From contig JAHDHJ010000004.1 in the NCBI GenBank assembly GCA_020631375.1, forward strand, positions 1 through 45,562: DNA of 45,562 nucleotides, in the 5' to 3' direction. This DNA is from Saprospiraceae bacterium. GTDB taxonomy: Bacteria > Bacteroidota > Bacteroidia > Chitinophagales > Saprospiraceae. Positions 1 through 45,562 of this stretch are shown here, piece by piece. Numbering within the stretch: position 1 is the stretch's first letter; each line of letters starts with the position of its first letter. The translations under genes were made by a program, and so were the position numbers. Under the pieces are notes generated by a model. That model searched no databases. It worked only from the letters and a program-made list of their open reading frames with translations, and was not told the origin of the DNA.

Positions 1-9
1 TATCTAAAA

Positions 10-43
10 ATCCCGAATTTCCAATAACTTAGAAATTCGGGAT
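10..43 (-). terminator. Rho-independent terminator
   Basis: A perfect 12-bp inverted repeat (10-21 against 32-43, core ATCCCGAATTTC) lies about 30 bases beyond the stop of the frameshifted lipoprotein gene. It is followed on the minus strand by a short T run (9 down to 6). The same CCCGAATTT core forms the terminator after phoH at 40857-40888. Confidence 0.7.
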
Positions 44-74
44 GACTCATGTTTGAATTTTTACAAAAAACACC

Positions 75-598
75 TTAAAAACTCATAGAAGATTCACAAC
101 CAAATGTTGTTCCTCCTCCAGTGCAAGTGCAAGTTTGTCTTTTGCAAGGGTCATGAACGACTTGATCGCATCCAGAGCAACCTGTTTGAGCATAACAATT
201 CATTTCACAATATGCTACCCGATGTAATGTTTTTGTTTGGGTAGTATTCAAGCGGTCACTGACTGAGTTTAAGGGAATGACTAAACTTACATTTCTGCCA
301 TCTAATTCATATTTTGCAACAATCGCTTCAAAAACAGGATCAGTGGATTTGAATGAAACGAAGTCTTTGAATCTGTCAAATTTTGAAAAGAACAGGATTC
401 TAGTTTTGCAGTTGGGTTATCAATTGCTTTTAGAACAAAAAAGACTAATTCTTGCTGAGTGGTAACTCTATGCGAATCCTCATGGTATTCAATAAAATAT
501 TTATATTCTAAATTATCAATGATTTCATTTTTTTCACAAGAATGAAATATCATCACAATGGTTATGATGATAAAAGGAAAGCTAATTATTTTTTTCAT
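75..598 (-). pseudogene. Frameshifted cysteine-rich lipoprotein, tandem paralog of the next gene
   Basis: The reading frame opens at 598 with a lipoprotein signal (basic start, hydrophobic core, lipobox ending FHSC). It runs out of frame and stops at 302. The C-terminal half continues in another frame from roughly 400 down to a stop at 75-77, encoding FEAIVAKYELDG, SLVIPLNS, RVAYCEMNC and a cluster of eight cysteines ending in ESSMSF. These parts align in order with the protein of 614-1111, so this is one ancestral gene with a single-base frameshift near 365-405. It could be a true pseudogene, a sequencing error or, less likely, a programmed shift. The function is unknown. The downstream hairpin at 10-43 would end its transcript. 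Confidence 0.75.
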
Positions 599-613
599 GA
601 TATATTTTTTTAT

Positions 614-1111
614 TTAAAATTGAATAGATGAATTACAACCTAATGTTCCTGAAGTTTTGCAATTGCAGGTTTGTTTACTGCAAGGTTTGTATATTGTTTG
701 GTCGCACCCCCCACATCCAGTTTGGGCAGAACAGGTCATTTCACAATAAGCAACTCTCAATAAAGGGTCGTGGTTTGTATTGTTAGAAGATTTATTTGAA
801 ATTGAATTTAAGGGAATAACTAGGCTAATGTCATTGCCGTTCAATGTGTATTTAGCGGCAATAGCATCAAATTTTTCGTTATTTGAATCTGTGAACTCTT
901 GGAAAGAATATGAATTTAAAAGAGCGGATGAATTATCAATAACTTCTAAAATGAAATCTTTAAGATCTGTTTGAGATGTTATTTTATAATTACTATCCCT
1001 GAATTGAATTTCTTGGTTGTAAAGAATTCCTGTAGATGATTCACCTGATTCGCAAGAAAATAGACTTATAGTTAAGAAAACGATGAAAAGAATTTTTTTG
1101 GTAATAGTCAT
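614..1111 (-). CDS. Cysteine-rich lipoprotein of unknown function
   Basis: A 165-residue protein I cannot assign to a named family. I chose the start at 1111 (MTITKK) rather than the in-frame ATG at 1138, because it puts a normal signal peptide directly before the lipobox LFSC. The mature protein has an acidic, hydrophilic middle and a C-terminal block of eight cysteines with spacing C-x3-C-x5-C-x2-C-x7-C-x4-C-x-C-x7-C. That pattern suggests a small disulfide-rich or metal-binding tail exposed in the periplasm or at the surface. The neighbour at 75-598 is a frameshifted copy with the same cysteine pattern, so the pair arose by tandem duplication. The two are only 15 bases apart and probably co-transcribed, with this intact gene first. 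Confidence 0.7.
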   Translation of the reverse strand: MTITKKILFIVFLTISLFSCESGESSTGILYNQEIQFRDSNYKITSQTDLKDFILEVIDNSSALLNSYSFQEFTDSNNEKFDAIAAKYTLNGNDISLVIPLNSISNKSSNNTNHDPLLRVAYCEMTCSAQTGCGGCDQTIYKPCSKQTCNCKTSGTLGCNSSIQF

Positions 1112-1216
1112 ATTATTAAGTTTTAAAAGATTAAACAATACCTAAATTTAAAAAAAACATCAGATTGCGAAATTTGTAACGTTATTTTTTGAAAATATCT
1201 TTGTTGTATGCTTGTT

Positions 1217-2479
1217 TTACATTGAAGCTTCTCCTTTCAAATAATTCAAACCCAACAACAGAAACAACAAAGACAAAGCCACGCCCAAAGCATTCTCAAT
1301 CGTATTCTCTACCATGAAAGAAAAGAGAATAATCAAGCAGAATGCCAAGAACATCGGCTCTTGATAATTCCTATTATAGAAGATAGGATAGAAGCAATAC
1401 AGCATAAACAATATGAAGCCCAAAATTCCTGCCCCAGCTAGAATGGAAGCATATTCATTGTGGGGCATTTTGCGTTCGTGATCCTTTATGGAGGGATAGA
1501 ATTCTGCATACTTTTTATTCATGGCATATCTTAAATCTCCCGCACCAATACCGATTATTGGGTTCTCTTGAATGATTTTACTTGCCATATGGAGAGATTG
1601 GAGCCGTTCAGAGTCGGAATAACTAGCTCCATTTCCTTTTTTATATTGCAAATAATCATACTTCATGTATGCTATTTTGATTTTTAGACTGGGAATGGCA
1701 TAATAAGAAACCAATGGCAAAGATATCATTGCCAAAAGCATAAAAGCACCTAGGAAATATTTTTTGGATAAAATAATATACCTGACTAGGATAATTCCGC
1801 AAGTCAGATAAAATACAAGCAGACCACTCCTTACGGACAATAAATGAATGAAGAAAAGAAGAAAAACAGAGCCAATCCCCAATAACCATTTCTCCCATTG
1901 ATACTTTATGAAATGTTCTTTTTGGTACAGGTAGAATCCGATGATGATGGCATAGGCAAGCATCAGGCTGAAACGGATATGATTTGTGGGAGTAGGTATG
2001 GGTTGCCCTTTACTGATATTCAAGTTGATTTCCTCAAAATGTGCTATGTAATTCGTGAAAACAGCTATGGAGGCAATGGTAATCAATATGAAAAAGATGT
2101 AGAGCAAATTGTGATATTCTTTTTTTGAAAAAGATGGGATGCTGACGAATGCAAAAGGCAGAATTAGAAAAGGGATTTTTATCCGAAGCCTTTCCAGAAG
2201 ATAGTGAGTGTCATCATTGGAGTAAGGAGCTGTAATGATGACCAAAAGGAATGGAATCATGACAGCCAACCAAACTTTCTGTTGGTATAAATTCTTGAAA
2301 TTATCCAATAATTCCTCCCGAAGCCTTAATCGACCATCCTTGAATTGGAAAATGGCCAATAGCATTAATGCGAGCATGGATATGGACATCAGGAATTCTG
2401 CTGAAATTATCATCCCCAACATCAGTATGCAAAGGACAAAGCCCGCTTGTAAATTATATGAATGGATAAATCTTAACAA
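1217..2479 (-). CDS. O-antigen ligase/polymerase family membrane protein
   Basis: A 420-residue polytopic inner-membrane protein with about ten or more hydrophobic segments. A hydrophilic loop lies between the later segments (about residues 275-340), ending in KMPHNEYASILAGAGILGF. That HNEY motif near the C-terminus is typical of the Wzy_C/O-antigen ligase family, whose members join lipid-linked polysaccharide to an acceptor or polymerise repeat units. Length fits the family (about 400-450). The substrate cannot be read from sequence; ligase (WaaL-like), polymerase (Wzy-like) and protein O-glycosylating enzymes share this architecture. It stands alone here, about 100 bases from the lipoprotein gene, and diverges from the ompH-like gene. 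The WecA-type transferase at 11187-12260 and the nucleotidyltransferases elsewhere could feed the same surface-glycan route. Confidence 0.75.
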   Translation of the reverse strand: MLRFIHSYNLQAGFVLCILMLGMIISAEFLMSISMLALMLLAIFQFKDGRLRLREELLDNFKNLYQQKVWLAVMIPFLLVIITAPYSNDDTHYLLERLRIKIPFLILPFAFVSIPSFSKKEYHNLLYIFFILITIASIAVFTNYIAHFEEINLNISKGQPIPTPTNHIRFSLMLAYAIIIGFYLYQKEHFIKYQWEKWLLGIGSVFLLFFIHLLSVRSGLLVFYLTCGIILVRYIILSKKYFLGAFMLLAMISLPLVSYYAIPSLKIKIAYMKYDYLQYKKGNGASYSDSERLQSLHMASKIIQENPIIGIGAGDLRYAMNKKYAEFYPSIKDHERKMPHNEYASILAGAGILGFILFMLYCFYPIFYNRNYQEPMFLAFCLIILFSFMVENTIENALGVALSLLFLLLGLNYLKGEASM

Positions 2480-2617
2480 TGTGGTATTTTCGTCTGTTTT
2501 ATTAACGTATTTAACGGCTGGGAATGTATTCTCAATCCCACAAAGTTAATTATTGTAAACTTTCGCTCTCTTGGGTTAAATTTTTATTAAACATAGGTAT
2601 TCTTTCAAAGAGAGGTT

Positions 2618-2625
2618 TACCTTTG
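2618..2625 (+). promoter_or_regulatory. Candidate Bacteroidota -7 element (TACCTTTG)
   Basis: Matches the TAnnTTTG consensus of Bacteroidota housekeeping promoters and sits 21 bases before the ompH-like start at 2647. I did not find a clear TTG -33 element at the right spacing, so this is tentative. Confidence 0.45.
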
Positions 2626-2646
2626 TAAGAAAAATTGTTTTTTATT

Positions 2647-3159
2647 ATGAAGATATTTAAACTCATTCCCCTGGTTTTGCTTTTAGTAGTAGGAACGCTT
2701 TCTGAAACTATCGCACAAAAAGTGGGACATTTGAATGCCAATGAATTATTGGTTAACTATCCTGCCATGAAATCTGCAAATAGCCAATTGGAAGCATTCA
2801 AGGAGCAGAAAGGTAAGCAACTGGAAACAAAGGCTAAGGATTTGGAGACATTCTATATAGCTACAATGAAAGAAGCCCAAAGTGGTACGCTTTCTCCTAT
2901 CCAACAACAACAAAAAGAAGCCGAATTACAGAAAAGACAGCAGGAATTACAAAAATTAGAAGCTAGTGCCCAACAAGAAATTGGTGCAAAGCAAGCAGAA
3001 TTGTATGAACCTATTATTGAAAAGGTGAATGCTGCTATCAAAAAAGTAGGAGAGGATAACGGATATGATTATATCTTCGATTCCAGTATTGGAGCTATTC
3101 TTCACTTTAATTCATCTGACGATTTGAGTGCTTTGGTGAAAAAAGAATTAGGCTTGTAA
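2647..3159 (+). CDS. OmpH/Skp-family periplasmic chaperone
   Basis: About 170 residues from the ATG at 2647; the upstream in-frame ATG at 2635 would only add MFFI before the signal peptide. A signal peptide (MKIFKLIPLVLLL... to TIAQ) precedes the conserved N-terminal stretch VGHLNANELLVNYPAMK. A long charged, Gln-rich coiled coil follows (residues about 50-125), then a compact end with YDYIFDSSIGAILHF. This is the layout of Skp/OmpH, a trimeric periplasmic holdase that carries unfolded outer-membrane proteins toward the BAM machinery. In many Bacteroidota ompH sits next to bamA; here it is a single gene with its own promoter candidate and terminator. The SurA/PpiC-like isomerases at 33.6-38 kb would act in the same folding route. 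Confidence 0.88.
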   Translation: MKIFKLIPLVLLLVVGTLSETIAQKVGHLNANELLVNYPAMKSANSQLEAFKEQKGKQLETKAKDLETFYIATMKEAQSGTLSPIQQQQKEAELQKRQQELQKLEASAQQEIGAKQAELYEPIIEKVNAAIKKVGEDNGYDYIFDSSIGAILHFNSSDDLSALVKKELGL

Positions 3160-3184
3160 ACCTAATCACAATATGCAAAACGGA

Positions 3185-3210
3185 AAAGGCAGGATGTTAG
3201 TCCTGCCTTT
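3185..3210. terminator. Bidirectional terminator between ompH-like gene and exonuclease III
   Basis: A perfect 10-bp stem AAAGGCAGGA/TCCTGCCTTT with a 6-base loop lies between convergent genes. On the plus strand it is followed by CTTATTTTTTG. On the minus strand the stem itself ends in a T run. It probably ends both transcripts. Confidence 0.75.
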
Positions 3211-3235
3211 CTTATTTTTTGTACTAAGAATTGAT

Positions 3236-4009
3236 TCATAAAGCCAAATCTATTTCCAAGAAAACGGGACAATGATCGGAATGTACGGCATCATTGTATT
3301 GCCCCGCATTAGAGATTAAATCTTTCATATTTTCGCTTACGGATTGGTAATCAATTCTCCATCCTTTATTTCTAGCCCTGGCAGCAGAACGGTAGCTCCA
3401 CCAACTATATTCTGTCTTTTCAGGATGTACAAAACGAAAAGCATCCACAAATCCAGATGCTAGCCATTTGCTCATCCAATCCCTTTCTTCAGGTTTGAAA
3501 CCTGAAGTGTTTTTATTGCTTTTAGGGTTGTGGATATCATTCTCCGTATGGGCAATATTATAATCTCCTACGATAATTAATTTTGGTCGCTCTTTCTTCA
3601 ACTCCAAAATCCAGTTGTAAAAGTCATCAAGGAATTCCATTTTGAAATCCTGTCTAAGGTCTCCGCTGCTTCCCGAGGGAAAATAACAGTTCAATAATGT
3701 CCAATCCCCGAAATCTGTTCTCAAAATCCTACCCTCGGAATCATATTTTTCTATCCCGCAGCCCAGAACAACTTGGTCGGGAGCTTTCTTAGAAAATGTA
3801 GCAACGCCGCTATAGCCTTTCTTCTCCGCACTATTCCATTCGAAATGATAACCCAGACCCTCCAATGCCTGTGTGTCATATTGATCCACATTCGCTTTTA
3901 CTTCTTGGAAACAAATAATATCAGGATTATTGTCAGATATCCAATCCACTAAGCCTTTGTTACTTGCGGCACGGATTCCATTTATATTATAAGAGACGAT
4001 TTTTATCAT
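3236..4009 (-). CDS. xth: Exodeoxyribonuclease III (AP endonuclease family)
   Basis: A 257-residue single-domain endonuclease/exonuclease/phosphatase protein. The start at 4009 (MIKIVSYNINGIRAA) matches the family; the ATG at 4021 would add only four residues. The motif series is complete: NINGIRAA, CFQEVKA with the metal-binding Glu, an active-site tyrosine region, DYNIAHTENDIHNP, the DWMSKWL segment, YSWWSYR, and the C-terminal SDHCPVFLEI with the catalytic Asp-His pair. The family cleaves abasic sites and trims 3' ends during base-excision repair in the cytoplasm. Length is normal for ExoA/XthA. The gene is monocistronic and faces the ompH-like gene. Confidence 0.93.
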   Translation of the reverse strand: MIKIVSYNINGIRAASNKGLVDWISDNNPDIICFQEVKANVDQYDTQALEGLGYHFEWNSAEKKGYSGVATFSKKAPDQVVLGCGIEKYDSEGRILRTDFGDWTLLNCYFPSGSSGDLRQDFKMEFLDDFYNWILELKKERPKLIIVGDYNIAHTENDIHNPKSNKNTSGFKPEERDWMSKWLASGFVDAFRFVHPEKTEYSWWSYRSAARARNKGWRIDYQSVSENMKDLISNAGQYNDAVHSDHCPVFLEIDLAL

Positions 4010-4021
4010 GTTATTTATCAA

Positions 4022-4417
4022 TTTTAATAAACCTTATAACAAAGTAGATTTTTGTAATAAAGTTTGAATTCATACAAATATATGGAAAGAATTTTGTGAT
4101 GGGATTGCTTTTGAACCAATCATAGTTTTATTTTGTCTATTAGGAACTTGTAACTTATAATCTTGTTTCGTAGAAGTGGAAACCAGAGCCTAATTAGAGG
4201 CTGAGCAATCATAAAATGCGACCTGTTAGGACAAACTAGCCCTAATGTTTAGGATTGGTTATGGATAAAAGAGACACAATCTGTTGACTTGTGTTAAAGG
4301 TATTGTTGGTTTGCTAAAGCCTAAATTAATTGTTTATGATTAGTGGGATTTGAAGAATGCATTTACTAATTTTATAAAAAAGTCCAACACACATAATTTA
4401 AAAACCCTAAATAAAGA
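4022..4417. other. 396-bp divergent intergenic region with small hairpins
   Basis: This lies between divergent exonuclease III and the DUF5686 gene. No ORF looks real. It holds small inverted repeats: AACCAATC 4114-4121 with GATTGGTT 4253-4260, AGCCT/AGGCT around 4188-4203, and CCTAA/TTAGG 4241-4253. The stretch AACTTATAAT...TTTCGTAGAA near 4153-4175 resembles part of the repeat at 19413-19528. I see no convincing -7 element. Confidence 0.5.
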
Positions 4418-6934
4418 ATGCAAAAGATTTATTTCATTTTATTATTTATCATTTTTACCTTTTCAGCTTTTAGCCAAACCATAACCATAAAAGGTCAGGT
4501 TTTGGATGAAGATACACAAGAAGGCATTCCTTTTTGTGACTTATATTTTGAGGGAACAACTATAGGAACTTCCACAGACATGGACGGTTTTTATGAAATC
4601 TCTACTGACGAAAATGTGGATTCTATCTCTGTTTCCACAATGGGATATGCTACAGCTTCCAAAGGGGTTTCCAAAGCAGCCGAACAAACTATAAATTTCA
4701 GGATGGTCTCATCTGAATTTGCATTGACGGAAGTAGTGGTCAGTGCAGGGGAAAACCCTGCAAATGCCATAGTAAGGGGCATTATTGCCAATAAGAAAAA
4801 AAATAGGATAGATAATCTCGATGCTTATGAATGTGAGGTATATTCTAAGCTTGAACTGGATTTGGATAATATAGAACGCTTGAAGAATACAAAACTGATG
4901 AAGCCCTTTGGTTTTGTATTCGAAAATGTGGACAGTATAAGTGATGAGAAGCCATATTTGCCTGCATATATCCTAGAGGAAGTTTATGATGTATTCCATG
5001 TAAAAGGTCAGGTAAATCCCAAGGAAATGATTCGGGCGAGTAAAGTGTCCGGAGTAGAGAATGCAACGGTGAATGATTTTTTAAGCAATGCCCAAACGGA
5101 ATACAATATCTATGACAATTGGATAGATATTCTGGAAAAACCCTTTGCCAGTCCTTTCTCCAAGATGGGATTATTCTATTATGAATACTATATCCAAGAT
5201 AGTACGATGATAGGCGATAAAAAGGCGATTCAGTTAAAATTCAAACCTAAAAGAAAGCAGGAAAATACATTTTTCGGAACGTTTTGGGTCATGAGCGATT
5301 CTTATGCTATCCAACGATTGAATATGAGAATGAGTCCTGATGTGAATATCAATCTGGTTTCCAGAATCATTATTTTTGAGGAATACTATTTGGAACAAGA
5401 CAGTATTTGGCTTCCTAAAAAGCAAAAAACCGTTATTGACTTTACAGCGAATGAGAAGAAGAAAAGGATGGGGATGATAGGGAGGAAAACTCTCTCCTAT
5501 AAGGATTTTGTGATCAATAAACCCGAAGCCAAAGCAGAGTACAAAGAAAAGGACCCCGAAGATTTCAGCTATGAGGAAATAGAAAAGGATGATGAATATT
5601 GGTCAACAGCAAGACATGAGAAACTTAGTGAGAACGAACAGAAGATTTATGAAATGGTGGATAGCATAAAGAATGTTCCGGTTTATAAGACTTATGTGGA
5701 TATTTTGCAAACATTATTTACCGGATTCAAAGAATTCGGCCCCATACAAATCGGTCCTCTTTTTTCAATGTATAGCATAGACCCCGTTCAAGGGCATCGG
5801 TTGAAATTGGGAATCGGGACAAGCAAGAAACTAAGTAAAAAATACAAACTCTATGGCTATGCTGCCTATGGGTTCAAGGATAAAAAGGTAAAATACGGAG
5901 GGGATTTTGTATGGGTGTTCAATCGGAAGCCGAGGGCACAATTAGAAGCTTCCTATTATGATGATGTGAGTTTTTCGAGTGAAAATTCAGAAGATTTCTC
6001 TACAGGGAATTTACTTACAGGGATTTATCGGAAAAAGATTCATTTGAAATTGATTCATATCAGGGAGGGAAAAATAGCAATGGAAAAATATTGGAAAAAA
6101 GGCTGGTCGAATAGATTGGTGGTTTTGCATAGACATTTGGATCCTTATGGTGGATTGAATGAAAATGGCGGCGGTTTCAATTACCAATATCTTCCGAATC
6201 CAGATAGACCGACCGAAATAGATACGACAATCAGTTCTGCTGAAGTCATACTTTCGCTAAGGTATGCTTTCAAGGAAAGGGTAATTGACGGAGCGTTCAA
6301 AAGAACGAGTTTGGGCTCTCAATATCCCATTGTAGAACTTCAATACACCAAGGGAATCAAGGGTATTTTTGGTAGTGAATACAATTACCATAAATTATTA
6401 TTTGGAATCAGGGGGTATTTTAATGTAAATCCGATAGGTTGGACTTCTGTCAATTTGAAAGCAGGGAAAACTTTTGGACAAGTACCTTTTTTATTGACGG
6501 AAATACATCCCGGAAATGAATCCTACACCTATAATAAGACCGCATTAAACGGAGCGTATAAATACGAATTCGCCAGTGACTTTTTCGGCTCACTAATTAT
6601 AGACCACCATTTTGATGGATTCATTCTGAATAAAATCCCATATATTAGGAAACTGAATTGGAGGACAGTAGCAACATTCAGAACAATATGGGGAAGAATG
6701 TCAGCCGAAAACCTTGCCGCCAACCAACTCAATTATTCCGACCCTAGTCTAGACGGGAAAAAAACCTATACAGGCTTCACTACACCGAATAAATATCCGT
6801 ATATGGAAACGGGTGTGGGAATTGAAAACATTTTCAAATTTATTCGGGTCGATGTACTTTGGAGGTTGAATTATTTGGAAAACCCCGATGTAAATCCGCT
6901 TACATTTAGATTGGGAATGGATTTTTATTTTTAA
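4418..6934 (+). CDS. DUF5686 / carboxypeptidase-regulatory-like outer-membrane protein
   Basis: 838 residues. A signal peptide ends near FSQ (residue 20). Then comes a carboxypeptidase-regulatory-like beta-sandwich (about 22-95: ITIKGQVLDEDTQEGIPF, GTSTDMDGFYEI, SVSTMGY), the same fold that opens many Bacteroidota TonB receptors. The rest matches the DUF5686 family as I know it: ANAIVRGIIANKKKN, YECEVYSKLELDLDN, and a C-terminal half of alternating beta strands ending in LTFRLGMDFYF. That terminal aromatic and strand pattern indicates an outer-membrane barrel. There is no plug domain or TonB box, so it is not a TonB-dependent receptor. Its biological role is not established. It is monocistronic and meets the lipoprotein gene at 6937 tail to tail with only two bases between. 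Confidence 0.85.
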   Translation: MQKIYFILLFIIFTFSAFSQTITIKGQVLDEDTQEGIPFCDLYFEGTTIGTSTDMDGFYEISTDENVDSISVSTMGYATASKGVSKAAEQTINFRMVSSEFALTEVVVSAGENPANAIVRGIIANKKKNRIDNLDAYECEVYSKLELDLDNIERLKNTKLMKPFGFVFENVDSISDEKPYLPAYILEEVYDVFHVKGQVNPKEMIRASKVSGVENATVNDFLSNAQTEYNIYDNWIDILEKPFASPFSKMGLFYYEYYIQDSTMIGDKKAIQLKFKPKRKQENTFFGTFWVMSDSYAIQRLNMRMSPDVNINLVSRIIIFEEYYLEQDSIWLPKKQKTVIDFTANEKKKRMGMIGRKTLSYKDFVINKPEAKAEYKEKDPEDFSYEEIEKDDEYWSTARHEKLSENEQKIYEMVDSIKNVPVYKTYVDILQTLFTGFKEFGPIQIGPLFSMYSIDPVQGHRLKLGIGTSKKLSKKYKLYGYAAYGFKDKKVKYGGDFVWVFNRKPRAQLEASYYDDVSFSSENSEDFSTGNLLTGIYRKKIHLKLIHIREGKIAMEKYWKKGWSNRLVVLHRHLDPYGGLNENGGGFNYQYLPNPDRPTEIDTTISSAEVILSLRYAFKERVIDGAFKRTSLGSQYPIVELQYTKGIKGIFGSEYNYHKLLFGIRGYFNVNPIGWTSVNLKAGKTFGQVPFLLTEIHPGNESYTYNKTALNGAYKYEFASDFFGSLIIDHHFDGFILNKIPYIRKLNWRTVATFRTIWGRMSAENLAANQLNYSDPSLDGKKTYTGFTTPNKYPYMETGVGIENIFKFIRVDVLWRLNYLENPDVNPLTFRLGMDFYF

Positions 6935-6936
6935 AA

Positions 6937-7728
6937 TTATTTACAATCTTGCTTATTGTAATAAGAAATTTTTCTTTGGATAGTATCTAGGCTATTCTTA
7001 TTCGTATAATTATTTTTTTCGTGGACAATGATTTGTGTCCAATTTCCTTGCTTATCATATTGATAATCAAAGGTCGAACTCCTAAACGGGATATTATCCT
7101 CATCCAACTCCTCTATACTTACCCAATTTCCATAATCATTTGCCTTTCGGGTTTCGGTTCTCAATAGCCCATTGGTCTTACCCGAGCCGCTGTCTTTTCC
7201 ATATTTCAATATTTCAAGCTTTCCGTCGGCATCATAATTGAATTGTTCCCTATTGATAAAATATTTTTTCTCGGAAGCATTAGGCGAATTAACCATCTTT
7301 AAAAGAGGTCTTCCCAAAGCATCATAACTCCAATTTTCCGTATATTCAACCAGCCATTCCTTTCCGTTCCATTTCAAGGATTGGCTCTCCCTGACTTTGC
7401 CTTTTTTATTAAGGATGTAAAGGCTTTTTTGTTTTTCTGATAATTGATTCGTAATGCTGTCTCCTTGGGTTTGGTATAGGTATTCGACTTTTTCGCTAGG
7501 GAATATCATTTTATTCAGATTTCCGTCACAATCAAATGCCAAGACCAAATCACTCCCCACAAAATCCAATTCCTTGACACCATTTTTCACACTTTCGTCA
7601 AAAAGCATTTCATAGACCATATTGGAAGTATTGACATTATCTTTCTTATCCGAAGTGCAAGCCGCGAAGCTTAAGAAAAATAGGAAGAAGAAAAGAAATG
7701 CAATATGGTTTGGCTGATATGTTTTCAT
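6937..7728 (-). CDS. Lipoprotein with YD/RHS-like repeats
   Basis: 263 residues with a lipoprotein signal: hydrophobic, Phe-rich core and lipobox SFAAC near residue 24. The mature part contains short strands such as ENWSYDALGRPLLK, EQFNYDADGKLEILKYG and TFDYQYDKQGNWTQIIV. These recall the YD-type repeats of RHS/wall-associated proteins and many small Bacteroidota lipoproteins. I cannot assign a function. A loose hairpin-type repeat lies upstream at 7884-7902. The gene is convergent with the DUF5686 gene and probably transcribed alone. Confidence 0.65.
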   Translation of the reverse strand: MKTYQPNHIAFLFFFLFFLSFAACTSDKKDNVNTSNMVYEMLFDESVKNGVKELDFVGSDLVLAFDCDGNLNKMIFPSEKVEYLYQTQGDSITNQLSEKQKSLYILNKKGKVRESQSLKWNGKEWLVEYTENWSYDALGRPLLKMVNSPNASEKKYFINREQFNYDADGKLEILKYGKDSGSGKTNGLLRTETRKANDYGNWVSIEELDEDNIPFRSSTFDYQYDKQGNWTQIIVHEKNNYTNKNSLDTIQRKISYYNKQDCK

Positions 7729-7883
7729 AAATGAATAACTCTTAGGAATATTAATAAATTGCGTTTTTAGGGGCGGTGATTTTTATTTCACCATTCCTTA
7801 TTTCCCATTTTCTACTTCATCAAAAAATGGGTGCATTTCAAAATGTCGTTCTTCTTCCGTGATAGTGGAATTGTAGTAGGGTT

Positions 7884-7902
7884 GTCGCTCCTGCGGAGCG
7901 AC
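7884..7902. repeat. Short perfect palindrome between lipoprotein gene and kynU
   Basis: An 8-bp perfect stem, GTCGCTCC/GGAGCGAC, around a TGC loop. It is GC-richer than its surroundings and has no T run in either direction, so it looks more like a REP-type extragenic palindrome than a terminator. It lies just beyond the kynureninase stop. Confidence 0.5.
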
Positions 7903-7925
7903 AAAATGAATTGCACCCCAAAAAA

Positions 7926-9191
7926 TCATGCCTCGAATTTATCCAAGAGTTCCACAAACCTATAAACATCTTCAAAACTGTTATATAAAGGAACCGCTGC
8001 TACCCGAATAACATTAGGCTCTCGCCAATCTGCAATGACCCCGTTTTCCGTAAGGAAATCAAATAATGCCTTTCCTCCATCTCCTGTAAGGATGGATAAT
8101 TGGCAACCCCTATCCTTTGCGGTTTTAGGTGTGATGATATTGAATTTTTCTTCTTCCTTATTCAATTCATTAATGAGCCTTTCCATATAGGCGACCAGCT
8201 TTTCACTTTTCTCCCTCAATTGGGTCATGCCTATTTCTTGGAACATATCTAAACTCACCTTATGTGCAGCCATGCTTAGTATTTGTGCATTGCTCAACTG
8301 CCAGCCTGCCGCACCACTCATAGGAACAAATCCTTTTTTCATCAAGAAACGCTCTCCCTCATCATGTCCCCACCATCCGGCAAAACGAGGCATATCCGGA
8401 TTCTTTCCATGTTTTTCATGAACAAAAAGTCCACTCGAACCTCCGGGACCGGAATTCATATATTTATAACTGCACCAAACAGCAAAATCCACTTCCCAAT
8501 CATGTAAGTGCAAAGGTACATTCCCAGCAGCATGGGCAAGGTCAAAACCTACATTCGCCCCTACTTCATGTCCTATTTTCGTAATGGATTCCAAGTCATA
8601 AAACTGCCCCGTATAATAATTTACACCACCCAACATGACCAAGGCAACTTTGTCGCCCTCCTTTCGGATGACATCCAAAATGTCCTCTGTCCTTAATGTA
8701 TATTCCCCATCCCTTGGCGTCAATTCTATAATCGCATCTTCTGGGGCAAAACCATGCCATTTGGCTTGGCTTTCCATCGCATATTGATCAGATGGAAAAG
8801 CACCGCCCTCCATGATGATTTTATAACGTTCTTTATTGGGTCTATAAAAGGAAACCATCATAAGATGGAGATTAGTAGTCAAAGTATTCATCACCACGAC
8901 TTCCTCCTTTTTGGCACCTACGATATTAGCGGATTGTTCCAAAAGGAATTGGTGGTAATACATCCAAGGCATTTTGCCCTTGAAATGCCCTTCCACTCCA
9001 TATTCTTTCCAATGTTCCAATTCATTCAATATCGCATTTTTCGTTTCTTTGGGCTGTAAGCCCAAAGAATTGCCACACAAATAAATAGTATCCTTTCCTT
9101 GGTGTTTTGGAATCCAAAATTTGTCTCTATACGCTCTTAATGGATCTTTCTGATCCATTTCTCTTGCATAGGATAATGTATGTCTAATCAT
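7926..9191 (-). CDS. kynU: Kynureninase
   Basis: 421 residues, the usual length for this PLP enzyme, which splits kynurenine or 3-hydroxykynurenine into (hydroxy)anthranilate and alanine. Visible motifs are YLCGNSLGLQP (38-47), the PLP-contact region GFDLAHAAGN (215-224, Asp218), and the Schiff-base lysine in WCSYKYMNSGPG (Lys243). The large WWGHDEGERF motif and the C-terminal domain DWREPNVIRVAAVPLYN follow. It is the last gene of a minus-strand cluster starting with tryptophan 2,3-dioxygenase; only 6 bases separate it from the methyltransferase gene. Together with the dioxygenase it marks oxidative tryptophan breakdown or de novo NAD precursor synthesis. Confidence 0.95.
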   Translation of the reverse strand: MIRHTLSYAREMDQKDPLRAYRDKFWIPKHQGKDTIYLCGNSLGLQPKETKNAILNELEHWKEYGVEGHFKGKMPWMYYHQFLLEQSANIVGAKKEEVVVMNTLTTNLHLMMVSFYRPNKERYKIIMEGGAFPSDQYAMESQAKWHGFAPEDAIIELTPRDGEYTLRTEDILDVIRKEGDKVALVMLGGVNYYTGQFYDLESITKIGHEVGANVGFDLAHAAGNVPLHLHDWEVDFAVWCSYKYMNSGPGGSSGLFVHEKHGKNPDMPRFAGWWGHDEGERFLMKKGFVPMSGAAGWQLSNAQILSMAAHKVSLDMFQEIGMTQLREKSEKLVAYMERLINELNKEEEKFNIITPKTAKDRGCQLSILTGDGGKALFDFLTENGVIADWREPNVIRVAAVPLYNSFEDVYRFVELLDKFEA

Positions 9192-9197
9192 GATATT

Positions 9198-9686
9198 TTA
9201 TTGAAATAAATTCCCTTGTTTACCAAATTCCAATGGACGTTCAATTTGTAATAAGCTGGACTTTGTTTCCAACCCACCGGTAAATCCCACCAAATCTCCA
9301 TTCTTACCAATAACCCTATGGCAAGGAACTACAATGGGTATCGGATTCCGGCCATTCGCAGCACCTACTGCCCTTACTGCCTTTGGAGAATTGATGGCAA
9401 GCGCAACATCGGAATAGCTGACGGTTTTTCCATAGGGAATATTAAGTAATTCAGCCCAAACGCTTTTATCAAAATCCGCAGCATCCGACCAGTCCAGTTC
9501 CAAATCAAAAGACTGTCTTTCCCGATTAAAATATTCCCTCAGTTGGCTTACGCAATTTTCTAACTCCGTAGGTATTTGCTCCTCATGTTCCTTGTCTCCC
9601 CACTCAATAGCAGAGATACCTTTATGAGTCATTTTAATGATTAAAGTACCTATAGGTGAATTATAATATGCCTTTGCAATGACCAT
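9198..9686 (-). CDS. ogt: Methylated-DNA-protein-cysteine S-methyltransferase
   Basis: 162 residues. It carries an N-terminal RNase H-like part and the C-terminal helical DNA-binding part with IPYGKTVSYSDVA, AVRAVGAANGRNPIPIVVPC and the acceptor site PCHRVIG (Cys122). The enzyme transfers methyl groups from O6-methylguanine to its own cysteine, repairing alkylated DNA in the cytoplasm. It is complete and of normal length, with no AdaA or AraC domain fused. Its position between tryptophan 2,3-dioxygenase (31 bases upstream) and kynureninase (6 bases downstream) is unusual for a repair protein. Confidence 0.95.
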   Translation of the reverse strand: MVIAKAYYNSPIGTLIIKMTHKGISAIEWGDKEHEEQIPTELENCVSQLREYFNRERQSFDLELDWSDAADFDKSVWAELLNIPYGKTVSYSDVALAINSPKAVRAVGAANGRNPIPIVVPCHRVIGKNGDLVGFTGGLETKSSLLQIERPLEFGKQGNLFQ

Positions 9687-9717
9687 ATGAGGTTAATCTG
9701 TTATATTTTACGGTGAC

Positions 9718-10656
9718 TTAGATGAATTGCTTGGTTCCCCAAGCATCCAATTCTTCTTCAGTCCATAATTCAGGGAAAAAGATAACCCTTTGGTTTTTCG
9801 GAGGCAGGTATTTTTGCCAATTGGTGCCACCTGTCGCAGAAATTTGTTCGGGCTTCCTATCCAAATATTTTACTGCCGAACGATAATGTGCCAGTGGCCA
9901 CCTTACATTCGCATTCAAATCATGTTCCTTGAGCAACTTGATAAGTTCCTGGTTATTTTGTTCTTTTTCGGGCAGCCTTTTATACAATTGCCAAATGTTG
10001 CTATCCTTAACACTCATCCCCAAATCTATGAGTTCTTTAGAGTACTTTTCTTCGAATTGCCTTAAGGTTAATGTTTTTTTGCCAGTAGCAAGTTCGGTTG
10101 CACCTTGTTTCCAATAGAGGTTTTCATACATTTCCATAAAATCGGAATCCATATTGGAATCCTTTCTTTTATTATGATGAAGCAGATTGTTGAAATCAGT
10201 ACTTACAATTTCTATCTTCCGGTATTGTGCAGATTGAAAACCGCTTGCAGGCAATAAGCTCATTCTGAATTTCAGAAATTCTTCTTTGTCCATGCCAGTC
10301 ACCATGATAGAAAAAGAATTGTCAAGGGCATTGAAATATGAGACTATCCGTTTGATTTGTCTTTTGAATAATTCAAGACTCATATTTTCCTCCTTCGCTA
10401 ATCGCTCAAAGGCATCTAGTATCAACCTGAAATATAACTCAGTGATTTGATGGTACATGATGAATATTCGTTCATCCGGAATATTGGTTTTTGGTGTCTG
10501 TAAGCTTAGTAAAGTATCCAAGTGTACATAATCCCAATAAGTTAGGTAATCTGCATACAAGAGACCATCAAGATATGATTGCATATCCTGTCCCATCACT
10601 TGGAATTTCTGCTCTAACTTTTCTAATCTAGTCAGCATGTCATGTGTAAGATCCAT
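9718..10656 (-). CDS. kynA: Tryptophan 2,3-dioxygenase
   Basis: 312 residues. This haem enzyme opens the indole ring of tryptophan to N-formylkynurenine. Characteristic segments are YADYLTYWDYVHLDTLLSLQ (34-53), HQITELYFRLIL with the active-site His69, FRMSLLPASGFQSAQYRKIE (130-149), WPLAHYRSAV with the likely proximal haem ligand His257, and ATGGTNWQKYLPP (274-286). All expected core residues are present. The next two genes on the strand are the methyltransferase and kynureninase, so one transcript probably covers all three. A TAAGTTTG -7 candidate lies at 10676-10683. The missing intermediate step, formylkynurenine hydrolysis, could be served by the cyclase-family enzyme at 32706-33458. Confidence 0.95.
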   Translation of the reverse strand: MDLTHDMLTRLEKLEQKFQVMGQDMQSYLDGLLYADYLTYWDYVHLDTLLSLQTPKTNIPDERIFIMYHQITELYFRLILDAFERLAKEENMSLELFKRQIKRIVSYFNALDNSFSIMVTGMDKEEFLKFRMSLLPASGFQSAQYRKIEIVSTDFNNLLHHNKRKDSNMDSDFMEMYENLYWKQGATELATGKKTLTLRQFEEKYSKELIDLGMSVKDSNIWQLYKRLPEKEQNNQELIKLLKEHDLNANVRWPLAHYRSAVKYLDRKPEQISATGGTNWQKYLPPKNQRVIFFPELWTEEELDAWGTKQFI

Positions 10657-10675
10657 ATATGGTAGTTTGATTTTA

Positions 10676-10683
10676 CAAACTTA
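10676..10683 (-). promoter_or_regulatory. Candidate -7 element (TAAGTTTG) for the kynA cluster
   Basis: Matches TAnnTTTG on the minus strand, 19 bases before the dioxygenase start codon. No TTG is visible at the expected -33 distance, so support is partial. Confidence 0.4.
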
Positions 10684-10823
10684 ATTGTTCTGATAGTTTA
10701 CAGTGTATTTAGATTGTTATAGATAAATAATCATATTTTTTGATTGTGCACGACTAGAATAAATATCTAAAATCCAGTATGTCTATCTGTCCATTTTAAG
10801 CAAAGGTAGGAAATTAGAATAGA

Positions 10824-11183
10824 TTATCTCATAAGTCTCATTCCTAAATAAATACAGAATAAACATAGGCATAAACTTACAATGATATTCAAACTGGCAT
10901 AAAAGAAATTTCCTTGTTCCAATAGCCTAAAGGTTTCCATAGAGAAAGTACTGAAAGTGGAAAAACCACCACAAAAGCCTATCATAAATAGATAACTCAT
11001 GGATTCGGGTAAACCATTTTTGCCAGAGTAAGCAGTAAACATCCCAAGAATAATGCAAGCGATAGCATTTGCAAATAATGTAGCCAAAGGAAAGGCTGAA
11101 GCATAATTGCTTAATAACCGAGCAACCCCAAAACGAACAATGCTCCCTAATCCTCCTCCAATGAATACATAGACATAAGGCAT
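10824..11183 (-). CDS. crcB: Fluoride ion channel CrcB/Fluc
   Basis: 119 residues with four membrane segments, the standard single-domain CrcB that forms antiparallel dimers and lets fluoride leave the cell. Signature segments are GGGLGSIVRFGVARL (9-23), LATLFANAIACIILG with the conserved Asn, and GFCGGFSTFSTFSMETF with the Phe-box and Ser/Thr track. The gene follows the WecA-type transferase with only three bases between and is probably co-transcribed with it. I saw no fluoride-riboswitch-like leader upstream of the pair. Confidence 0.93.
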   Translation of the reverse strand: MPYVYVFIGGGLGSIVRFGVARLLSNYASAFPLATLFANAIACIILGMFTAYSGKNGLPESMSYLFMIGFCGGFSTFSTFSMETFRLLEQGNFFYASLNIIVSLCLCLFCIYLGMRLMR

Positions 11184-11186
11184 AGC

Positions 11187-12260
11187 TTAGGTATTGGCAT
11201 TTCGGATGATTCTTATCCTCCTTGTATATAAATAAAGTGTTCCGGAAGAAACCGTGGCAATGCCTAATAACAGAAGTATGAGGTTAAGCGACCCAATATC
11301 TTGTAAAAAATAAACAAGTAGAATAAAGCAGACATTAACAAAAATAAGGGTAATCGTCCCTTGGGTATGGGACATGCCACAATCCAATAATAAATGATGA
11401 ATATGGGTTTTGTCAGGATAGAAGGGAGAATGTCCTTTAGCCATTCTGGTCACGAATACTCGTAGGGTATCAAACAAAGGAATGATTAATACTCCTATAG
11501 CGACTGCCGGTGTGGATTTAATAACCAAATTCGGATGCACTTCCATGAGGAGTGGGTCGCCATTATGTTCAATGAATTTAAGAGTAAGTATCGAGGAGAT
11601 TAATCCTAATAATAAAGACCCCGTATCTCCCATGAAAATTTTGGCGGGGGTGAAATTATAATTTAGGAAAGCCACTGTTGCTCCGATTGATGAAAAGGCA
11701 ACCATGGCCATATCCATACGGTCTATTAATAAGAACCAAGCACCAAAAGATAGTGAAATCAAAATCGAAATACTACCAGCCAGACCATTGATGCCATCTA
11801 TCAAATTAAATGCGTTGATGATGATGAATATCGTAAATATACTTAGGATTACGGCAAATGCTTCGGGTAAATCATATACCCCAAAGATACCATATAGGCT
11901 GGTGATTTTAATATTGGCGCGATAAACCAGAATAGTAGCAGCCATGAGTTGGCCTACCATTTTTTTATAAGGAGACATAGGTGCGATATCATCCTTTGCT
12001 CCCATGAGAAAGATAATGACAAAAGCAGCTAAAATATATTGTAAATCACCAAAGGCCTCAAAGGGAGTCCACATTACAATAGAAAAAATAACTCCAGCGA
12101 ATATTCCAATCCCTCCGAGAGAAGGTGTTATCTCCGTATGGGAGTGTCTTTCGGTAGGAATATCGACTAGGTTTTTTTGCTTCGCAACGCTTATAATCGA
12201 GGGAATTGCAAAAAAAGTGACTGAAAATGCCGTTATGAAACTAAGTATGATATCGTACAT
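11187..12260 (-). CDS. WecA/MraY-family undecaprenyl-phosphate sugar-1-phosphate transferase
   Basis: 357 residues, about ten to eleven membrane helices. The family joins a UDP-sugar phosphate to undecaprenyl phosphate, the first step of O-antigen, teichoic-acid-like or other surface-glycan synthesis. Motifs are PTERHSHTEITPSLGGIGIF (35-54), LMGAKDDIAPMSPYKKM with the Asp pair, NAFNLIDGINGLAG, NYNFTPAKIFMGDTGSLLLG and the C-terminal HIHHLLLDCGMSH. The His-rich end and the DGINGL motif place it in the WecA/TagO/RgpG branch rather than with MraY itself. The sugar (GlcNAc is common) is inferred. It precedes crcB on the same transcript and diverges from the TPR gene. Confidence 0.88.
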   Translation of the reverse strand: MYDIILSFITAFSVTFFAIPSIISVAKQKNLVDIPTERHSHTEITPSLGGIGIFAGVIFSIVMWTPFEAFGDLQYILAAFVIIFLMGAKDDIAPMSPYKKMVGQLMAATILVYRANIKITSLYGIFGVYDLPEAFAVILSIFTIFIIINAFNLIDGINGLAGSISILISLSFGAWFLLIDRMDMAMVAFSSIGATVAFLNYNFTPAKIFMGDTGSLLLGLISSILTLKFIEHNGDPLLMEVHPNLVIKSTPAVAIGVLIIPLFDTLRVFVTRMAKGHSPFYPDKTHIHHLLLDCGMSHTQGTITLIFVNVCFILLVYFLQDIGSLNLILLLLGIATVSSGTLYLYTRRIRIIRNANT

Positions 12261-12426
12261 CAGTATTTGCTTGTTTGAGCATTTATAAGCTTCAAAAGCC
12301 TTACTCAGATTGCGAAATTAAGACAAAGGCGTTAATAATGGTAAATTTTAATAGCCAATTGATAGAATTAAGTGATATTACTTTTTAATAAAGCCATAAT
12401 TTCAACAGATTAAGAGTATATTAGGA

Positions 12427-13608
12427 ATGATGATGAAGTATTCAGTATTGATTTTTTTCTATTTGTCTTTCTGTTTTTCTATAAAGGGGCAAGCTATAGA
12501 TTATTCTGCATTCCAAGCAGGAGCATTGCACAAGAAAAAAGGAGAATATGAAGAAGCTGTCGTACATTTTTCCGAATTCATATTCAAGTACCCGAATAAA
12601 ACTGCCCAAGTTTATCTCGATAGGGGCTACTCTTATTTGTACTTGAAAAAATTTGATAATGCTATAAATGATTTTCAAAAATTCCAAGAAATGGAACCTA
12701 ATAAATCATTAGGATTCTTTGCATTGGGAAAAACCTATTACCAATTAAAACAATTCAATATTTCTATACAAAATTTTAATGATGCTCTAGCAGTGCAACC
12801 TTTGGATCCGCGTTCTCTTAATGACAGGGGAATGGCAAAATGTAGGCTTAATGATTTTGATGGAGCCATTAAGGATTTCATAAAAGCAACAACGATTGAT
12901 ACTAGTTTCGCAATGGCATTCAACAATGCAGGAGCAGCTAGGTATTATAATCAGGATATAGAGAATCCTATAAAAAAAGACATAAAGGATGCGGTTATGT
13001 TTTTTACCAAAGCCATAGAAAACGACCCTACACTATCCATAGCCTATAGAAACAGAGGTGCAATGAATTTATTTCTTGGCAATTTGGATTTGTCTATCAA
13101 AGATTTGACCATTGCTGCCAAACTCGAACCTAAATTGGCAGTCATTCCTTTTTATAAAGCGATTGTCTTGGCAGAAAAGAAAAGATATTCCGCTTCCTTG
13201 GAAAACTTGGAAAAGGCAATAAAATTAGATCCCGAATTTTATTATTCTTACGAAGAAATGGGAGATGTGTTGACTAAGATGAAACAATATGAAAAAGCAG
13301 AATCTTTCTATAAAACAGCTATTGCGAAAACAAAAAACCAAACTTATGAGGGCTTGATGTATTATAAGCTTGGCATAGTATCTGCATTAAAAAAAAGTAA
13401 GGGTGAAATGTACATTAATTTAAAAAAAGCAAGGAAATTAGGGGCATTCAAAGATCGGGCAGTTTATACAAAATTCTTTGGAATTACAGCGTTCAATAAA
13501 TACCGGAAAGAAAAGAAATTCAGGAAATTCACAAAGTCGATTACTAGGGTCAAGAAAGAGAACAAATTCGCCCAATCCGAGCTTAGATGGTTCCGCATGT
13601 ATGATTAA
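12427..13608 (+). CDS. Secreted tetratricopeptide-repeat protein
   Basis: 393 residues. The start is ambiguous among three adjacent ATG codons (12427, 12430, 12433), which changes little. A signal peptide ends near KGQA. The body is a series of TPR units from about residue 30 to 320, with typical pairs such as YEEAVVHFSEFIFKYPN, FDNAINDFQKFQEMEPN, FDGAIKDFIKATTIDTS and YEKAESFYKTAIAKTK. The last 70 residues are Lys/Arg-rich without TPR signature. Such proteins are scaffolds; no partner can be named. It is followed after 76 bases by pyruvate kinase, which has its own promoter candidate. Confidence 0.8.
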   Translation: MMMKYSVLIFFYLSFCFSIKGQAIDYSAFQAGALHKKKGEYEEAVVHFSEFIFKYPNKTAQVYLDRGYSYLYLKKFDNAINDFQKFQEMEPNKSLGFFALGKTYYQLKQFNISIQNFNDALAVQPLDPRSLNDRGMAKCRLNDFDGAIKDFIKATTIDTSFAMAFNNAGAARYYNQDIENPIKKDIKDAVMFFTKAIENDPTLSIAYRNRGAMNLFLGNLDLSIKDLTIAAKLEPKLAVIPFYKAIVLAEKKRYSASLENLEKAIKLDPEFYYSYEEMGDVLTKMKQYEKAESFYKTAIAKTKNQTYEGLMYYKLGIVSALKKSKGEMYINLKKARKLGAFKDRAVYTKFFGITAFNKYRKEKKFRKFTKSITRVKKENKFAQSELRWFRMYD

Positions 13609-13662
13609 AATTTTTAATCTATCTGAGGTTAATCTGCGGACTAAGGAATTAAATCCTATTTT

Positions 13663-13670
13663 TACATTTG
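13663..13670 (+). promoter_or_regulatory. Candidate -7 element (TACATTTG) for pyruvate kinase
   Basis: Matches TAnnTTTG, 14 bases before the pyk start codon. This implies a very short leader. No clear TTG -33 element is visible. Confidence 0.4.
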
Positions 13671-13684
13671 AATAAACCAGGATT

Positions 13685-15115
13685 ATGCAAATAGAAGATC
13701 AACAAAGGACCAAAATAGTTGCCACAATCGGTCCGGCTTCCGACTCATACGACAACTTACTTGAGTTGGTTAAAGTCGGAGTGAATGTTTTTAGGCTCAA
13801 TTTTTCCCATGGGAAACACGAGGATCACCTCAAGGTCATCAACAGGATAAATTATATTAATGAAAAATATAACCTGCACATTGGAATACTTTGTGATTTA
13901 CAAGGACCGAAGTTGAGGGTGGGACAAATGGAGGGAGATGGATTGCCGATAGCACAAGGAGACATCTTGACGTTTACGAATGAGGAGTGCATCGGAACCA
14001 AGGATAAAATCTATATGAGTTATGAGAAATTTGCAGAAGATGTGCAGGTAGGCGAAAAAGTGCTCGTAGATGATGGCAAAATCGTTTTGCAAGTGGTCGA
14101 AACCAATAAGGTTGATACTGTAAGGTTAGAAGTAAAACACGGAGGAATCCTTTCCTCCAGAAAAGGAGTGAACCTGCCTAATACGAATATTACTCTTCCC
14201 TCTATGACTGAAAAAGACGAAAGGGATTTGGAATTCATACTAGGACAAAATATACATTGGATAGCACTTTCTTTTGTTCGGAAAGCGAAAGACGTAAAGG
14301 AATTGATAAAAAAGATAAGGGACAAGGGACATCCTGCAAAAGTTATTGCGAAGATAGAAAAACCCGAAGCCATTAAAAATATCAAATCCATCATTAAGGC
14401 TTCCAATGGTATCATGGTGGCAAGAGGGGATTTGGGGATTGAAGTCCCAATGGAAAAATTGCCATTAATACAGAAAGACATCATAAAAAGATGTATCCAA
14501 AGAGCAAGGCCGGTAATTGTCGCAACACAAATGATGGATAGCATGATTACGAGTCCTTCCCCTACAAGGGCGGAAATCACAGATGTTGCAAATGCAGTTT
14601 TGGACGGTGCGGATGCAGTGATGTTGAGTGGGGAAACATCCGTGGGGAAACATCCCTTGCTAGTGGTCAAAGCAATGAATAAGATAATTGCGGAAGCAGA
14701 AAAATTCTATAATTCACCACATACTCCCAAAGCCAACGAAAAATCAAGGACATTCCTTTCCGATGTAATCTGCTTTAATGCAGGCAAAACCTCGGATGAA
14801 ATAAAAGCCAAGGCAATAATAGGAATGACAAGCTCCGGATATACGGCATTCAAAGTTTCCAGTTGCAGACCCAAAGCAAACATTTATATCTTTTCAGACC
14901 AACAATACATGCTTTCTATCCTTAACCTAGTTTGGGGAGTCAAATGCTTTTATTATGACAAATTCACATCTACGGACGAAACGATCACTGATGTGACAGA
15001 AATCCTAAAAAATGCAGGAGAGATAAAAGTAGGAGAGACGATAGTAAATACAGGAAGTATGCCTTTGCACCAGAGATACCGGACGAATATGCTGAAGATT
15101 ACCACAGTCGAGTAG
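13685..15115 (+). CDS. pyk: Pyruvate kinase
   Basis: 476 residues, normal for a bacterial type without an extra C-terminal domain. It makes pyruvate and ATP from phosphoenolpyruvate and ADP at the end of glycolysis. The start TKIVATIGPASDSYDNL and NVFRLNFSHGKHEDH carry nucleotide and metal contacts. The small lid domain follows (about 70-170), then VIAKIEKPEAIKNI with the catalytic lysine region, MVARGDLGIEVPMEKLP, PVIVATQMMDSM and DAVMLSGETSVGKHP. The C-terminal third is the regulatory domain. All key motifs are intact. It has its own promoter candidate and no tight neighbour downstream. Confidence 0.96.
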   Translation: MQIEDQQRTKIVATIGPASDSYDNLLELVKVGVNVFRLNFSHGKHEDHLKVINRINYINEKYNLHIGILCDLQGPKLRVGQMEGDGLPIAQGDILTFTNEECIGTKDKIYMSYEKFAEDVQVGEKVLVDDGKIVLQVVETNKVDTVRLEVKHGGILSSRKGVNLPNTNITLPSMTEKDERDLEFILGQNIHWIALSFVRKAKDVKELIKKIRDKGHPAKVIAKIEKPEAIKNIKSIIKASNGIMVARGDLGIEVPMEKLPLIQKDIIKRCIQRARPVIVATQMMDSMITSPSPTRAEITDVANAVLDGADAVMLSGETSVGKHPLLVVKAMNKIIAEAEKFYNSPHTPKANEKSRTFLSDVICFNAGKTSDEIKAKAIIGMTSSGYTAFKVSSCRPKANIYIFSDQQYMLSILNLVWGVKCFYYDKFTSTDETITDVTEILKNAGEIKVGETIVNTGSMPLHQRYRTNMLKITTVE

Positions 15116-15253
15116 CATTAACATTTTCAATCGCTTTTTTTACATAAGCTTTATAATACGGGAATTCAAAATCAACTATCTTTATAATATCTATCCAGAA
15201 GGTTTTGTCATGAAAAGAGTTCCTTTGCCAAGGATTACTAAGCCTAAAAAATA

Positions 15254-15290
15254 GTGACTATTATGGATAGTTTAAGGTCATAATAGTAAC
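15254..15290. repeat. Inverted repeat in the gap after pyk
   Basis: GTGACTATTATG (15254-15265) pairs with CATAATAGTAAC (15279-15290), 11 of 12 positions, around a 13-base loop. No T run follows, so it is not an obvious terminator. The rest of the 278-base gap shows nothing I recognise. Confidence 0.35.
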
Positions 15291-15393
15291 CCTTGCTAAT
15301 TTATCCAATGGCAATAAGTTGAATTAGTCATTTAGTACTTATCCGCACCAAAGCAGAAATTTAATAATTGAAAAATAAAAACGATAAACCAAA

Positions 15394-16398
15394 ATGAAAA
15401 TTATTATCCCAATGGCGGGACGAGGGTCAAGGTTACGCCCACATACACTAACAGTACCCAAACCGCTAGTACCGGTAGCAGGAAAACCAATCGTACAGAG
15501 ATTAGTAGAAGATTTGGCATCTTCATTTAAGGAAGAGGTGGATGAAATTGCTTTTATAATAGGGGATTTCGGGGAGCAGGTAGAAAAGGATTTATTGGAA
15601 ATTGCCAAGAATCTGGGAGCAAAGGGTTCCATTTATCACCAAACAGAACCATTGGGAACGGCACATGCCATATTATGCGCTAAGCCCAGCCTTTCCGGCA
15701 ATGTTATTGTAGCATTTGCAGATACATTGTTCCGTGCTGATTTTTCTTTCGATAAGGATTTGGATGGGATAATCTGGACGCAACAAGTAGCAGACCCATC
15801 AGCATATGGAGTCGTGAAACTTGACAATGACGGATATATTACCGATTTTATAGAAAAACCGGAAACATTTGTTTCTGACAAAGCGATTGTAGGAATTTAT
15901 TATTTCAATGATGGGGAAAACCTAAGGGATGAACTACAATATTTACTAGATAATGATATTAAGGACAAAGGAGAATACCAACTCACCAATGCCCTTGAAA
16001 ATATGAAAGCCAAAGGCTTGAAATTCAAACCGGGGATTATAGACGAATGGTTGGATTGTGGAAATAAGAAAGCAGTAGTCCATGCCAACCAAAGGGTTCT
16101 GGAATTTGATAAGGATAAGGACATCGTCCACCCATCCGCGAATACTGATGGCTCGATTATCATTCCTCCTTGTTTCATAGGAGCGAATGCAAAAATCACA
16201 AATTCAATTATAGGACCACACGTCTCCATAGGGCACAATACGAATATTGTAAATGCTGTTATAAGAAATAGTGTTATACAAAATGAATCCAATATAGAAA
16301 ATGCCCACTTGGAAGACTCCATGTTGGGGAATAAGGCAGATTACAAAGGAAGACCGTCCGTTATCAGCCTTGGTGATTATTCAAATTATAGTTCATGA
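15394..16398 (+). CDS. Sugar-phosphate nucleotidyltransferase with left-handed beta-helix tail
   Basis: 334 residues. The N-terminal Rossmann-like domain opens with IIPMAGRGSRLRPHTLTVPK and PLVPVAGKPIVQ, the nucleotide-binding signature of glucose-1-phosphate thymidylyl/uridylyltransferases. AFADTLF holds the metal-binding Asp, IEKP the sugar-side Glu-Lys, and DEWLDCGNK a further substrate contact. The C-terminal third (from about 245) has hexapeptide-like repeats (IIPPCFIGANAKITNSIIGP, VSIGHNTNIVNAVI), so it is a two-domain enzyme. Substrate is not certain from sequence; NDP-hexose synthesis for surface glycans is likely. It overlaps the next TPR gene by four bases (ATGA). A paralog is at 43267-44265. 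Confidence 0.85.
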   Translation: MKIIIPMAGRGSRLRPHTLTVPKPLVPVAGKPIVQRLVEDLASSFKEEVDEIAFIIGDFGEQVEKDLLEIAKNLGAKGSIYHQTEPLGTAHAILCAKPSLSGNVIVAFADTLFRADFSFDKDLDGIIWTQQVADPSAYGVVKLDNDGYITDFIEKPETFVSDKAIVGIYYFNDGENLRDELQYLLDNDIKDKGEYQLTNALENMKAKGLKFKPGIIDEWLDCGNKKAVVHANQRVLEFDKDKDIVHPSANTDGSIIIPPCFIGANAKITNSIIGPHVSIGHNTNIVNAVIRNSVIQNESNIENAHLEDSMLGNKADYKGRPSVISLGDYSNYSS

Positions 16399-18107
16399 TG
16401 AAATCCTTTAGGAACCATATTCTTTTGATTCTTTTAGTTTTAATTTGCTCGGATGTTGTCGCACAATTGAAAGATAGACCCTTGCTAGCAGATATAGAAA
16501 TACAGAAAATATTCATAGATGCCAATAGGGAAAAACTTTTGGGACATTACCAAGATGCCGCATATCTTTTCAGGGAAGTACTGAACAAAGATCCGAAAAA
16601 CCATTCGGCAGCCTACGAATTGGCAAGAATGTATGACGTTTTGGAAGAAGATGCAATGGCATTGAAAACCATAGAAAAGGCAGTGAAACTAGCCCCTGAA
16701 AATGTTTGGTACATGGACTTCCATGGTCAGGTCTTGGAACGGAATGGAAGACCCGGAAAGGCAGCCGAAGTATATGGCAAACTAACAAGAATCCATCCGG
16801 ATAATGAATATTTCCTTTTTCAACAAGCCTATTATTTTATCAAGGCAGACAAGCCCGGTTCAGCCGTTGTCATTTATGACAAGATTGAAAAAATGATAGG
16901 AGTCAATGAAGAATTGGCAAGGAAAAAATATATGCTTTATTATGGAATGAATGATAAGAAAGCATCAGAAGAAGAATTGGGCAAACTGATAAAAGCTTAT
17001 CCTGGAGAAACTAATTATTTACACATTCTAGCTGAGTTCTACAAAAAAGAAGAGAGGGGGAAAGATTTGCAAAAGACATATGAAAAAATCCTTAGTCTAA
17101 ATCCCAATGATGCAGAAGCCAATCTCGCATTAGCGGAATCGTATAAGAAAAATGAGGATCACCTTAAATATCTTGCAGCAATAAAACCCACAATCACCAA
17201 GTCAGATGTGGATATAGACATCAAAGTGAGGGAGTTGTTTCCCTATATAGGAATCATTGGGGAAACAAAAGACAATGAAGTGAAAGTCGCAGCCTTGGAA
17301 CTAGGGGAAACATTAGCTTTAGCCCACCCTCAAGAAGCTAAAGCACATTCTCTTTATGCAGACATGTTGTACCATTCCGGACAGACGAAGGCAGCATTGA
17401 AAGAATACAAAAAGACACTGGATTTTGATAAAAGTGTATTTCCTGTATGGGAACAAATCATGTATATTCATGCAGAGTCCCAAGAAATGAAAGAGCTTAT
17501 CCAAGTAACGGAAAAAGCCTTGGATTTCTTTCCGAACCACGCCAAGGTTTATTATATGAATGGTTTTGCACAAAGTTTCTTAGGCAAGGAGGGAGAAGCT
17601 GTGAATATGTTTGAACAGGCATTGATGATGGCAGGAAAAAACACGTCATTGAAATATGAAATATGCAATCGTTTGGGAGTTTCCTATTTCAACCTGAAAA
17701 AATATGAACGTTCAGACAAGATGTTTGAAAGGGCATTGGAATTATCGCCCAAAGGATATTCAGCATTACATAATTATAGCTACCACCTTTCCAAAAGAGG
17801 AAAAGAGTTGGACAAGGCAAAAGATATGTCGATTCGTGCCAATGAATTGAATCCCGGACAACCTGCATTCCAAACCAATTTGGGAGCTATTCTTTTCAAA
17901 ATGGAAAAATACAAAGAAGCCAAAGCTTGGATAGAAAAAGCCTTGAATTCCGGTGGCAATAAATTGCCAATGACCATAGAATTGTATGGAGATATTTTGT
18001 ATAAAGAAGGAGACAAGACCAAGGCTTTGGAAAGTTGGCAATCAGCCAAAGAACTAGGAGGGAATTCCAAGGAATTGGAACAAAAGATAATGGATCAGAA
18101 AATGTAG
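16395..18107 (+). CDS. Large secreted tetratricopeptide-repeat protein
   Basis: 570 residues with a signal peptide ending near VVAQ (residue 23). Nearly the whole mature protein is TPR repeats, for example YQDAAYLFREVLNKDPKNHS, MALKTIEKAVKLAPENVWY, KAAEVYGKLTRIHPDN, YERSDKMFERALELSP and YKEAKAWIEKALNSGG; I estimate twelve or more units. The start ATG overlaps the stop of the nucleotidyltransferase gene, which implies translational coupling. A likely role is a periplasmic or outer-membrane scaffold, perhaps in polysaccharide export or lipoprotein complexes; this is inference. A strong terminator follows. Confidence 0.82.
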   Translation: MMKSFRNHILLILLVLICSDVVAQLKDRPLLADIEIQKIFIDANREKLLGHYQDAAYLFREVLNKDPKNHSAAYELARMYDVLEEDAMALKTIEKAVKLAPENVWYMDFHGQVLERNGRPGKAAEVYGKLTRIHPDNEYFLFQQAYYFIKADKPGSAVVIYDKIEKMIGVNEELARKKYMLYYGMNDKKASEEELGKLIKAYPGETNYLHILAEFYKKEERGKDLQKTYEKILSLNPNDAEANLALAESYKKNEDHLKYLAAIKPTITKSDVDIDIKVRELFPYIGIIGETKDNEVKVAALELGETLALAHPQEAKAHSLYADMLYHSGQTKAALKEYKKTLDFDKSVFPVWEQIMYIHAESQEMKELIQVTEKALDFFPNHAKVYYMNGFAQSFLGKEGEAVNMFEQALMMAGKNTSLKYEICNRLGVSYFNLKKYERSDKMFERALELSPKGYSALHNYSYHLSKRGKELDKAKDMSIRANELNPGQPAFQTNLGAILFKMEKYKEAKAWIEKALNSGGNKLPMTIELYGDILYKEGDKTKALESWQSAKELGGNSKELEQKIMDQKM

Positions 18108-18130
18108 TCACAAATTCTGCTCAAGGGAAA

Positions 18131-18156
18131 CAGGCATCAGGAAATCTTGATGCCTG
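18131..18156 (+). terminator. Rho-independent terminator after TPR gene
   Basis: A perfect 9-bp stem, CAGGCATCA/TGATGCCTG, with an 8-base loop, followed by TTTTTATTTT. It ends the nucleotidyltransferase-TPR transcript. Confidence 0.8.
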
Positions 18157-18205
18157 TTTTTATTTTGGAACTGGTTTGAAAAAATCTTTTTTTAAAAGAA
18201 AATTT

Positions 18206-18784
18206 TATTCCTCACGAAACCCTATTTTTGGAATGCACACGTTAGTAATAAAGGTACTTTTTATAATGTTTCAAAAGACAAAATAAATACAGGAAAAGAA
18301 TTTAAGTTAGAGCAAATACACAAAGTGTCAGGAACTGCTAATTATCCTCCCAAACTAAGAAAACTTAAATCGGATAAGATTGCTTGTATCTTTACAAGAA
18401 ATACTTTTTTATTGAAAAAGATAAAGCCCCTTATAAAATAAACGAAATAGAAATTGATTCTATATTGCCAAGTTCTTATAAGAATGAAATTAAGAGTGGA
18501 ATAACTTTAATTGCCCTATCATTATAATTTCAGAATTGGAAACGGAAGAATCTCTCGCCAACATGGGTAGCATCCGTTTAACATTGGAAGATATAGGAAT
18601 GTTTTATGACCTAGGATTATATGGTATATTTAAAGATAAGGGATTTGATTTCCTAATGACAAAAAAAAGGATTATATAAAAAAACAACAAAAATGGTGGA
18701 GGTTTCGCTATCATGTCTGATGATTCCCAAGTACCTATTTCTAGAAGAAGAAAGGAAGCATTCTTAGAATTTTTGCTTAAATAG
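18206..18784 (+). pseudogene. Decayed protein-coding region, unidentified
   Basis: No open frame longer than about 65 codons lies here, yet protein-like pieces follow one another on the plus strand through frame changes. KPYFWNAHVSNKGTFYNV to DKIACIFTRNTF lies in frame 1 to about 18405. EKDKAPYKINEIEIDSILPS lies in frame 3 to a stop at 18525-18527. ISELETEESLANMGSIRLTL to MTKKR is in frame 2, and after an in-frame stop comes GGGFAIMSDDSQVPISRRRK to a stop at 18782-18784. The last piece resembles the C-terminus of LytTR DNA-binding domains (V-M-sDgs-ipvSRRrk). I could not identify the rest. At least two frameshifts and one nonsense codon are needed, so the region looks like one or two dead genes. 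Confidence 0.45.
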
Positions 18785-18908
18785 TAGAAATATCATGGCA
18801 GCTTACCAACAAAAAACACTCGTTTTTTGATTACTAACTCCAAAAGCTTTATTTTTCAGTAAATTTTGAAAACTCGAAATTAGCGACGGCAACTGAACAC
18901 ACAGGCAT

Positions 18909-19409
18909 ATGGAATTAAAAGAAGGGAAACAAAAATTCATACAATCTTGGGGAACATTGGGCTCGCATTGGGGAATCAACAGGACAATGGCTCAGATTCA
19001 TGCACTATTATTGATTTCAAATGAGGCATTGAATGCCAATGATATAATGGAAGAATTGAATATTTCCATGGGAAATACAAATATGAATATTCGTGCACTA
19101 ATAGATTGGGGTTTGGTCTTCAAGGAACTCAAACCAGGAGAACGGAAAGATTTTTTCGTAGCTGAAAAAGATATGCTGGAAGTGGTAAAACGAATCATTA
19201 CCCAAAGAAAGAAAAAAGAATTGGAGCCCATGCTTCGGGTACTGGAGAGTATTTCAAATGTAGAGGGAACAGATGCTGAAACCGAAGAATTCAAGAAAGT
19301 GATTAAGGATATAACCTTATTTTCAAGCAAAGCAGATTCAGCCCTTGACAATTTAATAAAATCAGACTCTAATTGGTTCATAGGAACCTTTATGAAAATG
19401 ATTAAGTAG
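18909..19409 (+). CDS. GbsR/MarR-family transcriptional regulator
   Basis: 166 residues. The N-terminal half is a winged helix: FIQSWGTLGSHWGINRTMAQ, then IHALLLISNEALNANDIMEE, with a recognition helix around NISMGNTNMNIRALIDWGLV and a wing at FKELKPGERKDFFVAEKDM. The opening segment is typical of the GbsR branch of MarR-like repressors. The C-terminal part is helical and probably dimerises. Regulators of this kind respond to small molecules; the ligand is unknown. The next gene is an acyl-CoA synthetase, 199 bases away beyond a repeat element, so it may or may not control that gene. Confidence 0.82.
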   Translation: MELKEGKQKFIQSWGTLGSHWGINRTMAQIHALLLISNEALNANDIMEELNISMGNTNMNIRALIDWGLVFKELKPGERKDFFVAEKDMLEVVKRIITQRKKKELEPMLRVLESISNVEGTDAETEEFKKVIKDITLFSSKADSALDNLIKSDSNWFIGTFMKMIK

Positions 19410-19412
19410 TGC

Positions 19413-19528
19413 CTGTTGCGTTTTACGCAACAGAACATTAGTATTTAGATTCTAGTATCTACAACTTATAATGATTTTCGTAGAAAATCACCCGATTAAT
19501 ATGAATTGTCTAGGTGCTAAATACTAAT
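19413..19528. repeat. Composite palindromic repeat element (GTTGCGT family)
   Basis: This opens with the palindrome CTGTTGCGT-TTT-ACGCAACAG (19413-19433). ATTAGTATTTAG (19437-19448) pairs perfectly with CTAAATACTAAT (19517-19528). Inside lies a further hairpin, GATTTTC-GTA-GAAAATC (19473-19489). The first 75 bases closely match 31897-31970. The element fills most of the gap between the regulator and acyl-CoA synthetase genes. It looks like a small non-autonomous repeat, perhaps REP- or MITE-like. Confidence 0.6.
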
Positions 19529-19562
19529 CTCTTCTAGTACTCATTCAAATGAATTAAATTAT

Positions 19563-19570
19563 TATTTTTG
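19563..19570 (+). promoter_or_regulatory. Candidate -7 element (TATTTTTG) for acyl-CoA synthetase
   Basis: Matches TAnnTTTG, 38 bases before the start codon at 19609 and just downstream of the repeat element. The -33 element is not clear. Confidence 0.35.
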
Positions 19571-19608
19571 CCTTATTTTATCGCTGCGAAGATTAAAATA
19601 CTACTATA

Positions 19609-21273
19609 ATGGCTCTTTCTCAAAAACCTTGGCTGGCTAATTATCCCAGTGGAATACCCGCTAATGTCGATGTGGACAGCTATGCGTCCCTCATTGAAAT
19701 CATAGATGAGAATCTAAAAAAGTATGCGAACCTTGTCGCTTTTTCCAATTTTGGCAAAGAATTGAAATACAAGGAGGTAGATAGAATGTCCAAGGATTTT
19801 GGGGCATACCTCCAATCCAGAGGTTTGGAACCGGGAGATAAGATTGCCCTCATGATGCCCAACATGTTACAATATCCTATAGCTCTTTTCGGAGCATTGA
19901 GAGCAGGCTTGATTGTAGTGAATACCAATCCCCTTTATACCCCTCGGGAAATGAAGCACCAGTTCACAGATTCAGGGGTAAAGGCAATCATCATAGCAGA
20001 GAATTTTGCAGCTAATCTGGCTAAAATCATTGGGGAAACCAAAATTAAAACCATTATCCTGACCAGTGTAGGCGAAATGTTGGGGACTGTCAAGGGAGGT
20101 ATGGTTAACTTGGTAATCCGTAAAGTCAAAAGAGGTGTGCCTAAATTTGATTTGCCCAATACCGTAGGTTTCAAGGAAGCCTTGAAACAAGGAAAGAAAT
20201 TTACCTTGAAAAGAAGACAAGGAAGCCCCAACGATACCATCTTACTTCAATACACAGGAGGAACAACAGGCGTCGCAAAAGGAGCTATGCTAACAAATAG
20301 GAATCTAGTGGCAAACATGTTGCAGATATATAATGTGATGCTTCCCTTTTTGGAAAAAGAAAAGGAAACCGTTCTTTCCCCACTTCCTATGTATCATATA
20401 TTTTCCTTTACAGTTAATTGTCTCGCTATGATGACAATGGGAGCCAAGAACATCCTAGTCACCAACCCAAGGGATTTAAAATCCGTAATGAAAGAATTCC
20501 AACGATATCAGATTTCTATAATGACTGGCGTCAATACCCTATTCAACGCTTTGTTGAACCACCCCGATTTCAAAGACCTTGACTTTAGCCACCTCAAAGG
20601 ATGTGTAGGAGGAGGAATGGCGGTGCAAAAACCAGTAGCGGAAAGATGGCAAAAAGTGACCGGTTGTTTCTTGGCAGAGGGTTATGGAATGACAGAATCA
20701 TCCCCAGTCGCCTCTTGTAACCCCATAGATGGTTCTGGTTGGTTAGGCTCGATCGGATTGCCGGTCCCATCTACTGACATGAGAATCGTGGACGATAACG
20801 GGATGCCCCTGCCAATGGGTGAAATAGGTGAGATCCAAATTAAGGGACCCCAAGTAATGAAAGGTTATTATAACAATCCTGCCGCAACAGAAAAGGTTCT
20901 GAAAGATGGCTGGTTGAGTACTGGGGATATCGGGAAAATGACAGAAGGAGGTTTTTTCCAAATCGTAGATAGGAAAAAAGACATGATTCTGGTTTCCGGA
21001 TTCAATGTCTATCCCAACGAAGTAGAAGAAGTAATAGCGGGACATCCGAAAGTATTGGAAGTAGCAGCAGTAGGTTTAGCAGACGAGAAATCTGGAGAGG
21101 TCGTAAAAATATTCGTAGTCAAAAAAGACAAATCACTAACAGAAAAGGAATTGAAAACCTTTTGTAAAGAAAACCTAACAGGATATAAGGTGCCCAAGGC
21201 TATCGAATTCAGGGATGATTTGCCAAAAACAAATGTGGGCAAGATTTTAAGAAGAGAATTGAAAGGGAAGTAA
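19609..21273 (+). CDS. fadD: Long-chain fatty-acid-CoA ligase
   Basis: 554 residues, the size of bacterial FadD. It activates fatty acids with ATP and CoA at the inner face of the membrane. The AMP-binding family motifs are complete: the P-loop-like YTGGTTGVAKG (215-225), LPMYHIFSFT, EGYGMTESSP, GWLSTGDIG, DRKKDMILVSGFNVYPNEVE and the C-terminal PKTNVGKILRREL with the adenylation lysine. The pattern GFNVYPNEVEEV matches long-chain enzymes. It follows a GbsR/MarR-type regulator, and the gap holds a repeat element and a possible promoter. No beta-oxidation genes accompany it here. Confidence 0.92.
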   Translation: MALSQKPWLANYPSGIPANVDVDSYASLIEIIDENLKKYANLVAFSNFGKELKYKEVDRMSKDFGAYLQSRGLEPGDKIALMMPNMLQYPIALFGALRAGLIVVNTNPLYTPREMKHQFTDSGVKAIIIAENFAANLAKIIGETKIKTIILTSVGEMLGTVKGGMVNLVIRKVKRGVPKFDLPNTVGFKEALKQGKKFTLKRRQGSPNDTILLQYTGGTTGVAKGAMLTNRNLVANMLQIYNVMLPFLEKEKETVLSPLPMYHIFSFTVNCLAMMTMGAKNILVTNPRDLKSVMKEFQRYQISIMTGVNTLFNALLNHPDFKDLDFSHLKGCVGGGMAVQKPVAERWQKVTGCFLAEGYGMTESSPVASCNPIDGSGWLGSIGLPVPSTDMRIVDDNGMPLPMGEIGEIQIKGPQVMKGYYNNPAATEKVLKDGWLSTGDIGKMTEGGFFQIVDRKKDMILVSGFNVYPNEVEEVIAGHPKVLEVAAVGLADEKSGEVVKIFVVKKDKSLTEKELKTFCKENLTGYKVPKAIEFRDDLPKTNVGKILRRELKGK

Positions 21274-21591
21274 GGTGTCTCTTCCATTTAATTGTATTAA
21301 AATAATTAAGCTTAGTTTTCTCTATCCTTCAGTTTCCTTTAGTTGTGTTAAGCCTAGTAGATTGATTTATTTGAATAAATAATTAAGTTGCAACGCAGGG
21401 GCGAAATTAAAACAGCTTCTAAATGATTGTTTTGTACTAAAATTGTTTTTTAACAAATACAATTGGAACAACATGTTTTTTTTGCCTATATTCATAGGTT
21501 AAAGGAGAGGGTTTTTAGCCTAATTAGAATTATCTTTATAAAACGAACGAGAAATAATCAATACATAAACCACTATCTTAATAGCACGTAT
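21274..21591. other. 318-bp intergenic region with GTTGCAAC palindrome
   Basis: The gap between the acyl-CoA synthetase and the TonB receptor contains ATTAAGTTGCAACGC (21382-21396), whose exact inverted copy lies at 24468-24482. I saw no TAnnTTTG element. The final 130 bases could be read as an N-terminal extension of the receptor from an ATG at 21463, but that extension is basic and not signal-like. Confidence 0.5.
21382..21396 (+). repeat. Left copy of a 15-bp inverted repeat flanking the TonB receptor gene
   Basis: ATTAAGTTGCAACGC, containing the palindrome GTTGCAAC. The perfect inverted copy is at 24468-24482, 3.1 kb away, just before the hydrolase-like gene. It may be an operator shared by the two genes. 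Confidence 0.5.
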
Positions 21592-24438
21592 ATGAAAAGA
21601 AGTACTACAATTAGCATTTTTTTATTGTTTTTTTTACTTACCGCAGGGCTTAATGCCCAGACAGTGGTTAGGGGAATTGTTTTCGACGCAGCGAATAATG
21701 AGCCATTGATTGGAGCAGGGGTAATCATAGAAGGAACTTCCATAGGAACGGTTTCCGATTGGGACGGTTCTTTTGAATTTGAAACAGAAATGGCATATCC
21801 TTTTACTTTGGAAGTATCCTATATCAGTTTTGAAACTAAGATGGTAGAAGTGGTATCCGATGCAAGGCTAACCATAAATTTGGAAGAGGCTTCTGTAGAA
21901 ATAGGAGTGGTAGATGTAAAGGCAAGCAGGATTTCTGATAAACAAAAAGAATCGCCACTTACTGTAGAAGCAATGGACATCATCGCTATTAAGGAAACAC
22001 CATCCGCAGATTTTTACGATGGTTTGGGTTCTTTGAAGGGAGTGGATTTGACAGCGGCAAGTTTAGGATTCAAAGTTGTGAACACTAGAGGATTCAATAG
22101 TACAAGCCCCGTCCGTTCCCTACAAATAATAGACGGAGTGGATAACCAAGCACCAGGATTGAATTTTTCTCTGGGTAATTTTTTAGGTACATCAGAATTA
22201 GACATTAATAAGGTGGAGTTAATCGTAGGGGCAAGCTCCGCATTTTATGGACCTAATGCCTTTAATGGCGTAATTAGCATGAGAACCAAAGATCCTTTTT
22301 TCAAAGAAGGACTTTCGGCAATGGTGAAAGTAGCAGAAAGGCAGCAAATCAAAGGAGCCATTAGATGGGCGGATGCCATTAAGAATAAGGAAGATAATAA
22401 AGTCTTTGCCTACAAATTGAATTTGGAATATTTCCAAGCCAATGATTGGGAAGCTGAAAATTATGACCCTGTTTATGATTCGGATGTAACTTCCAATAAT
22501 CCTGGAGGATACGATGCCGTAAATATTTATGGAGATGAATATCAAAGCAGGAATGACTTTGGAAATCCTGCTTCATTCAATCATCCGGGGTTGGGGCAAT
22601 TTAGTAGGACAGGATACAGGGAAAAAGATTTAGTGGATTATAGGACCCGAAACTTAAAATCTAATCTGGGATTATACTTCAGAACGAATCCCTCCAAGAA
22701 AGAACAATCCCCAGAGTTTGTATTTACAACCAATTTCGGCACAGGAACTACAGTATATCAAGGAGATAATCGTTTTAGTCTAAAGGGGATTACTTTCCTT
22801 CAGAATACCTTGGAATTCAAGAAAAGGAATAAATATTTTGTCAGAGCTTACACAACGAGGACCGGAGCAGGAAATACTTATGATCCATATTTTACAGCGT
22901 TGGAATTACAGGAAAGAGCAAAACCCAATAGCGAATGGTCGATTGACTACTTCAATTACTGGGTATCGGAAATAGAACCCAGATTCCAAGATGAATCCTT
23001 AGGTTATCCACAATTAGTTGCTCCTTATTTCGACCCTGTAACAGGAGAACTTGTGATTACTCCTTTTGATACGGAAGGGGCTGAGCAATGGCTGATTGAC
23101 AATAATGGATTAGTTTCCGAATGGCATGCAGAAGCCGCAGCATACGCAAACGGACCTGGAAACGGAACTTCCCAATCCACTGCTTTTCTTGATCCGAATT
23201 CCGATGATCCGATAGAGCAAGCTAGATTTGAAGAAGCATTCAATGATATCACTGGAACGTTAAGTTCGGAAGGAGGCACAAAATTCTTTGACAATTCTGC
23301 ACTATACCATATTCATGGAGAATATATTTTTACCCCTACTTGGACGGATAAAATAACAGTAGGTGCGAATGGACGAATGTACACTCCCAGATCTAAGGGA
23401 ACCGTTTTCCGTGATTCTACAGATGAAAAGATTAACAATAAGGAATTCGGAGTATATGCAGGACTTGAAAAGGGCTTTTTTGATAATAAATTAAAAGCAC
23501 AAGTAGCATTCCGTACAGATAAGAATGAAAATTTTAAATGGTTATTCTCTCCGGCAGCGTCCTTGGTATATACGCCATCTCAGAATAATTTCTTCCGTGT
23601 TTCGTTTTCTTCCGCCATTAGGAATCCTACCTTGTCCGATCAATATCTTAGCCTGAATGTAGGCCGTGCAATTCTTTCGGGAAACCTAGATGGAGTGGAA
23701 AACTTAGTAACAGTAGAGTCCCTTTTTGATGCATTTTCGGGTGCCATAGGCTTGGATCCATCCCAGTTGGATAGCTTCAATATCGCAGCAGTACAACCAG
23801 AACGGGTGCAGACTTTTGAATTGGGAGCTAGGACAACGCTATTTGATAAGGTTTATGTAGATGCTGGATACTACTATAGTATTTATAAAGATTTCCTTGG
23901 TTACCAAATAGGTGTTGACTTTGATTATTTTTCAACGGGACAGCCCAAAAGGCTTCAAGCATATAGATATGCTGCCAATTCCGAAAATACGGTAACAACT
24001 CAAGGGATTTCCGTAGGTATTAATTACTACTTTATAGACAAATTCAGCTTGAATGGTAATTATTCTTGGAATAAATTATTAAAAGCCGCCGAGGATGACC
24101 CAATAATTCCCGCATTCAATACTCCCGAACATAAATTCAACGTAGGGATAGGAGGAAGGAACCTGACACTTAAATTAGGGAAGAAATCCCTTAAACATAT
24201 TGGTTTCAATATTAATTATAAATGGGTGGAAGGATTCTTATTTGAGGGGTCTCCCCAGTTTACAGGTTTTGTTCCGACTTATGATATGTTGGATGCACAA
24301 GTGAATGTCCGTGTCCCTAAAATCCATACAACGTTCAAGCTGGGAGCTTCGAATATACTGAACAATAAGAGATTCCAAACCTATGGAGGACCGAGAATCA
24401 GCAGAATGACTTATTTGACCATAACCTACGAACCATAA
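21592..24438 (+). CDS. TonB-dependent outer-membrane receptor
   Basis: About 948 residues from the ATG at 21592, which gives a clean signal peptide (MKRSTTISIFLLFFLLTAG to NAQ). An upstream in-frame ATG at 21463 would add 43 basic residues and hide it. Then come a carboxypeptidase-regulatory-like domain (VVRGIVFDAANNEPLIGAGV, GTVSDWDGSFEFE), a plug domain (NTRGFNSTSPVRSLQIIDGV, LDINKVELIVGASSAFYGPN, FNGVISMRTKDP) and a long barrel ending in MTYLTITYEP. It lacks features that would mark it as a classic SusC partner, and no SusD gene follows. The substrate is unknown. The next gene encodes a T9SS-secreted hydrolase-like protein 79 bases on, which suggests a pair acting at the cell surface. Confidence 0.9.
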   Translation: MKRSTTISIFLLFFLLTAGLNAQTVVRGIVFDAANNEPLIGAGVIIEGTSIGTVSDWDGSFEFETEMAYPFTLEVSYISFETKMVEVVSDARLTINLEEASVEIGVVDVKASRISDKQKESPLTVEAMDIIAIKETPSADFYDGLGSLKGVDLTAASLGFKVVNTRGFNSTSPVRSLQIIDGVDNQAPGLNFSLGNFLGTSELDINKVELIVGASSAFYGPNAFNGVISMRTKDPFFKEGLSAMVKVAERQQIKGAIRWADAIKNKEDNKVFAYKLNLEYFQANDWEAENYDPVYDSDVTSNNPGGYDAVNIYGDEYQSRNDFGNPASFNHPGLGQFSRTGYREKDLVDYRTRNLKSNLGLYFRTNPSKKEQSPEFVFTTNFGTGTTVYQGDNRFSLKGITFLQNTLEFKKRNKYFVRAYTTRTGAGNTYDPYFTALELQERAKPNSEWSIDYFNYWVSEIEPRFQDESLGYPQLVAPYFDPVTGELVITPFDTEGAEQWLIDNNGLVSEWHAEAAAYANGPGNGTSQSTAFLDPNSDDPIEQARFEEAFNDITGTLSSEGGTKFFDNSALYHIHGEYIFTPTWTDKITVGANGRMYTPRSKGTVFRDSTDEKINNKEFGVYAGLEKGFFDNKLKAQVAFRTDKNENFKWLFSPAASLVYTPSQNNFFRVSFSSAIRNPTLSDQYLSLNVGRAILSGNLDGVENLVTVESLFDAFSGAIGLDPSQLDSFNIAAVQPERVQTFELGARTTLFDKVYVDAGYYYSIYKDFLGYQIGVDFDYFSTGQPKRLQAYRYAANSENTVTTQGISVGINYYFIDKFSLNGNYSWNKLLKAAEDDPIIPAFNTPEHKFNVGIGGRNLTLKLGKKSLKHIGFNINYKWVEGFLFEGSPQFTGFVPTYDMLDAQVNVRVPKIHTTFKLGASNILNNKRFQTYGGPRISRMTYLTITYEP

Positions 24439-24467
24439 AAATAAAAACAGCACAGGTAAATATGCCA

Positions 24468-24482
24468 GCGTTGCAACTTAAT
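24468..24482 (-). repeat. Right copy of the 15-bp inverted repeat, upstream of the hydrolase-like gene
   Basis: GCGTTGCAACTTAAT, the exact reverse complement of 21382-21396. It lies 35 bases before the ATG at 24518, where an operator could act. The string GCAACTTAAT also occurs on the minus strand just upstream of the MerC-like gene near 30850. Confidence 0.5.
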
Positions 24483-24517
24483 CTTTAATTTCTTTTATTC
24501 ATAAAAATAGCTTTATA

Positions 24518-26164
24518 ATGTTAAGAACTAATTTACTATTTACTTTTTTATTATTTGCACTCAGTGTGCAATTCGCATCTGCCCAAGAGAGATACTTGCA
24601 AGAGGTATTCACTGATGTAGCAGTAGAAAGCGATGTAACCTATGGTGTAAATGCTACTGCATTATACTTTACCGTAGTGGGTGAGGCGATTCCCGAAGCC
24701 TTGTTAATGGATGTTTATACACCAGTAGGAGATACGGAACCAGAACGTCCGCTTGCATTGGTGTTCCATACAGGAAATTTTTTACCGCCGGTTATTAACC
24801 AACAAATAGCTGGTTCTAAAACGGACAACAGCGTTGTGGAAATATGCACTCGTTTGGCTAAGATGGGATATACTGCTGCTTCTGTAACATACCGTACAGG
24901 ATGGAATCCTGCTGCAACAGACCAACCTACAAGAGCTTTGGGCTTGATTCAGGCAGCTTACAGAGGTATCCAAGACGGAAGAACTGCTGTCCGTTTCTTC
25001 AGGGACAACTACAATAACGGAGGAAATACTTATGCAATTGATCCAAATAGAGTAACAGCCATTGGTGCTGGAACTGGCGGCTACCTTGTATTAGGTATGG
25101 CTACATTGGATAACTATAATGAAATCGTTACGACTACACATGGACCTGCTAAATTTTTGTTGGACGTTAATCCTCCTGATGGTACTCCTGAAACACCAAT
25201 GGTAGTGCCTACATATCATGGAGATATAGAAGGTAAGGCATTGGCAATAGCACCGGATGCTGCATTCGGATTCCCTGCGGGAGATACATTATGTTATCCT
25301 AACTTTGTGGATGAAAATTCAGATGTTCAGCTAGTCATGAATATTGGCGGAGCATTGGGAGACATATCATGGTTGGATGCAAATAGTGCACCTATTATTT
25401 CTGTACAGTCCGCTTATGATATTTTTGCCCCTTATAATGATGATGTACTTATCGTTCCTACTACTGGAGATGAAATCGTAAGGGTACAAGGAAGTTTGGC
25501 TGTTGCTGAGGAACAAAATACATTAGGAAATAACCAGCCGTTTTTAGATGCATACATTCCTGTTGCTTACCTGCCTTATACTGATAAAGCTATGGAGCAT
25601 TCCACTGTAGCTGGTCATCAATATTATGAGGCGCTATATCCTGTTACAAATCCACCGAATAGTAGTGGATTAGATGAAGGAGTTGTAATTAATTGGTGGG
25701 ATCCTTCTGACATTGCTCCAGGACAAGCAGGACAAGGAATGTCTTGGGATCAATTACCTCACCCTGCTGGAGGAACATATCACCAACAAGGGTTGGTATT
25801 GAACGAAGGCATGTCTGCTGCAAAAGCAAAACTGAATATAGATACGATCATAGGTTATTTTGCTCCTAGGGCAATTGAAGTATTGAATTTACCACTTGTA
25901 CCCAATGTTAATCTTGAAGAAAATGAAGTTTCATTAACAATGACTCCTAACCCAGTAGGTTCGGAAGTTGTTTTGACTTCAAGGGTAGAAACCCCAATGA
26001 AGAGTGTTCAGATTTTTGATGTCAATGGACGCTTGGTTAGGGATTATCAAGGAGTTGATAATAATTTCTTATTCGTAAGAAGAGGGGATTTACCTTCTGG
26101 AACTTACGTAGTTATGGTCGGATTTGAAGAAGGTGACGTTTCTAAGAAAATGATCTTGAAATAG
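24518..26164 (+). CDS. T9SS-secreted alpha/beta-hydrolase-like protein lacking the nucleophile serine
   Basis: 548 residues. The signal peptide ends at ASAQ (23). A carboxylesterase-like domain follows (about 60-300): MDVYTPVGDTEPERPLALVF, an oxyanion-hole-like HTGNFLPP, TRLAKMGYTAASVTYRTGW, DGRTAVRFFRDN and DPNRVTAIGAGTGGYLVLG. In active esterases the last motif is G-x-S-x-G; here it reads G-A-G-T-G, with Gly185 at the nucleophile position. The enzyme is therefore either inactive or uses another residue. The last 75 residues (LTMTPNPVGSEVVLTS, QIFDVNGRLVRDYQG, LPSGTYVVMV, KKMILK) are a T9SS type A sorting domain, so it is exported to the surface. It sits directly behind a TonB receptor gene and is followed by a strong terminator. 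Confidence 0.8.
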   Translation: MLRTNLLFTFLLFALSVQFASAQERYLQEVFTDVAVESDVTYGVNATALYFTVVGEAIPEALLMDVYTPVGDTEPERPLALVFHTGNFLPPVINQQIAGSKTDNSVVEICTRLAKMGYTAASVTYRTGWNPAATDQPTRALGLIQAAYRGIQDGRTAVRFFRDNYNNGGNTYAIDPNRVTAIGAGTGGYLVLGMATLDNYNEIVTTTHGPAKFLLDVNPPDGTPETPMVVPTYHGDIEGKALAIAPDAAFGFPAGDTLCYPNFVDENSDVQLVMNIGGALGDISWLDANSAPIISVQSAYDIFAPYNDDVLIVPTTGDEIVRVQGSLAVAEEQNTLGNNQPFLDAYIPVAYLPYTDKAMEHSTVAGHQYYEALYPVTNPPNSSGLDEGVVINWWDPSDIAPGQAGQGMSWDQLPHPAGGTYHQQGLVLNEGMSAAKAKLNIDTIIGYFAPRAIEVLNLPLVPNVNLEENEVSLTMTPNPVGSEVVLTSRVETPMKSVQIFDVNGRLVRDYQGVDNNFLFVRRGDLPSGTYVVMVGFEEGDVSKKMILK

Positions 26165-26196
26165 TTTTGACATAAAGTATTAATACTTTAAAAATT

Positions 26197-26229
26197 AAGC
26201 GGGACTATCCAAAATGGATAGCCCCGCTT
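26197..26229 (+). terminator. Rho-independent terminator after the hydrolase-like gene
   Basis: A 14-bp stem, AAGCGGGACTATCC with GGATAGCCCCGCTT (one G:U pair), with a 5-base loop and a following TTTTTACTTT. The remaining sequence to 26417 shows nothing clear. Confidence 0.8.
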
Positions 26230-26417
26230 TTTACTTTAGGGAATCCCTGTAAATGGGATTTAGCCTTAGATTGCCTCTGGATTTATTATTGTTTGAATAT
26301 TTTTTTCAGTTGTTTTCCTTTTTTTCTTACTGAATTTCAATTCTTTTTGTGGGAATTGCTAGACTCCCAAATGATTTGTTCTTCCTTTTTTCGTAGCATT
26401 TTTCAAAGGAAACAAGT

Positions 26418-28394
26418 CTAATTCCTTATGAATTTCAAATGCCCCGATTTCGTTTTAATAAAATAAATTCCTTTAGGAAACTCGGAAATATTTAATTTTA
26501 ATATTCCTTCTGAATCATGATTGAATTCAGTCATTATACTCCCACTATAATTATGAATAGAAAATAATTCTCCTTTTCCCATACCGTCTAAATAAATAAA
26601 ATCAGAACTTAAAGTAGGATAGATTTTAAACGGATTATTCTTTCTTTTATTAATGTTGATAATTGTCGAATAAGAAAATGAGCCATCCAAATCCATGGAT
26701 TTTAATCTATAATAATTAATAGCTTTTGGAGAATTGTCCTTGAACTTATACTCTGCTCCTAAGACATTATCCAATCCTTTTTCTTTTCCTATATATTCAA
26801 AATCAACTCCATTCTCAGATCGTTCCACTTCAAAATGTGAGAAATTATTTTCAGAGGCTGTCACCCAATGTAAAAGCACTTCTTCATTTCTCATCTCGCC
26901 ATTAAAAGACAAAAGCTCTATTGGTAATAACAAAACTGTCCTTGCAAAGAGATAATCATCCAAGCAGAAAGTTCCTGTTTCATGTCCGAATTGTAAATTG
27001 ACAGAAGCATTCGCATTCACAGTAGAAGTATAAGTATGGGAATACATCGCCCAATTATCTGTGAGTGTAAAAGTCTTTCCGGTGTAATAAGTAAAATCCA
27101 CAGAATTAATCAGGGCAATAGACATTAATTTATTATTGGCATCCGCCTTTGCCCAAAAACTCATCGTATAATTTTCTCCCATTACAATGTCCTGATGAAT
27201 TGGTGAAATTTGGATTTCCCAAGCATTCCCACCTATGCTTGTTACATTGGCACACATGGATTTGCTACCTGAATGCACATCTACCGTATTGATGCTAAAA
27301 TTCGCAGCACCCGCGAAAACATCGGAATTCCAATCCGCAAAATCTAATTCAAATCCGGGATTCGGGGCGAGATTCGGAGAGACTGTAACGGCTATATTCG
27401 ATGTAGCATTCCCACAGGTATTCGTCATTGTCACTTCGATATTCCCACTTGCCGATCCCATATCCACAGTAATTTCATGAGTACCGGCTCCTGCCGTAAT
27501 CGTAGATCCGGTAGGAACAGTCCAAGAATAAGTTGTACTTGTAATATCGGGGACAGAATAAATGACACCTGAAGCAGTTGGCTCGACAGTTAGATCTCCT
27601 CTTATTTTGATATCATCCAATTCTTGATAGACCCTTACATAATCAATTTCTAGAATCTGTGGAAACACAGTCGTTCCGTCAGGAGCTCCCGGCCAATCTC
27701 CTCCGACAGCCAAATTCAGAATGAAATGAAAATCCTGATCAAAAGGAAAAATATATGCCCCCTCATCCCCTGCATTGAATGTGTGGAATTGCAGACCATC
27801 CACATACCAGCGGATTTGTGTGGGTTCCCATTCTACCGTAAAAGTATGGAACGTCCCATCATTGTAATTACCCGGCGAATTGTTATTGGAATTACCCGAA
27901 GAACCTTTATCATTCCAAGCATTTCCAAAATGGCAAGTACCATGTACTATACTAGGCTGATGTCCTAGATATTCCATAATATCAATCTCGCCACTCCTTG
28001 GCCAAGTACCATATACACTTTCGCTTGGCATCATCCAGAAAGCTGGCCATATCCCTTGTCCTACGGGCAATTTTATACTCGCTTCCATTTTCCCATAAGT
28101 CCAATCTCCTTTCCCAATACTTCTTATTCTGGCTGAGGTGTAGTTGGCTCCCATATAGGCTTCGCTTTTGGCTTCTATCTTTAAGCTTCCGCCAGACACG
28201 TAGGCATTATCCACACGATCCGTATAATATTGTAATTCATTATTTCCCCATCCCCCGCCACCGGTTTGGTAAGTCCATTTTGTATTATCTAGGCTCGAAC
28301 CATTGAATTCATCTTCCCACACAAGATTGTAACATTGTGAAAATGTGCTAAATGAAAAGAAGGTGCTAATTATTGTAATAAATATATTTTTCAT
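26418..28394 (-). CDS. Secreted GH16 beta-glucanase (laminarinase-like) with T9SS tail
   Basis: 658 residues, multi-domain. Signal peptide 1-19. GH16 domain about 20-258: LVWEDEFNGSSLDNTKW, GGWGNNELQYYTDR, KLPVGQGIWPAFWMMP, the catalytic site SGEIDIMEYLG with nucleophile and acid/base glutamates, and HTFTVEWEPTQIRWYVDG. A PKD-like domain follows (about 265-342), then a CBM4/9-like carbohydrate-binding domain (about 343-485, NPGFELDFADW, ENYTMSFWAKADANN). A fibronectin-like stretch (LLSFNGEMRNEEVLLHWVTA) and a C-terminal T9SS sorting domain (FKIYPTLSSDFIYLD to LKFIRN) end the protein. It should hydrolyse beta-1,3 or mixed beta-glucans outside the cell; the exact substrate is inferred from family resemblance. 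Confidence 0.92.
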   Translation of the reverse strand: MKNIFITIISTFFSFSTFSQCYNLVWEDEFNGSSLDNTKWTYQTGGGGWGNNELQYYTDRVDNAYVSGGSLKIEAKSEAYMGANYTSARIRSIGKGDWTYGKMEASIKLPVGQGIWPAFWMMPSESVYGTWPRSGEIDIMEYLGHQPSIVHGTCHFGNAWNDKGSSGNSNNNSPGNYNDGTFHTFTVEWEPTQIRWYVDGLQFHTFNAGDEGAYIFPFDQDFHFILNLAVGGDWPGAPDGTTVFPQILEIDYVRVYQELDDIKIRGDLTVEPTASGVIYSVPDITSTTYSWTVPTGSTITAGAGTHEITVDMGSASGNIEVTMTNTCGNATSNIAVTVSPNLAPNPGFELDFADWNSDVFAGAANFSINTVDVHSGSKSMCANVTSIGGNAWEIQISPIHQDIVMGENYTMSFWAKADANNKLMSIALINSVDFTYYTGKTFTLTDNWAMYSHTYTSTVNANASVNLQFGHETGTFCLDDYLFARTVLLLPIELLSFNGEMRNEEVLLHWVTASENNFSHFEVERSENGVDFEYIGKEKGLDNVLGAEYKFKDNSPKAINYYRLKSMDLDGSFSYSTIININKRKNNPFKIYPTLSSDFIYLDGMGKGELFSIHNYSGSIMTEFNHDSEGILKLNISEFPKGIYFIKTKSGHLKFIRN

Positions 28395-28430
28395 TTACCG
28401 AATAAATAAAGATGGTTAAAAATAACAAAA

Positions 28431-28456
28431 CCCTTTCAATTGTAACAGAGAAAGGG
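28431..28456 (-). terminator. Terminator of the ABC transporter gene
   Basis: A 7-bp stem (28431-28437 with 28450-28456) is followed on the minus strand by TTTTGTTATTTTT. It lies between the end of the ABC gene (28502) and the start of the GH16 gene (28394), so it separates the two transcripts. Confidence 0.65.
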
Positions 28457-28501
28457 CTTTATTTATTAATCGTATATTTTATTAAAACAGCTTCTAGGAA
28501 T

Positions 28502-30298
28502 TTATTTCCCTAACCTGCTAACAATATCTTCCGTTTTTCCTTTAGGAATCGCAGCGATTAATTTTTGGGTATATTCCATCTTCGGATTAGCATAAATCTC
28601 ATCGGCAATTCCAGCTTCTTCCACCTTTCCTTTATTCATGACAATCATTCTATCACTCATGAATTTTACCACAGAAAGATCATGGGAAATGAAAATATAA
28701 GTGAAATCGAATTTTTGCCGCAATTCCATTAGCAAGTTCAAGACCTGTGCTTGTACAGAAACATCCAATGCCGAAACGGATTCATCACAAATAATGAATT
28801 TCGGTTCCATCGCCAATGCCCGTGCTATACAAATTCGTTGCCTTTGTCCTCCGGAAAATTCATGCGGATAACGGGTGAAATGCCTCGCTTCCAAACTTAC
28901 CGTTTCCAATAAATCCACAACCTTTTCCCTTCGTACTTTATCATTTGCCAATATCCCATGTACCTGCATGGGTTCCATTATGGCATTGCCAATGGTCATC
29001 CTTGGGTTCAATGAAGAATAGGGATCTTGAAAAATGATTTGCATATCCCTACGCAATTCTTTCATGTCAGCATCACCTAAATCAAGGACATTTTTGCCAT
29101 TGAAAATCACTTCTCCTCCTTTTATTGGCGCAAGACGCAATAAAGACCTACCTAAAGTGGTCTTCCCACAGCCGGATTCTCCCACCAAACCCATTGTCTC
29201 CCCAGGATAAACATCAAAACTGACATCATCCACTGCTTTTACCCAACTAGTTGTCTTCCCGAAAAAATTCTTTTCCGAAGGGAACCAAGTTTTTAAATTC
29301 CTGACTTGTAATATAGGTTCTTTAGTATGTAATGCTTTTAACCTTGCTTCCGTTTCTGATGGTTTTGTCTTTACAGAATCAATGACTTCTTTAAGTGAAG
29401 CTACCTTTTCTGTAATTGTCCTTTCTCCATCTTCTCCGAATTCCACATCCATGAAATCCGATACAATCGGCAACCTACTCATTCTATAATCCAGCGGCGG
29501 GCGACAAGCCAATAATCCTTTCGTATATGGATGCTTGGGGTCAGTGAAAATATCCAAGGCATTTCCTTGTTCTACGATTTTTCCTTTATACATCACAATG
29601 ACATGATCAGCAATTTCGGCGATTACCCCCAAATCATGGGTAATGAAAATAATCGAAGCATCTATTTCGGATTTGAGATTATTCATCAATTCCAAAATGG
29701 TCTTCTGGACGGTTACGTCCAATGCCGTTGTTGGTTCATCTGCTATTAATACATCGGGGTTACAAGACATTGCCATAGCAATCATAACCCTTTGCTTTTG
29801 TCCTCCGGACAATTGATGGGGATATGCATTGAAAATCCTTTCCGGATTAGGCAATTGTACCTTTGCAAATAATTCCAAGGTCAAATCCTTAGCATCTTCA
29901 TCAGATTTGTTTTGGTGCAATTTTATGGCTTCGGTTACTTGATCCCCGCATTTGAAAACAGGATTCAATGAAGTCATTGGTTCTTGGAAAATCATGGAAA
30001 TTTCATTTCCCCTGATTTTTTGCATTTCCGATTCAGAAAGCTGAACCAAATCAATCGGTTCTCCCTCAAGGGGATAATACAATATCTGTCCGCCCACTAT
30101 TTTTCCCGGAGGGTTCGGAATCAATCGCATAGCAGAAAGTGAGGTAACGGATTTACCGGAACCTGATTCCCCGACTATACCTACTGTTTCTCCTCTATTA
30201 ACAGTAAAACTGACATTATCCACTGCTTTCACTATACCTTCTTCCGTAGTGAAGTGCGTTTCCAGATTAATAACCTCTAAAAGTTTCTTTTTTTCCAT
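28502..30298 (-). CDS. Tandem ATP-binding protein of a peptide/nickel-type ABC transporter
   Basis: 598 residues made of two fused ATPase domains, as in YejF or GsiA. The first (about 5-260) has Walker A GESGSGKS, Q-loop MIFQEPMTSLNPVF, signature LSGGQKQR and Walker B VLIADEPTTALD. The second (about 310-590) has GESGCGKTT, IIFQDPYSSLNPRM, FSGGQRQR and FIICDESVSALD. The linker, about 45 residues, carries the usual oligopeptide-domain extension (PYTKGLLACRPPLDYR). Such proteins power import of oligopeptides, glutathione or nickel. No permease or binding-protein gene is adjacent, so the membrane partners are encoded elsewhere. A good promoter candidate lies upstream at 30334-30361. Confidence 0.92.
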   Translation of the reverse strand: MEKKKLLEVINLETHFTTEEGIVKAVDNVSFTVNRGETVGIVGESGSGKSVTSLSAMRLIPNPPGKIVGGQILYYPLEGEPIDLVQLSESEMQKIRGNEISMIFQEPMTSLNPVFKCGDQVTEAIKLHQNKSDEDAKDLTLELFAKVQLPNPERIFNAYPHQLSGGQKQRVMIAMAMSCNPDVLIADEPTTALDVTVQKTILELMNNLKSEIDASIIFITHDLGVIAEIADHVIVMYKGKIVEQGNALDIFTDPKHPYTKGLLACRPPLDYRMSRLPIVSDFMDVEFGEDGERTITEKVASLKEVIDSVKTKPSETEARLKALHTKEPILQVRNLKTWFPSEKNFFGKTTSWVKAVDDVSFDVYPGETMGLVGESGCGKTTLGRSLLRLAPIKGGEVIFNGKNVLDLGDADMKELRRDMQIIFQDPYSSLNPRMTIGNAIMEPMQVHGILANDKVRREKVVDLLETVSLEARHFTRYPHEFSGGQRQRICIARALAMEPKFIICDESVSALDVSVQAQVLNLLMELRQKFDFTYIFISHDLSVVKFMSDRMIVMNKGKVEEAGIADEIYANPKMEYTQKLIAAIPKGKTEDIVSRLGK

Positions 30299-30333
30299 GT
30301 CCTATTTTTCCATGTCATTATGAAGATGTTTTC

Positions 30334-30361
30334 CAAAAGTAAAGAAAACTTGGGAAATCAA
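30334..30361 (-). promoter_or_regulatory. Candidate promoter of the ABC transporter gene
   Basis: On the minus strand TTG (30361-30359) is followed after 17 bases by TACTTTTG (30341-30334). This fits the TTG-N17-23-TAnnTTTG pattern described for Flavobacterium-type promoters. The start codon at 30298 lies 35 bases on. Confidence 0.55.
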
Positions 30362-30441
30362 ATCCAATTTGCTTGGCAATCGTTAAGAAATTATTCTAAT
30401 ATGAATACGGGAAAGGTAAAATTAAGCTTAGGATATTAAAT

Positions 30442-30837
30442 CTAGCAACAAGTTTTCATCAATTTCCAATTCAAAACATGGGAAACAGCAACTATGCTAC
30501 CGCCTATCGCAGTAACAAAATGTTCGGTAAAACCATGAGGCAAAAACCTGCTCCCGATAAGGAATAGAAATCCTATGGCGACAATTTTCAAGGGTAGGGG
30601 ATTTTTATGCTTATTTCTGTATGATGGAATTAAGGACCAGGTAGCAATCACTGCACTTATCCCTAAAAACACAAATTCTATGGTATGGTTCGCTAAAAAA
30701 GAAAAGCCACTCAATGCAGAAAAAGTCAAGACCAAAGGCAAGGCCGCACAATGTATGGCACAAAGCATAGAAGCAAGAAAGCCCAGGAAATCCTTATTGA
30801 ATGAAAAGAATTTTGACAAATTTATCGTTTTAGCCAT
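30442..30837 (-). CDS. MerC-domain integral membrane protein
   Basis: 131 residues from the ATG at 30837 (MAKTINLSKFFSF). An in-frame ATG at 30864 would start within the TTGCAA-rich region and is less likely. Four hydrophobic segments: FLASMLCAIHCAALPLVLTF with the MerC Cys-x2-His-Cys motif in helix 1, then IEFVFLGISAVIATW, IVAIGFLFLIGS and GSIVAVSHVLNW, ending in a KTCC cysteine pair. MerC was first known for mercury uptake, but single MerC-domain proteins beside Fur-type repressors are common in Bacteroidota and probably handle zinc or another metal. That reading is inference. It lies downstream of the His-rich lipoprotein and Fur-family genes on the same strand, but repeated palindromic half-sites in front of it suggest its own control. 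Confidence 0.82.
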   Translation of the reverse strand: MAKTINLSKFFSFNKDFLGFLASMLCAIHCAALPLVLTFSALSGFSFLANHTIEFVFLGISAVIATWSLIPSYRNKHKNPLPLKIVAIGFLFLIGSRFLPHGFTEHFVTAIGGSIVAVSHVLNWKLMKTCC

Positions 30838-30840
30838 ATT

Positions 30841-30890
30841 ATTGCAATTAAGTTGCGTTTGCAAATTTATGCAACACTATTGCAATAAGC
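30841..30890 (-). promoter_or_regulatory. Cluster of TTGCAA-type half-sites upstream of merC-like gene
   Basis: Within 50 bases just before the start codon are ATTGCAAT (30841-30848), GTTGCGTTTGCAAATTTATGCAAC-type pairing (30852-30875), and the palindrome TGCAA-N5-TTGCA (30870-30884). The arrangement looks like operator sites for a dimeric repressor. The Fur/Zur-type regulator two genes upstream is the natural candidate, by inference. Confidence 0.45.
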
Positions 30891-30912
30891 AAGTTTGAAG
30901 GCTAGGAAATAA

Positions 30913-31374
30913 TCATTTCTTCAAAAATGCAGATGCTTTAGTTTCCAAATCCTTGATATTATCCAGGAAAGCTTTTTGGGTTTCCATCATGTCTTGGGGA
31001 GTGAGCTGAACCTCATTTCCATGATGATGATGATGATGATGATGTTCATGCCCTTCATGGGAGTGATCGTGCTCATGTTCATGACCTGGAACCTCTATAT
31101 GGTTCTCGGACCAAAGTTCATAACCCCTCATAATACCATGATAAGTTTCCAACCATTGTTTTTCTTCTTCTGAAAGCTCTTTTCCTTGGATTTCAATGGA
31201 TGCCGCTTGGCTCGTTAATTCCTTAGCCATTATCTTGAAATTCTTCTCATGTTCCAAGGCTTCCATATGATATTCTGCAGCTTCTTTCAACAAGGGATTG
31301 TCCGCATTATTCTTAGTGCTATTCCCACAGGAAAATATTAAAAAGGCTAAGCTCAAAATCAGAATAATTCTCAT
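30913..31374 (-). CDS. Histidine-rich metal-binding lipoprotein
   Basis: 153 residues. A lipoprotein signal with lipobox IFSC (Cys16). The mature part is helical and charged (ADNPLLKEAAEYHMEALEHE), then at about residues 97-119 comes a histidine-rich stretch (GHEHEHDHSHEG followed by eight or more consecutive His), and a helical C-terminus. A run of CAT/CAC codons visible as ATG repeats at 31021-31045 encodes it. It should bind zinc, copper or nickel in the periplasm as a buffer or chaperone. The ATG overlaps the stop of the Fur-family gene by four bases, so the two are translationally coupled. No known family name is certain. Confidence 0.8.
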   Translation of the reverse strand: MRIILILSLAFLIFSCGNSTKNNADNPLLKEAAEYHMEALEHEKNFKIMAKELTSQAASIEIQGKELSEEEKQWLETYHGIMRGYELWSENHIEVPGHEHEHDHSHEGHEHHHHHHHHGNEVQLTPQDMMETQKAFLDNIKDLETKASAFLKK

Positions 31375-31790
31375 AATTTACATTTTTCACAAATTCCATT
31401 GATAATAAGGTGGGCAGATTCTTGCTGAAAACCTTGTGGCAAATTGACCATAGGAACAACCACTTCATCCAAACAAACGGTTTCGCAGCATTTTCCACAA
31501 TGGAAATGTGCATGATCGTCTTCATGGTGATGGTGTTCGCATTCTCCGGCACAAAGTGCATACCGAGCCACTTCAGTCCCATCTATCGCCTTGTGGATGA
31601 TTCCCGTTTCCTCAAAAGATTTCAGAGTACGATATAATGTTACCCGATCGGTATCTTCCATTTCTTTTTCCAATTGGCCATGCGAGATTGCTGTATCACT
31701 CTCTAAGAAATACGCCAAGACCTGAATCCGGACAGCAGTCTTTCTCAAGTCATGTTTCGCTAATATGTCAGATACCCGATTTATGTCCAT
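31371..31790 (-). CDS. Fur-family metal-dependent repressor, probably Zur-like
   Basis: 139 residues. The N-terminal winged helix reads LAKHDLRKTAVRIQVLAYFL and DRVTLYRTLKSFEETGIIHK. The dimerisation domain has CAGECEHHHHEDDHAHFHCG, CCETVCLD and the final CEKC, giving the Cys4 structural zinc site (C-x2-C twice) and a histidine-rich sensor site. Length fits Fur. The extra histidines and the downstream His-rich lipoprotein and MerC-like genes favour zinc as the sensed metal, though Fur or Nur cannot be excluded. It is the first gene of the cluster. Confidence 0.88.
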   Translation of the reverse strand: MDINRVSDILAKHDLRKTAVRIQVLAYFLESDTAISHGQLEKEMEDTDRVTLYRTLKSFEETGIIHKAIDGTEVARYALCAGECEHHHHEDDHAHFHCGKCCETVCLDEVVVPMVNLPQGFQQESAHLIINGICEKCKL

Positions 31791-31893
31791 ATGGCAAAGT
31801 TCAGTATTTTTTATTCGTCTTCCAAATTTAATGAAAATCCTAATCCCTGGAGATGTAATTGATTTTCATTCTTATGCTCAATGAATTGTATAA

Positions 31894-31970
31894 TATCTGT
31901 TGCGTAAAACGCAACAGATATTAGTATTTAGGCTCTAGTATCTAGATTTATAATGGTTTTCTACGAAATG
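31894..31970. repeat. GTTGCGT-family palindrome plus extended repeat
   Basis: A 12-bp perfect stem, TATCTGTTGCGT-AAA-ACGCAACAGATA (31894-31920), is followed by TTAGTATTTAGGCTCTAGTATCTAG and TTATAATGGTTTTCTACGAAA. The sequence matches 19413-19490 closely in the same orientation. It lies between the Fur-family gene's promoter side and the transposase remnant, whose stop codon falls inside it (31961-31963). Confidence 0.6.
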
Positions 31971-32412
31971 GTTCGTGAATGATTATGCTTTGATTTAAAA
32001 ATATGCCTCGCTGCAAAATATTTGGATACTTTTTTCAAATCCTCCGAACGTCGGCAGACAAGAGCGGAATAATAAGCCAACAAAATGCCGTGCTCTTCCG
32101 TAGCCAATTTTTGGTCTGCTACCAGATGCATCGTTGTATTATTGATGATGTCAATGCCGGCGAAACCACCTATTTCCAAACCCCATTTGCTTTTCCCTCC
32201 ACAAGCCTACCAAAAATAACCCTCTCAGGGTGTATGCTTCCCGCTTTTTGATATGTAATGCGAGTCGAACGCCGTAATCTGTTCATATTCAAAAACCATG
32301 TCTCCCCCGAATCCTGTATTGCAAACTAATTTTTTTTCAAAAAATTGCTTTGCCATTTGCCTATCTCAGGCATTTTATCCAATATTGTCATTGTGAATGT
32401 TTCTACATTCAT
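31961..32412 (-). pseudogene. Remnant of an IS4-type transposase
   Basis: Read on the minus strand from an ATG at 32412, the pieces are NVETFTMTILDKMPEIGKWQ, then after a one-base frameshift in an A/T run (about 32329-32346) CNTGFGGDMVFEYEQ, ITAFDSHYISKSGKHTP, a TGA (32225-32227), EGYFW, a TAG (32207-32209), and ACGGKSKWGLEIGGFAGIDI to a stop at 31961. The order and wording match Bacteroidota IS4-type DDE transposases as I recall them (AFDPS-YISKSGK-TPG, GYFWSGCAG, KWGLE, TAMHL-A-QT, LLAYY, DLKKVSKY). Both nonsense codons are one C-to-T change from sense. The second DDE aspartate region is altered, and the protein ends early, about 150 codons against 400 or so. Confidence 0.8.
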
Positions 32413-32705
32413 CAGGTGAAAGTCTTGTTTCGCTTCGCAAAATCAAAACTATGACTTTTACCTTTTTTATGTCTAATATAAGTGCTTCAAGGTATTTGGT
32501 TGGGTAATTCTACGAACACGAACGATTAGAGGAATTTGTGTAAATTAGTGGCGGGAAAAACTGCCACGAATCCCACGAATACTGGACTATTCATCGCTTA
32601 ATTTAATACACCCGAAAGGTAAGGAATCTATTATAAATTCATATTTGTTTAAATATCTCAAGGCACTTAATAGAAATCTTCACGAACCATTGTTACATAG
32701 ACTTT
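32413..32705. other. Intergenic region without a gene
   Basis: About 290 bases between the transposase remnant and the cyclase-family gene. The only structure I see is a short hairpin-like GTGGCGGG...CTGCCAC near 32550-32567, with repeated CACGAAT nearby. No promoter element was clear. Confidence 0.4.
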
Positions 32706-33458
32706 ATGAAAATACAAATATCAGACAAAGGAGAAAATTATAATGCAGATTTATCCAAGCCTCTGGACATTTCAATCCCCTTGAGAGAGGGATTGGAAAA
32801 TGTTAATTGTTTTTATGCTCCCGCAATGTCCACCTCCCCTGTGGTATCGGGTGGTTTTATTGGTTCAACAGCAAAAGGCGGACCATTGAATTTCCTTAAT
32901 GTCACGTTCAATCCACACGGAAACGGAACACATACCGAATGTGTTGGGCATATTGCCAAAGAAAAATATACAATTAACCAATGCCTTAAAAAATTTTGGT
33001 TTTTGGCAGAGTTGATAAGTATATATCCTACACAAACACAAACAAATGGAGATAGGATAATTACAAAAGAACAAATTGAGGCTGCAATCCAACACAAAAA
33101 CACAGAAGCCTTAATCATTCGGACACATCCGAATGACGTTTTAAAGTTGAAAGCCAATTATTCAGGAGTCAATCCTCCATATTTAGAAGCAGATGCTATT
33201 TCCTATCTAGTCAATTTGGGAATCAATCATTTATTAGTTGATTTGCCATCTGTGGATAGGGAGGAAGATGGAGGGGCATTAGCATCTCATAAAGCATTTT
33301 GGGACTATCCTGATAATACAAAAGCGGATAGAACCATCACAGAGTTAGTGTATCTACCCAATTCGATAAAGGATGGGAAATATGTATTAAATTTACAAAT
33401 TGCTTCATTTGAGATAGACGTTAGTCCTAGTAAACCCGTTTTATATGAAATATTTTAG
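32706..33458 (+). CDS. Cyclase-family metal hydrolase, possible kynurenine formamidase
   Basis: 250 residues. The metal-site motif HGNGTHTECVGHI (around 72-84) is the H-x-G-T-H-x-E/D-x3-H signature of the cyclase family (PF04199), which includes bacterial kynurenine formamidase KynB and isatin hydrolase. LLVDLPSVDREEDGG and SHKAFW (about 179-200) also fit. KynB proteins are shorter (about 210), and this one has an N-terminal extension and a central insert, so the exact substrate is uncertain. Since tryptophan 2,3-dioxygenase and kynureninase are encoded in the same window, hydrolysis of N-formylkynurenine is a reasonable guess. It appears to be cytoplasmic and monocistronic. Confidence 0.75.
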   Translation: MKIQISDKGENYNADLSKPLDISIPLREGLENVNCFYAPAMSTSPVVSGGFIGSTAKGGPLNFLNVTFNPHGNGTHTECVGHIAKEKYTINQCLKKFWFLAELISIYPTQTQTNGDRIITKEQIEAAIQHKNTEALIIRTHPNDVLKLKANYSGVNPPYLEADAISYLVNLGINHLLVDLPSVDREEDGGALASHKAFWDYPDNTKADRTITELVYLPNSIKDGKYVLNLQIASFEIDVSPSKPVLYEIF

Positions 33459-33519
33459 CTCAGACAGTCTTATAGTCACCATATGTTTTAGTTAATATTT
33501 TTTTTTGGGAATAGTTTGC

Positions 33520-33527
33520 TAATTTTG
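33520..33527 (+). promoter_or_regulatory. Candidate -7 element (TAATTTTG) for the isomerase cluster
   Basis: Matches TAnnTTTG, 51 bases before the start of the first peptidyl-prolyl isomerase gene. No TTG lies at normal -33 spacing. Confidence 0.35.
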
Positions 33528-33578
33528 CATAACTTTTTTTGATCCCTTAATTACTTTATTGTAAAATCATTTTTTTCC

Positions 33579-35543
33579 ATGCAAATAAGGATATTTTTAA
33601 TAACACTTGCATTTATCTTTTTGACCCACATGGTCAAATCACAAGACGACCCGGTTTTATTTACTGTCGGAAACACTGAGGTCAATCTCTCTGAATTCAA
33701 TTATATCTATTCAAAAACAAATGGGGAGAAAGCCGATTTTTCTAAGAAGTCAGTTGAAGAATATTTAGACCTTTATGTTAAGTTCAAGCTTAAGGTGGAG
33801 AAAGCCAAAGAAATGAAAATAGATACTATTCCTGCTCTGAATAGAGAATTGGATGGTTACAGAAAGCAATTGTCTAATTCTTATCTATTAGACAAAGAAG
33901 TCAAGGAACGACTCCTCAAGGAAGCATATGAACGAATGAAACAAGATGTCAACATAAGTCATATTATGGTAGCCATTAAAGGGAGGAAAACTCCTGCTGA
34001 TACTTTGGATGCGTTCAAGAAAATCTTAGAAATAAAAAAGGAACTCGATGAGGGGAAAAGCTTTGAAGAAGTAGCCAAAACAAAATCCGAAGATACCTAC
34101 TCTAATAAGACGGGGGGGAAGATAGGCTGGATGGCAGCCTTGTTCCCAAGTGGTTTTTATGGAATGGAGTCCGCTGCATATAATACCCCTTTAGGAAAGT
34201 ATTCCGATCCGATAAAAACAAGTGTGGGTTACCATATCATTAAGGTAAATGATGTCAGACCAGCGAGAGGAAGTGTGGAATTAGCACATATTTTATTAAG
34301 GAAAAGTAAAGAAAAAACAGATAAGGATCCAAAAGCGGCTATTCAAGAAATCTATGCCTTATTACAAGGAGGAGGTGATTTTGATGAATTAGCTAGAAAA
34401 CATTCGGAAGATAAGAAAAGTGCATCCAAAGGAGGTTATTTGGGCTTTTTTGGAATAGGGGTGAATGAACCTAATTTTGAAAACATGGCTTTTAGCTTGA
34501 AGAATGACGGAGATTATTCCAGTCCTATAGAAACAAGTGCGGGCTGGCATATCTTAAGGAGAGTAAGTAAACCCGAATTAGGAACTTATGAAGCCGAAAA
34601 GAACAGACTCCAAGTAAAGGTAGAAAAAGACCCTCGTTTCCAAGAAGCAAGGACTGCCATGATTTCGAAAATAAAAAGCCAAGGCATTTATAAAGTTGAT
34701 GAAAAGGTTTTGAATGATTTCATTTCGAGTTTGGATAAGGACTTCCTCAGCCAAAAATGGAGGGCTCCTAAGAAAAGCAATAAGACACTATTCTCTTTCG
34801 GTGGAGAAAAAGAACACTCTTTGGGAGATTTTACGGATTATCTTTTACGATCCAGTAGGAAAAGAACCCAAATGGGAAGAAAAAACGAAATTAGCAATGT
34901 AGTCAATAATTTATTAGATCAATATTCTAATGATATGGCATTGGAATATGAAAAGTCACAACTTTCAAAAAAATACCCTGATTTCCGTTCCCTAATGCGT
35001 GAATATGAAGAGGGGATATTATTATTTGAAGTAACTAAAATGTTGGTTTGGGACAAAGCTTCTCAAGATACAATAGGCTTGGAAAATTATTATGCCAAGA
35101 ATTCCGATAAATATTTATGGAATGAAAGAGCAGAGGCAAGTATTTATATGTTGAAATCCCAAAGTGGGAAAATCTTGGAGAAAACCAGAAAGTTGGCAAA
35201 AAAGAAATCTTCTGGAGATGTCTTGAAAAAAATTAACAAAAGTGGCAATCTATTGACAGCCACTAAAGAGACAATTGAGAAAGGAAAGAATAATTATCCC
35301 GGACTAAATGATAAGACTTGGGGAAAAGGCGTTTTATCTGATAGTGAAATCAATAAGGATAATTCTGTAAGTTTTGTGAAATTGGAAAGCATTCTGCCTA
35401 GGGAAAAGAAATCCTTGAAAGAATCAAGAGGCTATGTCATTGCAGATTTTCAAGACGAATTAGAAGCAAAATGGATTGAACAGCTAAGGAAAGAATATCC
35501 AGTCAAAATAAATCAGGATGTACTAAGCAACCTTGTTAAGTAA
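33579..35543 (+). CDS. Periplasmic peptidyl-prolyl isomerase with two parvulin domains
   Basis: 654 residues. Signal peptide 1-21 (to VKSQ). An N-terminal SurA-like helical region (about 25-120) precedes two parvulin/rotamase domains: one around 125-227 (ISHIMVAIKGRKTPADTLDA, KTGGKIGWMAALFPSGF, KTSVGYHIIKVNDV), the other about 232-335 (VELAHILLRKSKEKTDKD, SASKGGYLGFFGIG, ETSAGWHILRRVSK). The C-terminal half is helical and charged with no domain I recognise. It should help fold or escort outer-membrane proteins. It leads a group of three related genes; the gap to the next contains palindromes. Confidence 0.88.
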   Translation: MQIRIFLITLAFIFLTHMVKSQDDPVLFTVGNTEVNLSEFNYIYSKTNGEKADFSKKSVEEYLDLYVKFKLKVEKAKEMKIDTIPALNRELDGYRKQLSNSYLLDKEVKERLLKEAYERMKQDVNISHIMVAIKGRKTPADTLDAFKKILEIKKELDEGKSFEEVAKTKSEDTYSNKTGGKIGWMAALFPSGFYGMESAAYNTPLGKYSDPIKTSVGYHIIKVNDVRPARGSVELAHILLRKSKEKTDKDPKAAIQEIYALLQGGGDFDELARKHSEDKKSASKGGYLGFFGIGVNEPNFENMAFSLKNDGDYSSPIETSAGWHILRRVSKPELGTYEAEKNRLQVKVEKDPRFQEARTAMISKIKSQGIYKVDEKVLNDFISSLDKDFLSQKWRAPKKSNKTLFSFGGEKEHSLGDFTDYLLRSSRKRTQMGRKNEISNVVNNLLDQYSNDMALEYEKSQLSKKYPDFRSLMREYEEGILLFEVTKMLVWDKASQDTIGLENYYAKNSDKYLWNERAEASIYMLKSQSGKILEKTRKLAKKKSSGDVLKKINKSGNLLTATKETIEKGKNNYPGLNDKTWGKGVLSDSEINKDNSVSFVKLESILPREKKSLKESRGYVIADFQDELEAKWIEQLRKEYPVKINQDVLSNLVK

Positions 35544-35563
35544 ATTTTGACTAGTGATATAAG

Positions 35564-35682
35564 TTGCGGACTTGTCCGCAAAGTTCATAGTTGATAGACG
35601 ATAGTCCATAAAAAACTCTTTTCCTTTTTAAAATTATGGTCTATGGACTATCGTCTATTGACCAGTTGCGTTTTACGCAACT
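35564..35682. repeat. Cluster of nested palindromes between isomerase and lipoprotein genes
   Basis: Three structures lie in the 162-base gap. TTGCGGA/TCCGCAA is near 35564-35581. A perfect 17-bp inverted repeat follows (35594-35610 with 35642-35658, core GACGATAGTCCATA). Last is the GTTGCGT-family palindrome AGTTGCGT-TTT-ACGCAACT (35664-35682). The last is followed by AATTAGTATTAG, similar to the tail of the copies at 19413 and 31894. Confidence 0.6.
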
Positions 35683-35705
35683 TGAATTAGTATTAGAACA
35701 AGCGA

Positions 35706-36551
35706 ATGGTAAACCATTATTTAATATCAACATTCTTATTAGGACTTATTTTTATGATAGGTTCTTGCATGCCTCCCGAAGAAGCGAGGGACGTCAAGGA
35801 TAAGTTATTGGCTGAGGTTTATAATAAGCCGCTCTACCTTTCGGAATTGGATGGAATGATTCCCCGTTCTGCAACACCAAATGATAGTTCATTAATAGTG
35901 AATTCATATGTGGAACGCTGGGTTAGGGAAAATCTTATGCTATATGAAGCAGAAAGAAATGTTCCTAAGGATATGAATATTGACAAACTCGTGAGGGATT
36001 ATAGAGCCTCTCTGATTCTTCATAATTATGAAAAACAAATCACGGAAGCATTTTTGGATTCCATGATTACTGATGAAGAAATCATAGCGTTTTCAAATGA
36101 ATATAAAAGCCACTTTGAATTGGAAACCAGTATCATGCGTTGCAAATTCATGAAACTGTCTAAGGATGCAGAGAACTTGGACAAAGCCGAAAAGATGTGG
36201 GCAGACCAAGACCTTAAAAAATTGAGTAAGTATTGTGATGACCATGCCATTGTTTACCAGTTGGAAGATAGCATATGGATAACCAAGGAAGAAATAAAGG
36301 ATGAATTCCCAAAGGATGTACTATCGTCCATGAAAGAGGGAAAAGAATTCAAACAGACAAAAGATGGATTCAATTATTATGTAAGAGTCATGGAAGTACA
36401 ATCCAAAAATAGCGATCCGCCAATAAGCTATTTGAGGAACCATGCAGTTAAGTTCATCATCCATAACCGTAAATTGGAATTGGTGGAAAAAAAACGGGAA
36501 GAATTGTATAAGACTGCCGATCAGAAAGGGCATGTGAAATATTATAATTAA
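35706..36551 (+). CDS. Lipoprotein of the SurA/PpiC gene group
   Basis: 281 residues with a lipoprotein signal; lipobox MIGSC (Cys21). The helical body (YVERWVRENLMLYEAERNVP, RDYRASLILHNYEKQITEAF, ITDEEIIAFSNEY) resembles the N-terminal chaperone region of SurA/PrsA-type isomerases. A degenerate C-terminal segment (LSSMKEGKEFKQTKDGFNYY) lies where a parvulin domain would be, but I see no clear active site. Between two true isomerase genes, it is probably a membrane-anchored folding helper in the same route. Function is inferred from context. Confidence 0.72.
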   Translation: MVNHYLISTFLLGLIFMIGSCMPPEEARDVKDKLLAEVYNKPLYLSELDGMIPRSATPNDSSLIVNSYVERWVRENLMLYEAERNVPKDMNIDKLVRDYRASLILHNYEKQITEAFLDSMITDEEIIAFSNEYKSHFELETSIMRCKFMKLSKDAENLDKAEKMWADQDLKKLSKYCDDHAIVYQLEDSIWITKEEIKDEFPKDVLSSMKEGKEFKQTKDGFNYYVRVMEVQSKNSDPPISYLRNHAVKFIIHNRKLELVEKKREELYKTADQKGHVKYYN

Positions 36552-36556
36552 AATCC

Positions 36557-36573
36557 GTTGCGTAAAACGCAAC
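36557..36573. repeat. GTTGCGT-family palindrome inside the isomerase gene group
   Basis: GTTGCGT-AAA-ACGCAAC occupies nearly half of the 36-base gap between the lipoprotein gene and the SurA-like gene. If the genes are co-transcribed, the hairpin lies in the mRNA 14 bases before the next start codon. Confidence 0.6.
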
Positions 36574-36587
36574 TCGAATGAATTAAT

Positions 36588-37958
36588 ATGAGAAGAGGAA
36601 CACTTATTTTAGGCTTGATGTGTCTAATGTTTTCTGCTGCTTATTCGCAGGGAGAAGTATTGGATAAAATCATAGCGGTTGTTGGAGGGGAAATTATACT
36701 GAAATCCGAACTGGAGGAAAATGTTGCGATAGCAAAAAGCCAGAGCGGTGTTTTGCCAGATGATGCGGAATGCCTTATCCTGAACCAACTCCTCAGCCAA
36801 AAACTGTTAATCAATCAGGCAAGGTTGGATAGTATATTGGTTTTGGATGAAGAAGTGGAGGGACAGATGAATGCCAGATTTGAACAAATTCTGACAATGA
36901 TGAACAACGACCCCAAGCAATTTTCCGATTATTATGGAATGACAATTCCCGAAGCAAGGGATAAGTTCAGGACGGATATGAAAGACCAAATGCTAGCCCA
37001 AAGAATGCAGCAAAGCGTTTTGACAAATGTAACGATCACTCCATCAGAAGTCATCGAATTTTTCAATGCCATACCTGTGGATAGCCTTCCTTATTTTAAT
37101 TCCGAAGTGGAAATAGGTGAAATCGTATATTACCCAGAGCCAAACGATGCCGAAAAGAAAAGGGCAAAAGATAAAGCTCTGGATTTAAGGGACAGAATAG
37201 TAAACCAAGGAGAAAATTTTTCCGAATTGGCAAAACTCCATTCGGAAGATGGTGGTTCAGGGAGATTGGGAGGTGATTTGGGATGGCAGAAAAGAGGACA
37301 ATTTGTTCCTGAATTCGAAGCCACTGCCTATACATTGGAAAAAGGAGAAGTTTCAGAAGTTGTGGAAACGGAATTCGGTTACCACATTATCCAATTATTA
37401 GAAAGATTAGGAAATAGAATCCACACCAGACACATCCTTATCCAGCCGGCAATCACCAAAGACGATATGGAGATAGCAAGAAAAAAAATGGAAGAAGTAA
37501 GGGAATTAATCGTAAGTGATTCGATAAGTTTTTCAAGAGCAGTAAAAGATTATTCGACAGAGAAAGCACAAAGTTATTTCAATGACGGACTATTGATGAA
37601 CCAAATGACCGGAACATCATTTTTTGAAACCGGCGAGTTGGATGTGGATATTTATTTTACCATAGATACGATGGAAGTGAATGATGTCAGTAGCCCAATA
37701 GAATACATTTCCGAAAGGAGAGAAGCAGCATTTCGACTTATAAAATTGGTTTCTATTACCGAGCCACACAAAGCAAGTATCGAAGAGGATTATTCTAAGA
37801 TCAAAGCTGCTGCCATAGAAGAGAAAAAGGCAAGGAAGACCATCTCTTGGGTAGAGGAATCCATTTCTGATACGTTTATCAAATTAGATGGCGATTACGC
37901 TTCCTGTGAAGCCTTAAAGCCTTGGTTTAAAAGTAAAAAGGAACCCGATAGCCAATAA
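36588..37958 (+). CDS. SurA-like periplasmic peptidyl-prolyl isomerase/chaperone
   Basis: 456 residues. Signal peptide to AYSQ (21). The SurA N-terminal domain begins EVLDKIIAVVGGEIILKSEL, a close match to SurA, followed by a helical region to about 170. The first parvulin domain (about 175-272) has EIGEIVYYPEPNDAEKKRA, KLHSEDGGSGRLGGDLGWQK, EVVETEFGYHIIQLLER. A second, degenerate rotamase-like unit follows (RIHTRHILIQPAITKDD, about 277-380). Role: escorting unfolded outer-membrane proteins through the periplasm. It closes the three-gene group and is followed by a strong terminator. Confidence 0.92.
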   Translation: MRRGTLILGLMCLMFSAAYSQGEVLDKIIAVVGGEIILKSELEENVAIAKSQSGVLPDDAECLILNQLLSQKLLINQARLDSILVLDEEVEGQMNARFEQILTMMNNDPKQFSDYYGMTIPEARDKFRTDMKDQMLAQRMQQSVLTNVTITPSEVIEFFNAIPVDSLPYFNSEVEIGEIVYYPEPNDAEKKRAKDKALDLRDRIVNQGENFSELAKLHSEDGGSGRLGGDLGWQKRGQFVPEFEATAYTLEKGEVSEVVETEFGYHIIQLLERLGNRIHTRHILIQPAITKDDMEIARKKMEEVRELIVSDSISFSRAVKDYSTEKAQSYFNDGLLMNQMTGTSFFETGELDVDIYFTIDTMEVNDVSSPIEYISERREAAFRLIKLVSITEPHKASIEEDYSKIKAAAIEEKKARKTISWVEESISDTFIKLDGDYASCEALKPWFKSKKEPDSQ

Positions 37959-37978
37959 AAATAAACCCCACCACTCAA

Positions 37979-38012
37979 AATCCTGTTCTTATACATAATA
38001 AGAACAGGATTT
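37979..38012 (+). terminator. Rho-independent terminator after the SurA-like gene
   Basis: AATCCTGTTCTTA pairs with TAAGAACAGGATT around a short loop, with a T run at 38010-38016. It lies six to ten bases before the start codon of the metalloprotease gene, so that gene either uses a promoter within the preceding sequence or depends on read-through. Confidence 0.8.
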
Positions 38013-38021
38013 TTTATTTTT

Positions 38022-38762
38022 ATGCCAATGAAAAAGTCAACAACTAAAAAAGAAAGCATCTTTTATGATTTGAACGGATTTCGGATTCCCGTGGATATCT
38101 ACTATGAAAGGCGTAGGAATGTCAGATGTTCTGTAGGGAAAAAAGCCACCATCCTTCGCATGCCTAGAATGCTTTCGCCAATGGAAAAGAAAAAACAATG
38201 GGAATGGTTCGAGGCATTCCTTAAAAAAAATGAAAAATACCTAAAGGAACATTTTGCCAAGAAAGAATACGCAAACGGGAGCTTGATTAAAACAAGGGAG
38301 AAAGAATACGAATTATCCATAGAAGAAACAGAGAACAAATCCCATTCGGGAAGACTGAAAAACGGCATCATTCATTTAAAGATAAACAAAACCATTCCCC
38401 AACATGGAGAAGCCATAAAAACACTTTTATCCAGAATCATAGCAGCAGACCAACAAACCGAGATAGAAAGAAAAGTAAGAGAACTCAATCACCTATATTT
38501 TCAAGTACCTTTAGGAAAGGTCAATTTGAAATACACCAGTTCCAGATGGGGAAGCTGTTCTTCCAAAGGAAATATCAATCTTTCCACAAGACTTCTCTTC
38601 GCTCCCGAAGATGTAATCGATTATGTCATTATCCACGAATTAGCCCATCGGAAAGAAATGAACCATTCCCCACGTTTTTGGAAATTGGTAGCAGACGCAA
38701 TGCCGGATTATAAAGACAAGGAATTGTGGTTAAAAGAACATGGTAAGGAATGTGATTTTTGA
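38022..38762 (+). CDS. YgjP/SprT-like M48-type metallopeptidase
   Basis: 246 residues; the start may also be at 38028 (MKKST). No signal peptide, so cytoplasmic. The metal site is IIHELAHR (His205, Glu206, His209) with MNHSPRFW just after, and the conserved YTSSRWGSCSSKGNINLSTR (171-190) before it. This is the layout of YgjP-like proteins (DUF45), single-domain zinc peptidases of poorly known substrate. Its ATG lies immediately behind the terminator of the preceding gene. It converges with the DUF62 gene. Confidence 0.87.
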   Translation: MPMKKSTTKKESIFYDLNGFRIPVDIYYERRRNVRCSVGKKATILRMPRMLSPMEKKKQWEWFEAFLKKNEKYLKEHFAKKEYANGSLIKTREKEYELSIEETENKSHSGRLKNGIIHLKINKTIPQHGEAIKTLLSRIIAADQQTEIERKVRELNHLYFQVPLGKVNLKYTSSRWGSCSSKGNINLSTRLLFAPEDVIDYVIIHELAHRKEMNHSPRFWKLVADAMPDYKDKELWLKEHGKECDF

Positions 38763-38767
38763 TTGGA

Positions 38768-39535
38768 TTAATCCAATTTGATAATAACACTATCATCTAT
38801 TTTCAAGCCATATTTTTCAGAAGCCCGATCCATATTCAAAGCGATTTCCAAGTGGTCGGACGAATTGAAAAGACAAAGCAAATCCCCCACAGGAACATCA
38901 GAATATTGATTACTCAATTGTGTAATCGGTTCGGTTCTTTTGAAGAAAACAGAAAAACGCCGCCCGCCGCAAGTTTCATTGAATAAAGTCCTATGGATAT
39001 TGAGAATCGCATTTCCATAATTGTCAATATGGATCACACTCCCCCTTAACTGCCCATTGCTCATCACAGGCTGGAGACTGATTCTCCGCTCCACATCTTC
39101 TGCAGGCAAACCGATTTCATGAAAAGGTTTTTCCATTGCCAAATGAGCCACGGCATTGGCATAAATATCTTTCATTTTAAAAACACCATCCTGACCATTT
39201 TCCAATTGATAAACCGTACCCAAACCATCACCGAAAGCCAGGGAGAAAATACCATTGTCCGGACCGATAAAATAATAGCCATCTTTTTCAAAGGCGATGA
39301 AGTCCGATTTTTTCCCATAGAACGTTTTCACATTCATAATATGTACCGTTCCCTTAGGGAATTCAGCATAAGTGTTTTTTAAAATGAAAGCGGCGTGAAC
39401 TATATCGAAATTCTTTACGTTGTGGGTAATGTCAACAATGTTCAGTGAAGAGTATTGGGATAGGATCGCTCCTTTAATGAGTCCTGCATAATGGTCATCT
39501 AAACCGAAATCTGTTATAAGGGTAACTATCTTCAT
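38768..39535 (-). CDS. DUF62-family S-adenosylmethionine hydrolase (SAM hydroxide adenosyltransferase)
   Basis: 255 residues. The N-terminal sequence IVTLITDFGLDDHYAGLIKG with the ribose-binding Asp, NIVDITHNVKNFDI, VHIMNVKTFYGKKS and YYFIGPDNGIFSLAFG match the fluorinase/chlorinase-related DUF62 family. Ordinary members split SAM to adenosine and methionine with water; the halogenating enzymes are rare. The C-terminal beta-barrel contains GSVIHIDNYGNAILNI. Its physiological job is unclear. It ends five bases from the convergent metallopeptidase stop and diverges from phoH. Confidence 0.88.
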   Translation of the reverse strand: MKIVTLITDFGLDDHYAGLIKGAILSQYSSLNIVDITHNVKNFDIVHAAFILKNTYAEFPKGTVHIMNVKTFYGKKSDFIAFEKDGYYFIGPDNGIFSLAFGDGLGTVYQLENGQDGVFKMKDIYANAVAHLAMEKPFHEIGLPAEDVERRISLQPVMSNGQLRGSVIHIDNYGNAILNIHRTLFNETCGGRRFSVFFKRTEPITQLSNQYSDVPVGDLLCLFNSSDHLEIALNMDRASEKYGLKIDDSVIIKLD

Positions 39536-39782
39536 CTAAACTCTTTCTACTAAACTAGTCTTGTTTTAAAATAAATTGTAAATTTGAAATGAAATACTTA
39601 TTCACTCATCTTTTGAGTTCCTATTTTTCAGGTGTATTATGGTAATACCGCACAAAAATATTAAATTTTAATTTGCATATGGTAAATGTCTTAGAAGAAA
39701 GAACTTCTGGAAGCACATCCCCTGTGCTGTTAACACATTTCTTACCATGTATTTCATTCCTTAATCCAATAAATTTAAAATA

Positions 39783-40817
39783 TTGAGCGAAATATTATTG
39801 AACGTGGACAACGTTGAATTAGTAGATCTATTCGGCGAAAACAATGTAAAACTGAACTTACTCCGAAAAGCATTCCCTGAAGTAAAGATAGTGGCAAGAG
39901 GAAGCCAGATAAAATTATTAGGCGAAAAAAAATATACCCAAAACCTTAAAGGCAAAATCGAAATGATGGTGAAAACCCTCAAGGAATTCGATGAACTATC
40001 CATAGAAACGGTAAAGGACTTGCTAAACGGAGCCAATCCATTTGCTACAAGACTCAGCAAGCGGACTTCGGAAAACATCATAGTATATGGAACGGGAGGC
40101 AAACAGATAAAAGCCCAAACCCGTAACCAAAAACTATTGGTCGATTCGGCAGATGAGAATGACATCGTGTTTGCAGTCGGTCCCGCAGGTACGGGTAAGA
40201 CCTATACGGCAGTGGCATTGGCAGTAAGGGCATTGAAAAATAAAGTGGTGAAAAAAATCATCATGACCCGACCAGCTGTAGAAGCGGGGGAAAATCTAGG
40301 ATTCTTACCCGGAGACTTGAAAGATAAGGTAGATCCTTATCTAAGACCTTTGTACGATGCACTGGATGATATGATTCCTAGTGACAAGCTAGAACATTTA
40401 ATAACGACTCGGGTGATCGAAGTAGCACCATTGGCATTCATGAGGGGACGGACATTGGACAACGCATTCGTCATTATGGATGAGGCACAAAACTGTACCA
40501 CTACCCAATTGAAAATGTTCCTGACCCGTCTTGGTCCATCCGCAAAATGCATTGTAACAGGTGATTTGTCACAAATAGATTTGCCCCGCCATGTAACGTC
40601 AGGACTGAAACGCTCCTTGGATATCCTAGGGAAATTGGAGGGCATAGGAGTAGCAAGATTGACTCCGGATGATGTAGTGCGTCATAGATTGGTAAAGGAA
40701 ATTATTATTGCCTATAATGAAAATGATGCTAAAATGAAAGAAGAACGTGAGGCGAACAGAATAGGCGAAAATAAAAAACCGGACTCAGCAGATGGCTTGG
40801 GAATGGTGAATAAATAA
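39783..40817 (+). CDS. phoH: PhoH-family ATPase
   Basis: 344 residues. The only start that fits is a TTG at 39783; an in-frame stop (39762-39764) rules out an earlier ATG. The N-terminal region (about 1-90) is a KH-like domain found in PhoH proteins. The ATPase core has Walker A VGPAGTGKTY (about 132-141), MTRPAVEAGENLGFLPGDL, MRGRTLDNAFVIMDEAQN as Walker B, and LGPSAKCIVTGDLSQIDLP. PhoH is often linked to RNA metabolism (YbeZ) and ribosome maturation with YbeY, which is not nearby here. A 14-bp perfect terminator follows. Confidence 0.93.
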   Translation: MSEILLNVDNVELVDLFGENNVKLNLLRKAFPEVKIVARGSQIKLLGEKKYTQNLKGKIEMMVKTLKEFDELSIETVKDLLNGANPFATRLSKRTSENIIVYGTGGKQIKAQTRNQKLLVDSADENDIVFAVGPAGTGKTYTAVALAVRALKNKVVKKIIMTRPAVEAGENLGFLPGDLKDKVDPYLRPLYDALDDMIPSDKLEHLITTRVIEVAPLAFMRGRTLDNAFVIMDEAQNCTTTQLKMFLTRLGPSAKCIVTGDLSQIDLPRHVTSGLKRSLDILGKLEGIGVARLTPDDVVRHRLVKEIIIAYNENDAKMKEEREANRIGENKKPDSADGLGMVNK

Positions 40818-40856
40818 TTTCGATTTAGGATTTAATTTTCTACGAATATTGAATTG

Positions 40857-40888
40857 TCCCGAATTTTCAAATTATTGAAAATTCGGGA
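40857..40888 (+). terminator. Rho-independent terminator of phoH
   Basis: A perfect 14-bp stem (40857-40870 with 40875-40888, core CCCGAATTTTCAA) with a 4-base loop and a TTTTT tail. Its core recalls the hairpin at 10-43. Confidence 0.85.
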
Positions 40889-40921
40889 TTTTTAAAAACC
40901 TTACATTTGTTTTCCATCCCT

Positions 40922-40969
40922 AAAATAAAAAACCCTCGCTACAATTGACACACATCATTGCAGCAAGGG
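40922..40969 (-). terminator. Orphan minus-strand terminator
   Basis: A 13-bp stem with two G:U pairs (40933-40945 with 40957-40969; CCCTCGCTACAAT/ATTGCAGCAAGGG), with an 11-base loop. On the minus strand it is followed by TTTTTTATTTT (40932-40922). No protein-coding frame on the minus strand leads into it within 840 bases, so it implies an unannotated transcript. Confidence 0.6.
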
Positions 40970-41033
40970 AACATCGTTCTGTATTGACTAAAAATAAGAA
41001 AAAACTACTACTAACAACTAAAAATATTTATTG

Positions 41034-41215
41034 AATCTTACCTAAGGAATGGCGAACAAATAAATATCCAATCTTGACTTGTTTTTTTTTGCAATTAACT
41101 GCGTTAAAAAGCCTCGTCGATGCCCTGCATCGCCTACGTTTTTTGCCTTGTTATTCACAAAAAATCCTGCGCCAATTTTTGTCCATTTATTTATACATCA
41201 TTCCTAAGCAAGATT
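41034..41215. repeat. Long imperfect inverted repeat, 182 bp
   Basis: The ends are related as reverse complements: AATCTT-ACCTA-AGGAATG-GCGAAC-AAATAAAT (41034 onward), against AATCTT-GCTT-AGGAATG-ATGTAT-AAATAAAT read back from 41215. The centre carries CGATGC-CCT-GCATCG (41118-41132), flanked by paired AAAAAGCC/CGTTTTTTGC-type arms. The whole could fold into one long stem. It has no coding frame. Confidence 0.55.
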
Positions 41216-41252
41216 GGCAATTCTTTTTGTACCCAAAAGGGAGATTCTGAAA

Positions 41253-41310
41253 AATCGCTAGATGAGTTCCTACAATAGAATAAATTATTGTCGAAACTCA
41301 TCCTGCGATT
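41253..41310. ncRNA. Multi-helix hairpin, candidate structured RNA
   Basis: Three stacked helices: AATCGC/GCGATT, GATGAGTT/AACTCATC and ACAATA/TATTGT, all perfect, with small symmetric internal loops (TA/CT, CCT/CGA) and an 8-base loop. The total is 20 base pairs. A further hairpin GGCTA-TCTTTT-TAGCC follows at 41313-41328. Strand and function are unknown; on the minus strand it would lie upstream of the inverted repeat and the orphan terminator. Confidence 0.4.
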
Positions 41311-41328
41311 GTGGCTATCTTTTTAGCC

Positions 41329-41811
41329 TTGACTAAACTACTTCAACTATACTAAAAAACTAAGAGTAGAATAACTAGGGATTTATAGTGGATCGTTAGC
41401 TACTAAAAAATTATTCTACTAAAACTATCAAAAAACATCTTTATAATAATCGTCTGATGTCTAACTTAATGCCATAAATTATGCCATTCCAGTCAGAATT
41501 AATCATTAGAGTGACGAACAACATTTTTGTTTTTAATGACCAAATTATTATCTATTCTAATATTAGAAAAATATTGCATCAAGCTGTATTGCCAACTGAT
41601 GCTTTTTTATTCTTATAAATGTTAATGTATAAGCTAGACTTATGCGAAATGCCAATATTCAGATTAGTGACAATTAAAAATAAAATATTTTTGATTTTTA
41701 TTCCTTAATACTCAAAAAATGGGATTATTCCTAGGCTGAAACTAAATCAACAACTAGCTTTATTCGATTCTTTTCTTTAATATTACCACTTGAAATGACC
41801 AAATTTCGTAC
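41329..41811. other. Remainder of the phoH-aldehyde dehydrogenase gap
   Basis: About 480 AT-rich bases with no coding frame. TAGTAGAATAAT-type sequences occur in both orientations near 41365-41425. I see no clear promoter for the dehydrogenase gene. Confidence 0.4.
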
Positions 41812-43263
41812 ATGAAGACAGATAAATATATAAAGAACTATATCGGAGGAGCATTAATTCCACCCGATTCGGGAGAATACATCGACAATATAAGCCCACC
41901 TACGGGCGAAGTCTATTCCCACATACCCGATTCTGATGAATCTGATATCCAAAAAGCAGTGGAAGCTGCTGAACGTGCATTTCCTGATTGGTCAACCTGC
42001 GGTGTGGAAAAAAGATATCGTATCCTAACCCGTATCGCAGATATTATAGAGCAAAATCTGGATGATTTCGCACATGCGGAAAGTTTGGATTCCGGTAAGC
42101 CGATTACGATGTCCAAGAGTGTGGATATTCCCCGGGCTCATGCCAATATTCGTTTTTTTGCTACCGCAATTATGCACTTCGCTTCCGAGTCGCACCACAT
42201 GGAAAAAAATGCGGTCAACTTTACTCTCCGACAACCGATTGGAGTAGTAGGCTGTATCTCTCCTTGGAATTTACCTTTATATTTATTCACTTGGAAAATT
42301 GCTCCCGCATTGGCATCTGGCAATTGCGTCATTGCGAAGCCATCAGAAGTTACGCCCATGACCGCATTCCTTTTTGCGCAAGCATGTGAAGAAGCGGGAT
42401 TGCCTCCGGGCGTTTTGAATATCGTCCATGGTTTGGGACCGAAGGCAGGCGAGGCCATTATAAAACACCCGAAAATCAAAGCCATCTCATTTACCGGAGG
42501 TACGAATACAGGCAGGGAAATCGCTCGGATAGCAGCTCCGATGTTCAAGAAATTGTCTCTGGAATTAGGAGGGAAAAACCCGAACATCATATTTGCGGAT
42601 TGTGATTTTGATAAAATGATTTTCGATACGCTCCGCTCTTCATTTTCCAATAATGGACAAATTTGTCTTTGTGGCTCTAGAATATTCGTAGAACGTCCGA
42701 TTTATGAAAAATTCAAGGAAGAATTCGTAAAACGTACCCAATTCCTAAAAGTAGGAGAACCCTTTTCTCCCGTGACGGATTTGGGAGCAATGGTCAGCCA
42801 ATCCCATATGGAAAAAGTGATGAGCTATATAGAATTGGCGAAAGTAGAAGGAGGCGAAATCCTCTGTGGTGGAAAACCGGTGGAAATGGAAGGGAGATTT
42901 GAAAAAGGCTTTTATTTGCGACCAACCATCATAGAAGGATTGGATCCTTATTGTAGGACGAACCAAGAAGAAATTTTCGGCCCGGTCGTTACCATAATGC
43001 CTTTCGATACGGAAGAAGAAGTTTTGGAATATGCGAATTCCGTGGATTATGGTTTATCTTGTACCTTATGGACAAAGGATGTGTCTCGGGCGAACCGAAT
43101 GGCAGAACAAATCCAAGCAGGGGTAGTTTGGGTAAATTGCTGGCTATTGAGAGATTTGAGAACACCCTTTGGAGGAGTGAAAAATTCAGGAGTGGGCAGA
43201 GAAGGAGGTTTGGAGGCCTTGAGGTTTTTTACAGAAGCCAAGAACGTTTGTATAAAATATTAG
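41812..43263 (+). CDS. Aldehyde dehydrogenase, ALDH8/aminomuconate-semialdehyde type
   Basis: 483 residues. The family motifs are intact: CISPWNLPLYLFTWKIAPAL with Asn153, IAKPSEVTPMTAF, ISFTGGTNTGREIAR, KLSLELGGKNPNI with general base Glu251, FSNNGQICLCGSRIFVERP with catalytic Cys285, EEIFGPVVTIMPF and NCWLLRDLRTPFGGVKNSG. The block around the cysteine (GQICLC) and the C-terminal NCWL-R-L--PFGG resemble ALDH8A1, which oxidises 2-aminomuconate semialdehyde in the kynurenine route; 2-hydroxymuconate semialdehyde is the close alternative. Three bases separate it from the nucleotidyltransferase gene, so the two are probably co-transcribed, although no shared pathway is evident. Confidence 0.85.
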   Translation: MKTDKYIKNYIGGALIPPDSGEYIDNISPPTGEVYSHIPDSDESDIQKAVEAAERAFPDWSTCGVEKRYRILTRIADIIEQNLDDFAHAESLDSGKPITMSKSVDIPRAHANIRFFATAIMHFASESHHMEKNAVNFTLRQPIGVVGCISPWNLPLYLFTWKIAPALASGNCVIAKPSEVTPMTAFLFAQACEEAGLPPGVLNIVHGLGPKAGEAIIKHPKIKAISFTGGTNTGREIARIAAPMFKKLSLELGGKNPNIIFADCDFDKMIFDTLRSSFSNNGQICLCGSRIFVERPIYEKFKEEFVKRTQFLKVGEPFSPVTDLGAMVSQSHMEKVMSYIELAKVEGGEILCGGKPVEMEGRFEKGFYLRPTIIEGLDPYCRTNQEEIFGPVVTIMPFDTEEEVLEYANSVDYGLSCTLWTKDVSRANRMAEQIQAGVVWVNCWLLRDLRTPFGGVKNSGVGREGGLEALRFFTEAKNVCIKY

Positions 43264-43266
43264 TAA

Positions 43267-44265
43267 ATGAAAGTCATCATTCCCGTAGCTGGTGTGGGTA
43301 CTCGTTTAAGACCCCACACATATACACAACCCAAACCATTGATACCTGTTGCGGGTAAGCCTATCATATCTTTTATCATTGACCAATTGGTGGATGTGGG
43401 CGTGACTGATTTTGTTTTTGTGATCGGGCATCTAGGAGAAAAAATCCGGATGTACCTGGAAAAAAGATACCCTAATCTGAATAAGGAATTTGTAAAACAA
43501 GAGAACCGCCTTGGATTGGGACATGCGATTTGGACGGCTAGAAAAACGCTCAAAAAAGTAGATGAGGTTTTCATTATTTTAGGCGATACTATTTATGATA
43601 CGGATTTAAGTAAATTCTTAGATCTTGAAAATTCATCGGTCGGAGTTAAGAAAGTGGATGTTCCGGGGGATTTTGGGGTGGCAGAAATCAATGAAGAAAA
43701 CAGGGTCATTAAAATGGTTGAAAAACCAAAAATTCCCAAGTCCAATCTAGCACTCGTCGGTTTGTATAAAATAAATGAGGTCGATGTTTTAATCGAATCA
43801 TTAGAACACCTCATTTCCAATGACATCCGAACCAATGACGAATACCAACTCACAGATGCCTTGATGATGATGATAGAAAAAGGAGTGGATTTTTCTGCTC
43901 TTACGATCAATAACTGGTACGACTGTGGAAAAAAGGACGTTTTATTGGAAACCAATTCCATGCTCCTTAAAAAGGATGGTTATGTTTCTTCCGATCTTCC
44001 CTCTTATTATAATACAATAATTATTCATCCTGTCGCTATTGGTGAGAATTGCAAAATATCCAGTTCCATTATCGGGCCACACGTAACCATTGGTGACAAC
44101 ACCGTAATCAACCATTCCATAGTGTCGGATTCCATCATTGGAAATTATGCCAAGATAGAAGAAATCGTATTGCGGGAATCCGTGGTAGGGAATGATGCAT
44201 CAATAAAAGGAATAAGACAAAGTCTGAATATTGGGGATAATACCGAAATTGATTTTAGCAATTGA
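43267..44265 (+). CDS. Sugar-phosphate nucleotidyltransferase, paralog of 15394-16398
   Basis: 332 residues. It opens VIIPVAGVGTRLRPHTYTQP and KPLIPVAGKPIISF, with LGLGHAIWTA, ILGDTIYDTD (metal Asp), MVEKPKIPKS, NNWYDCGKKD, and a C-terminal left-handed beta-helix (AIGENCKISSSIIGPHVTIG, TVINHSIVSDSIIG). The same two-domain plan and many identical motifs are shared with 15394-16398. Glucose-1-phosphate thymidylyl- or uridylyltransferase activity is likely; the base and sugar are not certain. It follows the aldehyde dehydrogenase gene with three bases between. Confidence 0.86.
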   Translation: MKVIIPVAGVGTRLRPHTYTQPKPLIPVAGKPIISFIIDQLVDVGVTDFVFVIGHLGEKIRMYLEKRYPNLNKEFVKQENRLGLGHAIWTARKTLKKVDEVFIILGDTIYDTDLSKFLDLENSSVGVKKVDVPGDFGVAEINEENRVIKMVEKPKIPKSNLALVGLYKINEVDVLIESLEHLISNDIRTNDEYQLTDALMMMIEKGVDFSALTINNWYDCGKKDVLLETNSMLLKKDGYVSSDLPSYYNTIIIHPVAIGENCKISSSIIGPHVTIGDNTVINHSIVSDSIIGNYAKIEEIVLRESVVGNDASIKGIRQSLNIGDNTEIDFSN

Positions 44266-44296
44266 TTTAGGAAAAAGTTATCCACACCACATAAGT

Positions 44297-44304
44297 TAGT
44301 TTTG
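44297..44304 (+). promoter_or_regulatory. Candidate -7 element (TAGTTTTG) for the DUF1800 gene
   Basis: Matches TAnnTTTG, 38 bases before the start codon at 44343. A perfect 9-bp inverted repeat, ATTTAATTG/CAATTAAAT (44306-44314 with 44328-44336), lies directly between it and the start. Confidence 0.4.
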
Positions 44305-44342
44305 TATTTAATTGTTTTATAGCAATACAATTAAATATATAG

Positions 44343-45562
44343 ATGAACAATATCCTTCCAGCAAGTTCAGTCTCGCACCAATTAAATTTTGACTCTACTT
44401 CGGGGTCAAAAAAAATCCAATACCTATATCGGAAAATTGCTTACGGAATTTCCTATGAAAAAGTTGGAAAAATAAATCCAGACAATATTCCCGAACTTAT
44501 TGATAAAATAATTTCAAAAGCAAAAAACACCCGTTTAACTATTTCTCCGGAGTGGAAGAATTGGACACTGGAAAACTATGAAAAAAGGAATGGAGAATTA
44601 AATGACAAATTAATCGAAAAACATTTTTATGAATATTCTACAGAAGCTGTTCTCGGAATAAAAAAAAGCGGCTTCAAGGGAAAAATGGTTTTATTTTGGA
44701 TGAATCATTTTGTTACCGAATTCTGGAATTATGAAAGTCCGGTGATGCTGCATAAATATTTTCAAATACTAGAAAAATATGCCTTGGGTAATTTTAAGGA
44801 TTTCGTATATGAAATAGGTTTGACTCCCGCTATGCTTTTATACCTTAATGGAAACGAAAATACAAAAGAAAAACCCAATGAAAATTATGCTCGTGAATTA
44901 TTAGAATTGTTCACATTGGGAAGGGATAATAATTATAATCAAAAAGATATAGAGGAAATAGCTAGGGCGTTTTCGGGTTATGAAGAAAATGATTGGACAA
45001 AGGTTTATTTCAATAAAGAATTACATGACAATGGAATAAAAACAATATTCGGCGTTACAGGAAATTTCAATTACAAAGATGTAATAGATTTGTTATTTGA
45101 AAAAAGGAAAAAAGAAATTGCAAAATTTATTTGTGCTAAAATTTATAGCACATTTGTACATGTTGAAATTAATGAGAAAGTCGTCATGGAATTAAGTGGA
45201 ATATTTATTGAGAATAATTTTGAACTCATTCCCGTCCTAAAACAATTATTCAAGAGTGAACATTTTTTGTCAGAAGAATTTATTGGGATACAGATAAAAA
45301 GTCCTGTCGAGCTCTGTTTTATTTTTATGAATGAAATGGATATAGATTTTAAAAACGAAAGAGAAAAAAAGGAATTAACTGGAAATCTAGAATGGATAGG
45401 TCAAGCTGTTTTTAATCCTCCTAATGTTGCTGGATGGAAAGGACAACGCAATTGGATAAATGCAACCAGCCTTACTAGAAGATGGCAAATCCTCGATTGG
45501 ATTCTATATGATGTTTTAGGAAATAAAATAAATCTGAAAAGTTTGAATGCTGGTATCTATTT
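44343..45562 (+). CDS. DUF1800 family protein, cut by the window edge
   Basis: An open frame from the ATG at 44343 through the last base (at least 406 codons, no stop). The diagnostic segment is NENYARELLELFTLG (about residues 179-193). FWMNHFVTEFW, EEIARAFSGYEE, FNPPNVAGWKGQRNWINATS and LTRRWQ also match DUF1800 proteins. In many bacteria these are encoded beside a DUF1501 protein, and both are thought to be exported; the function is unknown. There is no obvious N-terminal signal peptide here. The following DUF1501 gene, if present, would be outside the window. Confidence 0.88.
   Translation, partial: MNNILPASSVSHQLNFDSTSGSKKIQYLYRKIAYGISYEKVGKINPDNIPELIDKIISKAKNTRLTISPEWKNWTLENYEKRNGELNDKLIEKHFYEYSTEAVLGIKKSGFKGKMVLFWMNHFVTEFWNYESPVMLHKYFQILEKYALGNFKDFVYEIGLTPAMLLYLNGNENTKEKPNENYARELLELFTLGRDNNYNQKDIEEIARAFSGYEENDWTKVYFNKELHDNGIKTIFGVTGNFNYKDVIDLLFEKRKKEIAKFICAKIYSTFVHVEINEKVVMELSGIFIENNFELIPVLKQLFKSEHFLSEEFIGIQIKSPVELCFIFMNEMDIDFKNEREKKELTGNLEWIGQAVFNPPNVAGWKGQRNWINATSLTRRWQILDWILYDVLGNKINLKSLNAGIY

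Follow-up and report, generated by a model that had tools for sequence, protein, structure and literature searches.

The closest described counterparts of the features at this locus come from two other Bacteroidota. In Bacteroides thetaiotaomicron, 21 UTR-derived sRNA candidates and 49 high-confidence intergenic sRNAs with a terminator have been reported (PMC7366714). By description, its 3'UTR-derived and intergenic sRNAs are like our candidate RNA in coming from Bacteroidota, in lying at the end of an mRNA and in being closed by an intrinsic terminator; our candidate differs in its host and partner gene, in that one genome lacks the coding sequence itself, and in being predicted from sequence. 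Porphyromonas gingivalis carries IS5-related MITEs, including BrickBuilt, in 10-20 copies (PMC4596501). They share with an element found at this locus, which has 40 scored places in its genome, the phylum, a small non-coding body, terminal inverted repeats and the lack of a transposase. Our element differs in belonging to a family of about 157 bp with a TWA duplication and a core common to species in which the ends differ.

6S RNA, tmRNA, RNase P RNA and SRP RNA are also comparable as structured non-coding RNAs of a few hundred bases. Unlike them, the stretch of DNA analysed (45,562 nt, hereafter the window) gives no match at gathering score to any of 4227 Rfam families and, with ARAGORN, no tRNA or tmRNA, in agreement with the preliminary description, which could match the gap under study to none of the four by eye. 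By E-value nothing in the gap is credible or near the gathering score (lowest SNORA77, 0.071), and nothing is near it in the corresponding segments of the relatives G007 (PsrR1, 0.11) and G003 (mir-2813, 0.17). A known RNA family was rejected, as the best Rfam E-values belong to matches far below gathering score and ARAGORN is empty. A literature search of titles and abstract openings returned no account of the RNA module or the MITE, though a description may exist; if borne out, the locus would reveal in Saprospiraceae a conserved RNA module that has apparently escaped description.

The gap between phoH and an aldehyde dehydrogenase gene

The window belongs to genome G000, an assembly of 4.14 Mb in 328 contigs that is 88% complete, and was compared within a genus sample of nine genomes, G000 included, which leaves eight relatives. 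The gap (40818-41811, 994 nt) lies between what we take, from their own sequences, to be phoH (end 40817) and an aldehyde dehydrogenase gene (start 41812). That about 1 kb is free of protein frames, as had been claimed, is confirmed: the ORF list has no frame of at least 60 aa between 40817 and 41812, and the longest stop-to-stop run in the six frames of the gap is 71 codons. The window has nine stretches of 300 nt or more that no ATG ORF of 150 aa or more covers, and the gap is one of them. Its length by itself is not special, since one stretch is longer (31375-32705, 1331 nt without an ATG ORF of 150 aa).

At the phoH side the gap holds that gene's own hairpin terminator (40857-40893). This hairpin (TCCCGAATTTTCAA...TTGAAAATTCGGGA) recurs across the genus in blastn searches with 40818-41042, alone taking 11 of the 12 matches in G000 (one being its own reverse strand) and most of the 24 in G007. 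None of the eight relatives has phoH next to the aldehyde dehydrogenase gene: the two lie on separate contigs, except in G006, where 94 kb separates them. The arrangement in the window therefore looks derived; the divergent gene that precedes the dehydrogenase gene in several relatives is presumably hflX.

The minus-strand features of the gap are two different things, a MITE-like element and a conserved RNA-like module (Table 1). The whole gap as a single RNA gene was rejected because the MITE accounts for 41046-41204.

Table 1. Features of the gap, in minus-strand order; trx1 is the thioredoxin-like gene that precedes the module in relatives.
Feature	Position	Strand	Basis
DNA resembling the trx1 upstream region of relatives	41737-41472	-	local alignment, dinucleotide shuffles
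Upstream motif TGTCACTA	41672-41665	-	
Upstream motif CGTCACTC	41516-41509	-	
Presumed sigma54-like motif TGGCATAATTTATGG	41486-41472	-	resemblance to consensus
80 nt where relatives have trx1 coding sequence	41471-41392	-	motif-to-box distances
5' box CCACTATAAATCCCT	41391-41377	-	13 consecutive columns identical in four genomes
P1, small hairpin GGCTA/TAGCC	41328-41313	-	weakly supported
P2, long hairpin, conserved AATCGC/GCGATT base	41310-41253	-	pairing tests
Linker hairpin arm CCAATCTTGC	41217-41208	-	sequence positions
MITE-like element, GGAATG...CATTCC, TAA/TAA flanks	41046-41204 (159 bp)	.	genome copies
Linker hairpin, other arm GGTAAGATTC	41042-41033	-	sequence positions
3' box TTAGTAGTAGTTTT...TTAGTCAATACAGAACGATGTTCCC	41014-40967	-	blastn, covariance model
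Intrinsic terminator with U-tract, end of unit	40969-40927	-	fold, arm swaps

The conserved module and its pairing

Two of the structures claimed in the preliminary description stand. The strong minus-strand terminator, CCCTTGCTGCAAT.../...ATTGTAGCGAGGG followed by a T-run, is found at 40969-40927, where a 90-nt segment folds at -24.7 kcal/mol (z -3.9) and none of 200 shuffles is as stable; it is absent from the listing of a consensus terminator scan, which probably missed it because of its bulge and long loop. The hairpin at 41310-41253 (P2) is likewise present at these coordinates, the 150-nt segment around it having a z of -4.3 with none of 200 shuffles as stable, and it ranks sixth in stability among 4550 overlapping 70-nt minus-strand segments. 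Across the window, the lowest folding energy of any such segment, -32.4 kcal/mol, is found elsewhere, at 26161-26270.

Among the nine genus genomes, a blastn search with 40818-41042 matched parts of 40921-41031 in G001 (E = 1.1e-11), G003 (E = 3.0e-9) and G007 (E = 1.6e-6). The module order common to these three and G000 is a 5' box ACTATAAATCCCT, P2 with an ATCGC/GCGAT base, a linker, a 3' box (in the relatives TAGTAGTTTT...TCAA-ACA..GATGTTCCC) and the terminator. Order and strand are as in the window in G003 and G007 and also in G001, but there the module is split by an extra thioredoxin-like ORF, which lies in the linker and has a CGPC motif by eye. From the four sequences a covariance model, R1, was made for the 3' part; among the nine genomes it recovers them at E = 9e-16 to 1e-10, partly by construction. 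Its next match there, in G004, has E = 0.19, lies near a contig start and has no 5' box; G004 is 72% complete, so the absence of the module from it is not firm. Under strict filters R1 matched 3 of 298 genomes of the family sample, all within the genus, with G003 not among the matches listed. With filters off, on five stretches behind other topoisomerase genes, its best E-value apart from the three known modules was 0.34, and it found no module in the thioredoxin clusters of G005 and G006. A blastn search with 41235-41811 in 60 relatives, scoring 10 candidates per genome, returned the query itself and one 27-nt match.

The three carriers are the relatives nearest to the window by PhoH identity (88-91%, vs 74-79% for the other five); aldehyde dehydrogenase identity does not separate carriers, being 91% in the module-less G006 and 89% in G004, where the module was not found either. 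Mean column identity of the module is 62%, in an alignment that is poor in the middle. By these comparisons the module is real and conserved, with four genomes of a single genus carrying it, and in the window it is mixed with an unrelated MITE. A small conserved peptide in the 3' box was considered and rejected, since the ATG-TTC-CC frames enter the variable terminator stem and, by eye, disagree among the four genomes.

The alignment of P2 comprises four sequences and 16 pairs, or 64 cells, of which 87.5% are paired (3 of 500 shuffles as high), with a covariation score of 0.292 (6 of 500). Pairs changed on both sides (4 of 16; 49 of 500 shuffles) and further pair types (8; 129 of 500) are not significant, so that the alignment of related genomes for covarying pairs, which had been proposed as a check, goes beyond shuffles for pairing and covariation score and does not for these two counts. 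When the partner is slid by 1-3 columns, pairing of P2 falls to 27-50%. When arms are exchanged between species, all 12 terminator combinations and 11 of the 12 for P2 pair more weakly, the exception being the G001 5' arm with the G000 3' arm (-21.7, vs -21.5 for its own); without the AATCGC clamp 11 of 12 P2 swaps are again weaker, the exception being a G003 arm with G001 (-7.6 vs -7.3). P2 thus largely keeps its pairing. The P1 hairpin is weak: counterpart arms are present in G001 and G003, the predicted fold of G003 prefers another hairpin, and the counterpart in G007 overlaps P2. Four sequences cannot prove a structure. Of the paired regions whose conservation the preliminary description had made decisive, the terminator and the 41310-41253 hairpin recur in all three carriers, the hairpin with most of its pairing kept.

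The trx1 neighbourhood and the interpretation of the unit

In G001, G003 and G007 the module lies directly behind the stop codon of trx1, the 5' box starting about 5, 49 and 24 nt after it, respectively. The assignment as Thioredoxin_7, DsbH-like comes from Pfam, run on G003 trx1 and G007 trx2, and the trx1 product is probably secreted. In all three carriers the module is near a DNA topoisomerase/gyrase subunit A gene (Pfam, on that of G003), with trx2 downstream. Tandem thioredoxin-like genes behind this topoisomerase/gyrase gene are a recurrent arrangement, with GTCAC and TGGCATG motifs preceding several of them, and thioredoxin-like clusters are also found at the topoisomerase gene of G005 and G006. 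In G000 a 5.1-kb stretch where the topoisomerase gene ends showed no thioredoxin-like ORF, the contig of that gene has no thioredoxin match, and the assembly has no close trx1 relative (the best two reach 32% and 33% identity); at 88% completeness, trx1 may still lie elsewhere in the genome.

The DNA ahead of the module in the window resembles what precedes trx1 in relatives. Local alignment of 41737-41473 with the G007 trx1 upstream region scores 121 (dinucleotide shuffles 86.2, sd 8.6; 1 of 300 as good) and that of 41724-41453 with the G001 region 117 (79.1, sd 8.5; 0 of 300), while the G003 region is not significant (96 vs 84.0, sd 8.9; 33 of 300). Against the trx2 or trx3 upstream regions of these three relatives 215, 227 and 243 of 300 shuffles are as good, and against module-less upstream regions 133 (G006 trx1), 10 (G006 trx2) and 6 (G005 trx1) of 300. 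As G005 trx1 and G006 trx2 score about as well as or above G003, the resemblance partly reaches promoters of module-less genes. Motifs common to the window and the trx1 upstream regions are TGTCAC, GTCACT and TGGCAT-ATTT-TG. From TGGCAT to the 5' box the distance is 625 nt in G001, 634 nt in G003 and 654 nt in G007 vs 97 nt in the window, so that the missing stretch is about as long as the coding sequence. The earlier view of a terminator that no gene needs does not hold, as it stands behind trx1 in relatives and the trx1 upstream region is recognisable in the window. The proposed minus-strand structured non-coding transcript fares better: terminator, hairpin and two boxes recur in the same order and strand in the three carriers, while the repeat that had been included in it is a MITE.

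We think it rather probable that about 41737-40927 carries, on the minus strand, a trx1 unit left orphaned, of which the promoter and the structured 3' RNA remain, with the linker interrupted by a MITE. In the three carriers the unit is complete: an upstream region with GTCAC motifs and TGGCATGATTTCTG, which like TGGCATAATTTATGG in the window we take to be sigma54-like, then trx1, then 5' box, P2, linker, 3' box and terminator. In the genome of the window the unit sits between phoH and the aldehyde dehydrogenase gene, not beside the topoisomerase gene, and trx1 would have been lost from this very place; with its coding sequence missing, the promoter motif comes to lie about 80 nt ahead of the RNA. 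A 159-bp MITE has inserted into the linker hairpin. The RNA would be transcribed from the trx1 promoter, whose class is presumed, and P2 and the terminator stem may stabilise or protect it. Most predicted folds leave the two conserved boxes unpaired, and these could be its active surfaces for a partner RNA or protein; it may be released as an sRNA and have a target.

The module stands behind a coding sequence, with which the terminator would share one transcript, in the three carriers and not in the window. The candidate RNA may be a free sRNA or a conserved 3' untranslated region, either of which fits the sequence data; most likely the module works as a 3'UTR-type regulatory RNA. That it survives where both trx1 and trx2 are missing hints at a function independent of the two; recent loss would explain the survival equally, and the RNA may be in decay in G000. 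We entertain tentatively the further idea that a thioredoxin mRNA tail became a free-standing RNA gene through loss of its coding sequence, an sRNA gene caught at birth and tolerating a MITE; were that true, the RNA would act in trans and the protein would not be needed. The window is a natural experiment on whether the tail of an mRNA can still function when the coding sequence is absent.

Persistence of the module in the window without a neighbouring thioredoxin gene, and its invariant 5' box, could also mean that it is an sRNA gene in its own right, driven from a promoter just ahead of the 5' box, independent of trx1 and only incidentally next to trx genes. We regard this as unlikely: a box that starts about 5-49 nt behind the trx1 stop in relatives leaves little room for a promoter, the minus strand of 40500-42000 nowhere fits the strict Bacteroidota pattern TTG-N17-23-TAnnTTTG, the three matches to a relaxed pattern (41655, 41595 and 41017) are none of them just ahead of the box, and sigma70-type matches are at chance (8 vs 6.2 expected). 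The terminator of G003 and G007 lies about 110-145 nt ahead of trx2, with start codons chosen by eye, and would suit a riboswitch or attenuator, a leader acting in cis on the thioredoxin gene that follows, with the terminator as its switch; however, the window has no trx2 downstream, its next gene being the convergent phoH, and the GTCAC motif between terminator and trx2 in relatives is read as a separate control region, which makes a leader very unlikely. An orphaned unit that retains its RNA has, finally, to be set against a functionless residue, whose conserved look would reflect recent common descent while the window's copy decays. A single locus without trx1, in a new location and with a MITE insertion, is what such a residue would look like, but the window's copy has kept its boxes, P2 and terminator intact, and in both P2 and the terminator each arm finds its best partner in its own opposite arm, in spite of the module's low mean column identity; we judge a residue improbable.

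The MITE-like element

When 41030-41235 was compared with its own genome, 40 places were scored among 122 candidates, full and partial and including that of the window; the best 25 of the 40 are 88-100% identical and the remainder partial or weaker. All 25 copies examined, the window's included, keep both ends, with 35-40 of 40 end letters matching the reference, and are 156-161 bp long. Their flanking 3-mers are direct in 21 (20 TWA, one TCT) and inverted in 4. A scan of the genome for the end motif with at most 2 mismatches gave 83 matches, and a reversed control pattern none. The element thus has the dispersed copies, terminal inverted repeats and target site duplication of a MITE, with no transposase inside and no ORF of 60 aa in its 159 bp. 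For a parent transposon one transposase family, PF13359 (DDE_Tnp_4), was searched, with 0 matches in the genome, and no parent was found. At least five contigs end inside a copy, and no copy was found in plasmids. The insertion target minus one TAA reads AATCTTGC-TTAG-GTAAGATT, a small hairpin, so the MITE inserted into the loop of the linker hairpin. The modules of G001, G003 and G007 are without it.

The long foldable repeat at 41215-41034, which the preliminary description had made part of its RNA, is indeed very stable: a 206-nt segment folds at -59.3 kcal/mol, a z of -5.6 that none of 200 shuffles reaches in stability. Such a fold could suggest that the repeat is itself an RNA gene, a reading already contradicted by its dispersal over those 40 scored places, by its terminal inverted repeats and 3-bp duplications and by its absence from the module of three relatives, and hence extremely improbable; stability stands, membership in the RNA does not. 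The gap is an example of how the most foldable piece of an intergenic region can be a mobile repeat and not an RNA gene.

The hairpin core GGCGATGCAGGGCATCGGCGAGG belongs to a MITE-like family of about 157 bp common across MAGs, with compensatory variants and differing end repeats. The MAGs sharing it are titled Saprospiraceae or Bacteroidetes, with one Chloroflexi title among the matches listed, and most contigs carrying it, again among the matches listed, belong to one MAG. MITEs usually have conserved ends and variable middles. From the copies compared, this family appears to reverse the usual pattern, the core being conserved where the ends differ. A core scan gave at least 100 stretches; the analysis of their ends covered the 67 distinct cores that have enough flanking sequence on either side. 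A first end scan, which weighted inverted repeats over duplications, found TWA duplications in 24 of the 67; a second, which required duplications, found TWA duplications and matching ends in 40, of which 33 are 155-158 bp long. As a control for the second scan, 2000 positions were taken at random from these loci, and 35 of them pass; the 17 of these that are 155-158 long are perhaps real unlisted copies, and a few of the 40 cores, with ends unlike the others, may be chance. A second end type, TAAGGAATGATGAATTAATAAAT, occurs in G000 on contigs C7, C11, C45, C49, C163, C245 and others and is a probable related MITE subfamily of the same genome.
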